Shown here: positions 1-64,000 of the stretch, piece after piece
Layout: every line of letters begins with the position of its first letter
Position numbering within the stretch: the stretch's first letter is position 1
Notes under the pieces: model-generated
The model's database searches: none
Seen by the model: the letters and a program-made list of their open reading frames with translations, nothing else
What the model was told of the DNA's origin: nothing
Position numbers and translations under genes: made by a program
From: Chloroflexota bacterium
Lineage (GTDB): Bacteria; Chloroflexota; Anaerolineae; Anaerolineales; Villigracilaceae
Direction of reading: 5' to 3'
DNA: 64,000 nucleotides
NCBI GenBank assembly: GCA_016191845.1
Contig: JACPVF010000003.1
Coordinates: forward strand, 1-64,000

Positions 1-141
1 ATACGCCTTGAAATCCGCCATCCCCGCGAACCCAGCCACCTTCGTGATCGCCGCGGTCAACGTGGTCTTGCCGTGGTCGATGTGTCCCATCGTCCCCACG
101 TTCAGATGCGGCTTGCTGCGATCAAATTTTGCCTTCGCCAT
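1..141 (-). CDS. tuf: Elongation factor Tu, N-terminal part (runs off the left edge)
   Basis: Only the first 47 codons are in the window. The protein begins [20 protein letters not shown] and carries the P-loop GHIDHGKT at about residues 19-26, which is the signature of EF-Tu, the GTPase that delivers aminoacyl-tRNA to the ribosome. The ATG at 139-141 is preceded by an AGGAG Shine-Dalgarno on the minus strand (about 150-154). It is the last gene of a minus-strand operon that starts with three tRNA genes, the same arrangement as tufB in Escherichia coli. The rest of the gene lies outside the window. Confidence 0.97.
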
Positions 142-184
142 GTTTCGTTCTCCTTTTTCTGACAAATACTTGAGTCAGCATCTG

Positions 185-257
185 AGCCCACGATGGGATT
201 TGAACCCATGACCCCGTTCTTACCAAGAACGTGCTCTGCCGACTGAGCTACGTGGGC
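185..257 (-). tRNA. tRNA-Thr (anticodon GGT)
   Basis: The minus strand folds into a full cloverleaf: acceptor GCCCACG/CGTGGGC, D-arm AGCTCAGTCGGCAGAGC, anticodon stem CGTTC/GAACG around loop TTGGTAA with anticodon GGT, and T-loop TTCAAAT. CCA is not encoded. It lies 44 nt upstream of tuf in the same transcript. Confidence 0.96.
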
Positions 258-292
258 TTGACGTGCTGTGTGACCGGCTTTCCAGTCACAAG

Positions 293-375
293 TGGGCGGT
301 GGAGGATTCGAACCTTCGAAGTCTTCTGACAACTGATTTACAGTCAGTCCCCTTTGGCCACTTGGGTAACCGCCC
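293..375 (-). tRNA. tRNA-Tyr (anticodon GTA)
   Basis: This is an 83-nt class II tRNA on the minus strand with acceptor GGGCGGT/ACCGCCC, anticodon stem ACTGA/TCAGT around CTGTAAA (anticodon GTA), a long variable arm and T-loop TTCGAAT. CCA is not encoded. It sits between the two threonine tRNAs. Confidence 0.96.
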
Positions 376-461
376 GGGGTAAATTGTATTTTCTAGTAGT
401 TAGTCTACTAGTCGCTTCGCCGCTCAAATGGGAGAGGCGAACCGACCAACAACCTAACTGG

Positions 462-534
462 AGCCGACGACGAGAATCGAACTCGTAACCACCCGCTTAC
501 AAGGCGGGTGCTCTGCCGATTGAGCTACGTCGGC
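462..534 (-). tRNA. tRNA-Thr (anticodon TGT)
   Basis: The minus strand gives acceptor GCCGACG/CGTCGGC, anticodon stem CCCGC/GCGGG around loop CTTGTAA (anticodon TGT) and T-loop TTCGATT. It is the first gene of the Thr-Tyr-Thr-tuf transcript and starts about 8 nt after the predicted transcription start. Confidence 0.96.
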
Positions 535-548
535 GATTAAGCGTGCGG

Positions 549-577
549 ATTATACCAAACCACACAATCGGCCGCAA
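549..577 (-). promoter_or_regulatory. Promoter of the tRNA-tuf operon
   Basis: On the minus strand TTGCGG (572-577) and a perfect TATAAT (549-554) are separated by 17 nt. The predicted start near 542 lies just before tRNA-Thr(TGT). The rest of 578-729 shows no gene. Confidence 0.75.
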
Positions 578-729
578 GGTTTTGACAATTAAATTGCTCC
601 CAGCACGCAGGAGCACGGGTCGAAAGTTTATCAGGGAATAGGGTCCTAGTCAACCCTTGAGGATGATTCTTCAAATAGAAAGATGCTTTCCGCTTTGAAG
701 AGAGGGAGCAAAAAAGAGACCGCCAGGTA

Positions 730-771
730 TTGACGAAAGCAAGAATCTGGTTAAAATAGAACATGTGTTCT
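730..771 (+). promoter_or_regulatory. SOS promoter: -35/-10 with overlapping LexA box
   Basis: TTGACG (730-735), a 16-nt spacer and TAAAAT (752-757) form a strong promoter. The 14-mer AGAACATGTGTTCT (758-771) follows the -10 box directly and would cover the start site. It fits the Gram-positive LexA/DinR consensus GAAC-RNRY-GTTC exactly. That box type is also reported for Dehalococcoides, a green non-sulfur bacterium. Repression by LexA and induction by DNA damage are inferred. Confidence 0.75.
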
Positions 772-783
772 AAAACATATAGC

Positions 784-809
784 CGTATCCAACCTTAACA
801 TTGGATACG
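784..809. repeat. Perfect 9-bp inverted repeat in the 5' leader
   Basis: CGTATCCAA (784-792) and TTGGATACG (801-809) are perfect inverted arms with an 8-nt loop. They lie between the SOS promoter and the ATPase start at 826, so this may be a second operator or a hairpin affecting initiation. Confidence 0.6.
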
Positions 810-825
810 CCGATCGGTGGTGACC

Positions 826-1617
826 ATGGATGAAATGACTCGCAAGGAATTGATGCTGGAGGTCATGGCCGAACTCCAGCCAGAGATCGAAGCGGCGCGG
901 TCCGCCTCATTACCGATAAAACCGTCCCGACCGCCGCTGAGCCGCACATTGGAAGATTACCTGCCCCTTCCCCCTGAAGCGCTCTTCCTCGGTGTGGCCA
1001 TGGACCGGCTGCCGGTCCTGCTCAATTTGCAGGACCCGGTCCCGGGTCCGTTGCTGATTGCGGGAGATCAGGAAAGCGGCAAGACGGCCTTTCTTCAAAT
1101 CATCGCCCGCGGCGTGGATCAGGTCCACCAGGCCAACGCAGTGCAATACGGCGTAATCACAGCATATCCTGAAGAGTGGAATCGGGTGAGCAGCGCGCCC
1201 AATTGCGTGGACATCTTCCCCTCCTACAAAAACGAGTCTCAGGATTTTCTGAACTCGCTTTCCAGTTGGACACACGTCAATCGCGGCGAGAGACAGTTCA
1301 TGCTGTTGCTGATCGATGACTTGTCCGTCATTACCAGCATGGACTTTGAGGCGCGGCAAAGTCTACGCTGGCTACTCTTGCGCGGACCTACACGACGGGT
1401 CTGGCCCATTGTGACGCTCAACCCGAACAAATTGACCGAGGCGCGCCCGTGGATGGATTTCTTCCATACGCGCCTATTCGGCAGGATGCAAAACATGGGA
1501 GACGTTGTAAAACTGGCCAACGCCAATGTCGTGCTGAGCGACCTGACACCCGGCTCCGAGTTCTTAATGCGCGAAGGCGAGGACTGGCTCAAGTTCTGGA
1601 TTCCCGCCTTCGACTAG
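826..1617 (+). CDS. P-loop ATPase (FtsK/HerA-like), probably SOS-regulated
   Basis: The product of 263 aa has a Walker A motif GDQESGKT near residue 82 and a Walker B-like stretch MLLLIDDLSVI near residue 162. This resembles the ATPase core of FtsK/HerA-type proteins without their membrane or gamma domains. The N-terminal 60 residues are Pro-rich. ATG 826 is chosen because GGTGG sits 5 nt upstream; an in-frame GTG at 817 is the alternative. A small gene follows 8 nt after the stop and is surely co-transcribed. The LexA box upstream suggests a role in the DNA-damage response. The substrate is unknown and I cannot assign a specific family. Confidence 0.8.
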   Translation: MDEMTRKELMLEVMAELQPEIEAARSASLPIKPSRPPLSRTLEDYLPLPPEALFLGVAMDRLPVLLNLQDPVPGPLLIAGDQESGKTAFLQIIARGVDQVHQANAVQYGVITAYPEEWNRVSSAPNCVDIFPSYKNESQDFLNSLSSWTHVNRGERQFMLLLIDDLSVITSMDFEARQSLRWLLLRGPTRRVWPIVTLNPNKLTEARPWMDFFHTRLFGRMQNMGDVVKLANANVVLSDLTPGSEFLMREGEDWLKFWIPAFD

Positions 1618-1625
1618 GAGACGAC

Positions 1626-1868
1626 ATGCATACTGGTTTGATGTGGTTCGACAATGACCCCCGCACGACGCTAGCCGCAAAGATCCAAAAGGCCAGCCGA
1701 TATTACCAACAAAAGTTTGGGCGCCTCCCGGACCTCTGCCTGGTCCCGCCTGAAGCGCTCGATGCCGCTCAAGCGGACCCGACCCAAGAACAGCCCATCA
1801 CCGTCCGCGCGTACCGCCCCGTTTTACCTGGGCACTTGTGGATCGGCACGGAAGAACAGAATTCGTAG
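1626..1868 (+). CDS. Small conserved-looking hypothetical protein, partner of the ATPase
   Basis: An 80-aa protein starting MHTGLMWFDNDPRT, with an AGGAG Shine-Dalgarno that overlaps the stop of the upstream ATPase. It has no membrane segment or cysteine pair and I do not recognise a domain. The centre, YYQQKFGRLPDLCLVPPEAL, looks like a folded alpha/beta segment. Its place in a two-gene SOS operon suggests that it works with the ATPase. Confidence 0.7.
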   Translation: MHTGLMWFDNDPRTTLAAKIQKASRYYQQKFGRLPDLCLVPPEALDAAQADPTQEQPITVRAYRPVLPGHLWIGTEEQNS

Positions 1869-1901
1869 GGGCGACCCGGCACCCGTCCCCTACTTAATTC
1901 G

Positions 1902-1945
1902 AATCGCCTCCCGCAGAACTGGCCCGCGGGAGGCGATTGTATTTT
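1902..1945. terminator. Bidirectional terminator
   Basis: A 13-bp perfect stem, AATCGCCTCCCGC (1902-1914) with GCGGGAGGCGATT (1926-1938), is followed by GTATTTT. It separates the plus-strand ATPase operon from the minus-strand acpS operon. Confidence 0.8.
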
Positions 1946-1952
1946 CGTCGGC

Positions 1953-2318
1953 CTATCCCATCGCTACAACAAAAGCTATTGCATACTGTCGCTCATGGCT
2001 GAGGCTGACCGACCAGGTCATCAATCCTTTTTCCTGGGCAATCCGCAGTGCTTCGCCATGCAGCACAAGGAACGGAGCCTTGCGATCATCATTGAGGATC
2101 TCGATATCCTGCCAGCCGATCTCGCCAAACCCATGCCCCAGGGCTTTGGCGGCTGCTTCCTTGGCGGCGAAGCGCACTGCCAGGGATTCGGGCCGACCCT
2201 GACAGGCTTCCAACTCAGCCGGAGTGAAGACACGCTTCAAGAGACGTTCGCCATGACGCTCTGCAGCCGCCGTCATGCGGCTAACCTCAAGGATATCGAC
2301 ACCAGTGGACAGCTTCAC
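1953..2318 (-). CDS. acpS: Holo-[acyl-carrier-protein] synthase
   Basis: AcpS transfers 4'-phosphopantetheine from CoA to acyl carrier protein. The 121-aa product shows the family motifs GVDILEV near the N-terminus (Mg-binding Asp), FTPAELE, and RFAAKEAAAKALG with the catalytic Glu/Lys. The length is normal for AcpS. I chose the GTG at 2316-2318, which gives the usual MKLSTGVDI-like N-terminus 1 nt after the stop of the upstream peptidase gene. A TTG at 2345 would add nine unusual residues. It is the last gene of a four-gene minus-strand operon. Confidence 0.93.
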   Translation of the reverse strand: MKLSTGVDILEVSRMTAAAERHGERLLKRVFTPAELEACQGRPESLAVRFAAKEAAAKALGHGFGEIGWQDIEILNDDRKAPFLVLHGEALRIAQEKGLMTWSVSLSHERQYAIAFVVAMG

Positions 2319-2319
2319 A

Positions 2320-3594
2320 TCACGGTCCCGCAATGGAAATTCCAAGCCGCTCAGGGTCGATGTACTTTTGCGCCGCAGCTAAAACGTCGCGCGGTGTGAC
2401 GGCACGGATACGCTCGACATAGCCGCGATAATAATCCAGCCCGAGGTCGTAGCGTTCGATGTTGAGCAGGGCGTTGGCCACACCACCGTTCGACTCGAGT
2501 GAGAGCGGCAGGCGGCCGATGAAGTTCGCCTGGCTGTCGGTCAGCTCAGATTTGGTCACGCCCTTGTTCACAAAACGTTCGAGTTCCCGCTTGACCAGGT
2601 CAACGGTCTTCTTGACGTTTGAAGGATTGACGCCTGCGCTAACGGTCCATGCGCCGGGGCCGACGCCCGCGCTTAGATTCGAGTAAGCATAATAAGCCAG
2701 GCCCGATTTCTCACGGACCACATCCCCGATGCGGCCCATCATCCCGAACTGACCGAGAACCGAATTACCCAACGAGGCGGCCACGTACTCGGAATCCTTA
2801 CGGCGCGGCCCCACCGTGCCGATGACCAGATCCGATTGGGACTTGCCAGAAATCCTGTATTTCTTTTGAATCGTTTTTTTGATGGGCTTCAGCGCCGGCA
2901 GGGACGGTATGTCCTTTTGCTCGTCGGACCGCCAACCGCCCAGGGCACGCTCGACGATATCAGCAGCCTGCTTCGGGTCGATGCCACCCACGATGGACAG
3001 AACCAGCCCACGGGGTCCGAAAAAGGAACGGTGGAAATCGAACAGGTCCTCGCGGGTGATGGCGCGGATCGTCTCGGGCCAACCGTCGCCGGGCCGACTG
3101 TAGGGGTGCCCCGCATACATGATCTGGTCGAAGGTCAGGTCGGCCATATCGGACGTATCCTGCGCACGCAAGGCCAGCCCCGTAAGCAGTTGGGCGCGCA
3201 GGCGCTCCACCTCGTCGGCGGGGAAGGTGGGAGTGCGCAGGGTCTCGGAGAACAGGTCGATCAAAAGAGGCAGGTCTTCAGCCAGGGAACGCCCGCCGAA
3301 ACTGGTGGTGTGGACACCCGAGTCGTACCCAAGCGACGCGCCGACCGACTCGAGCCGATTGTAGATCTCGTCGAAGGAGTGCTTCTGTGTGCCGCGCATC
3401 AACGCCGACGCGACAAAGTCGGCCAGGCCGAGTTTTTCCTGCGGCTCGGCCAATGCACCCGCCGCGAAGTACCCACTGAGCGTAACGGCAGCCGAGTTGA
3501 AGTTGGGCCGCGCCAGGATGGTGATGCCGTTGGGCAGGACGCAGCGATAGATATCGTCCGCGCCGGGCAGGGGGTGGATGGATTTCATCTTCAT
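2320..3594 (-). CDS. M16 family peptidase-like protein, catalytically inactive subunit
   Basis: The 424-aa product has the two-lobed M16B (pitrilysin/processing-peptidase) layout, but the position of the zinc motif HxxEH reads GLADFVASAL, so it cannot bind zinc. The C-terminal lobe keeps the family motif GRIGDVVREKSGLAYYAY, which holds the substrate-positioning Arg/Tyr pair. Such proteins normally pair with an active M16 subunit, and that gene is immediately upstream with a 4-nt overlap (ATGA). I infer a heterodimer that degrades or processes peptides in the cytoplasm. Confidence 0.9.
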   Translation of the reverse strand: MKMKSIHPLPGADDIYRCVLPNGITILARPNFNSAAVTLSGYFAAGALAEPQEKLGLADFVASALMRGTQKHSFDEIYNRLESVGASLGYDSGVHTTSFGGRSLAEDLPLLIDLFSETLRTPTFPADEVERLRAQLLTGLALRAQDTSDMADLTFDQIMYAGHPYSRPGDGWPETIRAITREDLFDFHRSFFGPRGLVLSIVGGIDPKQAADIVERALGGWRSDEQKDIPSLPALKPIKKTIQKKYRISGKSQSDLVIGTVGPRRKDSEYVAASLGNSVLGQFGMMGRIGDVVREKSGLAYYAYSNLSAGVGPGAWTVSAGVNPSNVKKTVDLVKRELERFVNKGVTKSELTDSQANFIGRLPLSLESNGGVANALLNIERYDLGLDYYRGYVERIRAVTPRDVLAAAQKYIDPERLGISIAGP

Positions 3595-4874
3595 GCCCCC
3601 TCCCCCGACGGAAGGTATGCACCGATGATGCGACTCTGCGGACGCAGGTACTCGCGCGCCACGCGCCGCACATCGCGCGGGGTGACGGCCGCCAGACGGT
3701 CGAGGTAGGTCAGGAACCAGTCGAGGTCGGCGAACATTTCGGCAAAGCCCAGCCAGAAGGCCTGGTTGGTGATGTTCTCGCTTCCATACGCGAAGATGGC
3801 CCGCGCCTGTTTGATGGCGCGCGCAATCTCCTGACGCGATACGAGCTCAGTCTGGACGCGCTCGATCTCGGCATCCAACGCAGCGAGGACCTGCTCGGGG
3901 CTGCGTTCGGGATGCACGGTGAAGGTGAAGAAATACAGGAAGGGGTCGATCGTCAGGCTGGACCCGCCTGAAACGCTGACCGCCAATTCCTTGTCGACGA
4001 GGGCGCGGTACAGGCGTGAGGTCTTGTTCGAGACGCCGCCGCCGAACAGATTGGGATTCGACGGCCCCGCCAGGAGACTGTCCAACACGGAAAGTGGGAA
4101 GAAATCAGGATGGGAGGCGGACGGGAAGCGGTAGCCGACCTGGAGGTAGGCCGTCTCGCCCGGGCCCTCGACCGTCAGCCTGATCTCACCACGTTGGGCC
4201 GGCTCAGGGCGAGCCAGCCGCGGCGGGATGGGTCCCGCGGGGATCGGCTCGAACAACTCGCGGATGCGCGCCAGCATGGACCTGGTCTCGAAGTCCCCCG
4301 CCACAGCCAGGACCGCGTTGTTCGGGACGTAGTACTTGCGATAATGCGCATACAACATATCGCGGGTGATGGTCTGCAGGTCGACCATATCGCCGATGAC
4401 TTCATGATGATACGGGTGCACGCGGAAGGCCGTCTGCTGGATGGTCTCGCCCAGCTGGAAGAGCGGCTCGTTCTCACTGCCTTCGCGCTCCGAGATGATG
4501 ACCATGCGTTCGGAAGCCACATCTTTTTCATCGAAGAGACTGTTGACCATGCGGTCGGCTTCGAGGCTGAGGGCCAGGTCGAAACGGTCGGACGGCATGG
4601 TCTCGTAATAGGTAGTCCAGTCGAGGAAGGTCATCGCGTTCCAGACGCCGCCCTCGCGCGAGATGGCGCGGTCGAGCACGGTGGACGGGTAGCGTGGCGT
4701 GCCTTTGAACTGCATGTGCTCGGTCCAGTGCGAGAGACCCGTCGCGCCCGTGACCTCGTCCCGCGAGCCGACGCGATACCACATCCACGACGAAACCAGC
4801 GGCGCGGTGTGGATCTCCTTGAGCAGGACCTTCAATCCGTTCGACAGGATCACTTGCTTGATCTTTTCAGGCAT
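3591..4874 (-). CDS. M16 family zinc peptidase, active subunit
   Basis: The 427-aa M16B metallopeptidase carries the inverted zinc motif HWTEH at about residues 49-53 and the downstream acidic stretch (SEREGSENEP) that supplies the third ligand. The start chosen is ATG 4872-4874, preceded by GGAGG at short distance. A GTG at 4904, overlapping the stop of the upstream gene, is an alternative that adds 10 residues. It overlaps the inactive partner by 4 nt, so the two are translationally coupled. No signal peptide is visible. Confidence 0.92.
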   Translation of the reverse strand: MPEKIKQVILSNGLKVLLKEIHTAPLVSSWMWYRVGSRDEVTGATGLSHWTEHMQFKGTPRYPSTVLDRAISREGGVWNAMTFLDWTTYYETMPSDRFDLALSLEADRMVNSLFDEKDVASERMVIISEREGSENEPLFQLGETIQQTAFRVHPYHHEVIGDMVDLQTITRDMLYAHYRKYYVPNNAVLAVAGDFETRSMLARIRELFEPIPAGPIPPRLARPEPAQRGEIRLTVEGPGETAYLQVGYRFPSASHPDFFPLSVLDSLLAGPSNPNLFGGGVSNKTSRLYRALVDKELAVSVSGGSSLTIDPFLYFFTFTVHPERSPEQVLAALDAEIERVQTELVSRQEIARAIKQARAIFAYGSENITNQAFWLGFAEMFADLDWFLTYLDRLAAVTPRDVRRVAREYLRPQSRIIGAYLPSGEGA

Positions 4875-4900
4875 GGGCCTCCAGGCGGACGATGGGGATG

Positions 4901-5677
4901 TCACTGGCAGATGGATTGGTTATCCAGGTCAACGGACAACGGCTCGATGATGCAAAGGAAGGGTTTGACTACTTTTTGGAGGTTCGAGAACGGCGTCTGC
5001 AATTCGGTCTGCGCCAATGGGATGTTGACCGGCACAGTCAGATTGATCGGGACCGATCCCTGCACGGGGACGTTGAAGTCGAGCGCCACCTCCAGCACCG
5101 TGCCTGAAGGAAGAATCACCTGGGCAGGCGCGTCGATGTTCAGGGTGGCCGTGTTGATTCGCACCCGCGCATTGGGGATGGTCGTGTCGGAGGCCAGCCT
5201 GATCTGGGTAGTCTTCTGGATCGGCACGGTCAGGTCGATCGGGATCGAGTCCTGCACGGCGATCGAGGTCACAATGCTGGCCCGTTCCATGCGCTGGAAG
5301 TTGGTGTACAGGCCTGAGAGAATCATCAGATCCTTGTTATCGCTGAGCGTCTTCAAGCTGTTGAGCGACAAAAGCAAGTACACGACAACCCCCAGCAGGA
5401 TGCCGTTCACCACCAATGACATGAGGCCAGTGACGGTCCAGAAGGCGCGATAGGTTCGTTCGGCGCGCGAATGGGTCTGACGTGGTGCGGACTCGGGAGG
5501 CGAGGATGGCTGGGGTGCGGAAACAGGCTCAGGCGTCGACGGGGCGGGGCCGCCCACCTGAGGCCGTCTGGGCAGGCGCGCAATCGGCGATGCTTCCTCT
5601 TTGGGGGCAGGCTCTTCCCCGCTGGAGAGAATGTTTCGTAAACGGGAACCTGGATTATTCTTCGGATCGATGGTCAT
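4901..5677 (-). CDS. Single-pass membrane protein with Pro-rich N-terminus
   Basis: The 258-aa product has a cytoplasmic Pro/Ser/Glu-rich tail (residues 1-70), one transmembrane helix at about 80-104 (TVTGLMSLVVNGILLGVVVY) and an outer C-terminal domain of repeated beta-like units of the type VPIQ/VPIN with Asp-Leu-Thr-Val-Pro. I do not recognise a named family. AAGGAGG lies 7 nt before the ATG, which makes it the first gene of the operon with the M16 pair and acpS. Confidence 0.8.
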   Translation of the reverse strand: MTIDPKNNPGSRLRNILSSGEEPAPKEEASPIARLPRRPQVGGPAPSTPEPVSAPQPSSPPESAPRQTHSRAERTYRAFWTVTGLMSLVVNGILLGVVVYLLLSLNSLKTLSDNKDLMILSGLYTNFQRMERASIVTSIAVQDSIPIDLTVPIQKTTQIRLASDTTIPNARVRINTATLNIDAPAQVILPSGTVLEVALDFNVPVQGSVPINLTVPVNIPLAQTELQTPFSNLQKVVKPFLCIIEPLSVDLDNQSICQ

Positions 5678-5822
5678 CTTGCCTCCTTGAAATGTGCGTG
5701 CTTAATCTTAGCATAGATATGAAAAAAGACGCGATTTCAGGTTCTCATCAAATTCTCAACCAAGGGCAGTACCCTTTTGGGCCGAACTACGACTTGTGTA
5801 ATCATAAGAGAAGAGCGGCCGC

Positions 5823-5851
5823 TTGTCTGCTTGCTGCTTTTTGACTATAAT
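5823..5851 (+). promoter_or_regulatory. Promoter of the ferredoxin-NADP reductase-like gene
   Basis: TTGTCT (5823-5828), 17 nt and TATAAT (5846-5851) precede the GTG at 5889. The remainder of the gap 5678-5888 holds nothing else I can support. Confidence 0.65.
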
Positions 5852-5888
5852 CGCACCGCTTTGGTCTTATTTATATGAAGGAGGAAGA

Positions 5889-7199
5889 GTGAGTTCTCAG
5901 TATCTGGTAGCCGTGGTGGGCGCTGGCCCAGCCGGTCTTTTTGGTGCGCGTGAGTTAGCCAACATGGGCGCACGCGTGGTCCTGTTCAATCGCGACCTGA
6001 AGCCGGGCGGTCTGGCTGAATACGGCATCTATCCGAACAAGCACACCATGAAGGAGGGACTGCGTCGGCAGTTTCGCGGTGTGCTCGATAATCCGAACAT
6101 CGATTACTACGGCAATGTGACCGTCGGCGCCCAGGGCGACTTGAGCCTCGACGAACTGCGCGCGTTGGGCTTCGACGCCGTTCTCGTGACGGCGGGCGCG
6201 CAGGGCACCAAGTGGCTGGGCCTGCCGGGCGAAGACCTGGAAGGCGTGTACCACGCCAAGGATGTGGTCTATTCCTACAACAAACTGCCGCCCTTCTCAC
6301 AGAAGCAGTTCCGCTTTGGAAGGCGCTGCGCCATCGTCGGCGCGGGCAACGTGATGGTGGATATCGCGCATTTCCTGATCCACGAACAGAAAGTGGATGA
6401 GGTCATCGCCGTCGTGCGCCGCGGCCCCGCCGAGGTCAAGTTCGATAAGAAGGAGATGGAACACGTCATCGCCAACCTGGACCTCTCCGCGTTGGATGAG
6501 GAACTGGTCCGCTCGACGCCGGTCATGCAGGCGGTCGGCCAGGACCCTGCGGCGGCTCGCGTCTCGATCCTGGAGGCCCTGCCAAAAGCGGACCCAAAGA
6601 CCTCCGAAACGAAGTTCCGCTTCGAGTTCCTGGCTTCACCCGTACAGATGCTCGGACGAGACGGGGTGTTGACCCAGCTCGAAGTCGAGGATAATACCCT
6701 CGTGCTCAAGGATGGCGAGACCAAGGCGCGCGGCACGGGCGTCAAACGCCGCATCGACGTGGAGACGGTCATCTTCGCCATCGGCGACAAGGTAGACGAC
6801 TCCTTCGGGCTGCCTGTGGAGTGGAACGAGTTCATCAAGAGCAAGGAACCCCGATTCCCCGTGGACGGCATCTCGTATGAGTCGACCATCGAAGGCATCT
6901 TCGTCGGCGGCTGGTCGCGTCAGGCCAGCACGGGACTGGTCGGCTATGCCCGCAAGGACGGCACCAACGCCGCCAGGGCGGTCTGGCAATACCTGCAAGC
7001 CAAGTCCCCATCTGCCGCAAGCGCCGAGGCGGTCTCCGCCAGGCTGCTGGCCCTCAGCAAGCCCGTCATCACCAAGGATGACATCAAGCGGCTGGAGGCG
7101 GCCGAAGCGGCCGAAGCTCAAAAGCGCGGGCTGGAAGAGTTCAAGTTTGCCAGCAACGAGGAAATGCTGGCGGCCATCGGAATGATCGAAACAGCGTAA
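5889..7199 (+). CDS. FAD-dependent pyridine nucleotide oxidoreductase (ferredoxin-NADP reductase FprA-like)
   Basis: The 436-aa flavoprotein has an N-terminal FAD-binding Rossmann motif (VVGAGPAGLFGARELA) and a second nucleotide-binding motif (AIVGAGNVMVDIAHFLI) typical of the adrenodoxin-reductase/FprA and glutamate-synthase small-subunit superfamily. This class moves electrons between NAD(P)H and ferredoxin-like partners. GTG 5889 is chosen because AAGGAGG (5878-5884) precedes it; the longer reading frame upstream lacks such a site. The C-terminal 60 residues are Ala/Glu-rich and helical. The exact electron partner cannot be read from sequence. Confidence 0.85.
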   Translation: MSSQYLVAVVGAGPAGLFGARELANMGARVVLFNRDLKPGGLAEYGIYPNKHTMKEGLRRQFRGVLDNPNIDYYGNVTVGAQGDLSLDELRALGFDAVLVTAGAQGTKWLGLPGEDLEGVYHAKDVVYSYNKLPPFSQKQFRFGRRCAIVGAGNVMVDIAHFLIHEQKVDEVIAVVRRGPAEVKFDKKEMEHVIANLDLSALDEELVRSTPVMQAVGQDPAAARVSILEALPKADPKTSETKFRFEFLASPVQMLGRDGVLTQLEVEDNTLVLKDGETKARGTGVKRRIDVETVIFAIGDKVDDSFGLPVEWNEFIKSKEPRFPVDGISYESTIEGIFVGGWSRQASTGLVGYARKDGTNAARAVWQYLQAKSPSAASAEAVSARLLALSKPVITKDDIKRLEAAEAAEAQKRGLEEFKFASNEEMLAAIGMIETA

Positions 7200-7204
7200 G
7201 GTTC

Positions 7205-7237
7205 ATCCCCTCTCCCCCATCAGGAGAGGGGATTTCT
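7205..7237 (+). terminator. Terminator hairpin overlapping the next gene's Shine-Dalgarno
   Basis: ATCCCCTCTCC (7205-7215) pairs with GGAGAGGGGAT (7223-7233), then TTCTT. The 3' arm contains the only GGAG-like ribosome-binding site of the methyltransferase at 7239, so the same hairpin may end one transcript and mask the start of the next gene. Confidence 0.65.
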
Positions 7238-7238
7238 T

Positions 7239-7814
7239 ATGCGACTCTCGAACCCCGAATTCCGTGCCATGCAATCGCTGCCCCGCAGGCTGGGACAGCG
7301 TTACTTCGAACTGCCTCTCTTCCGCCGCATGGGACTCGACCTGCACGGCAAGGATGTGCTGGAGATCGGCTGCGGCTCGGGCTACGGTGCATCCCTGCTG
7401 AATGCGCTGGGGCCGAAGAGTTACGTCGGCCTGGACGTGATGGAGGAACAGATCGCGCTGGCGCGCAAGGCTTATCCGCAATTCGACTTCCGCGTGCAAG
7501 ACGCCACCGACCTGCGCTCCTTTGCAGGCACCAACCTGGACGTGGTCATCATCTTTGGTGTGCTGCATCACATCCCCGACTGGCGCAAGACCATCGACGA
7601 GATTGCGCGTGTCCTCAAACCAGGCGGGAGTCTCTTCCTCGAAGAACCGCGCGGCGTGGATCTCAAACTGTTCGATTTCTTCTTCCGGTGGGGGCATCCC
7701 GACTCGGACTTTGGCTTGCGCGCGCTGGAAGAGTACCTGCCCACGCGCGGCCTGACCGTCCGCCGCCGACAGTGGACCCCGTTGCTGACGATGTACCACA
7801 CCCAGAAAACGTAG
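7239..7814 (+). CDS. Class I SAM-dependent methyltransferase
   Basis: The 191-aa protein has motif I VLEIGCGSGYGASLL (SAM binding), an acidic motif II region (YVGLDVMEEQ), the motif DVVIIFGVLHHIPDW, and a post-motif LKPGGSLFLEEP. This is the Methyltransf_11/25 fold. The substrate is unknown. The ATG is followed by a basic N-terminus, and the gene starts 39 nt after the oxidoreductase stop, across the hairpin at 7205-7237. Confidence 0.85.
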   Translation: MRLSNPEFRAMQSLPRRLGQRYFELPLFRRMGLDLHGKDVLEIGCGSGYGASLLNALGPKSYVGLDVMEEQIALARKAYPQFDFRVQDATDLRSFAGTNLDVVIIFGVLHHIPDWRKTIDEIARVLKPGGSLFLEEPRGVDLKLFDFFFRWGHPDSDFGLRALEEYLPTRGLTVRRRQWTPLLTMYHTQKT

Positions 7815-7978
7815 GTCAGGCGCGGGCCTGACCTTTTTGTTCGCGAGGGAACGCAAACCCCTTCGTCGGCGTCAGAAACCCACAGGGCGGCGGACCCGCC
7901 CGTGGGTCCAAAACCAGCGTACAATTGGGGCCAGCCGACATAGAATCTTCCATCGCGGCCCGCTCATTCGGAGAATCC

Positions 7979-8380
7979 ATGAAACTATCCCAAACCATCA
8001 CCATCGAAGTCAAACCCGACTACTTCGTGTTTATCAACGACGACGTCAAGTACGTCTTCGAGACCTGTATCAATTACAAACTGCAAGACGGCGAGCCCGT
8101 GCCCATGGCCATCGGCGAAAGCCAGGAAATCCCCGACACCACCCTGCTGCGCTTATTCGACCCCGCATCAGGCACGGATATCGACAAGTTCGGCTTCCTG
8201 CGCCTCTTCCTCGAATACGGCATCGACAAGACCTACGAGAAGGGCCGCTTTCCCACTCTCAAACCCCTGGTCATCTTCAAGGGCGTGGAAACGCTGCAAA
8301 AGGAGTTGCTCGGTTACCACTACGGCATCCTTCAATACGCGGGGCTGCTGGCTGGCGCGCGGGAGGTTGTGTTCGAATAA
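7979..8380 (+). CDS. Hypothetical protein, 133 aa
   Basis: The start ATG 7979 follows GGAGA. The soluble product is rich in Asp/Glu and aromatic residues (VKPDYFVFINDDVKYVFETC) and lacks a membrane helix. I do not recognise it. Its TAA stop abuts the ATG of the next gene (TAAATG), so it is translationally coupled to a DHODH-fold protein. Confidence 0.7.
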   Translation: MKLSQTITIEVKPDYFVFINDDVKYVFETCINYKLQDGEPVPMAIGESQEIPDTTLLRLFDPASGTDIDKFGFLRLFLEYGIDKTYEKGRFPTLKPLVIFKGVETLQKELLGYHYGILQYAGLLAGAREVVFE

Positions 8381-9124
8381 ATGTCCAAGCGCGACCTGTA
8401 CTTCCGCAAGCCGCTCATGAACGCGGCGGGGACCCTGGGGTTTTCGCCCGACCCGCGCACGCCCGTGGCTTGGGAGGACTTGGGCGCGTTCGTGACCCAT
8501 CCGATCTCCCTGCGCCCGCGCCTGCCTGCCGCCCGACCAGCCGTGGTCGAATACCCGGGCGGATTCCTGCTCCACACAGGATTGCCGAACCCCGGGCTGC
8601 CCGCCGTGATAAAAAAAGAATCGGCCCGTTGGGCGCGCGCCAATCTGCCGGTGATCGTCCACTTGATGGCTGACCGCCCCGAAGAGACAGCCAAAATGGT
8701 GCAAATGCTGGAACGCCAGGAAAATGTGATGGGTGTGGAACTTGGCTTTGCACCATTGCTCTCGAGAGACACCCTCTACGTGGCGCTGGAAATGTGCCGG
8801 GGCGAGTTGCCACTAATCGTTTCTCTGACGGCGGACCAGGTAACACGTATCGGCGCACGGGTGATGCAGGCGGGCGCGGCGGCTATCAGCTTGTCAGCGC
8901 CGAGGGGAGCCCTGGATGCTGGTGATGGCTCGTTGACGATGGGCAGGCTCTATGGCCCATCGCTGTTCCCCCAGACACTGGAACTCGTCCACACCGCGGC
9001 GCGGATGGGGCTGCCCATTATCGGCGCGGGGGGCATCTGGAAACGGGACCAAGCCGAGGCGATGATCCAGGCGGGCGCCCTCGCTGTCCAGGTCGATGCC
9101 AGTTTGTGGCTTCCACAAACATAA
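8381..9124 (+). CDS. Dihydroorotate-dehydrogenase-like TIM-barrel protein with degenerate active site
   Basis: The 247-aa product follows the DHODH class 1 pattern: PLMNAAGTLGF near residue 12, a VIVHLMAD...GVELGF strand pair, and the C-terminal glycine-rich LPIIGAGGIWKRDQAEAMIQAGA. At the place of the family motif NxSCPN, with the catalytic Cys/Ser, the sequence reads LGFAPLLS, and the FMN/orotate lysine segment reads SLTAD. The usual catalytic base and lysine are therefore missing. True orotate chemistry is unlikely; it may be an FMN-binding or structural relative. Confidence 0.75.
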   Translation: MSKRDLYFRKPLMNAAGTLGFSPDPRTPVAWEDLGAFVTHPISLRPRLPAARPAVVEYPGGFLLHTGLPNPGLPAVIKKESARWARANLPVIVHLMADRPEETAKMVQMLERQENVMGVELGFAPLLSRDTLYVALEMCRGELPLIVSLTADQVTRIGARVMQAGAAAISLSAPRGALDAGDGSLTMGRLYGPSLFPQTLELVHTAARMGLPIIGAGGIWKRDQAEAMIQAGALAVQVDASLWLPQT

Positions 9125-9154
9125 AGACCCCGTCGGTACCGACGGGGTCTTTAT
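9122..9154. terminator. Bidirectional terminator
   Basis: AAAGACCCCGTCGG pairs perfectly with CCGACGGGGTCTTT, with A and T runs outside on both strands. It ends the DHODH-like gene on the plus strand and the cold-shock gene on the minus strand. Confidence 0.88.
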
Positions 9155-9168
9155 ACGAGTCGAGTGGA

Positions 9169-9381
9169 TTAGTCCACGAGGCGGACGGCGGCGGCCTGCG
9201 GGCCCTTGGGACCCTGCTCGATGGTGAACTCCACCTTCTGGCCTTCGTTCAGGTTGCGGAAACCATTGCCTTCGATCGCGGAGTAGTGGACGAAGACGTC
9301 CGGGCCGCCCTCGCGTTCGATGAAACCATAGCCCTTGGTTCCGTTGAACCACTTCACGGTGCCGATGATACGCTCAGACAT
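9169..9381 (-). CDS. csp: Cold-shock domain protein
   Basis: A 70-aa single cold-shock domain with RNP1 (KGYGFIER) and RNP2 (DVFVHYSAI), the normal CspA length. It binds single-stranded RNA and acts as an RNA chaperone. The start is preceded by AAGGAGG on the minus strand. A leader of about 125 nt with a terminator-like hairpin precedes it, as expected for a gene controlled at the RNA level. Confidence 0.96.
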
Positions 9382-9438
9382 TTTGCCTCCTTAAGACAAA
9401 AAGAAAAAATGGGTGACGCAAAGCCTTTCATCGGCGGT

Positions 9439-9470
9439 AAAAAACACGGCCCATGCAGTGCATGAGCCGT
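9439..9470 (-). promoter_or_regulatory. Terminator-like hairpin in the cold-shock leader
   Basis: On the minus strand ACGGCTCATGCA and TGCATGGGCCGT (9446-9470) form a 12-bp stem with one mismatch, followed by GTTTTTT (9439-9445). It lies about 36 nt after the predicted start and 57 nt before the csp ATG, so it could act as an attenuator. Confidence 0.55.
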
Positions 9471-9512
9471 CGTTCTTCCTTCCAACGAAACCACTTGCAT
9501 CTTGCAAGCGGG

Positions 9513-9540
9513 ATTCTACCGCTAACCAATTGGAAGTCAA
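9513..9540 (-). promoter_or_regulatory. Promoter of the cold-shock gene
   Basis: Minus strand TTGACT (9535-9540), a 16-nt spacer and TAGAAT (9513-9518). The start is expected near 9506, giving a leader of about 125 nt. Confidence 0.7.
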
Positions 9541-9640
9541 GGTTAAAATTCCGTGAGTGAGCAGGCACGAAATTTGCAACTTTTCTGCGCCTGGCTCATC
9601 CAAAGAGGGAAATCAATTCAAGAACAGCAGGAGCACAAAC

Positions 9641-10306
9641 ATGGAAAAACTTCTCAACGAACAGATCGTTGGTCAGGTGAAGGAAGTCTTCAACGGGATG
9701 AAGGAACCTGTTCAGATTCTCTTCTTCGGCAGTGAACAATGTGATTATTGCACCGAGACGCGCCAACTCGTCGAAGAGGTGACCGATACCCATGCCAGCA
9801 TCAGTGCGGCGTATTACGATCTCGATAAGGACGCCACGATGGCAGCCGAGTTCAACGTGGACAAGGCGCCTGCCATCGTCATCGCTGCGAAGAACGGCGA
9901 CGAAGTGGTGAATTACGGCATCCAATATTCGGGCATCCCTTCGGGCCACGAGTTCAGCACGTTGATCAATGACATCCTGCTGGTTTCGGGCCGCGACTCG
10001 GGCCTGGATGAGGCCACCCGCGCCTACCTCAAGGGCTTGGAAACGCCCCTACATATGCAGGTCTTCGTGACACCCACCTGCCCGTACTGCCCGCGCGCCG
10101 TACTGCTGGCCCATCAGATGGCGATGGAGAATCCCGCCATGATCCGCGCGGAAGGCGTGGAAGCCACCGAGTTCCCCGATCTGGCGAACCGCTTCAACGT
10201 CAGCGGCGTGCCGCAGACCACCATCAACGCAGGCCGCGGAACCGTGGTCGGTGCAGTGCCCGAAGGTCACTTGCTGGATGAGATCAAGCGCGCGTTGTTG
10301 AACTAG
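9641..10306 (+). CDS. Protein disulfide oxidoreductase (Pdo), two thioredoxin folds
   Basis: The 221-aa protein contains two redox sites, CDYC (residues 34-37) and CPYC (about 147-150), each in a thioredoxin/glutaredoxin fold. This is the layout of the glutaredoxin-like Pdo family, common in thermophiles and archaea. It acts in cytoplasmic disulfide exchange. ATG 9641 is supported by AGGAG at 9629-9633; an earlier in-frame ATG at 9557 lacks a site. The second fold carries the cis-Pro motif SGVPQT. A TlpA-like gene follows 7 nt downstream. Confidence 0.92.
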   Translation: MEKLLNEQIVGQVKEVFNGMKEPVQILFFGSEQCDYCTETRQLVEEVTDTHASISAAYYDLDKDATMAAEFNVDKAPAIVIAAKNGDEVVNYGIQYSGIPSGHEFSTLINDILLVSGRDSGLDEATRAYLKGLETPLHMQVFVTPTCPYCPRAVLLAHQMAMENPAMIRAEGVEATEFPDLANRFNVSGVPQTTINAGRGTVVGAVPEGHLLDEIKRALLN

Positions 10307-10313
10307 TGAAGCC

Positions 10314-10907
10314 ATGTCCAACCGAAGCGAACGACGCAGGCAGATCGAAAAGCGAAAGCAGCAACAGATCCTCATATCGGTGCTGATTGGCCTGGGCGTG
10401 GTCGTTGTATTGGTGGGCGTCTTCGCCTCGCTGGCAAAGACCACATCGAACGTCCCGCAAGGCGGCTACTCGACCGTACCCGCGGAAGTCAACTACCCTG
10501 CCCCCGAACTCGTGCTGGAAAGCGTAGCGGGCGGAACCGAGGCATTGACGGATTACCGCGACAAGGTAGTACTGGTCAATAACTGGGCCACCTGGTGCCC
10601 GCCTTGCAAAGCCGAGATGCCGACCCTGGCCGCCTACTACAGGGATCACACCGACGAAGGGTTCATGATCGTGGCCGTGGAAGCAGGCGAACCTCTCGAC
10701 CAGGTCAAGGCGTTCGTGGACCAATATCAGCTCCCGTTTTCGGTGTGGCTCGACCCCGATGGGAAGGCCCTGCAAGCCTTCAAAAACGGCAGCTTGCCCA
10801 ACTCGTACGTGATCGACCGCGCAGGTACTGTCCGCTTGATGTGGACGGGCGAGATCACGAGAGATATGCTGGAAAAATACGTCACGCCGTTGCTAGGCGA
10901 AGGATAG
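10314..10907 (+). CDS. Membrane-anchored TlpA-like thioredoxin
   Basis: The 197-aa protein has a basic N-terminus, one membrane anchor (about residues 19-40) and an outer thioredoxin domain with WATWCPPCKAEMP (Cys95, Cys98). TlpA/ResA-like proteins reduce disulfides outside the membrane, for example in cytochrome c maturation. It forms an operon with the upstream Pdo gene (7 nt apart), pairing a cytoplasmic and an extracytoplasmic thiol oxidoreductase. Confidence 0.92.
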   Translation: MSNRSERRRQIEKRKQQQILISVLIGLGVVVVLVGVFASLAKTTSNVPQGGYSTVPAEVNYPAPELVLESVAGGTEALTDYRDKVVLVNNWATWCPPCKAEMPTLAAYYRDHTDEGFMIVAVEAGEPLDQVKAFVDQYQLPFSVWLDPDGKALQAFKNGSLPNSYVIDRAGTVRLMWTGEITRDMLEKYVTPLLGEG

Positions 10908-10939
10908 AAAAAAGGCCGCTCGATGAGCGGCCTTTTTTG
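10908..10939. terminator. Terminator
   Basis: AAAAAAGGCCGCTC and GAGCGGCCTTTTTT form a perfect stem around a 4-nt loop straight after the TlpA stop. It works in both directions, ending the convergent minus-strand genes as well. Confidence 0.9.
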
Positions 10940-10945
10940 TAGAAA

Positions 10946-11209
10946 TCAACTTGCCAGGATTGCCCAAGTCGCAATGACGCCGAATAACAACATTGCATAC
11001 CCCATTCGTTTGATCAGAGCGGGATCTTCGCGGATCTTTTGAACATGCTGTTTATCCACCAAACCCATAATGAAAAGAATGAAAGCATCCAAGCCGATCC
11101 TGGAAATTTTCTTTTGAGACAGGTTTATCCAGGCCGCAAAGAATGCCGTCGCAGCGATAATCAAATTGAAGATGATTTTTGCATTCACAGCAGGGTCCAG
11201 GGTCAGCAT
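10946..11209 (-). CDS. Small membrane protein, 87 aa
   Basis: Two hydrophobic segments (about residues 10-28 and 70-86) flank a basic loop with KKISRIGLDAFILFIMG. I do not recognise the family. It lies 12 nt downstream of the large membrane protein gene at 11222 on the same strand and has GAGGTGAAAAC before its ATG. Confidence 0.65.
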   Translation of the reverse strand: MLTLDPAVNAKIIFNLIIAATAFFAAWINLSQKKISRIGLDAFILFIMGLVDKQHVQKIREDPALIKRMGYAMLLFGVIATWAILAS

Positions 11210-11221
11210 GTTTTCACCTCA

Positions 11222-12526
11222 TTATCGAGATTTCAATGCTTTATCATTTTCTACACGCAGGGCAACTTGATCTACTAAAAGTAACGCAAACCACCAGGCG
11301 CTGAGATAGAGTTCGAGACCGACAGACAGGGCATGGCGGGCGGGAGCCATGGCATCTCCATGCCAAGTGATGAAGAGATGCGGAAAAATCGGAAGGACGA
11401 GCAGGATGAAGGCTGCCCAAAGCGGATTATCTCGCCAGGCGCGAGTAAAAATCGCGATCAATGCAGCGAGTGTTACCAAGACCCAAATCCATAGGATGAA
11501 GCGGTCAGGATACAGAATATGCTCGATGAAAGCGGGCAAGGCGGGTTTATAAAACCGTGTAAAGTAAGTATTTACATCGGGGAAGGCCACCAGCGGGCCA
11601 AACTGCTCGAAGGCCTCTGTCCCACTGTGTATCGGGTTGGAAACCAGCCAGCGCATGTAACAGGATTTTCCATGCGAATAGGTCCAGGAGCGGAAGTCGG
11701 CCAAGTTGGGGTCGTTATAAAAGGCGCGTGACTGGCCGTTGGCAAACTCGCCCTCAAGTGCCAATAGTTCCGACGTGACGGGCATATCGCAATGAGATGC
11801 AAAATAATCTACCGCCTGCGGGTTGGGCAGGACGCGGCGTCCCATCACGTTGAGGAAGGGGAAGACCCAGCGCCCACCCAGGTCGGCGTTGACATTGTTG
11901 AGCAGGAAGATACTGACGAAGGCTACGCTGAGAGTCAGCGCACGCAGACCCGTCCAACGGAAGATGACCGCCAGAAAAACAAGTCCCGCCAGCATGAGCA
12001 GCAGATAGGCGTTCGTGTCGCGCGTGAAGGCCAGGAACAGGCCGACGCCGATCAGCGCAATGACGCGCTCGACACGCCAGCCGCGCAGCAGCCAGAGTCC
12101 CGCCGCGAGGAAGAGCACGAACCATGAGACTGAAAGCGACTCGGTCAGCATGGTGAAGTCCCAGCCAGCCAGGGGACGAACCAGACTCAAGGCGAGGATC
12201 AGGCCAAAGGCGAACGGAGCCAGCCAACGGGTCCGCAGGGAAGCAGCTACCGACAGCCCGAGCAGGGTCCAGGCCAGGATGGAGAATCCAAGCTGGAGGG
12301 CGGCGGCGGTCGAGAAATCCTGCTGAGCAATTTTGAGTAATAGTGGAAAAACCAGTGGACGCGAGTCCCCCCAAAATTTCACGTCGAGCGGAGGCTCCTG
12401 CGAGATACGCAGATAGGCCTGGGTGTCGTCCATCACGCGCGGCTTGGCCAGGGCGGGCTGCGCGTACAGGAGACGCGCGGTCACGTAGAGCACAAAGAGC
12501 GCGATGGTGAAGATGCGGCGGATCAT
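11222..12526 (-). CDS. Polytopic membrane protein (GT-C-like)
   Basis: The 434-aa protein has about ten hydrophobic segments. An early outer loop carries acidic and aromatic residues ([10 protein letters not shown]), followed by [11 protein letters not shown], a pattern like the DD...R...P arrangement of GT-C glycosyltransferases that use polyprenyl-phosphate sugars. A specific sugar or acceptor cannot be named. It overlaps the end of dtd by 4 nt and is part of the selW-trpS-dtd transcript unit. Confidence 0.75.
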
Positions 12527-12960
12527 CGTTCGAGCCAGATGGTGACGGGGCCGTTGTTGTGGATCTCGACCCGCATATGCGCGCCGAACTGTCCCGTTTG
12601 GGTGGGAACGCCCTGGGCGCGCAGCAATTCGACGAAGCGTTCAACCAGCGGAGCGGCCACATCGGGCAGGGCCGCATCGGTGAAAGAGGGACGGCGGCCT
12701 TTGCGCGTATCGGCGTAGAGCGTGAATTGCGAGACAACAATGGCCGCACCTTTCACATCCAACACGGAGAGGTTGGTCTTGCCCGCTTCGTCTTCGAAGA
12801 TGCGCAGGTTGGCGATCTTGTCGGCCAGGAAAGCTGCCTGCTCTTCGCCATCGCCGTGACCGATGCCAAGCAAAATCAACAGGCCAGGTCCAATGCTGGA
12901 AATGACCTGGCCTTCGACGGTGACGCTGGCTTTGGAAACTCGTTGGAGGATGGCGCGCAT
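12523..12960 (-). CDS. dtd: D-aminoacyl-tRNA deacylase
   Basis: The 145-aa product starts [15 protein letters not shown] and carries the DTD signatures [17 protein letters not shown] (with the active-site SQxxL) and the C-terminal NNGPVT cross-subunit motif. It hydrolyses D-amino acids wrongly attached to tRNA. ATG 12958-12960 gives the usual N-terminus; an ATG three codons earlier is possible. It follows trpS in the same operon. Confidence 0.96.
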
Positions 12961-12970
12961 AGGAAACACA

Positions 12971-12990
12971 GGGCGGACAGCTGTCCGCCC
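12971..12990. repeat. Perfect 20-bp palindrome between trpS and dtd
   Basis: GGGCGGACAGCTGTCCGCCC is self-complementary. It may form a weak intercistronic hairpin; a clean T-run is lacking on the minus strand (TGTGTTTCC), so full termination is doubtful. Confidence 0.5.
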
Positions 12991-13000
12991 TTACACAAAA

Positions 13001-13987
13001 TTACGGCAGTTGAATGGCCTCGCGGACCTCTTCCATCGTCTTTTCGGCGATGGCACGGGCACGCTTGGCGCCGTCATCGAGCACGTCCTTGACGTACTGC
13101 GGCTTCGCGTCCAGCTCGGCGCGTTTGGCGCGGAAAGGTTCGAGGCTTTTGTTCATGTTGGCGGCCAGGCGCTTCTTGCAGTCCACACAGCCGAGGGCAG
13201 CGGTGCGGCAGTCGGCGTTGATCTGGGCTACTTCCTCTTCGGCGGAGAAGATCTTGTGCATCGAGAAGACGTTGCACACGTCGGGGTTACCCGGGTCGTT
13301 GCGGCGCAGGCGCTGGGGGTCAGTCACCATCTGCATGACGCGCTTCTGGGTCTCTTCGGGCGTGGAAGCGATCTCGATATGGTTGTTGAGGCTCTTGCCC
13401 ATCTTCTCTTTGCCGTCGAGGCCGAGCACCTTGAGAACTTTGGTGTTCTTCATCTGCGGCTCGACCAGCACCTGTTTACCGTAGCGATAATTGAACGAGC
13501 GCACGATCTCGCGTGCGAACTCGATGTGCGGCGCCTGGTCGATGCCCACGGGCACCAGGTCCGTTTTGTAGAGCACGATGTCGGCGGTCATCAGCACGGG
13601 ATAACCGACCAGCCCGTAGTTGACATTATCGGGCTGCTGGCGCACCTTCTCTTTGAAGGTCGGCAGGTCGGTCAGCTTGCCAAGCGGCGTGACCATCGAA
13701 AGCAGGGTATGAAGCTCCATCACCTGCGGCACGTGCGACTGAATGAACACGATCGACTCCTCGGGGCGGATGCCCGCCGCAAGCCAGTCGAGCGCCATTT
13801 CGTAGGCGTTCTGCCTGAGGTTGATCGTATCCTCCACTGTGGTCAGCGCGTGGATGTCCACGATGCAGTACACGCACTCGTACTCATCCTGCAGGGCGAC
13901 ATAGTTCTGGATGGCGCCCAGATAATTACCGAGATGCTGGCGACCCGTAGGGCGGGCCCCCGAAAAAACACGTCCTTTTTTTGACAT
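13001..13987 (-). CDS. trpS: Tryptophanyl-tRNA synthetase, probably with a [4Fe-4S] cluster
   Basis: The 328-aa class I synthetase has the HIGH-like motif PTGRQHLGNYLGA near the N-terminus and the KMSKS-like motif KMGKS in the C-terminal half. It charges tRNA-Trp. In the anticodon-binding region four cysteines follow the spacing C-x21-C-x6-C-x2-C (VCN...ADCRTAALGCVDC). This matches, within one residue, the C-x22-C-x6-C-x2-C motif that binds a [4Fe-4S] cluster in the Thermotoga maritima enzyme. It lies 30 nt downstream of the selW-like gene. Confidence 0.96.
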   Translation of the reverse strand: MSKKGRVFSGARPTGRQHLGNYLGAIQNYVALQDEYECVYCIVDIHALTTVEDTINLRQNAYEMALDWLAAGIRPEESIVFIQSHVPQVMELHTLLSMVTPLGKLTDLPTFKEKVRQQPDNVNYGLVGYPVLMTADIVLYKTDLVPVGIDQAPHIEFAREIVRSFNYRYGKQVLVEPQMKNTKVLKVLGLDGKEKMGKSLNNHIEIASTPEETQKRVMQMVTDPQRLRRNDPGNPDVCNVFSMHKIFSAEEEVAQINADCRTAALGCVDCKKRLAANMNKSLEPFRAKRAELDAKPQYVKDVLDDGAKRARAIAEKTMEEVREAIQLP

Positions 13988-14017
13988 TGGTCCTGTCTCC
14001 GTTATGTTTGCTTCGAT

Positions 14018-14260
14018 CTACCCTTCGACCATTTTCCGCACCAGACCGAGCACCTCTCCGGGCTCGGCGTGACGTTTCGTCTGCAACTTCGAGTACAACA
14101 ATTGCCCATTGACGGTCACCTCGAAACGGCCCCCTTCCGAAGGCACCAGCACGATCTTCTCGATGCTGTGTTCGTATTCTTTGAGCAACTGATCGGCCAG
14201 GCTCACGGCCCGGCTGGTATAGTGTCAGACCGCGCAGTAAACGATCTCGATGGTCAGCAT
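14018..14260 (-). CDS. SelW/Rdx-family selenoprotein, Sec encoded by in-frame TGA
   Basis: Reading from ATG 14258-14260 gives MLTIEIVYCAV, then TGA at codon 12 (14225-14227), then HYTSRAVSLADQ and on to 14018. With TGA as selenocysteine the 80-aa product has the Rdx/SelW redox motif CxxU (Cys9-Sec12) and the conserved segments LVPSEGGRFEVTVNG and a C-terminal EPGEVLGLVRKMV. Homology continues on both sides of the TGA, so this is not a chance stop. A hairpin 11-29 nt after the TGA fits a bacterial SECIS element. A standard caller would report only a 62-aa fragment from the GTG at 14206. AAGGA lies upstream of the ATG. It heads the trpS-dtd operon. Confidence 0.85.
14196..14214 (-). promoter_or_regulatory. 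Putative bacterial SECIS hairpin
   Basis: GCCGGGC and GCCTGGC pair over 7 bp (one G-U) around the loop CGTGA, starting 11 nt after the TGA. The apical loop lies 18-22 nt downstream and has G in its second position, as described for bacterial SECIS elements that recruit SelB. Confidence 0.65.
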
Positions 14261-14279
14261 GGGTGAATTTTCCTTTTTC

Positions 14280-14372
14280 ATGTCATGGCGAGGAGGAGCA
14301 CAGCGACGACAAAGCAATCTCCCCTGAATTGGAGATTGCTTCGGGCAAAAAACATCGCCCTCGCAATGACAT
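14280..14372. repeat. Dispersed palindromic repeat, family 1 copy A
   Basis: The outer arms ATGTCAT...CCTCGCAATGACAT and inner arms AAGCAATCTC / GAGATTGCTT form a nested inverted repeat. The same element recurs at 30029-30122, 44414-44499 and, in short form, 60578-60618. Confidence 0.85.
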
Positions 14373-14413
14373 CATAAAATTGTTAGAAAATTATAACATG
14401 CCGCTCCGCAGAC

Positions 14414-14442
14414 TTGCCTTCACCCCGTATGCGGGCTATAAT
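14414..14442 (+). promoter_or_regulatory. Promoter of the FmdB-like gene
   Basis: TTGCCT (14414-14419), 17 nt and TATAAT (14437-14442); the start is expected near 14449, 31 nt before the ATG. Confidence 0.75.
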
Positions 14443-14479
14443 GCGCAACGTTGTATTCGTACAGAAGGAGAAAGTCAGT

Positions 14480-14737
14480 ATGCCAGTTTATACCTACCGC
14501 TGTGAGAATTGTGGCGTCCAGTTCGAGCGCCAGCAGTCCTTTCAGGATGCCCCGCTCAAGACCTGCCCTGAATGCCGCAAGAAGGCGCTCAAGAAGGTGA
14601 TCACCCCCACTAAGATCATCTTCAAGGGTTCGGGCTTCTATGCCAACGACCACAAATCACCCTCGGGAAGTGTTTCGCGCAGCAGCAAGAGCGAGAGCAA
14701 GAAGGAAACTCCTTCCACAAGCGACTCGGCGGAATAG
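14480..14737 (+). CDS. FmdB-type zinc ribbon protein
   Basis: The 85-aa protein begins MPVYTYRCENCGVQFERQQS, followed by TCPECRKKALKK, which gives the two CxxC knuckles of the FmdB/CxxC_CXXC_SSSS zinc ribbon family. The Ser/Lys-rich tail (SRSSKSESKKE) is typical of this family. Its role is unclear, often assumed regulatory. AAGGAG at 14465-14470 supports this start over upstream in-frame ATGs. Confidence 0.92.
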   Translation: MPVYTYRCENCGVQFERQQSFQDAPLKTCPECRKKALKKVITPTKIIFKGSGFYANDHKSPSGSVSRSSKSESKKETPSTSDSAE

Positions 14738-14754
14738 TCACAACCGTCAAAAGG

Positions 14755-14787
14755 ACACCGCAGGTTTTCAGCCTGCGGTGTTTTTTA
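14755..14787. terminator. Terminator after the FmdB-like gene
   Basis: ACACCGCAGG and CCTGCGGTGT form a 10-bp stem with a 7-nt loop, followed by TTTTT. It touches the end of the convergent minus-strand gene. Confidence 0.9.
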
Positions 14788-16386
14788 TTGCGGATCGGGG
14801 AAGTCCTCATAACCGCGAATCAGGTCATTGTAATAGCCCAGGTTGAAGCGGATGATCTCCGCCAGGCGCCCGGGCGCCAGCAAATCTCCGTGGATGAGGA
14901 GGGTCAGTTTCTCATAATACAGATTCAAATAGGGGTTGGCGATAAAGTTATTCTTGAATCCGCCGGCAATGGTCTCACGGTAGCCGATGGGCATGGGACG
15001 CTCGTAATGCCCTACGCGGGAAGGACCAAGGACAGGCAGGTGCGCGCGCAACGGGTCAGATAGGGCATAGTCGTCGATAATGTAGATCTTCGGGCCCACA
15101 TAATAGCCGAAAAAACCGATCTGGTTGTACTCGATAGGAGAGAGGCCCGCGACCCGTGCCTGTTTTCCATCTCCCACGGTGCCGTAGTAGGATTTGTACT
15201 TGAAGTAATTGGTCCAGCCTGTGGCGCCAAAGTAGTAGTATTTTTCGTTGGCGATGCCGTATTGATCGTTGGGCGGGCCCGGCTGACCTTCACTCATCAA
15301 CACAGGCGGACGCTCTGCTGTCAGCCCAAGAAGGAGGAGCAAAATCAGGCTGAGATAATACACCCTGGGCGGGACCTGGCTGAAGGTCCGCTCGATGTCA
15401 AAGGTCAGCAGGAGGGTGAGACCCATCAGGAAGATAGCCGAGAAGAAACGGCCCGACATGAAGTCCCCACCGATCCATAAGATGTAAAGCGCATATAGGG
15501 CAATGCCTATTGCAACGGACAGCCGCTTCGCGTTTCCCTGAAAACCAACCGTGATCAGGCCCAGCAGGACAGCCCCAAGCGTAAACGGGTCCCAGCGAAT
15601 GGAATTTGCGAAGTAGGCCACACCTTGTTTGAGCAGGTAATAAGTGTCGAGGCCCGTACGCGCTTTGGCATAGTAGGTATTAGGGAAAGGAAATCCATAA
15701 TAAAAGAGGGCAAAGAGTTCCCACAGAATCAAAGGCAGCAGGCCGGCCAGTGTCACGCCCAGAGCCCTGCGCCATTCATCACGACAAAGCCAGAATTGCC
15801 AGACCAGCCCGGGCAGGAGGAGCAGCATAACGTCGAAACGAGTCAGCGCGCCCAAAGCCGTCAGCAAAGAAAGATGCAGAAGTTTTCGGAAAGGACGCTC
15901 GTCTTCACGGAACAGGACGATGAGGTACAGAACCAACAACAGGTGCGTAAGCGGATTCTCCAACCCTGAGGACGAATAATCGATGAAGGCCATCGAACCG
16001 CCCAGCGCAATGGCAGTCAATACAATGGCACGCGGACGGACGGCAAACCGTTGGAGGAAGAGAGATATCGCGCCCAGTGAAATCAAGAAAGACGGGATGT
16101 AGAGCACATAATACGGGTCATGAATAAAGCGTGCAAACGGAACCAACAAAAACAGCCACAACGGATGGGTGAAGACCTGCACACGCTCCCCCACATTCCA
16201 CACCAGGCCATAGCCGTGCAGGAAGTTATCCACCACGCGCATGGTGATGAACGAGTCGTCCGAGATCCACAGGTTGCGGACCAGGATGGAACCCAACGCG
16301 AGCATCGCCATGATGAGAAAAAAACGCGGCGGATTCTCGATACGCATGTTCAATTGGATCGGCTGGCGAACAGTCTCTCGCGACAT
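14785..16386 (-). CDS. Polytopic GT-C-like membrane protein (AftB-like layout)
   Basis: The 533-aa protein has about ten membrane helices and an outer C-terminal domain. Near residue 40 it carries ISDDSFITMRVVDNFLHGYG and then GERVQVFTHPLW. This DD...R...G.GLVWN.GE.V..FTHPLW pattern recalls the AftB-like arabinofuranosyltransferase group and related bacterial GT-C enzymes. I infer a lipid-linked-sugar glycosyltransferase of the cell envelope. GGAGG lies shortly before the ATG. It stands alone between the FmdB-like gene and the divergent gene at 16516. Confidence 0.8.
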   Translation of the reverse strand: MSRETVRQPIQLNMRIENPPRFFLIMAMLALGSILVRNLWISDDSFITMRVVDNFLHGYGLVWNVGERVQVFTHPLWLFLLVPFARFIHDPYYVLYIPSFLISLGAISLFLQRFAVRPRAIVLTAIALGGSMAFIDYSSSGLENPLTHLLLVLYLIVLFREDERPFRKLLHLSLLTALGALTRFDVMLLLLPGLVWQFWLCRDEWRRALGVTLAGLLPLILWELFALFYYGFPFPNTYYAKARTGLDTYYLLKQGVAYFANSIRWDPFTLGAVLLGLITVGFQGNAKRLSVAIGIALYALYILWIGGDFMSGRFFSAIFLMGLTLLLTFDIERTFSQVPPRVYYLSLILLLLLGLTAERPPVLMSEGQPGPPNDQYGIANEKYYYFGATGWTNYFKYKSYYGTVGDGKQARVAGLSPIEYNQIGFFGYYVGPKIYIIDDYALSDPLRAHLPVLGPSRVGHYERPMPIGYRETIAGGFKNNFIANPYLNLYYEKLTLLIHGDLLAPGRLAEIIRFNLGYYNDLIRGYEDFPDPQ

Positions 16387-16515
16387 GGAATTCCTCCGAG
16401 ACAGATGAAATGATTATACAACCACGCACACGGTCATCCAATTGCAGTTTTCTTCAACATGGAAGATGGGGTTTATAATGCCTCCATCGTATTTTAGTTT
16501 TATAAGGAGCATTTC

Positions 16516-17265
16516 ATGTCATTGGAAGATATTTTCAAAGTATTAGCGGACTCCCGCCAACAGGGCGGTGCCAGTCCCTCGACCGGACAAGACCCGATGA
16601 CTCAGTTGATCGGCGGCCTGTTGGGCGGTCAAGGCGGATCCAGCCAGGCAGGGCAAATGGCCGACCTGGTGGGTGGCTTGCTCGGTGGACAGGGCGGTTC
16701 CTCGGGTCAGGCAAATCAAATGGCGGACCTCGTAGGTGGTTTGCTCGGCGGACAGTCCTCCACCCCTGCATCCACTCCCGCAGGCGGACAGGGCGGTCTG
16801 GGCGATATGCTCGGTCTGTTGGAAACGGTGATTGGCTCAGGTCAGACGGGAGCCGCCAGCCAGGGCACGAGCAATGACCCGATCATGGCCATGCTGCAGC
16901 CTTTCATCAACCAACTGGCTGAGAAAGTCAACATCTCGCCCGCGCTGGCAACCATCGTGATTTCGTTCGTGGTGCACAAGATACTCTCGCATCATCCCAC
17001 TTCAGGCCGCGACTCGACCCAGTTCAACCTGGATGATCTGCTGAGCACGGGCTCGCTTAACACCCAAACGCTTCAGTCAAGCGGCATGGTCAAGGAATTG
17101 GCCAAGGCCACAGGCATGAATGAACAGACCGCCACCCGCAGCCTGGATGCCGCCTTCAGCCTGCTCGGCGGGACGGCCCAACAGGTCACATCTGCGCCGA
17201 AGGCGAGCAGCAAGGTCGGCTCAGCGGCGGGACGCAAGATCGGCCGTAGCGGCACGGATCAGTAG
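16516..17265 (+). CDS. Gly-rich repeat protein, DUF937/YidB-like C-terminus
   Basis: The 249-aa protein has three tandem units of about 20 residues in its N-terminal third, each with the core QMADLVGGLLGGQGGSS (DNA 16606-16770). A Gly/Ser/Pro linker and a helical C-terminal part follow (SSGMVKELAKATGMNEQTAT, then SLDAAFSLLGG) that resembles DUF937/YidB proteins. One hydrophobic segment (SPALATIVISFVV) may touch the membrane. AAGGAG precedes the ATG, and a TATAAT box sits at 16474-16479. Confidence 0.75.
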   Translation: MSLEDIFKVLADSRQQGGASPSTGQDPMTQLIGGLLGGQGGSSQAGQMADLVGGLLGGQGGSSGQANQMADLVGGLLGGQSSTPASTPAGGQGGLGDMLGLLETVIGSGQTGAASQGTSNDPIMAMLQPFINQLAEKVNISPALATIVISFVVHKILSHHPTSGRDSTQFNLDDLLSTGSLNTQTLQSSGMVKELAKATGMNEQTATRSLDAAFSLLGGTAQQVTSAPKASSKVGSAAGRKIGRSGTDQ

Positions 17266-17280
17266 GCTTCAAAGGCAATA

Positions 17281-17310
17281 AAAAAGGCCCTCCGAATGGA
17301 GGGCTTTTCT
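17281..17310. terminator. Terminator after the Gly-rich protein gene
   Basis: AAAAGGCCCTCC / GGAGGGCTTTT with a 4-nt loop and a T-run. Confidence 0.88.
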
Positions 17311-17313
17311 CTT

Positions 17314-17345
17314 TGGCTCCCGACGGGGATTTGAATATCATCTCC
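17314..17345 (-). pseudogene. Possible tRNA 3'-end relic
   Basis: The minus strand reads ATTCAAATCCCCGTCGGGAG then CCA, which looks like a T-loop, half acceptor and encoded CCA. It resembles the 3' end of the intact tRNA-Asn about 90 nt away, but no 5' half is present. Confidence 0.4.
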
Positions 17346-17370
17346 TCAATGGGGATCTCGAACCGAACAA

Positions 17371-17401
17371 AAAGAGTCCTCTTTGCGGAGGACTCTTTTC
17401 T
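17371..17401. terminator. Terminator of tRNA-Asn
   Basis: AAAAGAGTCCTC / GAGGACTCTTTT (the minus-strand transcript reads the same) forms a strong stem with flanking A/T runs directly after the tRNA. Confidence 0.85.
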
Positions 17402-17402
17402 T

Positions 17403-17478
17403 TGGCTCCTGGCCGAGGACTTGAACCTCGAACCTAGCGGTTAACAGCCGCGCGCTCTGCCGATTGAGCTAGCCAGGA
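17403..17478 (-). tRNA. tRNA-Asn (anticodon GTT), CCA encoded
   Basis: Minus strand acceptor TCCTGGC/GCCAGGA, D-arm AGCTCAATCGGCAGAGC, anticodon loop CTGTTAA with GTT, T-loop TTCAAGT, discriminator G and a genomically encoded CCA. The other three tRNAs of the window do not encode CCA. Confidence 0.95.
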
Positions 17479-17520
17479 AAGCGAAGGGCATTATACGAGC
17501 AAGGCAGAGAGGTGTCAAGC

Positions 17521-17766
17521 CTAATGAGCGCTTTTCAGACTCAGGTACACGGTCCCGCTACGTGGACTGTAGCTAGCCCAGATTACTTTATCATCCAGAT
17601 GATATTCGTCCAGCAGGATAGTACGACCATAATCCCCCGCCTGCTCCACAAAACTAGTCTTGTTATCCGGCAGGCAGGTTACTTTGACATGCTCGTCCAC
17701 AAGGCTGCCCGTATGGATGAACCGTTCCACTACCCGCAGGATAATCTGTTTTTCTTCTGAGATCAT
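17521..17766 (-). CDS. Small hypothetical protein, 81 aa
   Basis: Begins MISEEKQIILRVVERFIHTG. The product is soluble and mostly beta-like in its second half (GRTILLDEYHLDDKVIWASY). I do not recognise it. GAGG lies 6 nt before the ATG and overlaps the end of the CdnL-like gene, so it is the third gene of a SRPBCC-CdnL-small protein operon. Confidence 0.7.
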   Translation of the reverse strand: MISEEKQIILRVVERFIHTGSLVDEHVKVTCLPDNKTSFVEQAGDYGRTILLDEYHLDDKVIWASYSPRSGTVYLSLKSAH

Positions 17767-17767
17767 A

Positions 17768-18265
17768 TTATTCCTCGGTTTCTGCCGGGCCAATCAGCAA
17801 ATGATACATCTCGCGTTCAGCCTGCATTGGGGTCAGGGACAGGACAAAGCTCCACTCCCCTAGTAAAATGGCGTGCGCCTGTTTCAGGAGCATCTGGTCA
17901 TTGTCGTTCAATGATTTTTTGTTCTGGTATGCAGACAGGTCACGAATGATATGGAAAAGCGATTCTGCACGCCCGTCCTTCAACAATCTCTGCAGGTGAA
18001 GCCTGCGCTCGTTCCGATCCTCGGGAAGAGGATCACAAGGGCTCGATAAGATAGGTAACAATCGCTTGAACTCATCTGAACTCATGGGAGGCCGCAGGCG
18101 ACTCTCCAGTTTTGCATCTGCAGGCACCCAGACGGTCAACTCCCCCACCTGGACGGCATAATACAGGTTCTTGGAGCCAAACAGAGCCCGTTCCTCCAAA
18201 TTAACGATCCGCCCCAATCCATAGGTCCAATGCATGACCGTGTCACCTTCATGAAAAATCATCAT
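17768..18265 (-). CDS. CdnL/CarD-family RNA polymerase-binding regulator
   Basis: The 165-aa protein opens with FHEGDTVMHWTYGLGRIVNL, the Tudor-like RNAP-interaction domain of CarD/CdnL/TRCF-RID proteins, then a helical C-terminal domain (RNERRLHLQRLLKDGRAESL). Such proteins bind the RNAP beta subunit and stabilise the open promoter complex. Its length equals that of CdnL. The gene overlaps the upstream SRPBCC gene by 4 nt. The genomic pairing with an SRPBCC protein is unusual, so this may be a paralogue rather than the main CdnL. Confidence 0.85.
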   Translation of the reverse strand: MMIFHEGDTVMHWTYGLGRIVNLEERALFGSKNLYYAVQVGELTVWVPADAKLESRLRPPMSSDEFKRLLPILSSPCDPLPEDRNERRLHLQRLLKDGRAESLFHIIRDLSAYQNKKSLNDNDQMLLKQAHAILLGEWSFVLSLTPMQAEREMYHLLIGPAETEE

Positions 18266-18750
18266 GCTTCTCCGTTGGTCTTACCCATGGAATTCGCTTC
18301 AGCGACAAACTGTACCCGTTTTACCTCCAGCAGATTCTTGAGCATGGTCAGGTTTTCTTTGAACTGTAGCCTCATCCATTTTTCCAGAACACCTTCGGCA
18401 ATCTGAATAGAATTAACCCCATTGGCCTGCATGCAGACGCCGACCTTTGTGCTTCCCCTGTCTATACTGAAGGAATAAGATATCTGCGAGAGGAGTGGCC
18501 CTGAAAGGGACTTAAATCCATACTTCGCATTCGGCTCGTATTCATTTACTTCGAAGACACTCTGCACACGATTCCCCATCAAATGACCAACGCTTCGAAA
18601 ATGCATCCCGAGACCGATCTCACCTTCCAAGAGTCGCGCCGAAGCCAACGTTCCATACTGCCATTGAAAATCGTTTTCTGGCGTGCTGACATAATCAAAG
18701 ACCTGTTTGATAGGTCGGTAGATCGCAGTGCTGATATTGAAATTGATCAT
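18262..18750 (-). CDS. SRPBCC (START-like) family protein
   Basis: From ATG 18750 the product starts MINFNISTAIYRPIKQVFDY and continues STPENDFQW, the polyketide-cyclase/SRPBCC start, with a hydrophobic-cavity beta-sheet and a long C-terminal helix (EGVLEKWMRLQFKENLTMLK). Earlier in-frame ATGs at 18762 and 18804 exist without a better ribosome site. The ligand is unknown. It is the first gene of the CdnL-like operon. Confidence 0.8.
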   Translation of the reverse strand: MINFNISTAIYRPIKQVFDYVSTPENDFQWQYGTLASARLLEGEIGLGMHFRSVGHLMGNRVQSVFEVNEYEPNAKYGFKSLSGPLLSQISYSFSIDRGSTKVGVCMQANGVNSIQIAEGVLEKWMRLQFKENLTMLKNLLEVKRVQFVAEANSMGKTNGEA

Positions 18751-19084
18751 AAACTCTTTCATAACAAACAACAGGCTTGACTGTAAATGGCTGTCCATCT
18801 CCATTATGGACAGCCCGTCATTCCCCCGAGGATAAACGCCATATTTTAACTTTAAATTCAGTGTAACACACTATCAGGTCAAATAACGAACGGGTTCCCC
18901 TATACTGCTTGTTCCAGCACCCCCATCGCAAAACGTTGGGCCTCGTCTCTGCTTCAAAAGTGACCCATTTCTTACGGGCCATCCCAGTTCGAGCGGGGAT
19001 GGTCTTTTGATCAACCATTCTGTCAAGACCTGTAGGGTAAAATCGGCCCTACGCGTTTCAACAAGCAAGTCGTTTCAGGAGACC
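18751..19084. other. Intergenic region between divergent genes
   Basis: This 334-nt divergent gap shows no ORF with coding character and no RNA gene I can recognise. A TAAAAT box at 19038-19043 may serve the EamA gene, but no good -35 matches it. An AT-rich stretch at 18840-18895 probably carries the minus-strand promoter. Confidence 0.4.
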
Positions 19085-20038
19085 ATGAAAACCAACCCTT
19101 CTTCTTATTCGCGCGGATACCTCATCGCATTGACCGCCACTGTGCTTTGGTCGAGTACGGGCATTTTGATCAGCTACATTAATCGCACGTATTCGCTGCC
19201 GTCGCTGGTGCTGGCTTTCTGGCGGGACCTGTTCGTAGCATTCGGCATGATCCTGGGACTGGCTATCTTCAGCCGCACGCGTTTTCATTTACCCCGAACC
19301 CATTGGAAATTCATAGCACTCTACGGCCTGACGCTGGCCATCTTCAACACCGCCTGGACCTTCTCCGTGCAGTACAACGGCGCGGCGGTGGCCACGGTGC
19401 TGGCTTTCAGTTCGCCTGCCATCACGGCCATCCTGAGCCGCATCGTGTTCAAGGAAGAGTTCAGCCATGTCAAGATCCTGTCCATCGTACTGACCTCACT
19501 GGGCGTGATCCTCGTCTCGGGCGCGATCAATCCCGAGGTGTGGAAGCTCAATCCGCTGGGGATCATCTTCGGGCTGCTGACGGGTCTGTTCTTCGCCATC
19601 TACAACCTCGAAGGCACGCACGCCTCCGACCTTCAGATCGACTCATGGACGGCGTTGCTTTACAGCTTCGGCGCGGCAGCGGTCTTTTTATTCTTCTTCA
19701 ACCTGGGTACGGATCTGTGGATGGCCCGCCCGCCGCTGGGAGATCTGATGTGGCTCGGTCATTCCTTCGACGGCTGGGCCTGGCTCGCCTTCCTGGGTGT
19801 GGCCCCCACCCTGGGCGGATTCGGACTCTACACGCTCAGCCTGCGCTACCTGCCCCCCACCGTCTCCAGCCTGATCGCCACCTCCGAGCCAGGGCTGACG
19901 GTCATCTGGGCTTATTTCATCTTCGGCGAAGTGCTGACCCCCATGCAATTTTTCGGAAGTCTGGTTTTGTTTGCAGGTGTCATCCTGCTGCGCGTAAGAG
20001 AACGGCCCGCGGCGAACGAGATTACGGAGATGCCGTAA
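19085..20038 (+). CDS. DMT-family (EamA) transporter
   Basis: The 317-aa protein contains two EamA repeats with about ten membrane helices. The first repeat starts GYLIALTATVLWSSTGILIS, and the second has LFFAIYNLEGT and the typical PTVSSLIATSEPGLTVIWAY near the C-terminus. Members export small metabolites or amino acids. AGGAG (19077-19081) selects ATG 19085 over a longer frame. It is monocistronic, closed by a terminator. Confidence 0.92.
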   Translation: MKTNPSSYSRGYLIALTATVLWSSTGILISYINRTYSLPSLVLAFWRDLFVAFGMILGLAIFSRTRFHLPRTHWKFIALYGLTLAIFNTAWTFSVQYNGAAVATVLAFSSPAITAILSRIVFKEEFSHVKILSIVLTSLGVILVSGAINPEVWKLNPLGIIFGLLTGLFFAIYNLEGTHASDLQIDSWTALLYSFGAAAVFLFFFNLGTDLWMARPPLGDLMWLGHSFDGWAWLAFLGVAPTLGGFGLYTLSLRYLPPTVSSLIATSEPGLTVIWAYFIFGEVLTPMQFFGSLVLFAGVILLRVRERPAANEITEMP

Positions 20039-20071
20039 AAAATGGGTGGACCTGAGAGGTCCACCCATTTT
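20037..20071. terminator. Bidirectional terminator
   Basis: AAAATGGGTGGACCT and AGGTCCACCCATTTT form a perfect 15-bp stem with a 3-nt loop between convergent genes. Confidence 0.92.
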
Positions 20072-20073
20072 CG

Positions 20074-21276
20074 TTACTTATAAACGGGGTCTTTCAACTG
20101 CGTGATCAACGCCACACTGACCACCAATAACCCGATTGCCAGCAACAGCGCAGGGGTGAATGAACCATCCGCAGTTTTCAATGCTTCCATGATGTAGACG
20201 AACACCACCGAGGCCTGACCGAATAACTGGATCAACCCATTCGACGTGCCTTCGGGCGTGGGCTGGGTCACCTCGGCGGCATATTGCATCCCCACAGGCA
20301 TGGCGCTGACGAGGAAGAATCCCATCAGGAAAGCGGAAGCAAACAACAGGGCGGAAGATTTAGCAAAGGTCAGGCCGATCAGGAACGGGATCGCACCGAT
20401 GAACGCAACCAGCAGATACATCTGACGTTTGCGCTGCTTGTCCGACAGCGCAGGGATGACCACTGCTCCGATCACCCCGCCGACGATCATCAGCGCGCCG
20501 AGCGTGCCCGCATCGTTGGGCGTGAACCCACGCGGGCGGATGATGTTCTCGACCCAGGTGGTGATGCCGTTGAAGATGCCCAGCCCGATGAACGAGACAA
20601 ACAGATACAGCCAGAATGGCTTGACCATCAGCGCGTGTTTGAGGCCATCCAGCATCAGCGCACGGACCTCCTGTCCAGGCGGGCACGGTGGCGTAGGCGG
20701 TGTCTCGCGCGCCAGCAGGATGAACAGCACCGATGACAACGCGGCCACGCCACCGTAGATCAACTGCACGGTCGGGATGGACATGGTCGCGGTCAGGGAA
20801 GGAGTCAGCACCATGCCGAGGGCGGTGCCGACCAGGTTCGCCAGCGTGACCAGTCCCACCGCAGTGGCGCGCTCTTCGAGAGCGAACCAGTTGGCAGGGA
20901 CTTTCGTCCACGCGTTGAGCAGGAAGGGCTGCGCAGCTGCGAGACCGAAGGTGCTCCACAAGACGAGTGTATAGTTCGCGCCCGCCAGTCCGCGCAGGAT
21001 GCCGAAGATCCCCATCAGCACACAACCGATGCTGACCGCCAGGCGGAAGCCGTAGGTGTCGATCACCCACGAGACGGGAATCGACAGCGGGATGAAGGCG
21101 ACCATGAACGACATCGCCAGCAGGCCGATCTGCAAGTCGGTCACGCCATAGAATTGCGCGGCAGGACCCGTGATCGGCGCGTACCCGATCCACAGGGTCT
21201 GGATGGTGAGGTTGATGAACATGAAGACCGCCAGCACCACCCAGCGGTAGGGATACAGTTTGTATTGTTCGGTCAT
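20074..21276 (-). CDS. MFS transporter (FLVCR-like)
   Basis: The 400-aa protein has 12 predicted helices. The first includes YRWVVLAVFMFINLTIQTLW, and a loop after TM2-3 reads SWVIDTYGFRLAV, the MFS motif A variant. ATG 21276 is chosen because AGGAG precedes it by 5 nt; the longer frame upstream translates a dispersed repeat. It is the last gene of the catabolic operon 20074-26642, so it may import the glycoside or sugar handled there. Confidence 0.85.
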   Translation of the reverse strand: MTEQYKLYPYRWVVLAVFMFINLTIQTLWIGYAPITGPAAQFYGVTDLQIGLLAMSFMVAFIPLSIPVSWVIDTYGFRLAVSIGCVLMGIFGILRGLAGANYTLVLWSTFGLAAAQPFLLNAWTKVPANWFALEERATAVGLVTLANLVGTALGMVLTPSLTATMSIPTVQLIYGGVAALSSVLFILLARETPPTPPCPPGQEVRALMLDGLKHALMVKPFWLYLFVSFIGLGIFNGITTWVENIIRPRGFTPNDAGTLGALMIVGGVIGAVVIPALSDKQRKRQMYLLVAFIGAIPFLIGLTFAKSSALLFASAFLMGFFLVSAMPVGMQYAAEVTQPTPEGTSNGLIQLFGQASVVFVYIMEALKTADGSFTPALLLAIGLLVVSVALITQLKDPVYK

Positions 21277-21300
21277 GAAGACTCCTGAGTTCCTTCGCGC

Positions 21301-21406
21301 TGAGCGGAGCGACCCACTGGGGAAGCGCAGTCGAAGCGCGGGGTTTCTATAAACAAATATAAGATAGTCATTGCCCTTCGACTTCACCGCTTCGCGGCTC
21401 CGCTCA
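21301..21406. repeat. Dispersed repeat, family 2 copy A
   Basis: TGAGCGGAGC at the left end and GCTCCGCTCA at the right, with inner GCAGTCGAAG and CCTTCGACTT. The same element lies at 56740-56845. It fills the gap between the FGGY kinase and MFS genes. Confidence 0.75.
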
Positions 21407-21439
21407 CGCGTGCTGCGGCACGGTGCAGGCAGGGCGGAT

Positions 21440-23011
21440 TTACTGGTTCAGTCTTTTGTACACGCTCTTCATATGCTGATACACATCTTTAAACACCGCA
21501 AAGCGCTCATCGTATACACCGCGATTCATAGACTGCGGCACATAACTGCGCTTGAACTCGACCAGTTTCGGCACATCGTTGAAGGAAATCTCGCCCAGGC
21601 CTACTGCCCCGATCCAGGCGGCGCCGCGCGCGTTGGCATAGATGGGATCAGAAACCTGCTTGATCTCCACGTTCATCACGTCCGCGAAGATCTGGCACCA
21701 CACGTCCGACTGCGCCCCGCCGCCGACGATGTTGATGCTGGGCACTTTGCGCCCGAGGAATTTTTCCACGGGCTGCAACAGCCAGCGCGTGTTGAAGGCG
21801 ATGCCTTCGAGGAAGGCGCGGATGATGTCCTCGCGATTGTTGTGCAGGGAAATGTTATACAGCCCCGCGCGCAGGTGACGGTCATCGACGGGCGCGCGCT
21901 CACCCCAGATCCACGGCGTATAGAGCACGCCGTTCGAGCCCGCAGGCACGCGCATCGCGATCTGGTCGAGCACTTTGAAGATGTCGGGGACGTCGGCTTC
22001 CTGCAATAACTCATCCTTGTGATAGATGACGTTATCGCGCAGGAAGGTCAGGTTGCCGCCCGCGGTGGCTTGCAACGCGGTCAGCAGGTAACGCCCAGGC
22101 ACGGCGCAGGGCACCGACGCCAGCGACGAAGCAATGTCCGTTTTCTTGTACGGGACGTGCGCCGTCATCCACGAGGAGGTACCGATGTACAGGTGCATGG
22201 CATAATCTTCCACCGCGCCCGCGCCGATGGCGGCTGCCGTGTTGTCGATGGCGCCCGCCACGACCTGCACATCCGCAGGCAACCCGAGCACTTCGGCCAC
22301 GTCCACTTTGAGCGGACCGAGCACGGCGGTGCAGGGCACGATCTCGGGCAGTTTGGCGGAATCCACCCCACAGTCGCGTACCAGGCCTGGGTCGTAGTGA
22401 ACAGCTTGAGGGTCGCGTTGATCGGTCACCCAACTGGTGAGGATCGAGTCGTATGTGGCGGCAAAACGTCCCGTGAGGCGCAGATTCAGAAAATCCAGCA
22501 CGTTCAGGAACTTATAGGTACGCGCATACACTTCGGGGAAGCAGTCGCGGATAAGCAACATGTGCGCGGCGGGGTCCTTGCCCGTAGGCGACGGCATGCC
22601 GCCCGTCAGCCGCACCCAGCGCAGGATGCGGAACAGGTCGATGCCATCCAGGTTGAGCAGGCCGCCGAATTGTTTGCGCAGATAGGGTGCGCCGCGCATG
22701 TCCATCCACAGGATGCAGTTCATCAGCGCGTTGCCATCCTTGTCGACGGGGACGGTGCCTTCGCCCTGTGTGGAGCAGCACACCGCCCGAATCGCGCGGA
22801 CCTCGACCAGGTCCCGCGCAAGCAGCCGCTTCGCCGCCGACAGGAACGCGTCCCACCATTCGTCGGGCGATTGCTCGGCGCCGCCATCGGGCGTGACATA
22901 GAGTTGGACAGGCTCGGCTTCCCATCCCAGCACTTTTCCGCTCACCGTGATGAGCGCTACTTTCATGCCAGACGTGCCGAGGTCAACAGAGAGAATGGTG
23001 GGTTCGGTCAT
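21440..23011 (-). CDS. FGGY-family carbohydrate kinase (xylulokinase-like)
   Basis: The 523-aa kinase has the N-terminal phosphate-loop SVDLGTSGMKVALI, a central GAIDNTAAAIGAGAV and the C-terminal FGGY motif region INIVGGGAQSDVWCQIFADV with ANARGAAWIGAVG. FGGY kinases phosphorylate keto-sugars or polyols such as xylulose, ribulose or glycerol; the substrate cannot be fixed here. The length is typical of XylB. GGAGCATC precedes the ATG. The upstream GH1 gene and class II aldolase suggest the kinase feeds a phosphosugar to the aldolase. Confidence 0.9.
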   Translation of the reverse strand: MTEPTILSVDLGTSGMKVALITVSGKVLGWEAEPVQLYVTPDGGAEQSPDEWWDAFLSAAKRLLARDLVEVRAIRAVCCSTQGEGTVPVDKDGNALMNCILWMDMRGAPYLRKQFGGLLNLDGIDLFRILRWVRLTGGMPSPTGKDPAAHMLLIRDCFPEVYARTYKFLNVLDFLNLRLTGRFAATYDSILTSWVTDQRDPQAVHYDPGLVRDCGVDSAKLPEIVPCTAVLGPLKVDVAEVLGLPADVQVVAGAIDNTAAAIGAGAVEDYAMHLYIGTSSWMTAHVPYKKTDIASSLASVPCAVPGRYLLTALQATAGGNLTFLRDNVIYHKDELLQEADVPDIFKVLDQIAMRVPAGSNGVLYTPWIWGERAPVDDRHLRAGLYNISLHNNREDIIRAFLEGIAFNTRWLLQPVEKFLGRKVPSINIVGGGAQSDVWCQIFADVMNVEIKQVSDPIYANARGAAWIGAVGLGEISFNDVPKLVEFKRSYVPQSMNRGVYDERFAVFKDVYQHMKSVYKRLNQ

Positions 23012-23070
23012 GATGCTCCTACAAGGGATGGTTTGCGTCTTTGATTATCGCACGGTTTCATTGAGTTGCT

Positions 23071-24426
23071 TCATCCCGTTTGCCCACAGATCATCTCTTT
23101 CACCCACAGCCCGCTATCTTTGACATATCGGCGCTGGGTGACGTAATCAACGTAGACAATGCCGAAGCGCGTGCCGTAGCCGAGACTCCACTCGAAGTTG
23201 TCGGTCAGTGACCAGATGAAGTAGCCGTGCAAATTCGCTCCGTCGCGGACGGCGTGGGCGGCGGCGTCCATGTAGCCTTGCAGATAGGCCACACGCTTCT
23301 CGTCGTGGACCCGCTCACCGTCGAGGTGGTCGGTGAAAGCGGCGCCGTTCTCGGTCAGGTACAGGAACGGGTTGTTGTATTCACGTTTCAGGTACATCAG
23401 CAGGTCATAGAGTCCCTGTGGGTAGACTTCGCGACCCGAGGCCGTGAAGGGCATGCCATTCACGACCTTCTCGCCGCTGGCCGAAAGGTCGCCATCGACC
23501 CAGAAGCGCAGGAAGGGCATCCACCAGACGGCGCGGGCATACTCGCGGCTGTAGAAGTTGACTCCCAGAAAATCCAGCGGACGCGAGATGACCTGCATGT
23601 CATCGGCGCCGATGTGCGGATGCAGCCAGCGCACCTGCGACCAGAACGGGTCGGGATATTGGCCTTTATAGATGCCGTCCAGGTAGAAGGTGTTGAAGAA
23701 CTGATCAGCCACTTTGGCGGCGGCCACATCCTGGGGACTGTCGGTCTTCGGCAAAATGGGCGTGAGACTGAGCGTGATACCCACACGCGCATCGGGGCAG
23801 GCGGCGCGGATCCGCTCGACGGCCAGGCCGTGTCCGAGCAGTTGATGATGCGCCACCTTGAGATAGGTCCACGGGTTGTGATGCGCGGGCGCATGTTCGC
23901 CGAGCAAATGTCCAAGCGCAGCGTGCTCCCAGGGTTCGTTGAGCGTGATCCAATCTTTGACGCGGTCGCCGAGTCGACGCACGACCACTTCGGCGTAATC
24001 CGCAAAATAGGAAGCCGTCTCACGGCCTGCGAATCCGCCGAAGGCGTCCTGCAAAGCCTGTGGCATGTCCCAGTGGAAAAGAGTCACGAACGGGCGGATG
24101 TTCTTCACCAGCAACGCGTCGACCAGACGGTCGTAATAATCCAGCCCTTTGGCGTTGACCTGTCCCCTGCCCTCGGGCAGGACGCGCGGCCAGGCCACCG
24201 AGAAGCGATAGGAATTTAAGCCAAGGACGGACATCAAGTTGATGTCCGTCTGAAAGTCATGATAGGTGTTGCAGGCCATGTCGCCCGTGTCGCGGCGCGG
24301 CGAGGCGTGGGTGTAGGTATCCCAGATCGAAGGCCTGCGCCCATCGACGTTCCAGCCGCCTTCGATCTGATAGGCGGATGTGGCCGTGCCGAACAGAAAG
24401 TCACGTGGAAATTGCGGAACGGTCAC
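23071..24426 (-). CDS. GH1 family beta-glycosidase
   Basis: The 451-aa protein starts MTVPQFPRDFLFGTATSAYQ and has both GH1 catalytic glutamates: acid/base Glu164 in TLNEP and nucleophile Glu359 in YLTENG. It has no signal peptide, so it works on imported glycosides. The GTG start at 24424-24426 overlaps the aminotransferase stop (GTGA). The reading frame stays open far upstream, but that part is only the shadow of the aminotransferase gene. Family members act on beta-glucosides, galactosides or fucosides. Confidence 0.93.
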   Translation of the reverse strand: MTVPQFPRDFLFGTATSAYQIEGGWNVDGRRPSIWDTYTHASPRRDTGDMACNTYHDFQTDINLMSVLGLNSYRFSVAWPRVLPEGRGQVNAKGLDYYDRLVDALLVKNIRPFVTLFHWDMPQALQDAFGGFAGRETASYFADYAEVVVRRLGDRVKDWITLNEPWEHAALGHLLGEHAPAHHNPWTYLKVAHHQLLGHGLAVERIRAACPDARVGITLSLTPILPKTDSPQDVAAAKVADQFFNTFYLDGIYKGQYPDPFWSQVRWLHPHIGADDMQVISRPLDFLGVNFYSREYARAVWWMPFLRFWVDGDLSASGEKVVNGMPFTASGREVYPQGLYDLLMYLKREYNNPFLYLTENGAAFTDHLDGERVHDEKRVAYLQGYMDAAAHAVRDGANLHGYFIWSLTDNFEWSLGYGTRFGIVYVDYVTQRRYVKDSGLWVKEMICGQTG

Positions 24427-25874
24427 GCCACGCCCTCGATGTTCTGGAAGACGGCCTCGAAGCGACCCAGCGCGTCGTCGATGACCTCGTCCGTGTCGGC
24501 CAGTGAGGTGTACATGCGCGAGCCCGCCAACGTGACCAGTCCATTGGCCATGTAGGCCGCGCCCATCTCTTCGATCATGTGCTTGCGCGGCTTGAGCTCC
24601 TTCAACAAGCGGATGGGATTCTTCAGGTCGAGCAGCATCACACCCGAGGTTTCGAGGTGGACGATGGAACCCTGGTTGTAGACCACGAACGGCAGGCCAT
24701 ACTTCTCGACGATCTTTTGCAGTCCCACGGTCAGACGGTCGCCCGCCTTGCCCGCGATGACGGGCGCATTCGTGCGTTCCATTTCGAGCAGGGCATGATA
24801 GCCCGCCACACACGAAAGCGGATTGGCCGAAAGCGTCCCGCCGACGTAGGCACGTTCGCCCACGCCACCGATGCCCGCCGCAAACGACATGATCACATCG
24901 CGCCGGCCGCCGACTCCGCCTGCCATGGGATATCCACCCGTGACGCATTTTCCGAAGACCGTCAGGTCGGGTTTGACGCCGAAGTAGCCCTGCGCCCCAC
25001 CCATGCCCACGCGGAAGCCCGTCACGACCTCGTCGAAGATCAGCAATGCACCGAACTCGTCGCACAGCTCACGGACCTTCTGGTTGAAGTCGAAGGGCAC
25101 GGGGCGAGTCCCACTCTCGGGGCCGACAGGCTCGACAATGACCGCCGCTGTCCCGCCGCGCACACGGTTGAAGATCAGGTGTCGGCGCAGGGCAGATAGG
25201 CTGTTCGGGTAGAACTCCTCCGTGGCGCGGCTGGCACCCGTCGGGATGCCCTTGGCTTCCAGCCGTCCCGTGCCAGGGACGTGCAGGCCGTAGACCATCT
25301 GGTCGCTCCAGCCGTGATATGCGCCACCGACCTTGATGACATATTTCTTCTTTGTGAAAGTGCGCGCCGCGCGGATGGCGGCCATCACGCCCTCGGTGCC
25401 CGAGCCCAACATGCGGAACATCTCGATGGACGGCATAAAGCGCTGGATGAGCTGTGCCAGCTTCAACTCGTACTCGTGGAAGAGGCCTGTCACGGGGCCG
25501 CAGGTTTGCAGCATCTCGAAGACCTTCTCGCGCACGGGTGCGTAATTGCTGCCCAGCACGGTGGGTCCGCCCGCCTGCAGGAAGTCGATGTAGCGGTTGC
25601 CGTCGGCGTCCCACAGGTAGGCGCCTTCGGCCTTTTCCATCGCAATCGGGAAGGGATAGTTGAAGGCCAGGTTGTGCTGCACCCCGCCAGGGATGATCTT
25701 CTTGGCCTCGTCGTTCAACTGCTTCGAGCGCGCGCACCGGATCTCGAAGTAGTTGAGATACTCGGTCATCTTGTCACGCTTGACAGGTCGCAGCGGCTGA
25801 CTGACCAATGTGTTCAGTTTGGCGTAGACTTCGTCCACGTTGGGATATTGGGAAATGGCGTATTGTTGTGTCAT
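24423..25874 (-). CDS. Class III PLP aminotransferase (glutamate-1-semialdehyde aminomutase-like)
   Basis: The 483-aa product has the fold-type I landmarks of class III enzymes: GGPTVLGSNYAPV, the cofactor region GSGTEGVMAAIRAAR, LLIFDEVVTGFRVG with the PLP-binding Asp, and the Schiff-base Lys in FGKCVTGGYPMAGG. It resembles HemL, but the catabolic neighbours argue for another amino substrate. ATG 25874 is preceded by GAGGAAACC; an upstream start at 25898 is possible. It overlaps the GH1 gene by 4 nt. Confidence 0.88.
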   Translation of the reverse strand: MTQQYAISQYPNVDEVYAKLNTLVSQPLRPVKRDKMTEYLNYFEIRCARSKQLNDEAKKIIPGGVQHNLAFNYPFPIAMEKAEGAYLWDADGNRYIDFLQAGGPTVLGSNYAPVREKVFEMLQTCGPVTGLFHEYELKLAQLIQRFMPSIEMFRMLGSGTEGVMAAIRAARTFTKKKYVIKVGGAYHGWSDQMVYGLHVPGTGRLEAKGIPTGASRATEEFYPNSLSALRRHLIFNRVRGGTAAVIVEPVGPESGTRPVPFDFNQKVRELCDEFGALLIFDEVVTGFRVGMGGAQGYFGVKPDLTVFGKCVTGGYPMAGGVGGRRDVIMSFAAGIGGVGERAYVGGTLSANPLSCVAGYHALLEMERTNAPVIAGKAGDRLTVGLQKIVEKYGLPFVVYNQGSIVHLETSGVMLLDLKNPIRLLKELKPRKHMIEEMGAAYMANGLVTLAGSRMYTSLADTDEVIDDALGRFEAVFQNIEGVA

Positions 25875-25888
25875 GGTTTCCTCGAACG

Positions 25889-25947
25889 GTAGAGGCACGG
25901 CGGGTTGTGCAAAATATGTCGACTTTCTTTATCCGCCGTGCCCCTAC
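25889..25947. repeat. Inverted repeat of the GTAGGGGC/GCCCCTAC type
   Basis: GTAGAGGCACGGCGG and CCGCCGTGCCCCTAC are near-perfect arms with a 29-nt loop between the aldolase and aminotransferase genes. Related elements lie at 34356-34386, 34394-34417, 34821-34849 and, degenerate, at 1865-1892. Confidence 0.6.
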
Positions 25948-25955
25948 AGTAAAAT

Positions 25956-26642
25956 TTATTCTCCGCCTGTCTCCATGATGCCCTGCTCCACTTTCTTCTG
26001 ATCCTTACGCAATTTGGAGAAGGCGATCTCGCGGATGGCAAAGGGAATCTTGCTGACGGGTTTATCGGCGCACAGGGCCAACAGATAGGCCAGTGAACAC
26101 TTTTCCAGGATCTCCACATTGTGCGCGGCGCGTTCCACGTCGTGACCCAGGCACAGCGCCCCGTGGTTCTGCATCAGGAAGGCGTTGTTGTGTGACTTGA
26201 CATGTTTGGCGACCACATCCCGCAGGAAGCCCGTGCCCGAGGGCGCATACGGGATGATTTCCACCGTCCGCCCAAGGAAGCGGGCCTGCTCATCGAACAG
26301 CGTGGGGATCGGCGATTTGATCAGCGACAGCGCGCTGGCATAGACCTGATGCGTGTGCGCCACCGCGTTGACGTCGGGCCGCGCCTGATAGATGGCCCCG
26401 TGCATGGCACTCTCCACCGACGGCTTGAGCGTCCCTTCGAGCTGGTTCAGCTCAAAATCGAGGATGCACACATCCTCGGGGGTCATCTTCATGTAATCGT
26501 AATTGGACGGGGTGATGGCGAACAGTTTCTGCCCTAGGATGCGCACAGACAAATTTCCTCCCGTCGCCATCAAGAATCCTTTGCGGGTCAGGCTCTGGGC
26601 GGTATCCACCACTTGCTGCTTGTACGAGTCGTAGGCTCCCAT
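25956..26642 (-). CDS. Class II aldolase/adducin family protein
   Basis: The 228-aa protein matches the AraD/FucA fold: GFLMATGGNLSVR with the phosphate site, the metal-binding HTHQVY, the catalytic Glu region, and a third metal His in LMQNHGALCLG. Class II aldolases cleave or epimerise phosphorylated sugars with zinc. ATG 26642 is preceded by GAGGTGTCAC. It is the first gene of the operon, directly behind the regulated promoter at 26733-26761. Confidence 0.92.
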   Translation of the reverse strand: MGAYDSYKQQVVDTAQSLTRKGFLMATGGNLSVRILGQKLFAITPSNYDYMKMTPEDVCILDFELNQLEGTLKPSVESAMHGAIYQARPDVNAVAHTHQVYASALSLIKSPIPTLFDEQARFLGRTVEIIPYAPSGTGFLRDVVAKHVKSHNNAFLMQNHGALCLGHDVERAAHNVEILEKCSLAYLLALCADKPVSKIPFAIREIAFSKLRKDQKKVEQGIMETGGE

Positions 26643-26715
26643 GTGACACCTCTTTTCATCAGGGCTTTCTCTTGAATCTCGCACTTTGACTGGGCACAGC
26701 GCGAGGCGATTTCCT

Positions 26716-26734
26716 ATCTAGACAGTGTAAAGAT
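26716..26734. promoter_or_regulatory. Secondary TetR operator (imperfect 19-bp palindrome)
   Basis: ATCTAGACAGTGTAAAGAT matches the perfect operator at 26746-26764 in 15 of 19 positions and lies exactly 30 bp from it (about three helical turns). It covers the -10/start region of the minus-strand promoter. Confidence 0.65.
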
Positions 26735-26761
26735 TATAGGACAACATCTTGACGGCGTCAA
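26733..26761 (-). promoter_or_regulatory. Promoter of the aldolase-MFS operon
   Basis: Minus strand TTGACG (26756-26761), 17 nt and a perfect TATAAT (26733-26738). Its -35 box lies in the palindrome at 26746-26764, and the start falls near 26727 inside the second operator. Confidence 0.85.
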
Positions 26762-26764
26762 GAT
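26746..26764. promoter_or_regulatory. Primary TetR operator (perfect 19-bp palindrome)
   Basis: ATCTTGACGGCGTCAAGAT is a perfect inverted repeat around a central G. It contains the -35 hexamers of both divergent promoters, so one bound TetR dimer could shut both directions. Confidence 0.8.
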
Positions 26765-26777
26765 TTCCGTCTAAGAT
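26749..26777 (+). promoter_or_regulatory. Promoter of the TetR gene, probably leaderless
   Basis: TTGACG (26749-26754), 17 nt and TAAGAT (26772-26777). Only 6 nt separate the -10 box from the ATG at 26784 and no Shine-Dalgarno is present. Confidence 0.75.
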
Positions 26778-26783
26778 TTCGGC

Positions 26784-27392
26784 ATGCCACGCAAATCGTA
26801 TCACCACGGTGACCTCAAGAATGCCCTGATTCAGGCGGGTATCCAGATCCTCGCAAAGGAAGGCGTCGCGGGGTTGAGCCTGCGCAAGGTGGCGGGCAAG
26901 GCAGGCGTCAGCCATGCCGCGCCGTACGCACACTTCACCGACAAGCAGGCGCTGATCGCAGCCATCTCCACCGAGGGTTATCGCCAACTGTACGAGCGCA
27001 TCGAGGACATCATCCGCCAGTATGCGGATGATCCGTCGAAGCAATTGATCGAAACCGCGTGGACCTACGTCGACTTCGCGCTGACCGACCCCGCCCATTT
27101 CAAGATCACCTTCTCGGGCGTGATCGAACAGGAGAAGGAACATCCCGCCTTTGTGGAAATGTCGCAGAAGAGCTTCGAGGCGGTGGTGCGGATCGTCGAA
27201 GCGTGCCAGGCTCGGGGCGTGCTCGAGGCGGGACCGTCGGACCTGGTCGCCGTCAGCGTGTGGAGTTTGGTCCACGGATTCGCTTCGCTGGTCCTCGAAG
27301 GGCAAGTGTCCCACAACCTTCTGGAACGCATGAGCATGCGTGAAATGCTGGTCTTTTCTTTAAACAAAATTACGAAAGTGCCCCTCGAATGA
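26784..27392 (+). CDS. TetR/AcrR-family transcriptional regulator
   Basis: The 202-aa protein starts PRKSYHHGDLKNALIQAG, followed by the helix-turn-helix GLSLRKVAGKAGVSHAAPYA, typical of TetR proteins with a WHG-type C-terminal domain. The C-terminal half is an all-helical ligand domain. It very likely represses both itself and the divergent operon through the two 19-bp operators. It overlaps the next gene by 4 nt (ATGA), so YhhQ is co-expressed. Confidence 0.93.
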   Translation: MPRKSYHHGDLKNALIQAGIQILAKEGVAGLSLRKVAGKAGVSHAAPYAHFTDKQALIAAISTEGYRQLYERIEDIIRQYADDPSKQLIETAWTYVDFALTDPAHFKITFSGVIEQEKEHPAFVEMSQKSFEAVVRIVEACQARGVLEAGPSDLVAVSVWSLVHGFASLVLEGQVSHNLLERMSMREMLVFSLNKITKVPLE

Positions 27393-28093
27393 AATCTTAT
27401 CGGTATCTGACCTCGGTGACCGCCGTCTTTGTGACCGTGCTGATCGTCAGCAACATCGCGTCTTCGGCCAAGATCGTGGACCTCGGCTTTGCCATCCTCG
27501 GCGTGCCGATGGCCTTCGACGCAGGCACCATCCTCTTCCCCATCAGTTACATCTTCGGCGATATTCTCACTGAAGTCTACGGCTATAAAAACTCCCGCCG
27601 CGTGATCTGGACGGGATTCTTCTGTCTGGCGCTGGCCTCGGCCACGTTCTGGACGGTCAGCCATTTACCTGGCGAAAGCACCTGGCAGGGCTACGCGGGC
27701 GACACCGCATACAACGCCATCCTTGGCGGGATGAGCAGCGGCGGGATCGTGCTGGCCAGCCTGGCAGCCTACGCGATGGGCGAGTTCAGCAACTCGTTCA
27801 TCCTGGCGAAGATGAAGGTGCTCACGCAGGGACGCTGGCTGTGGATGCGCACCATCGGCAGCACCATCGTCGGCGAGTTGATCGACTCGGCCACTTTCAT
27901 CGCCATTGCTTCGCTATTTGGTGTCTTCCCGTGGAGTCTGTTCAGCACGCTGGTCTTCACGAATTACCTGTTCAAGGTAGCCATCGAAACCCTCATGACG
28001 CCCGTCACCTATCTGGCAGTGGACCGTCTCAAGCGCGCCGAGGACGAAGATTATTACGACCGCGATACGAATTTCAATCCGTTCGTGGCGTGA
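27389..28093 (+). CDS. yhhQ: YhhQ/VUT-family queuosine-precursor transporter
   Basis: The 234-aa protein has six predicted helices and the family sequence [20 protein letters not shown], with a later [19 protein letters not shown], diagnostic of YhhQ (QPTR), which imports preQ0/preQ1 or queuine for tRNA queuosine modification. It is translationally coupled to the TetR gene. Nucleoside hydrolase, ribokinase and ECF transporter genes follow on the same strand, so it may be part of a base/nucleoside salvage locus. Confidence 0.92.
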
Positions 28094-28110
28094 GCGTGTA
28101 CAATATAGAT

Positions 28111-29016
28111 ATGTCTGACATTCTGGTCGTTGGTTCGCTCAATGCCGATCTCGTCGTACGCGCACCGCGTTTTCCTGCGCCAGGCGAAACCATCAGCGGC
28201 GGGGACCTGGCCACCATCCCAGGCGGAAAGGGCGCCAATCAGGCCGTGGCCGCCGCCCGTCAGGGCGTCCGCGTGTCGATGCTGGGGCGGGTGGGCAAGG
28301 ACAATTTCGGGGACTTTCTGCTCGACAATCTCAAAGCCAACCAAGTCGATACAACGCTCGTCCAGCGCGACGATGCGGCCACGGGCACGGCCATCATCGT
28401 GGTGGATGCGAACGGACAGAACAGCATCGTGCTCTCGCCTGGCGCCAATGGACAGGTGAGGCCTGCGGATGTGGACCCCGTTTCCCTTCCGCGCCCGAAG
28501 CTGGTCCTGCTTCAGTTGGAGATCCCACTCGAGAGCGTGATCCACACCGCAGCCGTCGCCCGAGGACTCGGCGCCCGTGTGCTGCTCAACCCCGCCCCCG
28601 CCCGTCCCCTGCCCGATGAACTCATCGCCCAGACCGATTTCCTGATCCCCAACGAGACCGAGCTCAGCTTGCTGACAGGCCAGCCCGTGACCGACGTTGC
28701 CTCCGCCGAATCCGCCGCGCGGACTCTGCTCTCGAAAGGCACGCGGACCGTCATCGTCACGCTCGGCGCGAACGGCGCGCTGGTCGTCACACCGGAGCAG
28801 GCAACGCACATCCCGCCCTTCCGTGTGGACGTGGTCGACACCACCGCGGCGGGCGACGCCTTCATCGGCGGGTTTGCCGCCGCCCTGCTGCGCGGACTTT
28901 CGTTGGAAGAGGCCGTCCGCTACGGGAATGCCTGCGGCGCACTGGCCGCCACCAAATTCGGCGCACAGCCGTCCCTGCCGACGGCGAAAGAAGTCAAGCA
29001 GTTCATGAATGCCTAG
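28111..29016 (+). CDS. rbsK: Ribokinase (PfkB family)
   Basis: The 301-aa kinase has the PfkB signatures [15 protein letters not shown] near residue 41 and [19 protein letters not shown], with the catalytic Asp in GD, near residue 250. It phosphorylates ribose (or deoxyribose), which the neighbouring nucleoside hydrolases release. A TACAAT box ends 6 nt before the ATG and no Shine-Dalgarno is visible, so a leaderless start is possible. A terminator follows. Confidence 0.92.
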
Positions 29017-29044
29017 GGGCGGGACCACCCGCCCTTTACTTTTC
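29017..29044 (+). terminator. Terminator after ribokinase
   Basis: GGGCGGG / CCCGCCC with a 4-nt loop, then TTTACTTTT. Confidence 0.65.
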
Positions 29045-29078
29045 ACGGGCGGCAGCCCGCCGCCCCGACAAGGAAACC

Positions 29079-30029
29079 ATGCCCCACCGAATCATTATCG
29101 ACACCGACCCTGGCATCGACGACGCGCTGGCTTTTTTGCTGGCACTGGCCTCCCCAGAAGTTCAACTCGAAGCGCTGACCACCACACAGGGTAACGTCGT
29201 GGTGGAGACCGCCACGCGTAACGCGCTCTCCGTGCTGGAACTGGCGCATGCCAGTCAAATTCCCGTGGCACAGGGCAGCATGTTCCCGCTGGTGCAGCCG
29301 CTGTACGCATCCGCCGCCGTCCACGGTGAAAGCGGCCTTGGCAATGCGGTCCTGCCTGAGCCGAAAGCTCAGGCGATCTCTCAGCACGCCGTGGATTTTC
29401 TGATCGAAAAAGTGCTGGCTGAACCAGGCGAGATCAGTGTTTTCCCGATTGGTCCGCTGTCGAATATCGCATTGGCGATCCGCAAGGAGCCGCGCTTTGC
29501 CAAAGCCGTGAAGCAGTTGGTCATCATGGGTGGCGCGGTCCGTGAGGGTGGGAACATGAGTCCGCTGGCTGAGTTCAACATCTATGTGGATCCGCATGCG
29601 GCGCACATCGTCTTCCACTCGGGCATCCCGATCACGCTCATCCCCCTGGACGCGACCCACAAGTGCCTCGTCACCCGCGCGGACGTGGAACACATCAACG
29701 AGGTCAAGTCACCCATCGCGCGCTTCGTCAAGGATGTGCTCACGCCCTACCTGGATTTCTACGAAGCCAACACCGATTTCGGCGGCTCGGCCTTACACGA
29801 TCCGCTCACGCTGGCGACGCTCATCGCGCCCGAACTGCTCACGCTTCAGGAGCTGTATGTGGATGTCGACATCCACGGCGGCGTTTCGATGGGCAACACC
29901 TTCGCCGACTTTTACCAGATCGCCAGGAAGCCCGCGAACATGAAAGTGGCGCTGGATGTGCAAGGACGCAAGTTCATCGAGCTGTTCGTGGAGAGAATGA
30001 TTCAGCTGAGCAGGAAGATACAAGATTGA
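29079..30029 (+). CDS. Inosine-uridine-type nucleoside hydrolase, first copy
   Basis: The 316-aa enzyme has the calcium/ribose-binding motif DTDPGIDD at residues 8-15, the VIMGGAVREGGN loop, AEFNIYVDPHAAH and the leaving-group His240 in HDPLTLA. These features are complete for IU-type hydrolases, which cut the N-glycosidic bond of nucleosides to base and ribose. AAGGAAACC precedes the ATG. The second paralogue of identical length follows. Confidence 0.94.
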   Translation: MPHRIIIDTDPGIDDALAFLLALASPEVQLEALTTTQGNVVVETATRNALSVLELAHASQIPVAQGSMFPLVQPLYASAAVHGESGLGNAVLPEPKAQAISQHAVDFLIEKVLAEPGEISVFPIGPLSNIALAIRKEPRFAKAVKQLVIMGGAVREGGNMSPLAEFNIYVDPHAAHIVFHSGIPITLIPLDATHKCLVTRADVEHINEVKSPIARFVKDVLTPYLDFYEANTDFGGSALHDPLTLATLIAPELLTLQELYVDVDIHGGVSMGNTFADFYQIARKPANMKVALDVQGRKFIELFVERMIQLSRKIQD

Positions 30030-30122
30030 TGTCATTGCGAGGAGGAGCGAAGCGACAACGAAGCAATCTCCTGTAATCATGAGATTGCTTCGGGCGAAAG
30101 AACATCACCCTCGCAACGACAT
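30029..30122. repeat. Dispersed palindromic repeat, family 1 copy B
   Basis: The nested inverted repeat ATGTCATTGCGAGG...AAGCAATCTC / GAGATTGCTT...CCTCGCAACGACAT lies between the two nucleoside hydrolase genes and touches the first one's stop codon. Confidence 0.85.
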
Positions 30123-30131
30123 AGGAAAACT

Positions 30132-31082
30132 ATGACAAAACGGATCCTTATCGACACCGACCCTGGTATTGACGACTCGCTCGCCATTCTGCTGGCGCTG
30201 GCTTCGCCCGAGGTCAAGCTCGAAGGCTTGACCGTGGTCCACGGGAATTGTTCGGCGGAGCAAGGCACGGTCAACGCCTTGAGCATCCTTGAATTGGCAA
30301 AGGCGGAGCACATCCCTGTCCTGACAGGCTGTGACCTGCCACTGGTCCAGCCGTCGCTGCTGGCACCCGAGACGCACGGCGGACAGGGCCTGGGCTACGC
30401 CAGCCTCCCCTCGCCGCGGAATCAGGCTCGGGCAGGGCACGCGGTTGATTTCCTGATCGAGCAGATCATGTCCAACCCGGGCGAGATCACACTGGTGGCG
30501 ATCGGCCCGTTGACGAACGTCGCAATGGCGCTTCGGTTGGAGCCGCGCATCGTGCAGAACGTCAAGGAAGTGGTCATCATGGGCGGAGCCATCCGCCACG
30601 AGGGCAATACCACGCCGATGGCTGAGTTCAATACCTTCGTGGACCCGCACGCCGCGCACATGGTCTACCACAGCGGGATGCCGATCACGCTGGTGCCGCT
30701 GGACGTGACCTATCAGGTCGTGCTGAACCACGCCGACGTGGATCGTTTGAAGGGGCTGCCTTCAGGTATTCCGCAATTCATCGAGGATGCGACGCGCTTC
30801 TACATGGAATTCCATGACGAGTATCAGCAAATCGACGGCTGTGTCATCAACGACCCGCTGGCGCTGGCCTTGACTTTTGCCCCCGAATTGTGCAATTATG
30901 AAGAACAGTATGTCGATGTCGACATCAACGGCGGCGTGTCGATGGGCAATACCTTCGCGGACTTCTACAAGGCCCTGAACCAGCCCGCGAACATGAAGGT
31001 GGCCCTGGGCATTCGTCCGCGCCAGTTTTTGGATCTATTTCTCGAGCGAATGGAGCAGTTAAGCAAGCGGGTTGGGTCGTGA
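30132..31082 (+). CDS. Nucleoside hydrolase, second copy with Asn in place of the catalytic His
   Basis: The 316-aa paralogue keeps DTDPGIDD (residues 8-15), VIMGGAIRHEGN and AEFNTFVDPHAAH, but position 240 reads INDPLALA instead of HDPL. The His that protonates the leaving base in IU-type hydrolases is therefore Asn. The calcium-binding Asp is kept. This predicts a different nucleoside, perhaps a modified one, rather than loss of function. GGAAAAC precedes the ATG. Confidence 0.92.
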   Translation: MTKRILIDTDPGIDDSLAILLALASPEVKLEGLTVVHGNCSAEQGTVNALSILELAKAEHIPVLTGCDLPLVQPSLLAPETHGGQGLGYASLPSPRNQARAGHAVDFLIEQIMSNPGEITLVAIGPLTNVAMALRLEPRIVQNVKEVVIMGGAIRHEGNTTPMAEFNTFVDPHAAHMVYHSGMPITLVPLDVTYQVVLNHADVDRLKGLPSGIPQFIEDATRFYMEFHDEYQQIDGCVINDPLALALTFAPELCNYEEQYVDVDINGGVSMGNTFADFYKALNQPANMKVALGIRPRQFLDLFLERMEQLSKRVGS

Positions 31083-31083
31083 C

Positions 31084-31101
31084 CACCGCGCCGAGGCGGT
31101 G
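31084..31101 (+). repeat. Short hairpin between hydrolase and ECF genes
   Basis: CACCGC / GCGGTG around a short loop. No T-run follows, and I found no known riboswitch consensus in 31083-31150. Confidence 0.4.
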
Positions 31102-31150
31102 TTAAACAGGGTGTAAGGTTTCTTCACCCATCATTTTTCTGGAGGATGCC

Positions 31151-31837
31151 ATGCTCGACAAGATCAAGAAAGACTTCAATACCATGACGTGGGTGCTCAT
31201 CCCCGTCGCCATCGCCATCAACGTGGTGATGGGAGAGATCGTGGTGCAGTTGAAACTGCCCGTCTATCTGGATTCGATCGGCACGGTGCTGGTCGGTGCG
31301 CTCTGCGGCCCCTGGGCAGGTGCGTTGACGGGTACGCTCTCGAACATCATCTGGGGTCTGGCAATCGATCCGAATGCCTTCCCGTGGTGGCCCGTGGCCT
31401 TCTTCATCGGTTATATGTCTGGCCGCATGGCAAATTGGGGCTTCTTCAAGTCCTGGTGGAAGGTGGTTGTGACGGGCTTCGTCGTGGCCCTGACGGCCGC
31501 CATCGTCTCGACCCCGATCTCGGTCTACCTCTACGGCGGAATCACCGCCAGCGGCTCCTCGTTCATCACGGCCTACCTGCTCCAGACGGGACAGGGAATA
31601 CTCAGCGCCGTGTTGAGCACGGGCTTCCTGGTCGAGCCCGTCGACAAGATCACGACCTCCATGCTGGCCTTCGCCATCGTTCAGGGACTCTCGACCCGCT
31701 TCCTGGCCCGCTTCCCGCGCCCCGAGAACGTCTCCACCGAAAAGGGTGGCAAGACCGAACTGTTCATTGCCGTGGCTGTGGTGGTGGTCCTCGTACTGTT
31801 CGCGGCCTTCATGCTGCGCAATATTCTGGGCGGCTAA
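31151..31837 (+). CDS. ECF transporter substrate-binding (S) component
   Basis: The 228-aa protein has six hydrophobic segments with the S-component pattern: ALCGPWAGALTGTLSNIIWG in the middle and a later FITAYLLQTGQGILSAVLST. An extra C-terminal helix follows. GGAGG (31140-31144) lies before the ATG. EcfT, EcfA1 and EcfA2 genes lie directly downstream, so this is a dedicated (group I) ECF importer. Flanking nucleoside hydrolases and ribokinase point to a nucleoside or base as ligand; this is inference. Confidence 0.88.
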   Translation: MLDKIKKDFNTMTWVLIPVAIAINVVMGEIVVQLKLPVYLDSIGTVLVGALCGPWAGALTGTLSNIIWGLAIDPNAFPWWPVAFFIGYMSGRMANWGFFKSWWKVVVTGFVVALTAAIVSTPISVYLYGGITASGSSFITAYLLQTGQGILSAVLSTGFLVEPVDKITTSMLAFAIVQGLSTRFLARFPRPENVSTEKGGKTELFIAVAVVVVLVLFAAFMLRNILGG

Positions 31838-31851
31838 GCCCTGTCTGAACC

Positions 31852-31887
31852 AAAGGCCAGACTTCTGAGGAGGTCTGGCCTTTTTTT
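31852..31887 (+). terminator. Terminator between S component and EcfT
   Basis: AAAGGCCAGAC / GTCTGGCCTTT with a 10-nt loop and a T7 tail. It would make the S component more abundant than the shared module or split the transcripts. Confidence 0.88.
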
Positions 31888-31950
31888 GTCTCGAACCCCG
31901 TTTATAATCGGCCTCATCCCACCCCTCGACTTCGAGGACAAAGGAATCGC

Positions 31951-32730
31951 ATGCACGAACGCTTATCCTTCTACGTCCATCGCGACAGTCCGCTCCACCG
32001 CCTGAACCCGCTGACCAAGCTGACGATGGTCTTCGCGTTCATCCTGCTCTCGTTCGGCAGCCCGTGGTACTGGACCCCGCACATCCTGATCGTGCTGGTC
32101 ATCCTCCCGTTGAGTTTCATTGGGCGGGTCCAGCGCGAGTACCTGCTGACCGCCGCCCGACTGATCTTCCCCGCAGCAGGTTTCCTGTTCCTCATGCAAT
32201 CCTTGTTCCAGCCCATCGGTCAGACGGTCTGGTTCCGCTGGTGGGTGTTGGAGGTGACACATGAAGCGGTGGCCTTCGCCTTCGTCAACGCCGCGCGCAT
32301 CATCGTGATGGTCTCGTCGTTCACCCTGCTGCTGCTCACCACCCATCCCAGCGAGTTGATGAGCGACTTAACCCGCCGCGGCCTGCCCAGTCAGTTCGCC
32401 TATGTGATCATCTCCACGCTGCAGATCATTCCGCAGATGCAGGCCAAGGCCCAGACCATTATCGCCGCCCAGCGCTCGCGCGGACTTGACACTCAGAGCA
32501 GTTTCGTCAAGCGCGTCGGCGCGCTGGTCCCGCTGGTGGGTCCACTGGTGTTCGGTTCGCTGGTCGAGGTCGAGGAACGCGCCATTGCCATCGAGGCGCG
32601 CGGATTCACGTCCTCTCACGCCAAGACCTCCCTGCGCGAAATCCCCGACTCCCGCTTCGACCAGATCCTGCGCGGGGCTCTCATCGTATCCGTCCTCCTT
32701 GCTTTTGTGTCCCGACTATGGCTATCGTAA
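31951..32730 (+). CDS. ecfT: ECF transporter transmembrane component EcfT
   Basis: The 259-aa membrane protein carries the two coupling motifs of EcfT in its C-terminal half, AQRSRGLD and AIEARGF (x-A-R-G), which dock on the ATPases. An N-terminal HRLNPLTKL is also typical. It overlaps ecfA1 by 13 nt. A TATAAT at 31903-31908 without a clear -35 lies upstream. Confidence 0.94.
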   Translation: MHERLSFYVHRDSPLHRLNPLTKLTMVFAFILLSFGSPWYWTPHILIVLVILPLSFIGRVQREYLLTAARLIFPAAGFLFLMQSLFQPIGQTVWFRWWVLEVTHEAVAFAFVNAARIIVMVSSFTLLLLTTHPSELMSDLTRRGLPSQFAYVIISTLQIIPQMQAKAQTIIAAQRSRGLDTQSSFVKRVGALVPLVGPLVFGSLVEVEERAIAIEARGFTSSHAKTSLREIPDSRFDQILRGALIVSVLLAFVSRLWLS

Positions 32731-33557
32731 CCCTGCAAAACGTCACCTACAAATATCCGCTCACCGAAGCGCCCGTCCTGCAAAACGTGAATCTGCAGGT
32801 CAACGAAGGCGAGTTCGTGGCTGTCATCGGGCCGAACGGCGCAGGCAAATCCACGTTGTGTTATACGCTGGCGGGATTCGTCCCACACTTCTTCAAGGGC
32901 GAGTTGACGGGCATCGTCGAAGTGGCGGGCGTCGAGACGCATCAGTCCTCGCTCAATGAGTGGGTGCTAAACGTCGGCCTGGCCTTCCAAAATCCGTTCA
33001 ACCAGATCAGCGGCGCGAAGTACACCGTCTTCGAAGAAATTGCCTTCGGCCTGGAAAACATCGGCGTGCCGCGCGGGGAAATGAAGCCCCGCGTGGAAAA
33101 GGCCCTGGCCCTGACGGGCATCTCCGACCTGGCCGACCGCTCCCCCTACTCCCTTTCGGGCGGACAGCAACAGCGCGTGGCCCTGACCTCGATCCTGGTC
33201 ATGGAGCCCAAGGTACTCGTCCTCGACGAGCCGACCTCGCAGATGGACCCGATCGGCACTCGCGAAGTCTTCGGCGTGATCCGCACGATGGCCGAGCGCG
33301 GCATGACCGTGGTGCTGGCCGAGCACAAGGTGGAATGGATTGCCGCCTTCGCCGACCGCGTGGTGGCGCTCAAGGACGGTCAGGTTCTGCTGGATGGCAA
33401 GCCGGGCGAGGTGCTGACCTCTCCCCTGCTGGAGGAGGCGGGCTTCGGCATTTCGCGCTACACGTCCACGGCGCGCAAGGCAAAGGAAATGGGCCTGTGG
33501 AAGAAGGACCAACTGCCCGTCACGTTGGAAGAGGCGGTGGAAGGATTCCGCTCATGA
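32718..33557 (+). CDS. ecfA1: ECF transporter ATPase EcfA1
   Basis: The 279-aa ABC ATPase has Walker A GPNGAGKST, Q-loop AFQNPFNQI, signature LSGGQQQRVAL, Walker B VLVLDEPTSQMDP and the switch His in LAEHKVEW. All catalytic parts are intact. It is the first of the ATPase pair, coupled to ecfT by a 13-nt overlap and to ecfA2 by ATGA. Confidence 0.95.
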   Translation: MAIVTLQNVTYKYPLTEAPVLQNVNLQVNEGEFVAVIGPNGAGKSTLCYTLAGFVPHFFKGELTGIVEVAGVETHQSSLNEWVLNVGLAFQNPFNQISGAKYTVFEEIAFGLENIGVPRGEMKPRVEKALALTGISDLADRSPYSLSGGQQQRVALTSILVMEPKVLVLDEPTSQMDPIGTREVFGVIRTMAERGMTVVLAEHKVEWIAAFADRVVALKDGQVLLDGKPGEVLTSPLLEEAGFGISRYTSTARKAKEMGLWKKDQLPVTLEEAVEGFRS

Positions 33558-34351
33558 ACATCATCATCAGGGACCTTCGTTTCACCTATCCCACGGGCTT
33601 GGAAGCCCTGCGCGGCATCTCACTGACCATCGCCCCGGGCGAGCAAGTCGCCATCGTCGGGCAGAACGGCGCAGGCAAGACCACCCTCGTCAAGCACTTG
33701 AACGGACTGTTGCAACCCACCCAGGGTTCAGTCCATATTGGCGATTGGGACACGCGTCAGCATCCCGTCTCGAAACTGGCGGTGCGCGTCGGCTACGTTT
33801 TCCAGAATCCTGACGAGCAATTGTTCTCGCAGAACGTCGGCATGGAAGTGGCTTTCGGACCGAAGAATCTCGGCTACCCTGCCGAGAAAGTGGATGCACT
33901 GGTTAAGGACGCGCTGGCGCTGACCGAACTAAGCGAAAAGACCGAGACCAATCCCTACGACCTCTCGTCCACCTGGCGCAAGATGGTGGCGCTGGCCTCG
34001 ATCATTTCGATGGACACGGATATCGTCATCCTTGACGAACCGACCACGGGCCAGGATGCCGTCAACGTGCGGCGCATCGCCCACGTGATCGCGGCCCTGC
34101 GCGAACGCGGCAAGACCGTCATCACCATCACGCACGATATCGATTTCTGCGCCGAGAACTTCGAGCGCGTCATCGCCATGTCACAGGGGCAGATCCTGCT
34201 GGATGGCCCTGCCAACGAGGTGCTGGGACAAGAGGAAATCCTCGCTACGACTTACGTCGACCCGCCGCAATTGACCCGTCTTGGCCTGCGGCTTGGATTA
34301 AAAGAAACCGTCAGAAACCAGGAAGAATTTCTGACGGCCATCCGAAAATGA
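33554..34351 (+). CDS. ecfA2: ECF transporter ATPase EcfA2 with degenerate signature motif
   Basis: The 265-aa product has Walker A GQNGAGKTT, Q-loop VFQNPDEQLF, Walker B DIVILDEPTTGQD and the switch His in ITHDIDF, but the ABC signature LSGGQ is replaced by LSSTWRKM. One of the two ATP sites of the A1/A2 dimer thus lacks a normal signature, which predicts asymmetric ATP hydrolysis. The start ATG overlaps the ecfA1 stop. The frame is open far upstream, but that is the antisense-like shadow of ecfA1. Confidence 0.93.
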   Translation: MNIIIRDLRFTYPTGLEALRGISLTIAPGEQVAIVGQNGAGKTTLVKHLNGLLQPTQGSVHIGDWDTRQHPVSKLAVRVGYVFQNPDEQLFSQNVGMEVAFGPKNLGYPAEKVDALVKDALALTELSEKTETNPYDLSSTWRKMVALASIISMDTDIVILDEPTTGQDAVNVRRIAHVIAALRERGKTVITITHDIDFCAENFERVIAMSQGQILLDGPANEVLGQEEILATTYVDPPQLTRLGLRLGLKETVRNQEEFLTAIRK

Positions 34352-34359
34352 CTTTGTAG

Positions 34360-34386
34360 GGGCGAGCGGCTCGCTCGCCCTTTTTG
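34360..34386 (+). terminator. Terminator of the ECF operon
   Basis: GGGCGAGC / GCTCGCCC with TTTTT. It is part of the GTAGGGGC repeat family. Confidence 0.8.
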
Positions 34387-34393
34387 TTCATCA

Positions 34394-34424
34394 GGGCGAC
34401 CCGACGGGTCGCCCCTATTTTTTA
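34394..34424 (+). terminator. Second, tandem terminator hairpin
   Basis: GGGCGACCCG / CGGGTCGCCC followed by CTATTTTTT, abutting the stop of the convergent PPC gene. Confidence 0.7.
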
Positions 34425-34810
34425 TATACGACCAATTCCTCGTAACCCGAATCGACGGCGAATTGCCGTTTATAGACCACATCTTCGAAAGCAGCCAACA
34501 CCATCTCGGCAGTGGTGTAGATTTTACAGCCTGAGACGAGGTGCCCGCCCGTCGTCACACCATCGCCATCGGAGATGGCAATATGCAGGTGCGAGCCGTG
34601 GACCGAGACCGTACCCGTCATCGAGACGATCTCGAAATGACCATCATATTCGTTGTAATGGTCGCGGTTCGCCAGGCGTAGCGTGGCATGCGTCAGGCTG
34701 CCCACGGCGGACAGGATGCAGCCCGCTTCGATATGTTTCTCGTGGACGAAGGTCTCGATCTCATCGAACAGGTCCTGGCCCAGGCTGAGGCGGAAGGTGT
34801 GGATTTGCAT
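34415..34810 (-). CDS. PPC-domain (DUF296) protein
   Basis: The 131-aa protein follows the PPC/DUF296 pattern: a FRLSLGQDLFDEIETF start, then CILSAVGSLTHATLR, and the metal-like HGSHLHIAISDGDG with GGHLVSGCKIYTTAEMVL. In bacteria these single-domain proteins form trimers and may bind nucleotides or DNA; the function is not settled. It is complete and stands downstream of a GTAGGGGC hairpin. Confidence 0.92.
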   Translation of the reverse strand: MQIHTFRLSLGQDLFDEIETFVHEKHIEAGCILSAVGSLTHATLRLANRDHYNEYDGHFEIVSMTGTVSVHGSHLHIAISDGDGVTTGGHLVSGCKIYTTAEMVLAAFEDVVYKRQFAVDSGYEELVVYKK

Positions 34811-34820
34811 GAAGGCTCCG

Positions 34821-34849
34821 GTAGGGGCGACCCGTCAGGTCGCCCCTAC
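34821..34849. repeat. GTAGGGGC/GCCCCTAC hairpin
   Basis: GTAGGGGCGACC and GGTCGCCCCTAC, a perfect 12-bp inverted repeat between the PPC gene and the first DUF4173 gene. Confidence 0.7.
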
Positions 34850-34853
34850 AATG

Positions 34854-36461
34854 TTAATCGTAATAATACGAGCAGGAGAAATCTGCGCCCGACGGGGTGG
34901 TGACCGTGACGGGATAATCGGTTTTGTTCAATTTGAACTTGTCGAGCGAGGATTTGACGGAGCCGAGCGCCTGGTCCGCGTAGAAGCGTGAGAGGTGGAA
35001 TCCCTGCCAGGGGATGTCGCGGCTGTCCTGGGTGCGCTCATAACGGATACAGGCTAGGGCGGCGCCCAGCTTCTCTTTGACGGGGGCAGGCGTGGACGAG
35101 GCTCGGTAGGCATCCACCAAGGCGGGCACGGCGTCGTCGGAAAGATCCAGGAAGTAGGACGAGTCCAATTCGACGCGGCTAAAATCGTCCTGGGCCTTCG
35201 TCTGTCCGCGCAACTCACGCTGGACGTTTTGTTTCACGATGAAGGCGTCCACATTGAGCAGACTGAGCGAGACGGCAAATCCCAGCGCGGCGATGACAGC
35301 AGCCAGCGCGAAGGCGCGCTCGCGGCGCAGGATCTCGAGCACGAGGGTGACCACCAGCAGCAGGCCGATCCAGATCAGGAAGACATGGGTGTAGGTGCGC
35401 AGACGGGAGAAACCGTAGGCCGATTCATATAGGACCAGGCGCTGGTACGCCGACACCAACATGACCAGTACGAGGATCACCAGCCCCACCCCCAGCCCCG
35501 AGAAGGTGCGACGCTGTCCCTCGCTCTCGCGGCGCGTGACCCCGCTCAGGCTGAGCAGCATCAACAGGGTGAAGAAGGCCACGGTGCATAACTCACCGAA
35601 CCCGCGCACGGCATATTCCGAGTAGGTGTACCCGTCGATGTGGATGTTGGCGTTCCCGCCGAAGAAATATTGGAACTGGACGATCACGAAGGAGAGGAAC
35701 AGAGCAAAGACGCTGCCCAGCACAATGGCCGCTTCGGTGAAACCGAGGAAGGGCGCAAAAAGGGGCTTGTCCTCGCCGAGCAGCTTCTCGTCGGTGGAGC
35801 GGGTCGCGGCATGCAGGAAGGTCCCTGCCAGCAGGTAGCCTCCGATCAGGATATAGATGGCGCGGAAGATGTACTCAGGCAGTTTCTCGAGCCTGAACAA
35901 CTCGATGAACTTTTGAAGCTGGTTCCCGAAGACCACGTCCGCCGAAGAGAGCAGGGAGGCGAAGATCGCCACAATCGGCAGGGCGATCAGCAGTCCGCGC
36001 AGGATGGGCCAGATGGGCGTGGACTTCTTCGCCACGCCGCTCTCCGCCTGGGCCTTGCGGACCTCCGCCATGAAGGCGATCGGCTTCGACAGTTGGCTGG
36101 CGATCAGCGAGAAGGCGTTCTTGAAGTAGTCGCTCAGGCTGTACTGCATCCAGCGCCCGCCCAGGTAGGTCACCGCAAAGACACTCATCGCGGTCAGGGT
36201 CAGGGTGTAGGCGAGGAAGGCGGTCAGCGGTTCCTGCCGCACGAAGGAAATGACGGCAAAAAAGGCCAGTGGCACCAGCAGCCACAGACTGCGCGGTGCA
36301 GGGCGAAGTCCATTCGAAAGCAGCAGGTACAGTCCGCCGACCATACACAGGGTCACAAAAATGGCGAAATTGATTCCCGCAGGCTTCATCCAAAACAGGA
36401 AGTCAAAGGCCCAGCCGAGCGCCAGGGCCACGATCCACAAACGGTTGGGATGTTGATTCAT
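34854..36461 (-). CDS. DUF4173/DUF4153 membrane protein, copy 1
   Basis: The 535-aa protein has about 12 hydrophobic segments in two groups and a soluble C-terminal tail. Conserved landmarks shared with the paralogue at 36543 include QYFFGGNANIHIDGYTYSEY, AVRGFGELCTVAFF and an NVDAFIVKQNV segment. The function is unknown. The two copies lie in tandem on the same strand with an 81-nt gap, which indicates a local duplication. Confidence 0.85.
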   Translation of the reverse strand: MNQHPNRLWIVALALGWAFDFLFWMKPAGINFAIFVTLCMVGGLYLLLSNGLRPAPRSLWLLVPLAFFAVISFVRQEPLTAFLAYTLTLTAMSVFAVTYLGGRWMQYSLSDYFKNAFSLIASQLSKPIAFMAEVRKAQAESGVAKKSTPIWPILRGLLIALPIVAIFASLLSSADVVFGNQLQKFIELFRLEKLPEYIFRAIYILIGGYLLAGTFLHAATRSTDEKLLGEDKPLFAPFLGFTEAAIVLGSVFALFLSFVIVQFQYFFGGNANIHIDGYTYSEYAVRGFGELCTVAFFTLLMLLSLSGVTRRESEGQRRTFSGLGVGLVILVLVMLVSAYQRLVLYESAYGFSRLRTYTHVFLIWIGLLLVVTLVLEILRRERAFALAAVIAALGFAVSLSLLNVDAFIVKQNVQRELRGQTKAQDDFSRVELDSSYFLDLSDDAVPALVDAYRASSTPAPVKEKLGAALACIRYERTQDSRDIPWQGFHLSRFYADQALGSVKSSLDKFKLNKTDYPVTVTTPSGADFSCSYYYD

Positions 36462-36542
36462 GATGCATCTCCTCGAAGGATTTCGAACAGGATAGGCCCG
36501 CAGGACTTGCGGAGACTCTCAAAAGGTATCAAAAATTGGATT

Positions 36543-38117
36543 TTAATCTCCAGACAGGTCCTCACAGAAATAGACCCGATTTCCCGGAGTACGCACCCGT
36601 CCAGCTCCACCGAAAAATTTGTAGTGGTAATCAGCTAATTGGGCCTGTACCTTCTGAAGAGCCCGTCCAGCCATCCAATCAGAACCGTGAAAAGCCCGCC
36701 AATCCTCATTGACATAGGCATCCAGTGCCGTCTGCTGACAAACTAAGGCGGCCCCCACCCCCTCTTTAATTTCGGAAGGAAGAGTCGGGGAAAGGAACTC
36801 GTCCACCAAAGCAGGGGCGGCGTCTGATGAGAGCGAAGCCAGGTGTGACACATTGAAATGCTTCCCCTGCAATGCACGCCAGACATTATGGTGGACGATA
36901 GTCCCATCCACGTTCATCAGGCTGATGGTCAGCGCAAAGCCAAGGGAGGCCAGCACCGCTGCAAAGGCAAAATGGCGCTGACGGTCCAGGGCTTCCAGGA
37001 CGACAACTATGATGAGAAGAATCCCCAGCCAGATCATGAACACAAGCGGATACAGGCGCAGGCGCGAATATCCGTGCCAGTCGATCGCCAACATCAGGCG
37101 CTGATAGGCCGAGATTAGAATTACAATCACCAAACCGACAACGCCGATGTTAAGCCCGGAATAAATACGTTTTTGCATCCTCCCTTCAAAACGGGTAAGA
37201 GAACTCAGTCCAAGAATCAGGACCAAGCTGGAAAATGCCACTGTAACCAATTCGTTGAATCCGCTGCGGGCATAAGAGGAATAAGTGACCTGCGACATGT
37301 TGATATTCGCATTGCCACCGAAGAAATAACGAAACTGGATGACAACAAAGAACCCAAAAAGCAGGATGATACTGCCCAATACGATGGAGGACTCTGTAAA
37401 ACTCAGGCGTTGAATCACTATTTTTTGTTCCGTATTGGTCTCTTGATTATTGGAACCGATGGAAGTCTGGTACAAGACGCCAGAAATGCTATACGCATAA
37501 ACAAGGATCAAGATAAAACGGACTGCGCGTTCGGCAACGATGGAAAAATCAAATAAGCCAAAAAACTCTTTTATTTTTTGAGCAAAGATCAAATCGGCCG
37601 AAGAAAGGAGTGAGCCAAATAAAAACAGGATGGGGGTAGCGATCAGAATACCGCGTAGGACAGGTTTAATTGCCTCGAAGGAACTCGCATTGCCTGTCTC
37701 CTTTTGTATGTCGTGAACCCGCACAATATATTCCAAAGGCGTCGTGAGCAATGCGGATATGACCTTTGCCGCCCCCTTCAAATAATCCCACAAGCGGTAT
37801 TGGAGCCAATTTCCTTCCAGATAGGTGTTGATTAGAATGCCAAGCGGGAACAAGGTAAACGTATAAGCTAGAAATGCGGAAAGCGGCTCGCGCCGCAAAA
37901 CGGTCATTAGCAGGAAAAAAGCCAGGGGAAGAAGCAGCCACAGGCTGGCTCGGGCAGGGCGAAACCCAGCGGAGAGGAGCAACAGGGTCCCAGCAACCAG
38001 ACACAAGGTCAGGAAGATGACGTAGTTGATTCCCATTGCACTGGACCAGAATAGGAGGTCGGCAGCCCATCCAAGCAGGAGGGCAGTCAGCCAGAGACGA
38101 GTCGAGTATTTTTCCAT
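36543..38117 (-). CDS. DUF4173/DUF4153 membrane protein, copy 2
   Basis: The 524-aa paralogue of the gene at 34854 has the same helix layout and the conserved QFRYFFGGNANINMSQVTYS, ARSGFNELVTVAF and NVDGTIVHHNV segments. It is clearly more AT-rich in its DNA than its neighbour, so the two copies have evolved at different base composition. The function is unknown. Confidence 0.85.
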   Translation of the reverse strand: MEKYSTRLWLTALLLGWAADLLFWSSAMGINYVIFLTLCLVAGTLLLLSAGFRPARASLWLLLPLAFFLLMTVLRREPLSAFLAYTFTLFPLGILINTYLEGNWLQYRLWDYLKGAAKVISALLTTPLEYIVRVHDIQKETGNASSFEAIKPVLRGILIATPILFLFGSLLSSADLIFAQKIKEFFGLFDFSIVAERAVRFILILVYAYSISGVLYQTSIGSNNQETNTEQKIVIQRLSFTESSIVLGSIILLFGFFVVIQFRYFFGGNANINMSQVTYSSYARSGFNELVTVAFSSLVLILGLSSLTRFEGRMQKRIYSGLNIGVVGLVIVILISAYQRLMLAIDWHGYSRLRLYPLVFMIWLGILLIIVVVLEALDRQRHFAFAAVLASLGFALTISLMNVDGTIVHHNVWRALQGKHFNVSHLASLSSDAAPALVDEFLSPTLPSEIKEGVGAALVCQQTALDAYVNEDWRAFHGSDWMAGRALQKVQAQLADYHYKFFGGAGRVRTPGNRVYFCEDLSGD

Positions 38118-38224
38118 GAAGCGTCCTTTTTGTTTCCCAAACTGACGAACGCACGAATAAAACGGGGATTTGCAAGGATTATATTCAGATTAAATTACAG
38201 AAAGATTAGAGTTTAATCTACCTA

Positions 38225-38253
38225 TTGACATCCAATTTGAAATATGACATACT
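38225..38253 (+). promoter_or_regulatory. Promoter of the small ORF
   Basis: A perfect TTGACA (38225-38230), 17 nt and CATACT (38248-38253). The start is expected near 38260, giving a leader of about 53 nt. Confidence 0.65.
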
Positions 38254-38312
38254 ACCTTCACTGCTCACGGGGGACCCACAATTCAATTGCCATCCTATGA
38301 AAGGAGGAGGTG

Positions 38313-38369
38313 ATGTCTAACATGGATAGTAGTATGCAACCCAGCGCTGTGGCATCCCTCCTCAAGTAA
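38313..38369 (+). CDS. Putative 18-aa small protein or leader peptide
   Basis: MSNMDSSMQPSAVASLLK is preceded by AAAGGAGGAGGTG, a nearly full match to the anti-Shine-Dalgarno, and by a consensus promoter. The end of the ORF falls in the left arm of a hairpin, GCGCTGTGGC / GCCACAGCGC (38345-38386), and a second hairpin, GAATGCCATCC / GGATGGCATTC, lies at about 38393-38418. No plus-strand gene follows for 1.2 kb, so it is not an ordinary leader of a downstream gene. The product is unrecognised. Confidence 0.55.
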   Translation: MSNMDSSMQPSAVASLLK

Positions 38370-38392
38370 GAAGGAAGCCACAGCGCCCACGA

Positions 38393-38418
38393 ATGCCATC
38401 CGCAAGGATGGCATTCTG
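38393..38418. terminator. Hairpin after the small ORF, also at the pfkA 3' end
   Basis: GAATGCCATCC / GGATGGCATTC, 11 bp, 4-nt loop. A clear T-run is missing on both strands, so it may be a processing or weak termination site. Confidence 0.45.
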
Positions 38419-38420
38419 GC

Positions 38421-39506
38421 TTAAACCTCATCCCCAAAGAAAATCCCCATCCCGCGCGCGGTGACCACCGCGTCGCCATGCACATCCACCCGCTTGGGAA
38501 CCGCCAACGCCTCAGCCAGGGAAATATCCGTAATCTGCGAGCGGACCAGCGCCACCATGCGGTCGAAACCGCCCGCAGCCGCCAGCCGCACCGCCGCCGC
38601 TCCATAACGGGTGGCCAGCCAACGGTCGAAGGCGGTGGGCGTTCCGCCGCGCTGGACATGCCCCAGCACGGTCACGCGCGTTTCGACGCCCTGTTTTTCG
38701 AGATACTCCCCCACCGTTTGCCCGATTCCACCCAGGCGTGGGACGTAGATCTCATCCCCGCCCCGCGAAAAGACCTGACTCCCACCCCAAGGCTTGGCTC
38801 CCTCGGACACGGCCAGGATGCTGAAGTAGCTGCCGCGCTCCACGCGCTGGCGGACCTTGGCCAGGATGGTCTCGTACTTGAAGGGGATTTCAGGGATCAG
38901 GATCACGTCCGCGCCGCCCGAGACACCCGCCTGCAAGGCGATGAACCCCGCGTCGCGGCCCATCAACTCGACCACCATCACGCGGTGATGGGATTCAGCC
39001 GTGGTGTGCAGGCGGTCGATGGCCTCGGTGGCTATGTTCAGGGCGGTGTCGAAACCGAAAGTGACCTCCGTACCGCCGATGTCGTTGTCGATGGTCTTGG
39101 GCACGCCGATGACGGGCACACCGCGTTCGTACAATTCGTGCGCGATGTGCAGGGTGCCGTCGCCGCCCAGGACGATCAATGCATCAAGTCCCAGGCGCTG
39201 GATGCCCTTGACGATCTCCTCGGACACATCGATGGTGACCTCTTTGCCGTCGCGGATGACCTTGCGCGCATAGGGATTCCCGCGATTGGCCGCGCCGAGG
39301 ATGGTCCCGCCGCGCGGAAGGATTCCACGCACATCGTTCAAGCCCAGGGGAAGGATGCCGTTATCCCCCAGGAAGCCGTCATATCCATCGCGGATGCCGA
39401 ACACTTCACAGCCATATTGCAGGATGGCCGTTTTCGTTACCGCGCGGATGACCGCATTCAACCCTGGAGCGTCCCCGCCACCCGTCAAAACACCGATTCT
39501 TTTCAT
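38421..39506 (-). CDS. pfkA: 6-phosphofructokinase, group III type
   Basis: The 361-aa enzyme shows the PFKA family motifs TGGGDAPGLNAVIRA, VLGGDGTLHIA, PKTIDNDIGGTEVTFGFDTA with the catalytic Asp, and ELMGRDAGFIAL. GGDGT (Gly) is the ATP-type residue, whereas PKTIDND (Lys) is the type seen in pyrophosphate enzymes. This combination is found in mixed group III PFKs, so the phosphoryl donor is uncertain. It catalyses the committed step of glycolysis. It is monocistronic. Confidence 0.95.
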   Translation of the reverse strand: MKRIGVLTGGGDAPGLNAVIRAVTKTAILQYGCEVFGIRDGYDGFLGDNGILPLGLNDVRGILPRGGTILGAANRGNPYARKVIRDGKEVTIDVSEEIVKGIQRLGLDALIVLGGDGTLHIAHELYERGVPVIGVPKTIDNDIGGTEVTFGFDTALNIATEAIDRLHTTAESHHRVMVVELMGRDAGFIALQAGVSGGADVILIPEIPFKYETILAKVRQRVERGSYFSILAVSEGAKPWGGSQVFSRGGDEIYVPRLGGIGQTVGEYLEKQGVETRVTVLGHVQRGGTPTAFDRWLATRYGAAAVRLAAAGGFDRMVALVRSQITDISLAEALAVPKRVDVHGDAVVTARGMGIFFGDEV

Positions 39507-39562
39507 GGTTCGACCTCCACAGGTAAGTTAGTCCTATCATACTCCAATCGCGTCATGCTTTC

Positions 39563-39591
39563 TTGCGTTCCCACTTCAATACTCATATAAT
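39563..39591 (+). promoter_or_regulatory. Promoter of the DUF2085 gene, probably leaderless
   Basis: TTGCGT (39563-39568), 17 nt and TATAAT (39586-39591); the ATG at 39599 lies 7 nt after the -10 box and has no Shine-Dalgarno. Confidence 0.75.
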
Positions 39592-39598
39592 GTGACCA

Positions 39599-40438
39599 AT
39601 GCAGTCTCAATCCAATCCTCCCCGTTTCAATGCCGTACTGCGCTGGATCATTCCGCTGGCGGCGACCCTGGCGCTGGCGGCCTGGTTCTACATCGCCCCA
39701 CCAGGCCTCCTCGGCAAAGCGGACGCCGTCGGATACGCCGTCTGTCACCGCATCGACGAACGCTCCTTCCACGTCTTCGGGCGGCAGCTTCCGCTGTGCG
39801 CGCGCTGCACGGGCGAGTTCAACGCCGCAGCCATCGCGCTGATCTTCCAGGGCTTCGTCAGCTGCAGGCGGAATAAACTCCCCTCGCGCGGGATCCTGGC
39901 TGTGATGGTGGTCTTCTTCCTGGCCTTCGCCGTGGATGGCTCCAACTCGTATCTGTACCTGCTCAAGCAGAGTTCCCCGGGCATTCTGGATGCCATCCCC
40001 AACTTGTACGTCCCCAACAACACGCTGCGCCTGTTCACGGGTAGCGGCATGGGCATCGCGCTGGCGGCCGTGCTCTACCCCATCGTCCAGCAGACGATCT
40101 GGCGCGAAAGCGATGAGCGTCCCGCCCTGGGATGGAAATCCTTCGGCATTCTGACCGCCATCGTCCTCATCGTGGACCTGTTGGTGTTGACCGACAGCCC
40201 GATCGTGCTCTACCCCGTAGCCATCCTGAGCACGCTCGGCGTCCTGGGTCTGCTGACGATGGTCTTCAGCATCCTGTGGATGATCATCATGCGGACCGAA
40301 AACTCCTTCGATACCCTCGGCCAACTCTGGCTGTCTGGTGCGGCGGGCCTGACCCTGGCATTGCTGCTCATCGTGGGCATCGACCTTTTCCGTTACACGA
40401 TCACGGGTACGTGGAGCGGATTCCCTGGACTCGGATAG
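39599..40438 (+). CDS. DUF2085 membrane protein
   Basis: The 279-aa protein has about seven helices and the DUF2085 signature VCHRIDERSFHVFGRQLPLC then ARCTGEF, a Cys/His/Arg cluster near the membrane surface that may bind a metal. The function is unknown. It is followed after 9 nt by the DUF4126 gene, so the two form an operon. Confidence 0.9.
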   Translation: MQSQSNPPRFNAVLRWIIPLAATLALAAWFYIAPPGLLGKADAVGYAVCHRIDERSFHVFGRQLPLCARCTGEFNAAAIALIFQGFVSCRRNKLPSRGILAVMVVFFLAFAVDGSNSYLYLLKQSSPGILDAIPNLYVPNNTLRLFTGSGMGIALAAVLYPIVQQTIWRESDERPALGWKSFGILTAIVLIVDLLVLTDSPIVLYPVAILSTLGVLGLLTMVFSILWMIIMRTENSFDTLGQLWLSGAAGLTLALLLIVGIDLFRYTITGTWSGFPGLG

Positions 40439-40447
40439 GAGATTTCC

Positions 40448-41014
40448 ATGGAATTGCTACTCAACATCTTCTCGGCTTTTGGGTTGTCGGCCAGCGCGGG
40501 ATTGAATGCCTATATTCCGCTCTTCATCGTCGGCCTGCTGGCCCATTACACTGACCTGATCCACCTGCAAAAACCCTGGGACACGCTCGCCAACCCGTGG
40601 ATCCTGATCCTGCTGGGCATTCTGCTCATCATCGAGATGCTGGCCGACAAAGTCCCCGCCGTCAACCACATCAACGACTTGATCCAGACCATCGTCCGCC
40701 CCGCGGCAGGAGCCATCGCCTTCGCCGCCTCGGCCAACGTCATCACCGACGTGCACCCCGTGCTGGCGCTGGCCTGCGGACTGTTGGTGGCAGGCAGCGT
40801 CCATGCCGCCAAGGCGCTGGCCGTACGTCCTGCTGTGACGGCCACCACGGGCGGGGCGGGCAATGTGCCCGTCAGTATTCTGGAAGACATTGTCTCCATG
40901 GTGGTGTCCTTCCTGTCGATCCTGCTGCCCATCATCGTCGGTACCCTGTTGATCGTCGTACTGGCTCTGGTCATCTGGTGGCTGTGGCGGCGGATGAACA
41001 GGGAAACCGCCTGA
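40448..41014 (+). CDS. DUF4126 membrane protein
   Basis: The 188-aa protein starts with SAFGLSASAGLNAYIPLFIV and has the conserved ADKVPAVNHINDLIQT and RPAVTATTGGAGNVPVSILE segments of DUF4126, with five or six helices. The function is unknown. AGGAGATTTCC precedes the ATG. Confidence 0.9.
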   Translation: MELLLNIFSAFGLSASAGLNAYIPLFIVGLLAHYTDLIHLQKPWDTLANPWILILLGILLIIEMLADKVPAVNHINDLIQTIVRPAAGAIAFAASANVITDVHPVLALACGLLVAGSVHAAKALAVRPAVTATTGGAGNVPVSILEDIVSMVVSFLSILLPIIVGTLLIVVLALVIWWLWRRMNRETA

Positions 41015-41099
41015 CCCCCCATTGTTCCTTGTCTGCATAACTTGACGTATAATTGCGCCAGTTAGCCAATGCCATTTTCAGTTCAAAAGGAGATGAGAA

Positions 41100-41288
41100 A
41101 TGAACGACCCCATGGGAACCCCAATGCCTGATGCTCCGAAGAAGAACAACACGCCCCTGATTATCGGGGTTGTCGTTGTGGTCCTGCTATGCTGCTGCTG
41201 TGTTGCTGGAATCGGCGGCTGGTGGCTGTGGAACAACGGCGACTCGCTGGTCTCTGGCTCGATGGGCGCGATCTCCCTCCTGGCCTAA
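41100..41288 (+). CDS. Small membrane protein with a CCCC helix, 62 aa
   Basis: A Pro/Lys-rich N-terminus, one transmembrane helix (LIIGVVVVVLLCCCCVAGIG) with four consecutive cysteines at its centre, then WWLWNNGDS. Such short DUF-like proteins are common in Chloroflexota, but I do not know a function. AAAAGGAG precedes the ATG, and TATAAT lies about 50 nt upstream. Confidence 0.75.
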   Translation: MNDPMGTPMPDAPKKNNTPLIIGVVVVVLLCCCCVAGIGGWWLWNNGDSLVSGSMGAISLLA

Positions 41289-41299
41289 TCGAAACAAGA

Positions 41300-41329
41300 A
41301 ACGACCTCCGTTATCGCGGAGGTCGTTTT
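41300..41329. terminator. Bidirectional terminator
   Basis: ACGACCTCCG / CGGAGGTCGT with a TTTT tail between the small membrane protein and the convergent thiamine operon; it overlaps the last codons of the DUF402 gene. Confidence 0.82.
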
Positions 41330-41772
41330 GATTTAAACCAAGTCTGCAAATCCGCCAATCCCTGCCGCGCGGACTGGCGCAAGTCCTCGGACAAGTCGGC
41401 AGCGGAAAACTCGTCCTCATCTAACACGGTCTGGATCCCGTCCGCGCTGACCCACAGGTCGAGGAACAGGTCCACGTACTCAACACGGCCGTCGCTCCAC
41501 GCGGCAGGCTGGGTGATGTTGCAATACCAGCCTTTCAGCGCGCCATCGTCGCGATCATAGATCTCAAAGATGTTGTACCATCGGGCCGAATAATACGTCT
41601 CCACAAAACGGTCGCCGCGCTTGAGGGTGATGTCCATAAAGGGGCGGTCGTCGCGGTCGAACAGCGCTTCGAGCGTCAACGAGTCGGGCGTGCGTTCAAG
41701 CACATCGCCTTCGTAGCGCCACATTTCCCTGCCCTGCGGATTCAGCTTCAAGACCAGCACACGCTCAGACAT
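41311..41772 (-). CDS. DUF402 family protein
   Basis: The 153-aa protein has the DUF402 pattern WYCNIT...VEYVDLFLDLWVSADG then VLDEDEF, with the metal-binding acidic residues of the FomD/nucleoside-phosphatase group. ATG 41772 is chosen; it overlaps the ATPase gene by 8 nt. As last gene of the TPP-riboswitch operon it might hydrolyse a nucleotide or thiamine phosphate, but this is only context. Confidence 0.85.
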   Translation of the reverse strand: MSERVLVLKLNPQGREMWRYEGDVLERTPDSLTLEALFDRDDRPFMDITLKRGDRFVETYYSARWYNIFEIYDRDDGALKGWYCNITQPAAWSDGRVEYVDLFLDLWVSADGIQTVLDEDEFSAADLSEDLRQSARQGLADLQTWFKSKRPPR

Positions 41773-42760
41773 TTGATAAACACTCCACATCAAAATGGAT
41801 TTGGATGGGTTCGCCGACCTTCGGCGCCTCTTTCAAATGGATGAACAAACCGCCCGCCAACTCAACCTTGAACTGGTCCCGTTGAAAGAGGACATCCTCC
41901 ACTCTGGCATTGACCTTTAACGGCCCCGTGCTCGACGGTTTGAGCAACAACCCCACCTGCTCCCCCACCGCATGGATGTGCTCGCATCGCAAGTCAACGA
42001 CGCCAAACGACGTCTCCACTTTTCTCTTCTCACTGATTACTCCTTCAACTACGTTCCCCACATTCAAAAACTTCGCCGCCCACGCCGAACCTGGATGGGA
42101 CCAGACCTCCGCAGGCGTACCCTCGCGGATAATGCGCCCATTATGCAGCAGCAGGATGCGGTCTGCAATGGTGAAGGCCTCCTCCTGGTCGTGCGTGACA
42201 TAGACAGCAGGGATGTGCGTCTCGTGCAGGATATGACGCAGTTCGTCGAGGACCTGGTCCTTGAGCGTGCGGTCCAGTGCACCGAGCGGCTCATCGAACA
42301 TTAACAGGCGCGGACGAATCGCCAGCGCGCGCGCCAACGCCACACGTTGCTGCTCGCCGCCCGAAAGCTCGGTCACCTTGCGAGATTCGAATCCCGTCAG
42401 ATTGACCAGCTTCAAAACTTCGGCGGCGCGTTCTTGAATTTGACTCTTCGACTGGTCGCGCATCTTCAAGCCGAAGGCGGCGTTGTCGAACACTGTCAGA
42501 TGCGGAAAAAGCGCGTAGTCCTGAAAGACCAGCCCAAAGTCGCGGAGGTGCGGCGGAGTCTGGGCCAGGTCAACGCCGTCGAAGCAGATGGCGCCCGATT
42601 CGGGCGATTCGAGTCCTGCGATCATCCGCAGCAGCGTAGACTTTCCGCTGCCCGAGGCGCCCAGCAGGCAGACCGTCTCGCCATCGGCGACGGTGAAGGA
42701 AACATTGCTGAGCAGGGGTTTGCCTTCGTAGGTTTTGGAGAGGTGGCGAAGTTCGAGCAT
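41765..42760 (-). CDS. thiQ: ABC transporter ATPase, thiamine-type (ThiQ-like)
   Basis: The 331-aa ATPase has Walker [11 protein letters not shown]-loop [10 protein letters not shown], signature [15 protein letters not shown], Walker [13 protein letters not shown] and switch VTHDQEEAF, plus a C-terminal TOBE-like domain of the MOI/FbpC-ThiQ class. The operon with ThiB- and ThiP-like genes and a TPP riboswitch indicates thiamine uptake. It overlaps thiP by 1 nt (TGATG). Confidence 0.88.
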
Positions 42761-44403
42761 CAAAATTCTCCCGCGCCAGGCAGGCGCAGCTTTTCAATGG
42801 ATAGAATGCCGAGCAGGGTGATGCCCATCAAAATGGTGGACATGGCCATGGCCTGCCCATAGTTCAACCCGCCAGGCTGGGCAAGGAAGCGCGCGATGGC
42901 CACGGGCAGGGTTGGGAAGTCGGGGCGGGCCAACAGGGTGGCCGCGCCGAACTCGCCCAGTGAGACGGTGAACGCGAAGGTGGCCGCGGAAAGGATCGCG
43001 CGCGACAGGATCGGCCAATCGACCGTTTGCCAGACGCGCCAGGGAGAAGCTCCCAGCGTGGCGGCGGCGTGACGTAAGCGTTCGGGGATGGAGGTAATGG
43101 CAGGTTGAAGCGCGCGAACGACAAACGGCAAGGCGATGATGGTGTGGGCGAGAGGGATGATGAGGGGAGAAGATAAAAGTGAGAAGTGAGAAGTGAGAAG
43201 CAGACGGTTGAAGGTGACGATGAAGCCGAGGCCGAGGGTGACGGCGGATGCACCGAGTGGCAACATCAGCAGTGGGTCGAGGATGCGCTCGAAATGACCA
43301 GGGCGGGCCAGAGCGGAGGCCAACGGCAGACCCAGCAACAGCGACAGGGCCACCGTCGCGGCAGCGTAGGTCAGCGAGTTGCGAGCCGCTTCGGCGGGCG
43401 GAACGTAGAAGATCGAGCCGCGGCGGTTGACGAAGAGTTCACTGTAATAAGACATCGTCAGGCCGTATTGGACGTCGCCGCGTTGGCCGCGGTCGGCTTC
43501 GAGGCGGGTGATGGAACGGATGGGGAGAGCGATCAGTGGGAGGACGAAGAAAGAGGAAAGAAGAAAGATGATAGAAGCGGTGTAGAGTTTCTCGGTGAGG
43601 GTGCGCGGACGACGCGCGGTGGACGGGCGTGGAGCGGTTGGGACGAGCATCTGTGCGGAGAGGCGGCTGTACAGAATGGAGAAGGTCAACGTGCAAAGCA
43701 GTTGAATGACGGAAAGCAGCGCGGCCATTGGCAGGTCCAGCAGTTGCAAAGCCTGAATGTAAATTTCCACTTCGAGCGTGGCGAATTTCGCTCCACCCAG
43801 CAGCAGGATGACGCCGAAGCTGGTGAAGTCGAATAGGAAAACCAGCAATCCCGCCGCCAGCAACGGGACGCGCAACAACGGCAGGATGACGTGGGTCCAC
43901 ACCTTGAGCGGATTCGCGCCGAGCGTGCGCGCGGCGGCTTCGAGGCGCGGGTCAAGCTGGGTCAGCGCGTTGCCCACGATGCGGATGATGATGGTGGTAT
44001 TGTAGAAGACGTGGGCGAGGAGGATGAGAGCAAAGGGTGAAAAGTTGAAAGTTGAAGAAGGGGCAAGGAAAGACAGCCAGCCGCGCGGACCGAATAAAGC
44101 ATTGAAACTCGAAGCCACAACCACGGTCGGCAGCATGAAGGGGATGGCGGTCATGGCACGCAGCAGGGATTTGCCGCGAAAGTCGAAACGAGCGAAGAGA
44201 TAGGCGGCGGGCAATCCGAGCAGGAAGGTCAGGAAAGTGGAGAGGAAGGCTTGATAAAAGGTGAATGATAGGGCGCGCCAAGCAAGAAGGAAATTGTCCA
44301 AGGTGAAGACGGATGTGTCGAGCGTCAGGCCGAGGATGCGCGCGAGAGGATAGAAGAAGAACAGCGCGAGGAAGAGGATGGCGGGCAGGGAGCGAAGTTT
44401 CAT
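42760..44403 (-). CDS. thiP: ABC transporter permease, fused two-domain ThiP-like
   Basis: The 547-aa protein has two permease halves with 12 helices, each with an EAA-type loop (AARTLGANPLKVWTHVILPL and AAATLGASPWRVWQTVDWPI), as in ThiP or FbpB. ATG 44403 gives MKLRSLPAILFLALFFFYPL; an upstream extension is only repeat DNA. Two low-complexity stretches, LLTSHFSLLSS and SSTFNFSPF, interrupt loops and are encoded by short repeats (43179-43200 and about 44036-44060), probably insertions of simple repeats. Confidence 0.88.
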   Translation of the reverse strand: MKLRSLPAILFLALFFFYPLARILGLTLDTSVFTLDNFLLAWRALSFTFYQAFLSTFLTFLLGLPAAYLFARFDFRGKSLLRAMTAIPFMLPTVVVASSFNALFGPRGWLSFLAPSSTFNFSPFALILLAHVFYNTTIIIRIVGNALTQLDPRLEAAARTLGANPLKVWTHVILPLLRVPLLAAGLLVFLFDFTSFGVILLLGGAKFATLEVEIYIQALQLLDLPMAALLSVIQLLCTLTFSILYSRLSAQMLVPTAPRPSTARRPRTLTEKLYTASIIFLLSSFFVLPLIALPIRSITRLEADRGQRGDVQYGLTMSYYSELFVNRRGSIFYVPPAEAARNSLTYAAATVALSLLLGLPLASALARPGHFERILDPLLMLPLGASAVTLGLGFIVTFNRLLLTSHFSLLSSPLIIPLAHTIIALPFVVRALQPAITSIPERLRHAAATLGASPWRVWQTVDWPILSRAILSAATFAFTVSLGEFGAATLLARPDFPTLPVAIARFLAQPGGLNYGQAMAMSTILMGITLLGILSIEKLRLPGAGEF

Positions 44404-44413
44404 AGTAGGAAAC

Positions 44414-44499
44414 GTCATTGCGAGGAGCGTTCTTTGCGACGAAGCAATCTCCAAATTACATGAGATTGCTTCGTCGGGCTTCGCCCTCCTCGCAATGAC
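44414..44499. repeat. Dispersed palindromic repeat, family 1 copy C
   Basis: GTCATTGCGAGGAG ... GAAGCAATCTC / GAGATTGCTTC ... CTCCTCGCAATGAC, inserted between thiB and thiP. Confidence 0.85.
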
Positions 44500-44505
44500 A
44501 TTATG

Positions 44506-45567
44506 TTATCGAACCACTGTCTCCGTCCACGCATTGATCCACGATTCGCGGTTGGCGGCGATGGAGGCGGGATCGAGCGAGGTGGAGGCGGACGCCGTGT
44601 CGGCATACTGGGTGAAGGCATCGGGCACGGTGGCCTTCGTGCTGACGGGCAGGACGAACATCTGCATCGGCATGTCGTTCTGGAAGTCGGCGCTCAACAT
44701 GAAGTCCACGAATTTCTGCGCAAGGTCGGGGTGGGCAGTCCCTTTGAGGATGCCAACAAACTCGATTTGACGGAAGCAGGTGTCGGGTCCGAGGATGGAG
44801 GCGGTGGGCGCTTCGTCCACGGGAGGGTCGGCGAAGAGGAATTCCGCGGCAGGGCTGGTGGCGTACGAGACCACCATCGGCTGCGGCCCCTTGCCCGACG
44901 ATCCGCTGAAGTTGGTGTAGTAGGCCGTCTCCCAGCCGTCGGTCACGACCAGGCCGTTGTCGCGCAGTTGCGTCCAGTAATCGAGATAGCCCGTCTCACC
45001 GAAGTGCTTGATGGTGGCCAGCAGGAACGCCAGCCCAGGCGACGAGGTGGCGGGATTCTCAACCGCCAGCAGACCCTTATACTCGGGCTGGGTCAGGTCT
45101 TCGAGGCTTTGCGGCACGGACAGGTTCTTCTCGGCAAAGTAAGCCTTATCGTAGTTGATGCAGACATCACCGTAGTCGACGGGCAGGGCGCGCTTCTGCG
45201 CGTCAAGCTGAAACTCGGCGGGGATGTCGGCCAGGGCGGGCGAAGCGTAAGCCTCGAAGATGTCGGCCTCCAACGCGCGCGAGAGGAAGGTGTTGTCCAC
45301 GCCGTAGAACACGTCAGCCAGCGGCGCGTCCTTCGAGAGGATGGCCTTGTTCAACGCAGAGCCCGCGTCGCCACTCGGCATGAAGACCAGTTTGGCGTTG
45401 TTGGCCTGCTCAAACTCGGCGACCACTTCCTTGCTGACAGCAAAGGAGTCGTGGGTCATGACAGTGAGGGTGACAGGGCCGCTGGGGGTAGGCGTTTCCG
45501 TAGAGGCAGGCGTGCAGGCGGCCAGCAGAAGGCAGAAGGCGGAAAGTAGAAGAGTGAGTTTTTTCAT
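44506..45567 (-). CDS. thiB: Thiamine-type ABC transporter substrate-binding lipoprotein (ThiB-like)
   Basis: The 353-aa protein begins with a lipoprotein signal, MKKLTLLLSAFCLLLAAC, then VTLTVMTHDSFAVSKEVVAE, as in ThiB, and has the ADVFYGVDNTFLSRAL and ALPVDYGDVCINYDK segments of that family. It catches thiamine outside the membrane and hands it to ThiP/ThiQ. GAAAGG lies before the ATG. It starts 3 nt after thiN. Confidence 0.92.
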   Translation of the reverse strand: MKKLTLLLSAFCLLLAACTPASTETPTPSGPVTLTVMTHDSFAVSKEVVAEFEQANNAKLVFMPSGDAGSALNKAILSKDAPLADVFYGVDNTFLSRALEADIFEAYASPALADIPAEFQLDAQKRALPVDYGDVCINYDKAYFAEKNLSVPQSLEDLTQPEYKGLLAVENPATSSPGLAFLLATIKHFGETGYLDYWTQLRDNGLVVTDGWETAYYTNFSGSSGKGPQPMVVSYATSPAAEFLFADPPVDEAPTASILGPDTCFRQIEFVGILKGTAHPDLAQKFVDFMLSADFQNDMPMQMFVLPVSTKATVPDAFTQYADTASASTSLDPASIAANRESWINAWTETVVR

Positions 45568-45570
45568 GGA

Positions 45571-46218
45571 TTACCTTTCTTGAGATGTGCGGCGATGGAC
45601 GACGAGCAGCAGGCCCGAGCGGATGCGGACCGTGGCCCGTTCGCCCAGCAGTTCGTTGCTGATGCCGCGCGTTTTATCTGGATACAACGTTTCATCGGAC
45701 AGGGGCCAGCGCAGCCCATCGGTGCGGACGCCTTCGACGGGCACGCCCCACGGGATCAGCGAGACCAGCTCCCCGCTCCGCCCGTGGACCTCGGCCTGAC
45801 TCCGACAAAAATAGAGTTCCTCCACCCCATCGTCGAGGCGGAGGTCGAGATTCAGGAGTCGGGCATCGGAAAGAAGGGCGATGTTGCCGAGGGTCTGGTC
45901 GAGGCGGCCGCCCAGGGCGCCGACGATGATGACCTGTTCGGGCTGCATCTCAGCGGCGTGTTGCAGGGCCAGTTCGAGGTCGGTCTCGTTCTTGTCGCGC
46001 GGGAATTGGATGACTTTCGTACCCTGGTCGGTCAAAGGTCGCAGGTCCAAGGTCAAAGAGTCGAGGTCGCCGACGATCAGGTTCGGAGTCAGGCCCAGGG
46101 TCAGGGCGTTGTGCGTTCCCCCGTCGGCGGCGATGATGAAATCATCCGCGTGGAGGAGCGCGCGGGCAGCGTCGAGGTCGGGCAGTTGGCCGTTGGCGAA
46201 GATCAGAATTCTGTGCAT
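45571..46218 (-). CDS. thiN: Thiamine pyrophosphokinase
   Basis: The 215-aa enzyme has the TPK motifs AADGG, GDLDS, DKNETDLELA and GALGGRLDQTLGNI. It converts imported thiamine and ATP to thiamine pyrophosphate and AMP, the ligand of the riboswitch upstream. It is the first gene of the operon thiN-thiB-thiP-thiQ-DUF402 (minus strand). Confidence 0.95.
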   Translation of the reverse strand: MHRILIFANGQLPDLDAARALLHADDFIIAADGGTHNALTLGLTPNLIVGDLDSLTLDLRPLTDQGTKVIQFPRDKNETDLELALQHAAEMQPEQVIIVGALGGRLDQTLGNIALLSDARLLNLDLRLDDGVEELYFCRSQAEVHGRSGELVSLIPWGVPVEGVRTDGLRWPLSDETLYPDKTRGISNELLGERATVRIRSGLLLVVHRRTSQER

Positions 46219-46260
46219 AGTTGAAACCTGCCCCCTCCGCCCTTCCCTGCGGTCAGGGCA

Positions 46261-46295
46261 CCTCCCCCATTTTCGCTTCGCGAAAATGGGGGAGG
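46261..46295. repeat. Strong palindrome between terminator and thiN
   Basis: CCTCCCCCATTTTCGC / GCGAAAATGGGGGAGG with a 3-nt loop, a 16-bp perfect stem in the thiN leader, likely a dispersed repeat. Confidence 0.7.
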
Positions 46296-46307
46296 ATGGG
46301 TGGGGGT

Positions 46308-46338
46308 AAAAAAACCATCCTCCAGGCGGAGGATGGTT
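46308..46338 (-). terminator. Terminator of the TPP riboswitch
   Basis: On the minus strand AACCATCCTCC / GGAGGATGGTT (loop 4 nt) with a T7 tail, 16 nt after the aptamer. It is the expression platform. Confidence 0.9.
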
Positions 46339-46353
46339 GACGAGTCAAGAGAG

Positions 46354-46438
46354 TCCCTCCGCTGGTATGATCCAGATCAGGTGATGCGGGTCGAGCGTGG
46401 TACGCTCCTCTCAGCCTGTAACACAGGCTCCCCGTTCG
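46354..46438 (-). promoter_or_regulatory. TPP riboswitch (THI element)
   Basis: The minus strand contains the conserved aptamer parts in order: GGGGAGCC, GGCTGAGAGG, GACCC, ACCTGATCTGGATCATACCA and GCGGAGGGA. It precedes the thiN-thiB-thiP-thiQ operon and is followed by an intrinsic terminator, so TPP should end transcription. Confidence 0.95.
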
Positions 46439-46449
46439 ATTGTGGCGTG

Positions 46450-46478
46450 AGTATAGGACCGGGCCGTGGGAATGTCAA
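46450..46478 (-). promoter_or_regulatory. Promoter of the thiamine operon
   Basis: Minus strand consensus TTGACA (46473-46478), 17 nt and TATACT (46450-46455); the start is near 46443, just before the riboswitch. Confidence 0.85.
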
Positions 46479-46495
46479 GTCAAATATTGTTCCTG

Positions 46496-46501
46496 TATAA
46501 T
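46496..46501 (+). promoter_or_regulatory. -10 box of a probably leaderless methyltransferase gene
   Basis: TATAAT ends 6 nt before the ATG at 46508 and no Shine-Dalgarno is present. The -35 position overlaps the -35 of the divergent thiamine promoter. Confidence 0.6.
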
Positions 46502-46507
46502 ATCCGC

Positions 46508-47242
46508 ATGACTGATCGCAACTTCGAAAAAGCCGCCTTGCGCGGAGAACCGTCCTATGTATGGAGAGCGGGGCAGCAGCGCCGCCTGGAGATGATCAAA
46601 CAAGCCGCGGGCGAGCGCATCCGCGGACAGGTGCTGGAGAACGGCTGCGGCGTGGGTATGTACGTCGAAAAGCTGACCGAGCTGGGGGCGCAGGTGGTCG
46701 GGTTGGAATTCGACTTCGAGCGGGCCGTGGAAGCGCACCAGCGTTCGGCGCACATCTTCAACGCGGCGGGAGAATTCGTCCCGCTGCCCGCCTCGACCTT
46801 TGACCTGATCCTCAGCCACGAGGTGATCGAACACGTCCAGGATGACCGCGCCGCCGTGCGCGAGATGGTGCGCCTGTTGAAACCAGGCGGACGCGCCGTG
46901 ATCTTCTGTCCGAACCGTGGATATCCGTATGAGACACACGGCATCTACTGGAAGGGACAGTATCACTTCGGCAACAAGTTGTTCGTGAACTATCTGCCGC
47001 GCGTCTGGCGCGACAAGTTGGCCCCGCACGTGCGCATCTACTCCCGCGGCGATATGCAGAAGCTGTTCGACGGCCTGCCCGTCAAATTCATCGAGCGAAC
47101 CGTCATCTTCGGCGCGTACGACAACATCATCGCCCGCTTTGGTCCGCTGGGCAAGGTATTGCGCGGCGTGCTGCAATTTCTGGAGAGGACTCCGTTGCGC
47201 GAGTTGGGGCTGTCCCATTTTTGGGTGGTGGAGAAGGTGTGA
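46508..47242 (+). CDS. SAM-dependent methyltransferase
   Basis: The 244-aa protein has motif I VLENGCGVGMYVEKL, DLILSHEVIEHVQDD and LKPGGRAVIFCPNRGYPYET, the Methyltransf_11 pattern seen in lipid/quinone-type and glycan-associated methyltransferases. The substrate is unknown. The start MTDRNFEKAALRGEPSYVWR is chosen at 46508, right after the -10 box. It overlaps the GNAT gene by 4 nt. Confidence 0.88.
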   Translation: MTDRNFEKAALRGEPSYVWRAGQQRRLEMIKQAAGERIRGQVLENGCGVGMYVEKLTELGAQVVGLEFDFERAVEAHQRSAHIFNAAGEFVPLPASTFDLILSHEVIEHVQDDRAAVREMVRLLKPGGRAVIFCPNRGYPYETHGIYWKGQYHFGNKLFVNYLPRVWRDKLAPHVRIYSRGDMQKLFDGLPVKFIERTVIFGAYDNIIARFGPLGKVLRGVLQFLERTPLRELGLSHFWVVEKV

Positions 47243-47754
47243 TCCTCGAGCCCGCCTCCCTCACCGCCCCGCGCGGACTAGCCGAACTGCTCGCCGATCT
47301 GGGCGATGGTGAGAATGGTTTCAACGGCACGGCGGTCGGCCGTGGCGAAATGACCATCCCTGAATACCTGCAATCCTGCGTGGACATGACCGACGCGTCC
47401 AGGCTCAAGCCAGGCTATGTGCCGCAGACCGTCTTCTGGGTCATCGACGAGGCGGGCGAAGCGGTGGGACTGGTACGGGTGCGGCATTACCTCAACGAAA
47501 AACTGCGCGAGCACGGTGGGCACATCGGCTATTACATCCGCCCGAGTCAGCGCGGAAAGGGGTACGCTACGCAAGCCCTGCGGCTGGCGCTCGGGGAACT
47601 CAAGCAACTCGGCCAGGACCGCGCCATGCTCAGCACCGACAAGACCAACCTATCGTCCAGGCACGTGATCGAGGTCAACGGCGGGGTGCTTGAACGCACA
47701 GGTCTCAACGAGGACGGCACGGAATTTTGTATCTACTGGATTGAGATCGCATAA
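47239..47754 (+). CDS. GNAT-family N-acetyltransferase
   Basis: The 171-aa product shows the GNAT core VGLVRVRHYLNEKL, then GHIGYYIRPSQRGKGYATQA, the acetyl-CoA pyrophosphate loop (R/QxxGxG/A), and a C-terminal NGGVLERTG. Start GTG 47239 has GGAG 5 nt upstream and overlaps the methyltransferase stop. The substrate is unknown. Confidence 0.88.
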   Translation: MILEPASLTAPRGLAELLADLGDGENGFNGTAVGRGEMTIPEYLQSCVDMTDASRLKPGYVPQTVFWVIDEAGEAVGLVRVRHYLNEKLREHGGHIGYYIRPSQRGKGYATQALRLALGELKQLGQDRAMLSTDKTNLSSRHVIEVNGGVLERTGLNEDGTEFCIYWIEIA

Positions 47755-47759
47755 GGCAC

Positions 47760-48434
47760 ATGCTCACTCCCACCGAATTCTCCCGCATTCAACTTTCCCT
47801 GCCCATCCTGCAAGGCGCGGATTCGCAACTGGCGCGCGAGTTCCAGCAGGCGGCCTTTCTGGCACGCGTGCCTGTGGGGCACGACGTCTTCGTCGAAGGC
47901 GACCGCGTGGATGCCATCGCGCTGCTGATCTCGGGCGTGGTGCGCGTCTACAAGATCGGCGAGACGGGACGCGAGATCACGCTCTACCGCTTCGGGCTGG
48001 GCGAGAGTTGCATCCTGACCGCCAACGCCATCCTCAGCCGCCAGTCCTTCCCCGCGGTCGCCACCGTCGAGCAGGAAGCCGAGGCGGTGATGATCCCCTC
48101 GGACATCTTCCGCGACTGGGTCAAGCGCTACGACCCGTGGCGTGAGTTCGTCTTCGACCTGCTCTCACAGCGGCTGGCCAGCGTCATGGAGGTTGTGGAC
48201 GAAGTGGCCTTCCACCGCATGGACTCGCGCGTGGCGTCCCTGCTGCTGGAGCGTTGTCGGCGCGGGAACCCGATCAAGGTCACGCATCAGGAGATCGCCG
48301 CTGAGTTGGGCAGCTCACGCGAGGTCATCAGCCGCCTGCTGGAGGATTTCAGCGGGCGTGGCTGGATCCAGGTGCGGCGCGGCGAGGTCGAGGTGTTAGA
48401 TGTCGACGGGTTGGAGGAACGGATCAAGGTCTAA
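47760..48434 (+). CDS. Crp/Fnr-family transcriptional regulator
   Basis: The 224-aa protein has an N-terminal cyclic-nucleotide-binding fold (VFVEGDRVDAIALLISGVVR) and a C-terminal winged helix (VTHQEIAAELGSSREVISRL). It lacks the N-terminal cysteine cluster of FNR, so its sensing differs; a NO- or haem-sensing DNR-like role is possible. It starts 5 nt after the GNAT gene and is followed immediately by a Crp/Fnr-type palindrome. Confidence 0.93.
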   Translation: MLTPTEFSRIQLSLPILQGADSQLAREFQQAAFLARVPVGHDVFVEGDRVDAIALLISGVVRVYKIGETGREITLYRFGLGESCILTANAILSRQSFPAVATVEQEAEAVMIPSDIFRDWVKRYDPWREFVFDLLSQRLASVMEVVDEVAFHRMDSRVASLLLERCRRGNPIKVTHQEIAAELGSSREVISRLLEDFSGRGWIQVRRGEVEVLDVDGLEERIKV

Positions 48435-48476
48435 TGTGACAATGTCACAGACAACTGTCCTGGCTTGTCCTATACT
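48435..48476 (+). promoter_or_regulatory. Crp/Fnr-type operator and promoter
   Basis: TGTGACAATGTCACA (48435-48449) is a perfect inverted repeat around AAT. TATACT lies at 48471-48476 with a poor -35. With the start near 48483 the palindrome is centred at about -41, the class II activator position. Confidence 0.75.
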
Positions 48477-48515
48477 GGGGGCATCCATTCAAACCATGAC
48501 TCAAGGAGATTTGAC

Positions 48516-48716
48516 ATGACCCCCAATGTTGGAAATACCGACCGCATCATCCGTCTCGTCGTCGCCGTGCTGTTCGCTGCCTTGTACTTCGGCGGTGTCG
48601 TGACGGGCACTTTTGGCATCGTTCTGCTGGTGCTCGGCGTGGTCTTCGCGCTGACCGCCGCCGTGTCCTTCTGCCCGCTGTATCTGCTCTTCAAGCTCAA
48701 CACCCGCGCGAAATAA
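48516..48716 (+). CDS. Small DUF2892 (YgaP-type) membrane protein
   Basis: The 66-aa protein begins MTPNVGNTDRIIRLVVAVLF and has two helices and the end CPLYLLFKLNT, the DUF2892 pattern (the membrane part of YgaP and many stand-alone proteins). AAGGAG precedes ATG 48516. It is probably the direct target of the upstream Crp/Fnr regulator. Confidence 0.92.
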   Translation: MTPNVGNTDRIIRLVVAVLFAALYFGGVVTGTFGIVLLVLGVVFALTAAVSFCPLYLLFKLNTRAK

Positions 48717-48745
48717 GAACCCGCACCGCCCATTGGCGGTATGAG

Positions 48746-48778
48746 AAAAAACGGGATGAACCTATCATCCCGTTTTTG
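48746..48778. terminator. Bidirectional terminator
   Basis: AAAAACGGGATGA / TCATCCCGTTTTT with a 5-nt loop between DUF2892 and hisE. Confidence 0.88.
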
Positions 48779-48793
48779 ATTCCGCGCATGGAG

Positions 48794-49066
48794 TTAATGC
48801 CGCCGCTTCAATTCTGCCAGCACCAACTCGGGAGACAGTCCGCGCGCAGACAGCAGCACCAGCGTGTGATAGGTCAGGTCGGCCACTTCCTCGATCAGGC
48901 GCTGATCCTCCTGCGCGAGCGCGGCCACCACCACCTCGGTGCCTTCCTCGCCGACCTTCTGTGCGATACGCGGCAGTCCTTCGGCGAATAGACTGGAAGT
49001 GTACGACCCCTCGCTGGGATTTTTCTTGCGGTCTTCGATCACGTCGAACAGCCATTGAATGCTCAT
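48794..49066 (-). CDS. hisE: Phosphoribosyl-ATP diphosphatase
   Basis: The 90-aa enzyme has the MazG-like motif RIAQKVGEEGTEVVVAALA...EEVADLTYHTLVLL with the metal-binding EE-x-E...D residues. It removes pyrophosphate from PR-ATP, the second step of histidine synthesis. It is the last gene of the his operon, separate from hisI rather than fused. GGAGAAATC precedes the ATG. Confidence 0.96.
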   Translation of the reverse strand: MSIQWLFDVIEDRKKNPSEGSYTSSLFAEGLPRIAQKVGEEGTEVVVAALAQEDQRLIEEVADLTYHTLVLLSARGLSPELVLAELKRRH

Positions 49067-49079
49067 GATTTCTCCTATG

Positions 49080-49112
49080 AGACCCTAAGGGTTTTGGAAA
49101 CCCTTAGGGTCT
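49080..49112. repeat. Inverted repeat at the hisI 3' end
   Basis: AGACCCTAAGGGTTT / AAACCCTTAGGGTCT, a 15-bp perfect stem that supplies the TAA stop of hisI. It is probably an inserted repeat. Confidence 0.75.
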
Positions 49113-49436
49113 GACTATCTCTCGATAAAAACACGTCCGCTCGCCCGTGTGGCAGGCGGGACCTGCGGGCTGGACGAGAATCAACAGCGTGTCGGCGTCG
49201 CAATCCACGCGGACCCCGACCACGCGTTGCACATTTCCCGACGTGGCGCCCTTGTGCCACAACTCCCGACGGCTGCGCGACCAGAAGACGGTCTCGCCCG
49301 TCTCCATCGTCAGCCGCAGGGATTCGGCGTTCATGTAGGCCAGCATCAATACTTCCTGCGTGTCTGCATCCTGCACGATGGCAGGGACCAGGCCGCTGGC
49401 ATCATATTTTATTTCGCTCAACAACTCTTCTTTCAT
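49104..49436 (-). CDS. hisI: Phosphoribosyl-AMP cyclohydrolase
   Basis: The 110-aa protein has the HisI motifs [47 protein letters not shown] and the zinc-binding ACHTG / C pair. It opens the purine ring of PR-AMP. The C-terminus ends inside the hairpin at 49080-49112. Confidence 0.97.
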
Positions 49437-49449
49437 CTTTCCTCTTTCA

Positions 49450-50205
49450 TCAAAACCTGACGGGCACGCCCCAACCCTGCAACTCTCTCTTCAACTCAGG
49501 GATGCGCAGCTTCCCATCATGGAACAGCGACGCGGCCAGCGCTGCATCTGCCTGACCCTTCGTGAGCACTTCCGCGAAGTGCGTCGGCATCCCTGCCCCA
49601 CCCGAGGCGATGACAGGCACGGGCACCAGGTTCGAGATGATGCTGGTCAGCTCCAGGTCGTAGCCTGCCAGCGTGCCGTCGGCGTCCATGCTGGTGAGCA
49701 GGATCTCGCCCGCGCCCAGTTCCACGCCGCGCACGGCCCATTCGAGCGCATCGAGCCCCGTGGGCACACGCCCGCCGTTGACGTAGACTTCCCAGCCCGA
49801 GCCATTGCGTCGCGCGTCGATGGCCAGCACGATGCACTGCGCACCGAAACGCAAGGCGCCCTCCGAAAGCAGTTCGGGCGTCTTCACCGCCGCCGAGTTG
49901 ACGCTGACCTTATCCGCGCCCGCCAGCAGCAGGTTGCGCATGTCGTCCACTACGCGGATGCCGCCGCCGACGGTCAACGGCATGAATACGCTCTCAGCCA
50001 CGCGGCTGACCAGCTCGAGCGTGGTCTGCCGTCCCTCGTGCGTGGCGGAGATGTCGAGGAAGACCAGTTCGTCCGCGCCCTGTTCGTCGTACAGGCGCGC
50101 CTGCTCGACGGGGTCACCCGCATCGCGCAGGTTGACGAAGTTGACGCCTTTCACCACGCGTCCATCTTTGATGTCGAGGCAGGGGATGATTCGTTTTGCC
50201 AGCAT
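49450..50205 (-). CDS. hisF: Imidazole glycerol phosphate synthase, cyclase subunit
   Basis: The 251-aa TIM barrel begins [20 protein letters not shown] with the catalytic Asp11, and has LTVGGGIR and a later ASGGAGMP phosphate site. Together with HisH it makes IGP and AICAR. It is separated from hisA by a 76-nt repeat-like gap. Confidence 0.98.
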
Positions 50206-50281
50206 AAGTTCTCCTTACGGTTGAAAGTTGCAGGTTGGACAGTTTACAAGTTCAAGGCACAACCTTCCAACTTTCCAACCT
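50206..50281. repeat. Repeat-rich gap between hisA and hisF
   Basis: GTTGAAAGTTGCAGGTTGG and CCAACCTTCAAACCTG are imperfect inverted arms. Related words (AACTTTCAACCTGCAACC) occur in the gap 52191-52258 between hisC and hisB. Confidence 0.55.
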
Positions 50282-50998
50282 TCAAACCTGTAACGCTTTT
50301 CTGAGATCAACCGTTCCGTCATACAACGCGCGGCCGATGATGCAACCTGCCAGGCCCGCTTCCCTGGCAGCGATGACATCGTCGATGGTGTGTACGCCGC
50401 CCGAGGCGATCACGTCCAGGCCGCTGTGGACGGAGAGTTCGCGGGTCGCGGGGATGTTCAGCCCGCTGCCCAACCCGTCGCGGCTGACGTCGGTGAAGAT
50501 AACGGTACCCAGCCCGAGGGTCCGCATGTGAAGGGCCAGGCCGAGGGCGGGCACGCCGCTGTCATCCTTCCAGCCGCGCGTGCGGACCCATCCGTCGCGC
50601 GCGTCGATGCCCACGGCGATGTGCTGCGCTCCGAAACGGGTCAACGATTCGGCCACAATATCGGGCTGCTCGATGGCAACCGTGCCTAGGATCACGCGGC
50701 TGACGCCCAATCCCAACGCAGCTCCAATTGAATCCAGCGAACGCATCCCGCCGCCGAATTGCACACGCGTGCCCAACTTCAGGATCGACTCGAGCGCGGC
50801 ACGATTGGCCTGATCGCTTTCGCCAAAGGCACCATCTAAATTCACAACGTGCAACCAGGCCGCACCCGTATCGAGCCAACGTCGCGCCGTCTCGGCGGGA
50901 TCATCGCTGTAGGCGGTCAGGCGCGCGGGGTCGCCTTCCTTGAGGCGCACCACCTTTCCGCCGCGCAGATCAATGGCAGGATAGATCGTAAAGCTCAT
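50282..50998 (-). CDS. hisA: Phosphoribosylformimino-AICAR-P isomerase
   Basis: The 238-aa TIM barrel starts FTIYPAIDLRGGKVVRLKEG with the catalytic Asp, has VQFGGGMRS and a C-terminal IASGGVHTIDDV. It isomerises ProFAR to PRFAR. It overlaps hisH by 4 nt. Confidence 0.98.
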   Translation of the reverse strand: MSFTIYPAIDLRGGKVVRLKEGDPARLTAYSDDPAETARRWLDTGAAWLHVVNLDGAFGESDQANRAALESILKLGTRVQFGGGMRSLDSIGAALGLGVSRVILGTVAIEQPDIVAESLTRFGAQHIAVGIDARDGWVRTRGWKDDSGVPALGLALHMRTLGLGTVIFTDVSRDGLGSGLNIPATRELSVHSGLDVIASGGVHTIDDVIAAREAGLAGCIIGRALYDGTVDLRKALQV

Positions 50999-51606
50999 GC
51001 CGCCTCCACAAAATTCTTTAAGATTTGCAGCCCCACCGCCTGACTCTTCTCGGGGTGGAATTGCACGCCGAAGATGTTCTCTTGCCGCACCGCACAGGCG
51101 TAGCGCAGGCCATAGTCGGTGAAGGCGATCACGTCGGAGGATTGTTTGGGGAGACAGTAATACGAGTGATTGAAGTAGACGTACGAACCCGAGGGGACGC
51201 CCTCGAACAAGCTGGCGTTCTGGACCTCAAGCTGGTTCCAGCCCGTATGCGGAATCTTCACCGAGAGCGACTCCTCGAAGCGCACGACCCTGCCTTGCAG
51301 CAATCCCAGCCCCGCGTGTTGACCCATCTCCTCGCCCACGTCGAACAGCGCCTGCATGCCGACGCAGATGCCCAACAGTGGAACGCCGCCCAACGCCACC
51401 TCGAGGACGGCGTCTTCCAGCCCGAGCGTGCGCAAGCCAGACATGAAATCGCCGAAGGCCCCCACCCCAGGCAGGACCACACGTTTGCCCGATAAAACCT
51501 TTTTCGGGTCGCTGGTGCGATCCACGTTCGCACCGACGCTTTCCAGCGCCTTCTGTACCGAGCGCAAATTGCCCGTGCCCGCATCGATCAAGATGATGTC
51601 TTTCAT
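50995..51606 (-). CDS. hisH: Imidazole glycerol phosphate synthase, glutaminase subunit
   Basis: The 203-aa class I amidotransferase has [28 protein letters not shown], the nucleophile Cys in [12 protein letters not shown] and the His/Glu of [11 protein letters not shown]. It supplies ammonia to HisF. It overlaps hisB and hisA by 4 nt each. Confidence 0.98.
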
Positions 51607-52190
51607 AAGCTTCCCTTCGTAGATGGGATCATGCCGCCGCGGCGTGGATCAAATTGCGTGGCCGCGTCCAAGGCACGTGCCCAGGCCTTGAACAACGCCT
51701 CGGCCTGATGATGGTCATCGCGGCCGTACAGGACACGCGCGTGCAAGTTGCAGCGCGCCGTCACCGCAAAGGACTCGAAGAAATGCGGAAACAAGGTGGT
51801 CGGGATGTTGCCCACGTAGGGCGTGTGCCATTCGGCCTGCACCACCGTGTAGGGCCGCCCCGAAAGGTCCACGGCGACGTGCGCCAGAGTCTCATCCATC
51901 GGCGCGAAACAATCGCCCATGCGGAGGATGCCCTTGCGGTCGCCGAGTGCCTGGTCGAAGGCCTGACCCAACGTCAGCGCCACATCCTCGACCGTGTGAT
52001 GCACGTCGATGTGCAAATCGCCCTGAGCTTTGACCGTCAGGTCGAAGAGTCCGTGTACGGCGAGATGCGTCAGCATGTGATCGAGAAAGCCGACGCCCGT
52101 GGAGATGTTGTGCTGGCCTGTTCCGTCGAGGTTGAGGCTGATCTCGATCTGGGTTTCGTTGGTTTGGCGGGAAATTTGTGCGGTACGCAT
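51603..52190 (-). CDS. hisB: Imidazoleglycerol-phosphate dehydratase (monofunctional)
   Basis: The 195-aa enzyme carries the metal-binding HHTVEDVAL and [12 protein letters not shown] motifs and [16 protein letters not shown]. It lacks the phosphatase domain of enterobacterial HisB. ATG 52190 follows AAGGAGCAACC; the longer frame upstream is repeat DNA. Confidence 0.97.
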
Positions 52191-52258
52191 GGTTGCTCCT
52201 TGAGTTCGCAAGTTGACAGGTCTGAAGGTCCGAACTTTCAACCTGCAACCTTCCAACT

Positions 52259-53346
<1,088 letters not shown>

Positions 53347-53350
<4 letters not shown>

Positions 53351-54342
53351 CTCTTCAACTCCGCCAGCATGGCCGTGTAGCGCGGCGGCTCTTCTTCAAA
53401 GATATAGGTCACAGGCGAGACGATGATGCCGCTGCCACCCACCTGTCGCAGTTCGCCGACGGCCTGCGCCAGCTTGTCGCGCCGCACCACCACCGTGACC
53501 GAATACCAGGGCTGGCCCTCGCGCACGATGATCGGGCTGATGGTCGGTCCCTGCAAACCGCCAACGCTGGTCTCGTTGAACATCTTGTGCGCGATGGCCT
53601 CAGGGCTTTCGCCGCGCATGTTGGCGATGACCAGCAGATTCTCCTTGGCGCGCAGGTGCGCCTCGATATATTCGAGCAGACGGCGCGCCATCTCCAACGT
53701 CTCGGGCCGTTCCTGCAAAGCCTTGCGATTGGCGATCAACGCCGCCTGCGAAGGCTGGATCACGCCGTCGGGCAGCGCGCGCAGGCGATTATCCTTGAGA
53801 GTCTGCCCCGAGGAAACCAGGTCCGAGATGATGTCGGCATAGCCGATGGTGGGTGCCGTTTCGAGAGTCCCTTCGGCGGCGATCAGGCTGTGTGGAATCC
53901 CTTGCTGGCTGAGGAAGCGCTCGGTCAGGACGGGGAACTTGGTGGCCACTCGCAGCGGTCGGCCCAGGGTGGCAGACCAGGCCTTGAGCGTCGGCAGGTC
54001 GTTGACCTGGTCCCAGGCTTCAGGCACGGCCAGGGTCAGGGCGCAATGTCCAAACCCGAGCGCGTCGTGCAGGATCAGGATGTCGCCATTGTCGCCGCGC
54101 TTCTCTTCGAGCACGTCGATGCCCGTGATGCCAAAGTCCACGCTGCCCTGACGCACGCTGGCCACGATATCGCCCGGGCGCTGAAAGAGGACTCCCAGTT
54201 CGGGCAGCGCGGGAATCTCCGCCTGATATTGGCGCGGATTGGGCTTGAACACCGAGAGACCCGCCTGCGTCAGGAAACTCAGGGCCATGTCCTGCAAGCG
54301 GCCTTTAGAGGGGAGGGAAAGTCGAACAGTTGATGTTTGCAT
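53347..54342 (-). CDS. hisG: ATP phosphoribosyltransferase, long form
   Basis: The 331-aa enzyme starts MQTSTVRLSLPSKGRLQDMA, contains the PRPP region EGTLETAPTIGYADIISDLV and has a C-terminal ACT-like regulatory part (PWYSVTVVVRRDKLAQAVGE). It is therefore of the long, histidine-inhibited type without HisZ. It catalyses the first step of the pathway. AAAGGATTCTTT precedes the ATG. It is the first structural gene after the attenuator. Confidence 0.97.
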
Positions 54343-54367
54343 AAAGAATCCTTTAGGTGGAATTAAA

Positions 54368-54395
54368 CAAAAAGTCCCGACCATGGTCGGGACTT
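54368..54395 (-). terminator. his attenuator terminator
   Basis: On the minus strand AAGTCCCGACC / GGTCGGGACTT forms a perfect 11-bp stem with a 2-nt centre and a TTTTTG tail, 26 nt before the hisG start. It can be opened by pairing of its left arm with GGTCGGGA inside the leader ORF (54447-54454). Confidence 0.88.
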
Positions 54396-54418
54396 GATGA
54401 GGGTTGTGCTGGTTCCTA

Positions 54419-54505
54419 TTATCGAACAGGTACGCGCACAAACACCTCCCGACCATGCGGGAAGAGAGTATGATGATGGTGCTTAAGCGCGCAAATGATG
54501 TTCAT
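54419..54505 (-). CDS. hisL: his operon leader peptide
   Basis: The 28-aa ORF begins MNIICALK, then has four consecutive His codons (residues 9-12, 54470-54481), then TLFPHGREVF with a fifth His. This is the hallmark of his attenuation leader peptides. The downstream coding part contains two RNA arms: CTTCCCG (54458-54464) and GGTCGGGAGG (54446-54455). These can pair with each other, or the second can pair with the terminator's left arm. The ATG lies only about 4 nt after the predicted transcription start, so translation is probably leaderless. Confidence 0.88.
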   Translation of the reverse strand: MNIICALKHHHHTLFPHGREVFVRVPVR

Positions 54506-54515
54506 GTTGGGCGGC

Positions 54516-54544
54516 AGTATACCAACGGGGCACGGAATTGACAA
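54516..54544 (-). promoter_or_regulatory. Promoter of the his operon
   Basis: Minus strand TTGTCA (54539-54544), 17 nt and TATACT (54516-54521). The predicted start is near 54509. It is back to back with the promoter of the sensor kinase gene. Confidence 0.82.
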
Positions 54545-54553
54545 GCGTTGTTT

Positions 54554-54581
54554 TTGAAAGGTTGGACGGCTGGCGTATAAT
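54554..54581 (+). promoter_or_regulatory. Promoter of the KdpD-like kinase gene, probably leaderless
   Basis: TTGAAA (54554-54559), 16 nt and TATAAT (54576-54581); the ATG at 54588 lies 6 nt after the -10 box with no Shine-Dalgarno. Confidence 0.75.
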
Positions 54582-54587
54582 CTACGC

Positions 54588-56039
54588 ATGCGATTGTCCT
54601 ATGTCACATCCCACGCGCTGCGATACTTCCTGGCAGTCCTGTTGGTAGCCGTGGTGACGGCGGCTTTCTTTACCATGCGTGAGGCGTTGGAGACTTCCAT
54701 CATCGCCCTGCTCTACCTGCTGCCTGTGGTATTGATCACCGTCCTGTGGGGGTTGCGACCTGGCATCACCACCGCCGCGCTGGCCTTCTTTGCTTTCAAT
54801 TATTTCTTCATCAAACCGTATTACACACTGGCCATCCACCAACCAGGTGACCTGGTGGTGCTGATGGTCTTCCTGATCGTGGCCGTGGTCATCAGCCAGT
54901 TGGTGGGGCGCGCCCAAGCCAGCACCATTGCCGCCACCGCCCGCGAACGGGAGGCGACCCAACTCTACGAACTGAGCACCGCACTAACGGGTTTACACGA
55001 TGACCGCATCGTCGCGGAGATTCTCGCCAGGCAGGTGCAGGCCACCGCGGACGGCGAGCATGTCGAGATCCACATCCAGGGCGCGGACGATTCTTACCGT
55101 CTACCCGAGACGCAGGCCCCCGCCCGCGCCGCCGAGTTGGCCGTCCCCATCCAGGCGGCGCGCGGCGTGCTTGGCGAGATCCGCTTGTGGCGCATGGCCC
55201 CCGCCATCTCATCCAGTGAAAAGCGATTATTGCAGACCTTCGCCAGTCAGGGCGCGCTGGCCCTCGAACGGGCACGCCTGGCCCAGGCGGAATCGCGCGC
55301 GCGCGTCCTCGAAGAAAGCGACCGGTTGAAATCGGTGCTGCTCTCTTCGGTCTCGCACGAGCTTCGCACGCCGCTCTCGACCATCAAGGCGGCGGCATCC
55401 AGCCTGCGGCGGGACGAGGTCGGCTGGGATTCGCTGGCGCGCGTCGAGTTGATCGCCGCCATCGACGACGAAGCGGACCACCTGAATATGCTGGTCGGCA
55501 ACCTGCTGGACATGTCACGCATCGAGTCGGGGGCGCTCAAACCCAAGCGTGAATGGAACATCCTGCCCGAGATCCTCGGCAGTGTGCTGGCGCGCATGCG
55601 TCATGCCATCGAAGATCACAGGCTCAACGTTGATGTGCCCGAGAGCCTGCCGATGGTCCCCGTCGATTATGTGCAAATGGAGCAGGTCTTCACCAACCTG
55701 ATCAGCAACAGCCTGAAGTATGCGCCCGCCGCCTCGGTCATTCACATTTGCGCCAAGGTCGAGGGCGAAACCATTCATGTGCAGGTCAGCAACCAGGGGC
55801 CGCAGATTCCGCCCGAGCATCTCGAACGCATCTTCGACAAGTTCTACCGCATCACCGCTGCCGACCGCGTGACGGGCACTGGGTTGGGCCTCTCGATCTG
55901 CAAAGGCATCATCGAGGCGCATGGCGGACGCATCTGGGCCGAGAACGTCAGCGACGGGCTGGCCTTCAACTTCACCCTGCCCCTCACCTGGGAAGGCTCC
56001 CCGCCCCCGCAACTCCCGCCCGACACGGAGATCGAATGA
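54588..56039 (+). CDS. KdpD-like sensor histidine kinase lacking the Usp/KdpD N-domain
   Basis: The 483-aa protein has a four-helix DUF4118-type membrane domain (about residues 10-105, with FFAFNYFFIKPYYTLAIHQP), a GAF-like region, HisKA with SHELRTPL (His257), and an HATPase domain with the N box NSLKYA and TGTGLGLSICKGI. This is the C-terminal three quarters of KdpD; the cytoplasmic N-terminal KdpD/Usp domain is missing. It overlaps the response regulator by 4 nt. No kdpFABC lies nearby, but potassium-type transporter genes follow. Confidence 0.9.
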   Translation: MRLSYVTSHALRYFLAVLLVAVVTAAFFTMREALETSIIALLYLLPVVLITVLWGLRPGITTAALAFFAFNYFFIKPYYTLAIHQPGDLVVLMVFLIVAVVISQLVGRAQASTIAATAREREATQLYELSTALTGLHDDRIVAEILARQVQATADGEHVEIHIQGADDSYRLPETQAPARAAELAVPIQAARGVLGEIRLWRMAPAISSSEKRLLQTFASQGALALERARLAQAESRARVLEESDRLKSVLLSSVSHELRTPLSTIKAAASSLRRDEVGWDSLARVELIAAIDDEADHLNMLVGNLLDMSRIESGALKPKREWNILPEILGSVLARMRHAIEDHRLNVDVPESLPMVPVDYVQMEQVFTNLISNSLKYAPAASVIHICAKVEGETIHVQVSNQGPQIPPEHLERIFDKFYRITAADRVTGTGLGLSICKGIIEAHGGRIWAENVSDGLAFNFTLPLTWEGSPPPQLPPDTEIE

Positions 56040-56731
56040 GCAACGCGCCGCACATCCTCGTCATCGACGATGAACCACAGATCCAACGCGCCATCCGCAC
56101 CATTCTGACCGAGAAGGGATTCCAGGTCAGCACCGCCAGCCGCGGCGAGGAAGGCCTGACCCTGGCCGCGGCCCACGAGCCCGATATCGTCATCCTCGAT
56201 CTGGGTCTGCCCGACATCGACGGCATCGAGGTCACGCGCCGCCTGCGCGAGTGGACGCAATGCCCGATCCTGATCCTCTCGGTGCGCGACAGCGAACGCG
56301 ACAAGGTGGCCGCCCTCGATCAGGGCGCCGACGATTACCTGACCAAGCCCTTCGGCATCGAGGAATTGCTGGCGCGCGTGCGCGTGGCGCTTCGTCATTC
56401 CAGCAGCCGGCAGGGCACGCAGAGCAAGCTGGTCAGGGCAGGCGACCTGTCGATCGACCTGGCCTGGCATCTGGTCAAGCGCGGCGAAGAGGAGATCAAG
56501 CTGACGGGCACCGAGTACAAGCTGCTGGCCTACCTGGCCGCCAACCACGGACGCGTGCTCACGCATCAAAGCATCCTCATCCACGTTTGGGGTCCCGCCG
56601 ACGCCGATCACACCGAATATCTGCGCGTCTACATGCGCCAACTGCGCAAGAAGCTTGAAGTCGATCCCGAACAGCCGCAATACATCCTCACCGAGCCTGG
56701 GATCGGGTATCGGTTCATTGCGGATGAATGA
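56036..56731 (+). CDS. KdpE-like OmpR-family response regulator
   Basis: The 231-aa protein has a receiver domain with the acidic pair IDDE, phospho-acceptor Asp55 in VILDLGLPD and Lys in TKPFG, then an OmpR-type winged helix (LTGTEYKLLAYLAANHGRVL). It resembles KdpE. It is coupled to the kinase by ATGA overlap. Potential targets are the transporter genes downstream. Confidence 0.93.
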   Translation: MSNAPHILVIDDEPQIQRAIRTILTEKGFQVSTASRGEEGLTLAAAHEPDIVILDLGLPDIDGIEVTRRLREWTQCPILILSVRDSERDKVAALDQGADDYLTKPFGIEELLARVRVALRHSSSRQGTQSKLVRAGDLSIDLAWHLVKRGEEEIKLTGTEYKLLAYLAANHGRVLTHQSILIHVWGPADADHTEYLRVYMRQLRKKLEVDPEQPQYILTEPGIGYRFIADE

Positions 56732-56739
56732 CTCCGCCC

Positions 56740-56845
56740 TGAGCGGAGCGAGGCGATAGCCAAGCGCAGTCGAAGGGCAAGAGAAAAAGTTCGATATTTA
56801 ATTTTCGTCCTTCGACTACGCCGCAAAGAACACGCGGCTCCGCTC
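56740..56845. repeat. Dispersed repeat, family 2 copy B
   Basis: TGAGCGGAGCGAGGC ... GCGCAGTCGAAGG ... CCTTCGACTACGCC ... GCTCCGCTC, the same design as 21301-21406. Confidence 0.75.
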
Positions 56846-56864
56846 GAGACGATATACCTTGCAG

Positions 56865-56887
56865 CGCCCTTACAAAAGGGCGTTTTT
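56865..56887 (+). terminator. Terminator after the response regulator
   Basis: CGCCCTT / AAGGGCG with a 4-nt loop and TTTTT. Confidence 0.82.
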
Positions 56888-56969
56888 ATTTGTTCTTTAT
56901 GCGATTGCCCTGATTTTTTGTCACCATTTTATGCCGGGGGAATAGGATTATCTCATTCGTGAGGTACCC

Positions 56970-57611
56970 ATGAACAGACTCGACTCCCACTCAACCGCCC
57001 CAGCCTTCGAAGTCCTGCCCGATTCCGTGGACCCCGGGCCTGCCCGCCGTTTACTCGTCCTGATGCCCGACCCCGAAGTGGATTCCGTCAACGCCGCCCG
57101 CAGGGTTTGGGAGTTGGCCAGTTCCCTGCAGGGCAGGGTCCAGCTCCTCGGCCTGTGCCATGACGAGGTCCAGGAGGCCAGCCTGCGCAGGCGCATGGTC
57201 ACGCTCGGAGCGATGGTCTCGTCTGAGAACCTGCCGGCCGAATCCAGGGTCGAGTTCAGCCGCGATTGGCTGGACGCCGTCCGCAAGAACTGGCAGGAAG
57301 GGGATGTCGTCGTCTGCTTTGCAGGACAGCCCGCAGGCTTGGGGCACCGGTCACTGGGCGATCTGCTTGAGTCGAACTTGAATGTCACCGTGCACGTGCT
57401 GGATGGGGTGTACCCCATCGAGACGCCGCGCCCGCAATGGGTCGCCAGTCTGATGGCCTGGGGCGGCTCCCTCGGCTTGATCGCGGGGTTCCTGTGGCTG
57501 CAAGTAAGGCTGACCAACCTGTCGAATGATTGGGCTCACACCGCCCTGATGTACTTGTCCATCCTGCTCGAGATCGGTGCGGTCTGGGGCTGGAATTCGC
57601 TATTTTCATAA
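56970..57611 (+). CDS. Usp-like protein with C-terminal membrane hairpin
   Basis: The 213-aa protein starts soluble (RRLLVLMPDPEVDSVNAARR looks like a Usp/HUP-fold first strand and helix) and ends with two membrane helices (about 155-175 and 188-207). I do not recognise a family. It is followed 18 nt later by the 369-aa unknown and then the permease, so it may sense or regulate transport. Confidence 0.7.
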   Translation: MNRLDSHSTAPAFEVLPDSVDPGPARRLLVLMPDPEVDSVNAARRVWELASSLQGRVQLLGLCHDEVQEASLRRRMVTLGAMVSSENLPAESRVEFSRDWLDAVRKNWQEGDVVVCFAGQPAGLGHRSLGDLLESNLNVTVHVLDGVYPIETPRPQWVASLMAWGGSLGLIAGFLWLQVRLTNLSNDWAHTALMYLSILLEIGAVWGWNSLFS

Positions 57612-57629
57612 TTTTTTCAAAGGTTCAAC

Positions 57630-58739
57630 ATGTTAGAGACAAATCCGAAAGTGTTATCCGATCGCCTGGCCGAAGATTACGAACGCCAGCAAGCCTTGTT
57701 CGTAGCACAGCCTGCCATCGTGCAACGTTTCTTCGAGACGCAGGGCAAGCAGATCGCGCAGGCCGTGGTGGACGGCGACTCGCAAGTCAGCTTCTCTCTG
57801 CCCGACCGCGTGGTCTGCACGCTGGAGAATGTAGCCCAGCCCGCGCTGGTGACCATCCCGCAGGGTCAGCGTACCCGCTCGGCTGGCAGTTTCCTCAATC
57901 GCTTCCGCAAGGTGGAACTGTACAAGGAATTACGCCACACCTTCATCGAACTGGAGCAGTCGCCCGACCGCGCGGTCTCCGTGGCGGCGGGATTGTTGCG
58001 CCACGCCACCGTGCTGCACATGGTGCATCAGATGCTGCCCGCGGGACGCTCGGTCACCTACCAACCCGCCGACGAAGACGAGACCATCCCGTCCATCCCC
58101 GCGATCGACGGCCTGGAGCCCGAGTCTGCCATCACGGCATCCACCGACGCCATTGCCGAGGAAGGTCAGACTGACGAAGGCCGCGGCGACCTGCTCGTGC
58201 CGTTCGTGCCGTATGCGCGCAAGTTCTTCCTGCCACAATGGGTGGCTTTCGATGAAGACAGCAGCCTGTTGGCCAAGTCTGTGGATGAGGCCGAGGCGCA
58301 CGTCAAGTCGATGCAGCGCTTCCTGGAAGTGTTGTTCCTGGCGGTGGCGCTGGCCCCTTATATCTCCACAGACGAGGAGTACGCCAAGAAGCGCTACGGC
58401 ATGTTGGGACAACTCGTCAACCAGGGGCGCGCACTGGCCATCTATCAGGTGAGGGACATCATCGCCCGCATCAAGGAACGTGCCGCGGCTGGCAGCCTGA
58501 ACCGCGGCCTGCGTTTGAGCCTGCCCTACTTCGACGACCAGGATCTGAAATTGGAGATCTCCAACTTCGAAGTGATCCCGTCGGGACGAATCATGTTCGT
58601 GCCCGCCTTTGTCGTCCGCGCGGTCCAGCAAGAGGAAGTCAAGGTCAGTCAGGACACGCGCTACAACCCATCCACCCGCAAGCATTTACTCGGTCTGCTC
58701 GACCTGCTCGAACAGGCTTTTGAAACTGAAAACCAATAG
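57630..58739 (+). CDS. Hypothetical protein, 369 aa
   Basis: Mostly helical, without membrane helices; starts MLETNPKVLSDRLAEDYERQ. A long acidic, low-complexity loop (about 150-190) separates two domains. I do not recognise it. It lies between the Usp-like protein and the KimA-like permease in a tight operon, so it may be a cytoplasmic partner of that permease. Confidence 0.7.
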   Translation: MLETNPKVLSDRLAEDYERQQALFVAQPAIVQRFFETQGKQIAQAVVDGDSQVSFSLPDRVVCTLENVAQPALVTIPQGQRTRSAGSFLNRFRKVELYKELRHTFIELEQSPDRAVSVAAGLLRHATVLHMVHQMLPAGRSVTYQPADEDETIPSIPAIDGLEPESAITASTDAIAEEGQTDEGRGDLLVPFVPYARKFFLPQWVAFDEDSSLLAKSVDEAEAHVKSMQRFLEVLFLAVALAPYISTDEEYAKKRYGMLGQLVNQGRALAIYQVRDIIARIKERAAAGSLNRGLRLSLPYFDDQDLKLEISNFEVIPSGRIMFVPAFVVRAVQQEEVKVSQDTRYNPSTRKHLLGLLDLLEQAFETENQ

Positions 58740-58746
58740 GCCCAGA

Positions 58747-60567
58747 ATGTTCTTCTCCATTGCTCTCTTAATCGGTATCGTGGTCGTCGTAATGCGCGTT
58801 GCTCCCCGCGAAAGTCAGGAGGATGCCCACATTCATGGCGCTGGTCAGGTCGGCGTACTGGCGGCCCTTGCCCTCTTCGGTGTGGACTATTTCACCTCGT
58901 ATTACTACGCCACAGGTGAAATGATGCACGCTCTGCATCCTTACGGGCTGGAACATCTTGGATATTATGCGGTACTGGTCATTGGCCTGGCAAACCTGGT
59001 CTTTGGCGCGCTGTATATGTATTCGCTGGGTGTGTTCAATGAAGGCGGCGGTTCGTTCACGGCGGCCATGCGCTATCTGGGACCGTCGCTCAGTTTGATT
59101 GTGGCTGTCATCCTGTTGCAGGATTACATCTTCACCATTGTCGTCTCCACCCTGTCTGGCGTAGACCAACTGCTCTCGCTCCGTCAGGCGGGCGGCATCG
59201 CCTGGTACTGGCACTTCCTGATCGGCGCAGCCATGGTCATGACCACCTGGTACATCACCATCCGCGGACGCGGTGAATCGGCCAAGGTGGTGTTCACCGG
59301 TCTGGGCATTTTCGTCCTCTTGACCATTACCATGGCGGTCGGGTTGTTCATCGCCAAGGCCAGCCATGTCCCTGCCCTGCCTGCTGAATCCACAACGCAG
59401 GTTACTTCCATTTGGAGCGCCCTGTTCCACCTATTAGCCGCGTCGATGAAGGGCCTGGTTGCGCTCACGGGCCTGGAAGCCATGTCCAACGGCATCCAGT
59501 TCGTCATCGATGGCGACGCCCCCCTTGTCAAATGGGGACGCGCTCGCCTACCCAAGCTTGAGAAAATCTGGCATTTCTATGGCGGCAAATCAGGGATTGG
59601 CCGCATGGTGCAAACCTCCTTCCTGTTTTACGGTGCGCTGACCACGCTTTTCCTGACGTACTTCGCCATCCACTTTCAAGCTTTTGATGGCGTGGAAGGG
59701 CGCAGCCTGGTAGCCAACCTGGCGTTCATCGGATTTTCCATCATCCCTGGTGGAACGATCCTATACTGGGCTTACCAGATCCTGGCTGTGGGCCTGTTGA
59801 CCGCCGCCTCGATGACCGCCTTCCAGGATCTGCAAGCCATCACCTGGCGCAATGTAGCCATCGGCGAACTGCCTGAGGTAATCGTTTACCGCAACCCCAA
59901 GGGGACGTTCACTCGCCCTGTCACCGTAGCCGCCATCCTGACCATTGTCATTCAACTGCTGGTACGCGGCAATACCAGCGCAGCGATGCCTTATTACGGC
60001 GTGGGCGTATTCATGCCCATTGCAGTAATGGGACTTGCCATCCGCCAACACGCAAAACACAACCTGGCAGGGCGCGCGCGCACGCTGGGTATGTTTGGCT
60101 CCACGTTTGCGACTGCCCTGGCCACCTCGATTTTCGTCGGCCAGATCGTCACCAAGTGGAACGAGGGCGGCTGGGTGGTGCTGATCGTGTTCTCCATCCT
60201 GATCCTGATGGCGCATGCCATCCTGATCTCTCCTGCCGGCTACCGCGACCCTGAGGATATCCATCGCGTCATTCGCGAGAAGTCACGCATTCAGGGAACG
60301 ATGGGCAATATCGTCGAATGGCAGTCCTTGCGCATTCAAGAGTATCGCTATTTCCTGATGATGAAGATCACCGACCTCTTCGGACTGTTTGGAATCTTCA
60401 AGCCCATGCGCTTCGATGAACAGCCCGTGCCAGTAGCCGCCGGGGCATTCGAAGACGCCATGAACCACAGCGAGCACAAAACCTTCCTGGATGACTATCT
60501 GAAGAAGCCCGAACCTCGTGTTGGCGGTGCTCCGAAGGAAACCACCCCCTCTGGGAAAGAGTCCTGA
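58747..60567 (+). CDS. APC-superfamily permease, KimA-like (probable K+ transporter)
   Basis: The 606-aa protein has about 12 helices and begins MFFSIALLIGIVVVVMRVAP; the GVDYFTSYYYATGEMMHALH segment parallels the GVDxxSS/TxYxxxE signature of KimA (YdaO) potassium-proton symporters and other APC permeases. The C-terminal 100 residues are cytoplasmic. ATG 58747 lies 7 nt after the upstream stop. The Kdp-like two-component system, P-type ATPase and TrkA around it support a cation role; an amino-acid substrate is not excluded. Confidence 0.8.
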   Translation: MFFSIALLIGIVVVVMRVAPRESQEDAHIHGAGQVGVLAALALFGVDYFTSYYYATGEMMHALHPYGLEHLGYYAVLVIGLANLVFGALYMYSLGVFNEGGGSFTAAMRYLGPSLSLIVAVILLQDYIFTIVVSTLSGVDQLLSLRQAGGIAWYWHFLIGAAMVMTTWYITIRGRGESAKVVFTGLGIFVLLTITMAVGLFIAKASHVPALPAESTTQVTSIWSALFHLLAASMKGLVALTGLEAMSNGIQFVIDGDAPLVKWGRARLPKLEKIWHFYGGKSGIGRMVQTSFLFYGALTTLFLTYFAIHFQAFDGVEGRSLVANLAFIGFSIIPGGTILYWAYQILAVGLLTAASMTAFQDLQAITWRNVAIGELPEVIVYRNPKGTFTRPVTVAAILTIVIQLLVRGNTSAAMPYYGVGVFMPIAVMGLAIRQHAKHNLAGRARTLGMFGSTFATALATSIFVGQIVTKWNEGGWVVLIVFSILILMAHAILISPAGYRDPEDIHRVIREKSRIQGTMGNIVEWQSLRIQEYRYFLMMKITDLFGLFGIFKPMRFDEQPVPVAAGAFEDAMNHSEHKTFLDDYLKKPEPRVGGAPKETTPSGKES

Positions 60568-60577
60568 TACCTCCCGC

Positions 60578-60618
60578 GTCATTGCGAGGGCTGGCTCCAA
60601 CGCCGTCCTCGCAATGAC
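60578..60618. repeat. Dispersed palindromic repeat, family 1 copy D (short form)
   Basis: GTCATTGCGAG / CTCGCAATGAC, outer arms only; the inner AAGCAATCTC part is missing. Confidence 0.75.
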
Positions 60619-60629
60619 ATTGGTTTTCC

Positions 60630-63455
60630 ATGTCCACTCCCATTTTCAGCCTGCGTGTTTCTGAGGCGCTCGAAGCGCTCGAGACATCCGCTGCTGGGCT
60701 ATCCAGCGCGGAGGCTGAATCGCGCCTGCAACTTTACGGGCCCAACATCCTGACGCAACAAAAGAAGGCGCCCGTCTGGGAGCGCTGGCTGCGAGAGCTT
60801 GCGCATCCGCCCACGCTGGTGTTGATCATTGTCGGGCTGGTGGCGCTGACCCAGCTCGACGGGCTGCTGGCGCTCATCATCTGGAGCATCATCCTGGTCA
60901 ACACAGGCTTTTCGTTCTGGCGCGAATACCGCGCAGAGCAAGCCATCGAGAAGCTGCGCGCGATCCTGCCCTCCTTTGCACACGTCATCCGCGAGGGTGT
61001 GGAAAGTTACATCCCATCCAGCGAAGTCGTGCCAGGTGACATCCTCGTGCTGGCCGAAGGCGACAACATCGCCGCCGACGCGCGTGTGCTCGAAGAGTAC
61101 GGTCTGCGCACCAACAACGCCACGCTGACAGGTGAAGCCATCCCCGCGCGCAAGATGGCAGATGCCTCGCTGCAAAGCGGCATCAGCGAACTGGACCGTC
61201 CCAACCTGATCTTTGCGGGCACTTCCATCGCTTCGGGCACGGGAAGAGCAGTGGTCACTGCCACGGGCATGTCCACGCAGTTCGGGCGTATCGCACGTCT
61301 GACGCAGTCCATCGCCGAAGAGCCAACCCCTTTCCAAAAGGAACTCAACCGTCTGAGTAAGTCCACGGCGTGGATCGCGCTGGGCATTGGTGCCATCGTC
61401 ATCGTGGTGGGATATTTCTCGCTCAACTTCCCCGTGCATGAGGTCATCTTGCTGGCGCTGGGCATCGTGGTGGCCGTCATCCCCGAAGGGTTGATCGCCA
61501 CGTTGACGCTTTCACTGGCGGCGGCCGTCCAACGTCTGGCGCAGCGCGGGGTGCTGGCCAAGAAACTGTCCACGGTGGAGAAGCTCGGGCAGGTGTCGGT
61601 CATCTGCACCGACAAGAGTGGCACATTGACCCAGAACCAAATGACGGTACGCGACTTGTGGGTGGCGGGCAAACGTGTCAAAGTCTCAGGCGTGGGCTAT
61701 GAACCCGAGGGACGATTCTCTCCTGACCCAAGCGGACAATCCTGGGAAAAGGACTTGCTCTGCCTGCTGGAGGTGGCTTCGTGCTGCAACAATGCACGCG
61801 TCAACGCGCCCACGCTCGAGCATCCAGGCTGGAGCAGCCTCGGCGATCAGACCGAAGCCGCACTGAAGGTGGCCGCCATGAAGGATGGCATCACTGAGGA
61901 GGCGGTCAATCGTATTTTGCCGCGCATCCACGAGATCCCCTTCGATGCGCGCCGCAAACGCATGACCACCATCCATCGCGAGATGAATCGCGAGATCGCC
62001 TTTGTCAAAGGCTCGCCGCGCGAAGTGCTGCAACTATGCACGAAGATCCTGATCAACAAGGAAGTTGTGCCGCTGACCAATCCACTGCGGGCCGAGATCA
62101 TGGCAGTCAACGACGATTATGCGCGCAATGCGCTGCGCGTGCTGGCGCTGGCCCGCCGTGAGCTGCCTCCGCGTGAAGGCGCGTACACCGCCGAGAACGT
62201 CGAGCGTGACCTGACCTTTCTCGGGCTGATGGCCATGATGGACCCGCCCAGGCCGCAGGTCGAACAGGCCGTGCAGACCTGTCGCGAGGCGAACATTCGC
62301 ATCGTGATGATCACGGGCGATTATGGCCTGACGGCCGAGTCGGTGGCGCGGCGCGTGGGCATGCTTACCACGCCCAATCCGCTGATCCTCACGGGTGCGG
62401 AACTGGACGAACTTTCGGACGTGGCCTTGCAGGAACTGCTCGACCAGGAAGTGCTCTTCGCGCGCATGGCCCCCGAGCACAAGATGCGACTCGTCTCCGC
62501 CTTTCAGGTGCGCGGTGAGGTGGTGGCCGTCACAGGCGACGGGGTCAACGATGCCCCCGCCCTGCGCAAAGCGGATGTGGGCATCGCGATGGGCCTGGTC
62601 GGCACCGACGTGGCCAAGGAAGCCGCCGACATCATCCTGACCCAGGACGACTTCGGCGCGATCACCGCCGCCATAGAGGAAGGCCGCGGCGTATTCGACA
62701 ACATCCGCAAATTCATCACTTACATCTTCTCAAGCAACATCCCCGAGTTGATGCCCTTCATCATCAAGGCCAACTTCCCGCTCGTGCCGCTGGCCCTGAG
62801 CGTGCGCCAGGTCCTGGCTATCGATCTCGGCACCGACCTGTTCCCCGCGCTGGCCCTCGGCATGGAAAAACCCGAACCCGACGTGATGAAACGTCCGCCG
62901 CGCCCGCGCAATCAGCCCCTGCTGGACCGTGGCCTGCTATGGCGCGCGTTCTGGCTCGGGTCGCTCGAGGCGGCTCTGTGCTTTGGGGGATTCCTGGCTG
63001 TATTCATCCTGTCGGGCCACATCCACAGGCTAGGGCTGGGGTTCCTGGCTCCGTTGGCGGGCCTGGTGAACATCCGCCTGAACATCCCCTTCGAGCACGC
63101 CATGCTGCTGGCCGCCACGGTCTATCACGCGGGCGTGGTCACAGCCCAGGTGGGCAATGCCCTGGCCTGCCGCTCGGACCGTTCGCGCAGTTCCAACCTT
63201 GGCTGGCTGAGCAACCAGGCCTTGTGGGTCGGCATCCTGATCGAGCTCCTGGGAATCATCAGCATCATTTATATCCCCGCCCTGGCCAGGCTGTTCCTGC
63301 ATGTCCCGCTGCCAGGCTGGATGTGGATCGTGCTGGGCTCCTACGCTTTGGTGTTATATTCGGTGGAGTGGATCCGCAAGGCCATCGTGCGCGGCTGGAA
63401 AGACAGGCGCGATCGCAAGATGTCCGCTCTCACGCTTCAAGAGGTTAGACAATGA
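60630..63455 (+). CDS. P-type cation-transporting ATPase (P2 type)
   Basis: The 941-aa pump has an N-terminal cation-ATPase domain, the actuator motif TLTGEA, the membrane motif PEGL of P2-type pumps, phosphorylation site DKSGTLT (Asp328) and the hinge GDGVNDAPALRKADVGIAMG. It resembles bacterial PacL/Na,K-type ATPases (Ca2+, Na+ or K+). Ten membrane helices are expected. The C-terminal part carries an extra cytoplasmic tail. It overlaps the TrkA gene by 4 nt, which ties it to potassium control. Confidence 0.92.
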   Translation: MSTPIFSLRVSEALEALETSAAGLSSAEAESRLQLYGPNILTQQKKAPVWERWLRELAHPPTLVLIIVGLVALTQLDGLLALIIWSIILVNTGFSFWREYRAEQAIEKLRAILPSFAHVIREGVESYIPSSEVVPGDILVLAEGDNIAADARVLEEYGLRTNNATLTGEAIPARKMADASLQSGISELDRPNLIFAGTSIASGTGRAVVTATGMSTQFGRIARLTQSIAEEPTPFQKELNRLSKSTAWIALGIGAIVIVVGYFSLNFPVHEVILLALGIVVAVIPEGLIATLTLSLAAAVQRLAQRGVLAKKLSTVEKLGQVSVICTDKSGTLTQNQMTVRDLWVAGKRVKVSGVGYEPEGRFSPDPSGQSWEKDLLCLLEVASCCNNARVNAPTLEHPGWSSLGDQTEAALKVAAMKDGITEEAVNRILPRIHEIPFDARRKRMTTIHREMNREIAFVKGSPREVLQLCTKILINKEVVPLTNPLRAEIMAVNDDYARNALRVLALARRELPPREGAYTAENVERDLTFLGLMAMMDPPRPQVEQAVQTCREANIRIVMITGDYGLTAESVARRVGMLTTPNPLILTGAELDELSDVALQELLDQEVLFARMAPEHKMRLVSAFQVRGEVVAVTGDGVNDAPALRKADVGIAMGLVGTDVAKEAADIILTQDDFGAITAAIEEGRGVFDNIRKFITYIFSSNIPELMPFIIKANFPLVPLALSVRQVLAIDLGTDLFPALALGMEKPEPDVMKRPPRPRNQPLLDRGLLWRAFWLGSLEAALCFGGFLAVFILSGHIHRLGLGFLAPLAGLVNIRLNIPFEHAMLLAATVYHAGVVTAQVGNALACRSDRSRSSNLGWLSNQALWVGILIELLGIISIIYIPALARLFLHVPLPGWMWIVLGSYALVLYSVEWIRKAIVRGWKDRRDRKMSALTLQEVRQ

Positions 63456-64000
63456 AAATCATCATCATGGGTTGTGGACGGGTCGGTTCGCACGTCAGCC
63501 AGTTGCTGGTGCAACAGGGACATGAGGTCACTGTGATCGACCATGACGCCACCGCACTGGCGCGTCTGGGCGCAGACTTCAAAGGCAGGGTCGTGCGCGG
63601 ACTGGGCTTCGACCGCAACGTGCTGATCGAAGCCGGCGTGGAATCCGCCGAGGGCTTCGTCTCGGCCAGTTCGTCGGACAATGCCAACATCGTGGCGGCC
63701 CGCATTGCGCGCAACATCTTCCGCGTGCCGCGCGTGGTGGCGCGGCTGTATGATCCCGTGCGCGCGGAGGTCTATCAGCGGCTGGGGCTGACCACCATCT
63801 CCAGTACCGCCTGGGGCGCGGAACGCATCGTCGAAGTCATCACCCATACCGACCTCGACACGCTGACCGTCTTCCCCGACGGAGGCGCGACCCTGGTACG
63901 GGTCGAAGCGCCCGTGCGGCTGAACGGTCACCGCGTGGCGCAATTGAATGTCCCCGGCGAGGTGCTGGTCACAGCCATCACCCGCAACGACCATACCTTC
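63452..64000 (+). CDS. trkA: TrkA/RCK-type potassium uptake regulator (runs off the right edge)
   Basis: The first 183 codons are visible. The protein starts MKIIIMGCGRVGSHVSQLLV, the Rossmann GxGxxG of TrkA-N, with VIDHDATALARLG and ASSSDNANIVAARIA, then the start of a TrkA-C-like domain. It binds NAD(H)/nucleotides and gates Trk/Ktr channels. The ATG overlaps the stop of the P-type ATPase gene. Confidence 0.9.
   Translation, partial: MKIIIMGCGRVGSHVSQLLVQQGHEVTVIDHDATALARLGADFKGRVVRGLGFDRNVLIEAGVESAEGFVSASSSDNANIVAARIARNIFRVPRVVARLYDPVRAEVYQRLGLTTISSTAWGAERIVEVITHTDLDTLTVFPDGGATLVRVEAPVRLNGHRVAQLNVPGEVLVTAITRNDHTF

Follow-up and report, generated by a model that had tools for sequence, protein, structure and literature searches.

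The selW-like gene and its product

The window, by which we mean the whole stretch of 64,000 nucleotides analysed here, carries on its minus strand a short gene with one in-frame TGA codon and a hairpin immediately behind it:

14260..14018, minus strand: selW-like gene, 80 codons plus a TAG stop, one in-frame TGA, Rdx/SelW product with a CAVU motif
14260-14258, minus strand: ATG start codon of the selW-like gene
14227-14225, minus strand: TGA codon 12, the proposed selenocysteine (Sec) codon, TGA in 98/102 aligned loci
14214-14196, minus strand: SECIS-like hairpin, 7-bp stem with one G-U pair, loop CGTGA, apex at +20
14018 (last base), minus strand: TAG stop of the selW-like gene

The read-through protein starts with MLTIEIVYCAVU and has its CxxU motif, C9-A-V-U12, near the N terminus; the ATG at 14260 and the CxxU motif with TGA at codon 12 were thus found on the minus-strand reading as the first-pass annotation had given them. 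The protein matched the Pfam family Rdx (PF10262) at 75.7 bits (cut-off 22.6, E 3.4e-21) over residues 3-76, that is, across the TGA, and TIGR02174 (SelT/SelW/SelH) at 61.8 bits (cut-off 34.2). With the narrower NF041051 (Campylobacter) model it reached 79.3 bits, under the cut-off of 88. The AlphaFold2 model was confident (pLDDT 92.9) and shows a thioredoxin-like fold. In a Foldseek comparison the SelW-related bacterial structures 2fa8, 2obk, 2p0g and 3dex matched this model with a TM to query of ~0.9 (0.92 for both 2obk and 2p0g), and mouse SelW (2npb) with 0.81.

As anticipated for normal gene calling, the mechanical listing of open reading frames yields a 62-aa fragment only, from the GTG at 14206 to 14018. 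Calling by machine therefore loses the active site, and the same is to be expected for relatives that share the TGA. That listing is also what speaks for splitting the locus into an 11-codon leader, which ends at the TGA, and an independent 62-aa protein that starts from GTG 14206. However, the 62-aa product would miss the first strand of the fold together with the CxxU motif, and codons 1-11 lie inside the Rdx match and are strongly constrained (pN/pS 0.12). On these grounds we rejected a separate 62-aa gene, to which we assign hardly any probability.

Some other features of the window were recorded:

14282-14370: dispersed repeat upstream of the selW-like gene, starting GTCATTGCGAGG
~14479-14740, plus strand: divergent small gene, starting MPVYTYRCENCGVQFERQQSFQ, with CxxC pairs
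14785-16386, minus strand: 533-aa open reading frame, arabinofuranosyltransferase model at 67.7 bits, below the cut-off of 1050
46337-46444, minus strand: TPP riboswitch (Rfam, 70 bits)

The repeat GTCATTGCGAGG has 8 matches in the window when up to 3 mismatches are allowed, where 1.03 would be expected. A search for inverted repeats in 14240-14400 found none. The small divergent gene presumably encodes an FmdB-type zinc ribbon.

Conservation of the TGA codon

Among 102 aligned loci, which include the window's own and in some cases hold the same gene from two collections, the codon-12 site is TGA in 98 and TGT or TGC in 4, the latter having been picked for the absence of a stop at the site. 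These four cysteine (Cys) loci come from genomes G146, G326 (two copies) and G252. In G146 and G326, both at least 95% complete, the protein is present with a Cys codon at the site and there is no selA match, while G252 has a selA match and carries its Cys copy beside a TGA copy. The wider phylum contributed 45 further loci with 37 TGA and 8 TGC/TGT, all eight Cys loci being chosen from rows without a stop, and many rows of the wider listing have no stop at the site. Both codon forms thus occur across the phylum, and Sec, which predominates near the window, is not the rule phylum-wide.

In all 12 Cys-type loci read (4 + 8) the Cys codon stands at the TGA position, which is what the alignment with Rdx homologues suggested in the first-pass annotation was to look for. 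Homologues run on past the TGA as a conserved protein instead of ending at it, as they might if that annotation were wrong. Coding continuity was also borne out before and after the TGA, pN/pS in 22 genes of the window's family being 0.12 for codons 1-11 and 0.35 for codons 13-78.

These data bear on the view that the locus is a pseudogene or contains a sequencing error, with a Cys codon turned into TGA by mutation or miscall. TGC and TGT are indeed one base away from TGA, and Cys homologues exist. Yet the same TGA recurs at nearly all aligned loci and in many genomes, the frame behind it is intact and under protein constraint, and the Sec machinery is present in the genome (see below), so that we rejected this view as extremely improbable.

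At L074:3001-3333, a SelW copy carries behind its TGA an in-frame internal duplication of ~30 codons, which may be either genuine or produced by the assembly; a normal copy, L058, comes from the same record set, JACRMH01 (isolate NC_groundwater_1902). Sequence similar to the repeat at 14282-14370 is found upstream of the gene in L074 as well.

Selenocysteine machinery

The window's genome, which is 99.17% complete, was searched as a whole by family for tRNA-Sec, selA, selB, selD, formate dehydrogenase and SelW. The tRNA-Sec scored 70.4 bits (ARAGORN anticodon tca), selB 326 bits, selA 532 bits and selD 348 bits. The search for selA, selB, selC and selD proposed earlier hence found all of them, each above its curated cut-off, and the absence of selB/selC that would have counted against a selenoprotein did not occur, selB and tRNA-Sec both being present. 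The formate dehydrogenase search gave one match above cut-off without an internal stop, and so no second Sec enzyme from that search. The selD match is itself interrupted by one in-frame TGA. Behind it, in selD (L018, G000:C11:231350-232282), we noticed a 7-bp hairpin with the loop GUU starting at +34; selD is likely a second selenoprotein gene, with a UGA-to-loop distance different from that of the selW-like gene.

A SelW-like protein was present in 178/396 genomes of the class. Counting weak matches (threshold E 0.001), selA was matched in 169/178 genomes with the protein versus 170/218 without it (Fisher p 1.1e-6, relatedness ignored). The nine protein-bearing genomes without a selA match comprised 2 with Cys, 5 with a TGA copy (G132, G318, G328, G335 and G369, 55-90% complete) and 2 with the codon not listed (G188, 84% complete, and G205, 77%).

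The SECIS-like hairpin

The hairpin of the window is composed as follows:

14214-14208, minus strand: 5' stem GCCGGGC
14207-14203, minus strand: hairpin loop CGTGA
14202-14196, minus strand: 3' stem GCCTGGC

Its stem begins at the 11th base past the TGA and its loop at the 18th, in agreement with the 7-bp hairpin with loop CGTGA, starting 11 nt after the TGA, of the first-pass annotation. Bacterial SECIS rules require a loop of 3-9 nt, an upper stem of 4-16 bp, 16-37 nt from UGA to loop, a G within the first two loop positions and an energy of at most -7.5 kcal/mol (PMC13188914, section 5). The window hairpin complies with a 5-nt loop CGUGA, 7 bp, 17 nt from UGA to loop and -13.2 kcal/mol. Taken alone it is only moderately unusual (z -1.8 versus synonymous recodings), and a random synonymous encoding of the family peptides passes the rules as well in 25% of cases (1902/7560). 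The firmness therefore comes from comparative evidence and not from the single fold, and folding energy by itself was not accepted as proof of a SECIS element. An Rfam search of the region returned no SECIS family at the gathering threshold and one unrelated match (E 2.2) at a lax one.

Several comparisons point to a constraint at this position. Over 93 TGA genes the mean folding z was -0.92 in the SECIS window versus -0.37, 0.06 and -0.08 in three windows further downstream; three Cys genes had 0.92, 0.88 and -1.03 in the SECIS window. In 22 genes pS falls to 0.158 at codons 17-21, under the hairpin, versus 0.666 at codons 27-78, and in 22/22 genes Ala18 is GCC and Val19 is GTG, two residues for which codon choice varies in the rest of the gene. 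For the register of the window (apex +20, from here: type A) 89.6% of cells pair among 51 sequences, with the outermost pair failing in 30/51. The type A covariation score was 0.233 versus a shuffled mean of 0.159 and was reached by 0/500 shuffles, in a test that relatedness of the sequences can inflate; every slid control scored lower. Three of the seven type A pairs change on both sides, a number that 108/500 shuffles also reached.

A reading of the UGA as another residue, for instance tryptophan through near-cognate or suppressor decoding, would be compatible with the sequence-level basis of the Sec assignment. Against it, the codon occupies the position of the redox Cys of the CxxC/CxxU motif, where the 12 Cys-type loci have Cys, the hairpin past the TGA is conserved and covarying, and the sel genes are present. 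We rejected such decoding for these reasons and regard it as very improbable.

We thus consider it almost certain that the gene encodes a Sec-containing selenoprotein W-like protein of the Rdx family. The first-pass reading of a SelW/Rdx selenoprotein hidden by an in-frame TGA is supported by the machinery, the conserved TGA and the constraint; we infer Sec insertion itself from the sequence. In the proposed mechanism, SelA and SelD would make Sec on tRNA-Sec, and SelB would bind the hairpin, at a UGA-to-loop distance of 17 bases, and deliver Sec to the UGA of codon 12. The product would be thioredoxin-like, with C-x-x-U as its active site, and would presumably act in thiol/selenol redox reactions.

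Two hairpin registers across the family

Collapsing sequences identical over the TGA plus 57 nt left 127 distinct TGA genes. The apex of the lowest-energy hairpin lies at +20 in 52 of them, at +24 in 63 and at scattered positions in 12. Direct energy evaluation in these two registers assigns 52 genes to type A (+20, the register of the window) and 73 to type B (+24) and leaves 2 unclear. The latter two, L097 and L162, do not figure in alignments A2 and A3 or in the trees, and L074, with its internal duplication, was excluded from A2, from the trees and from the synonymous-encoding test (n 126). Underlying both registers is the peptide A-V-S-L-A, typically encoded as GCC GUG AGC CUG in type A and as GCC GUC AGU UUG GCG G in type B. 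In the type B covariation alignment (A3, 71/73 genes, two having been dropped as identical over 42 nt), 6/7 pairs change on both sides and the covariation score was 0.330 versus 0.180.

In a scan of 168 registers, with clades set by family codes and not by the hairpin, apex +20 collected most pairs in f1 (the family of the window, 22 genes) and f48 (5 genes), and apex +24 in 39 other genes of the class; by z, the best register of f1 had the same apex, +20, with a 3-base loop. By class assignment f1 is type A in 22/22 genes, f48 in 5/5 and f77 in 4/4, and the 39 other genes of the class comprise 38 of type B and 1 unclear. Families f69 (1 A, 2 B) and f96 (1 A, 1 B) are mixed.

A tree built without the hairpin residues (135 rows, 73 columns, 72/132 inner branches open) requires at least 9 register switches. 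A thinned tree of 22 type A and 73 type B rows requires at least 7. Of the type A rows with a locus number up to L074 it retained one in four, together with every type A row outside that range; type B was taken in full, and the Cys rows were excluded. On this thinned set a single type A clade was rejected (p-AU 0.0019). Gene transfer between lineages may be the source of some switches.

Among the random synonymous encodings that pass the SECIS rules, +20 (17.7%) and +24 (22.5%) are already the commonest positions. Rule passing rises from the 25% of random encodings given above to 87% in real genes (109/126), with 43 of the 109 at +20 and 57 at +24; these position and passing shares are descriptive, related genes being non-independent samples. 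The remaining 17/126 TGA genes fail the rules as coded in the analysis. Since random encodings favour +20 and +24 and real genes concentrate there, the peptide offers two easy signals, one or other of which is retained in real genes. We lean towards the following interpretation: R-A-V-S-L-A can be encoded for a SECIS element at two alternative positions with a 4-nt offset, and Chloroflexota lineages switched between them several times while the protein was kept, so that SelB and the ribosome would accept both and the amino acid sequence may be shaped by both signals. The two-register hairpin goes beyond what the first-pass annotation had observed. Comprising 127 distinct TGA genes with hairpins in two registers, the family constitutes a natural experiment on SECIS movement and on the strictness of SelB regarding the distance from the UGA.

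Gene neighbourhood

Downstream of the selW-like gene, two genes on the same strand were assigned from profile matches:

13001..13987, minus strand: trpS, tryptophan--tRNA ligase, the next gene downstream
12523..12969, minus strand: dtd, D-aminoacyl-tRNA deacylase, downstream of trpS

At 62 loci, many with only ~1.5 kb of flank, the downstream neighbours include trpS in 54/62, dtd in 48/62 and both in 45/62. One of the trpS matches (L072) is just 36% identical, and the 8 loci without trpS include L079 and L081 (record titles Planctomycetota and Mariniblastus). Judged from this arrangement, the selW-like gene, trpS and dtd likely share an operon, and one might speculate that the thiol redox state is linked to tRNA charging. 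The recurrent trpS and dtd neighbourhood gives a clue to what SelW does in bacteria.

Comparison with known selenoprotein W-like systems

The gene is of the SelW-like kind that is already known and was overlooked by ordinary gene calling. Bacterial SelW-like selenoproteins are described in passages of PMC1088965 and PMC1794560, the former calling their role unclear in 2005. A section of PMC5029168 lists 35 of them, and bacterial SelW-like proteins (SELENOW-like, PF10262, CxxU) are among those predicted with high confidence in a part of PMC13188914. SelW genes overlooked by annotation are mentioned for epsilonproteobacteria in a passage of PMC4607533, and for Chloroflexi a passage of PMC1794560 counts 3 selenoproteins with the families unnamed there. 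Our searches of open-licence papers, judged by titles and abstract openings, turned up none that deals with SelW in this lineage or with the two registers.

Mouse SelW depends on a eukaryotic SECIS element, located outside the coding frame. In predicted fold, the window protein is like mouse SelW 2npb (TM 0.81) and the bacterial structures 2fa8, 2obk, 2p0g and 3dex (~0.9), whereas sequence identity in the Foldseek rows is only 23-33%. It shares with the bacterial SelW-like selenoproteins the family, the CxxU motif and Sec at the second position. Unlike those described, the window gene belongs to the Anaerolineales and has a conserved trpS and dtd neighbourhood, and its wider family has the hairpin in one of two registers. 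The window hairpin resembles the bSECIS consensus (PMC13188914) in being short, in lying right past the UGA and in its CGUGA loop with G second and then U, but the family of the gene departs from that consensus in that its hairpin sits at one of two discrete positions, separated by 4 nt.
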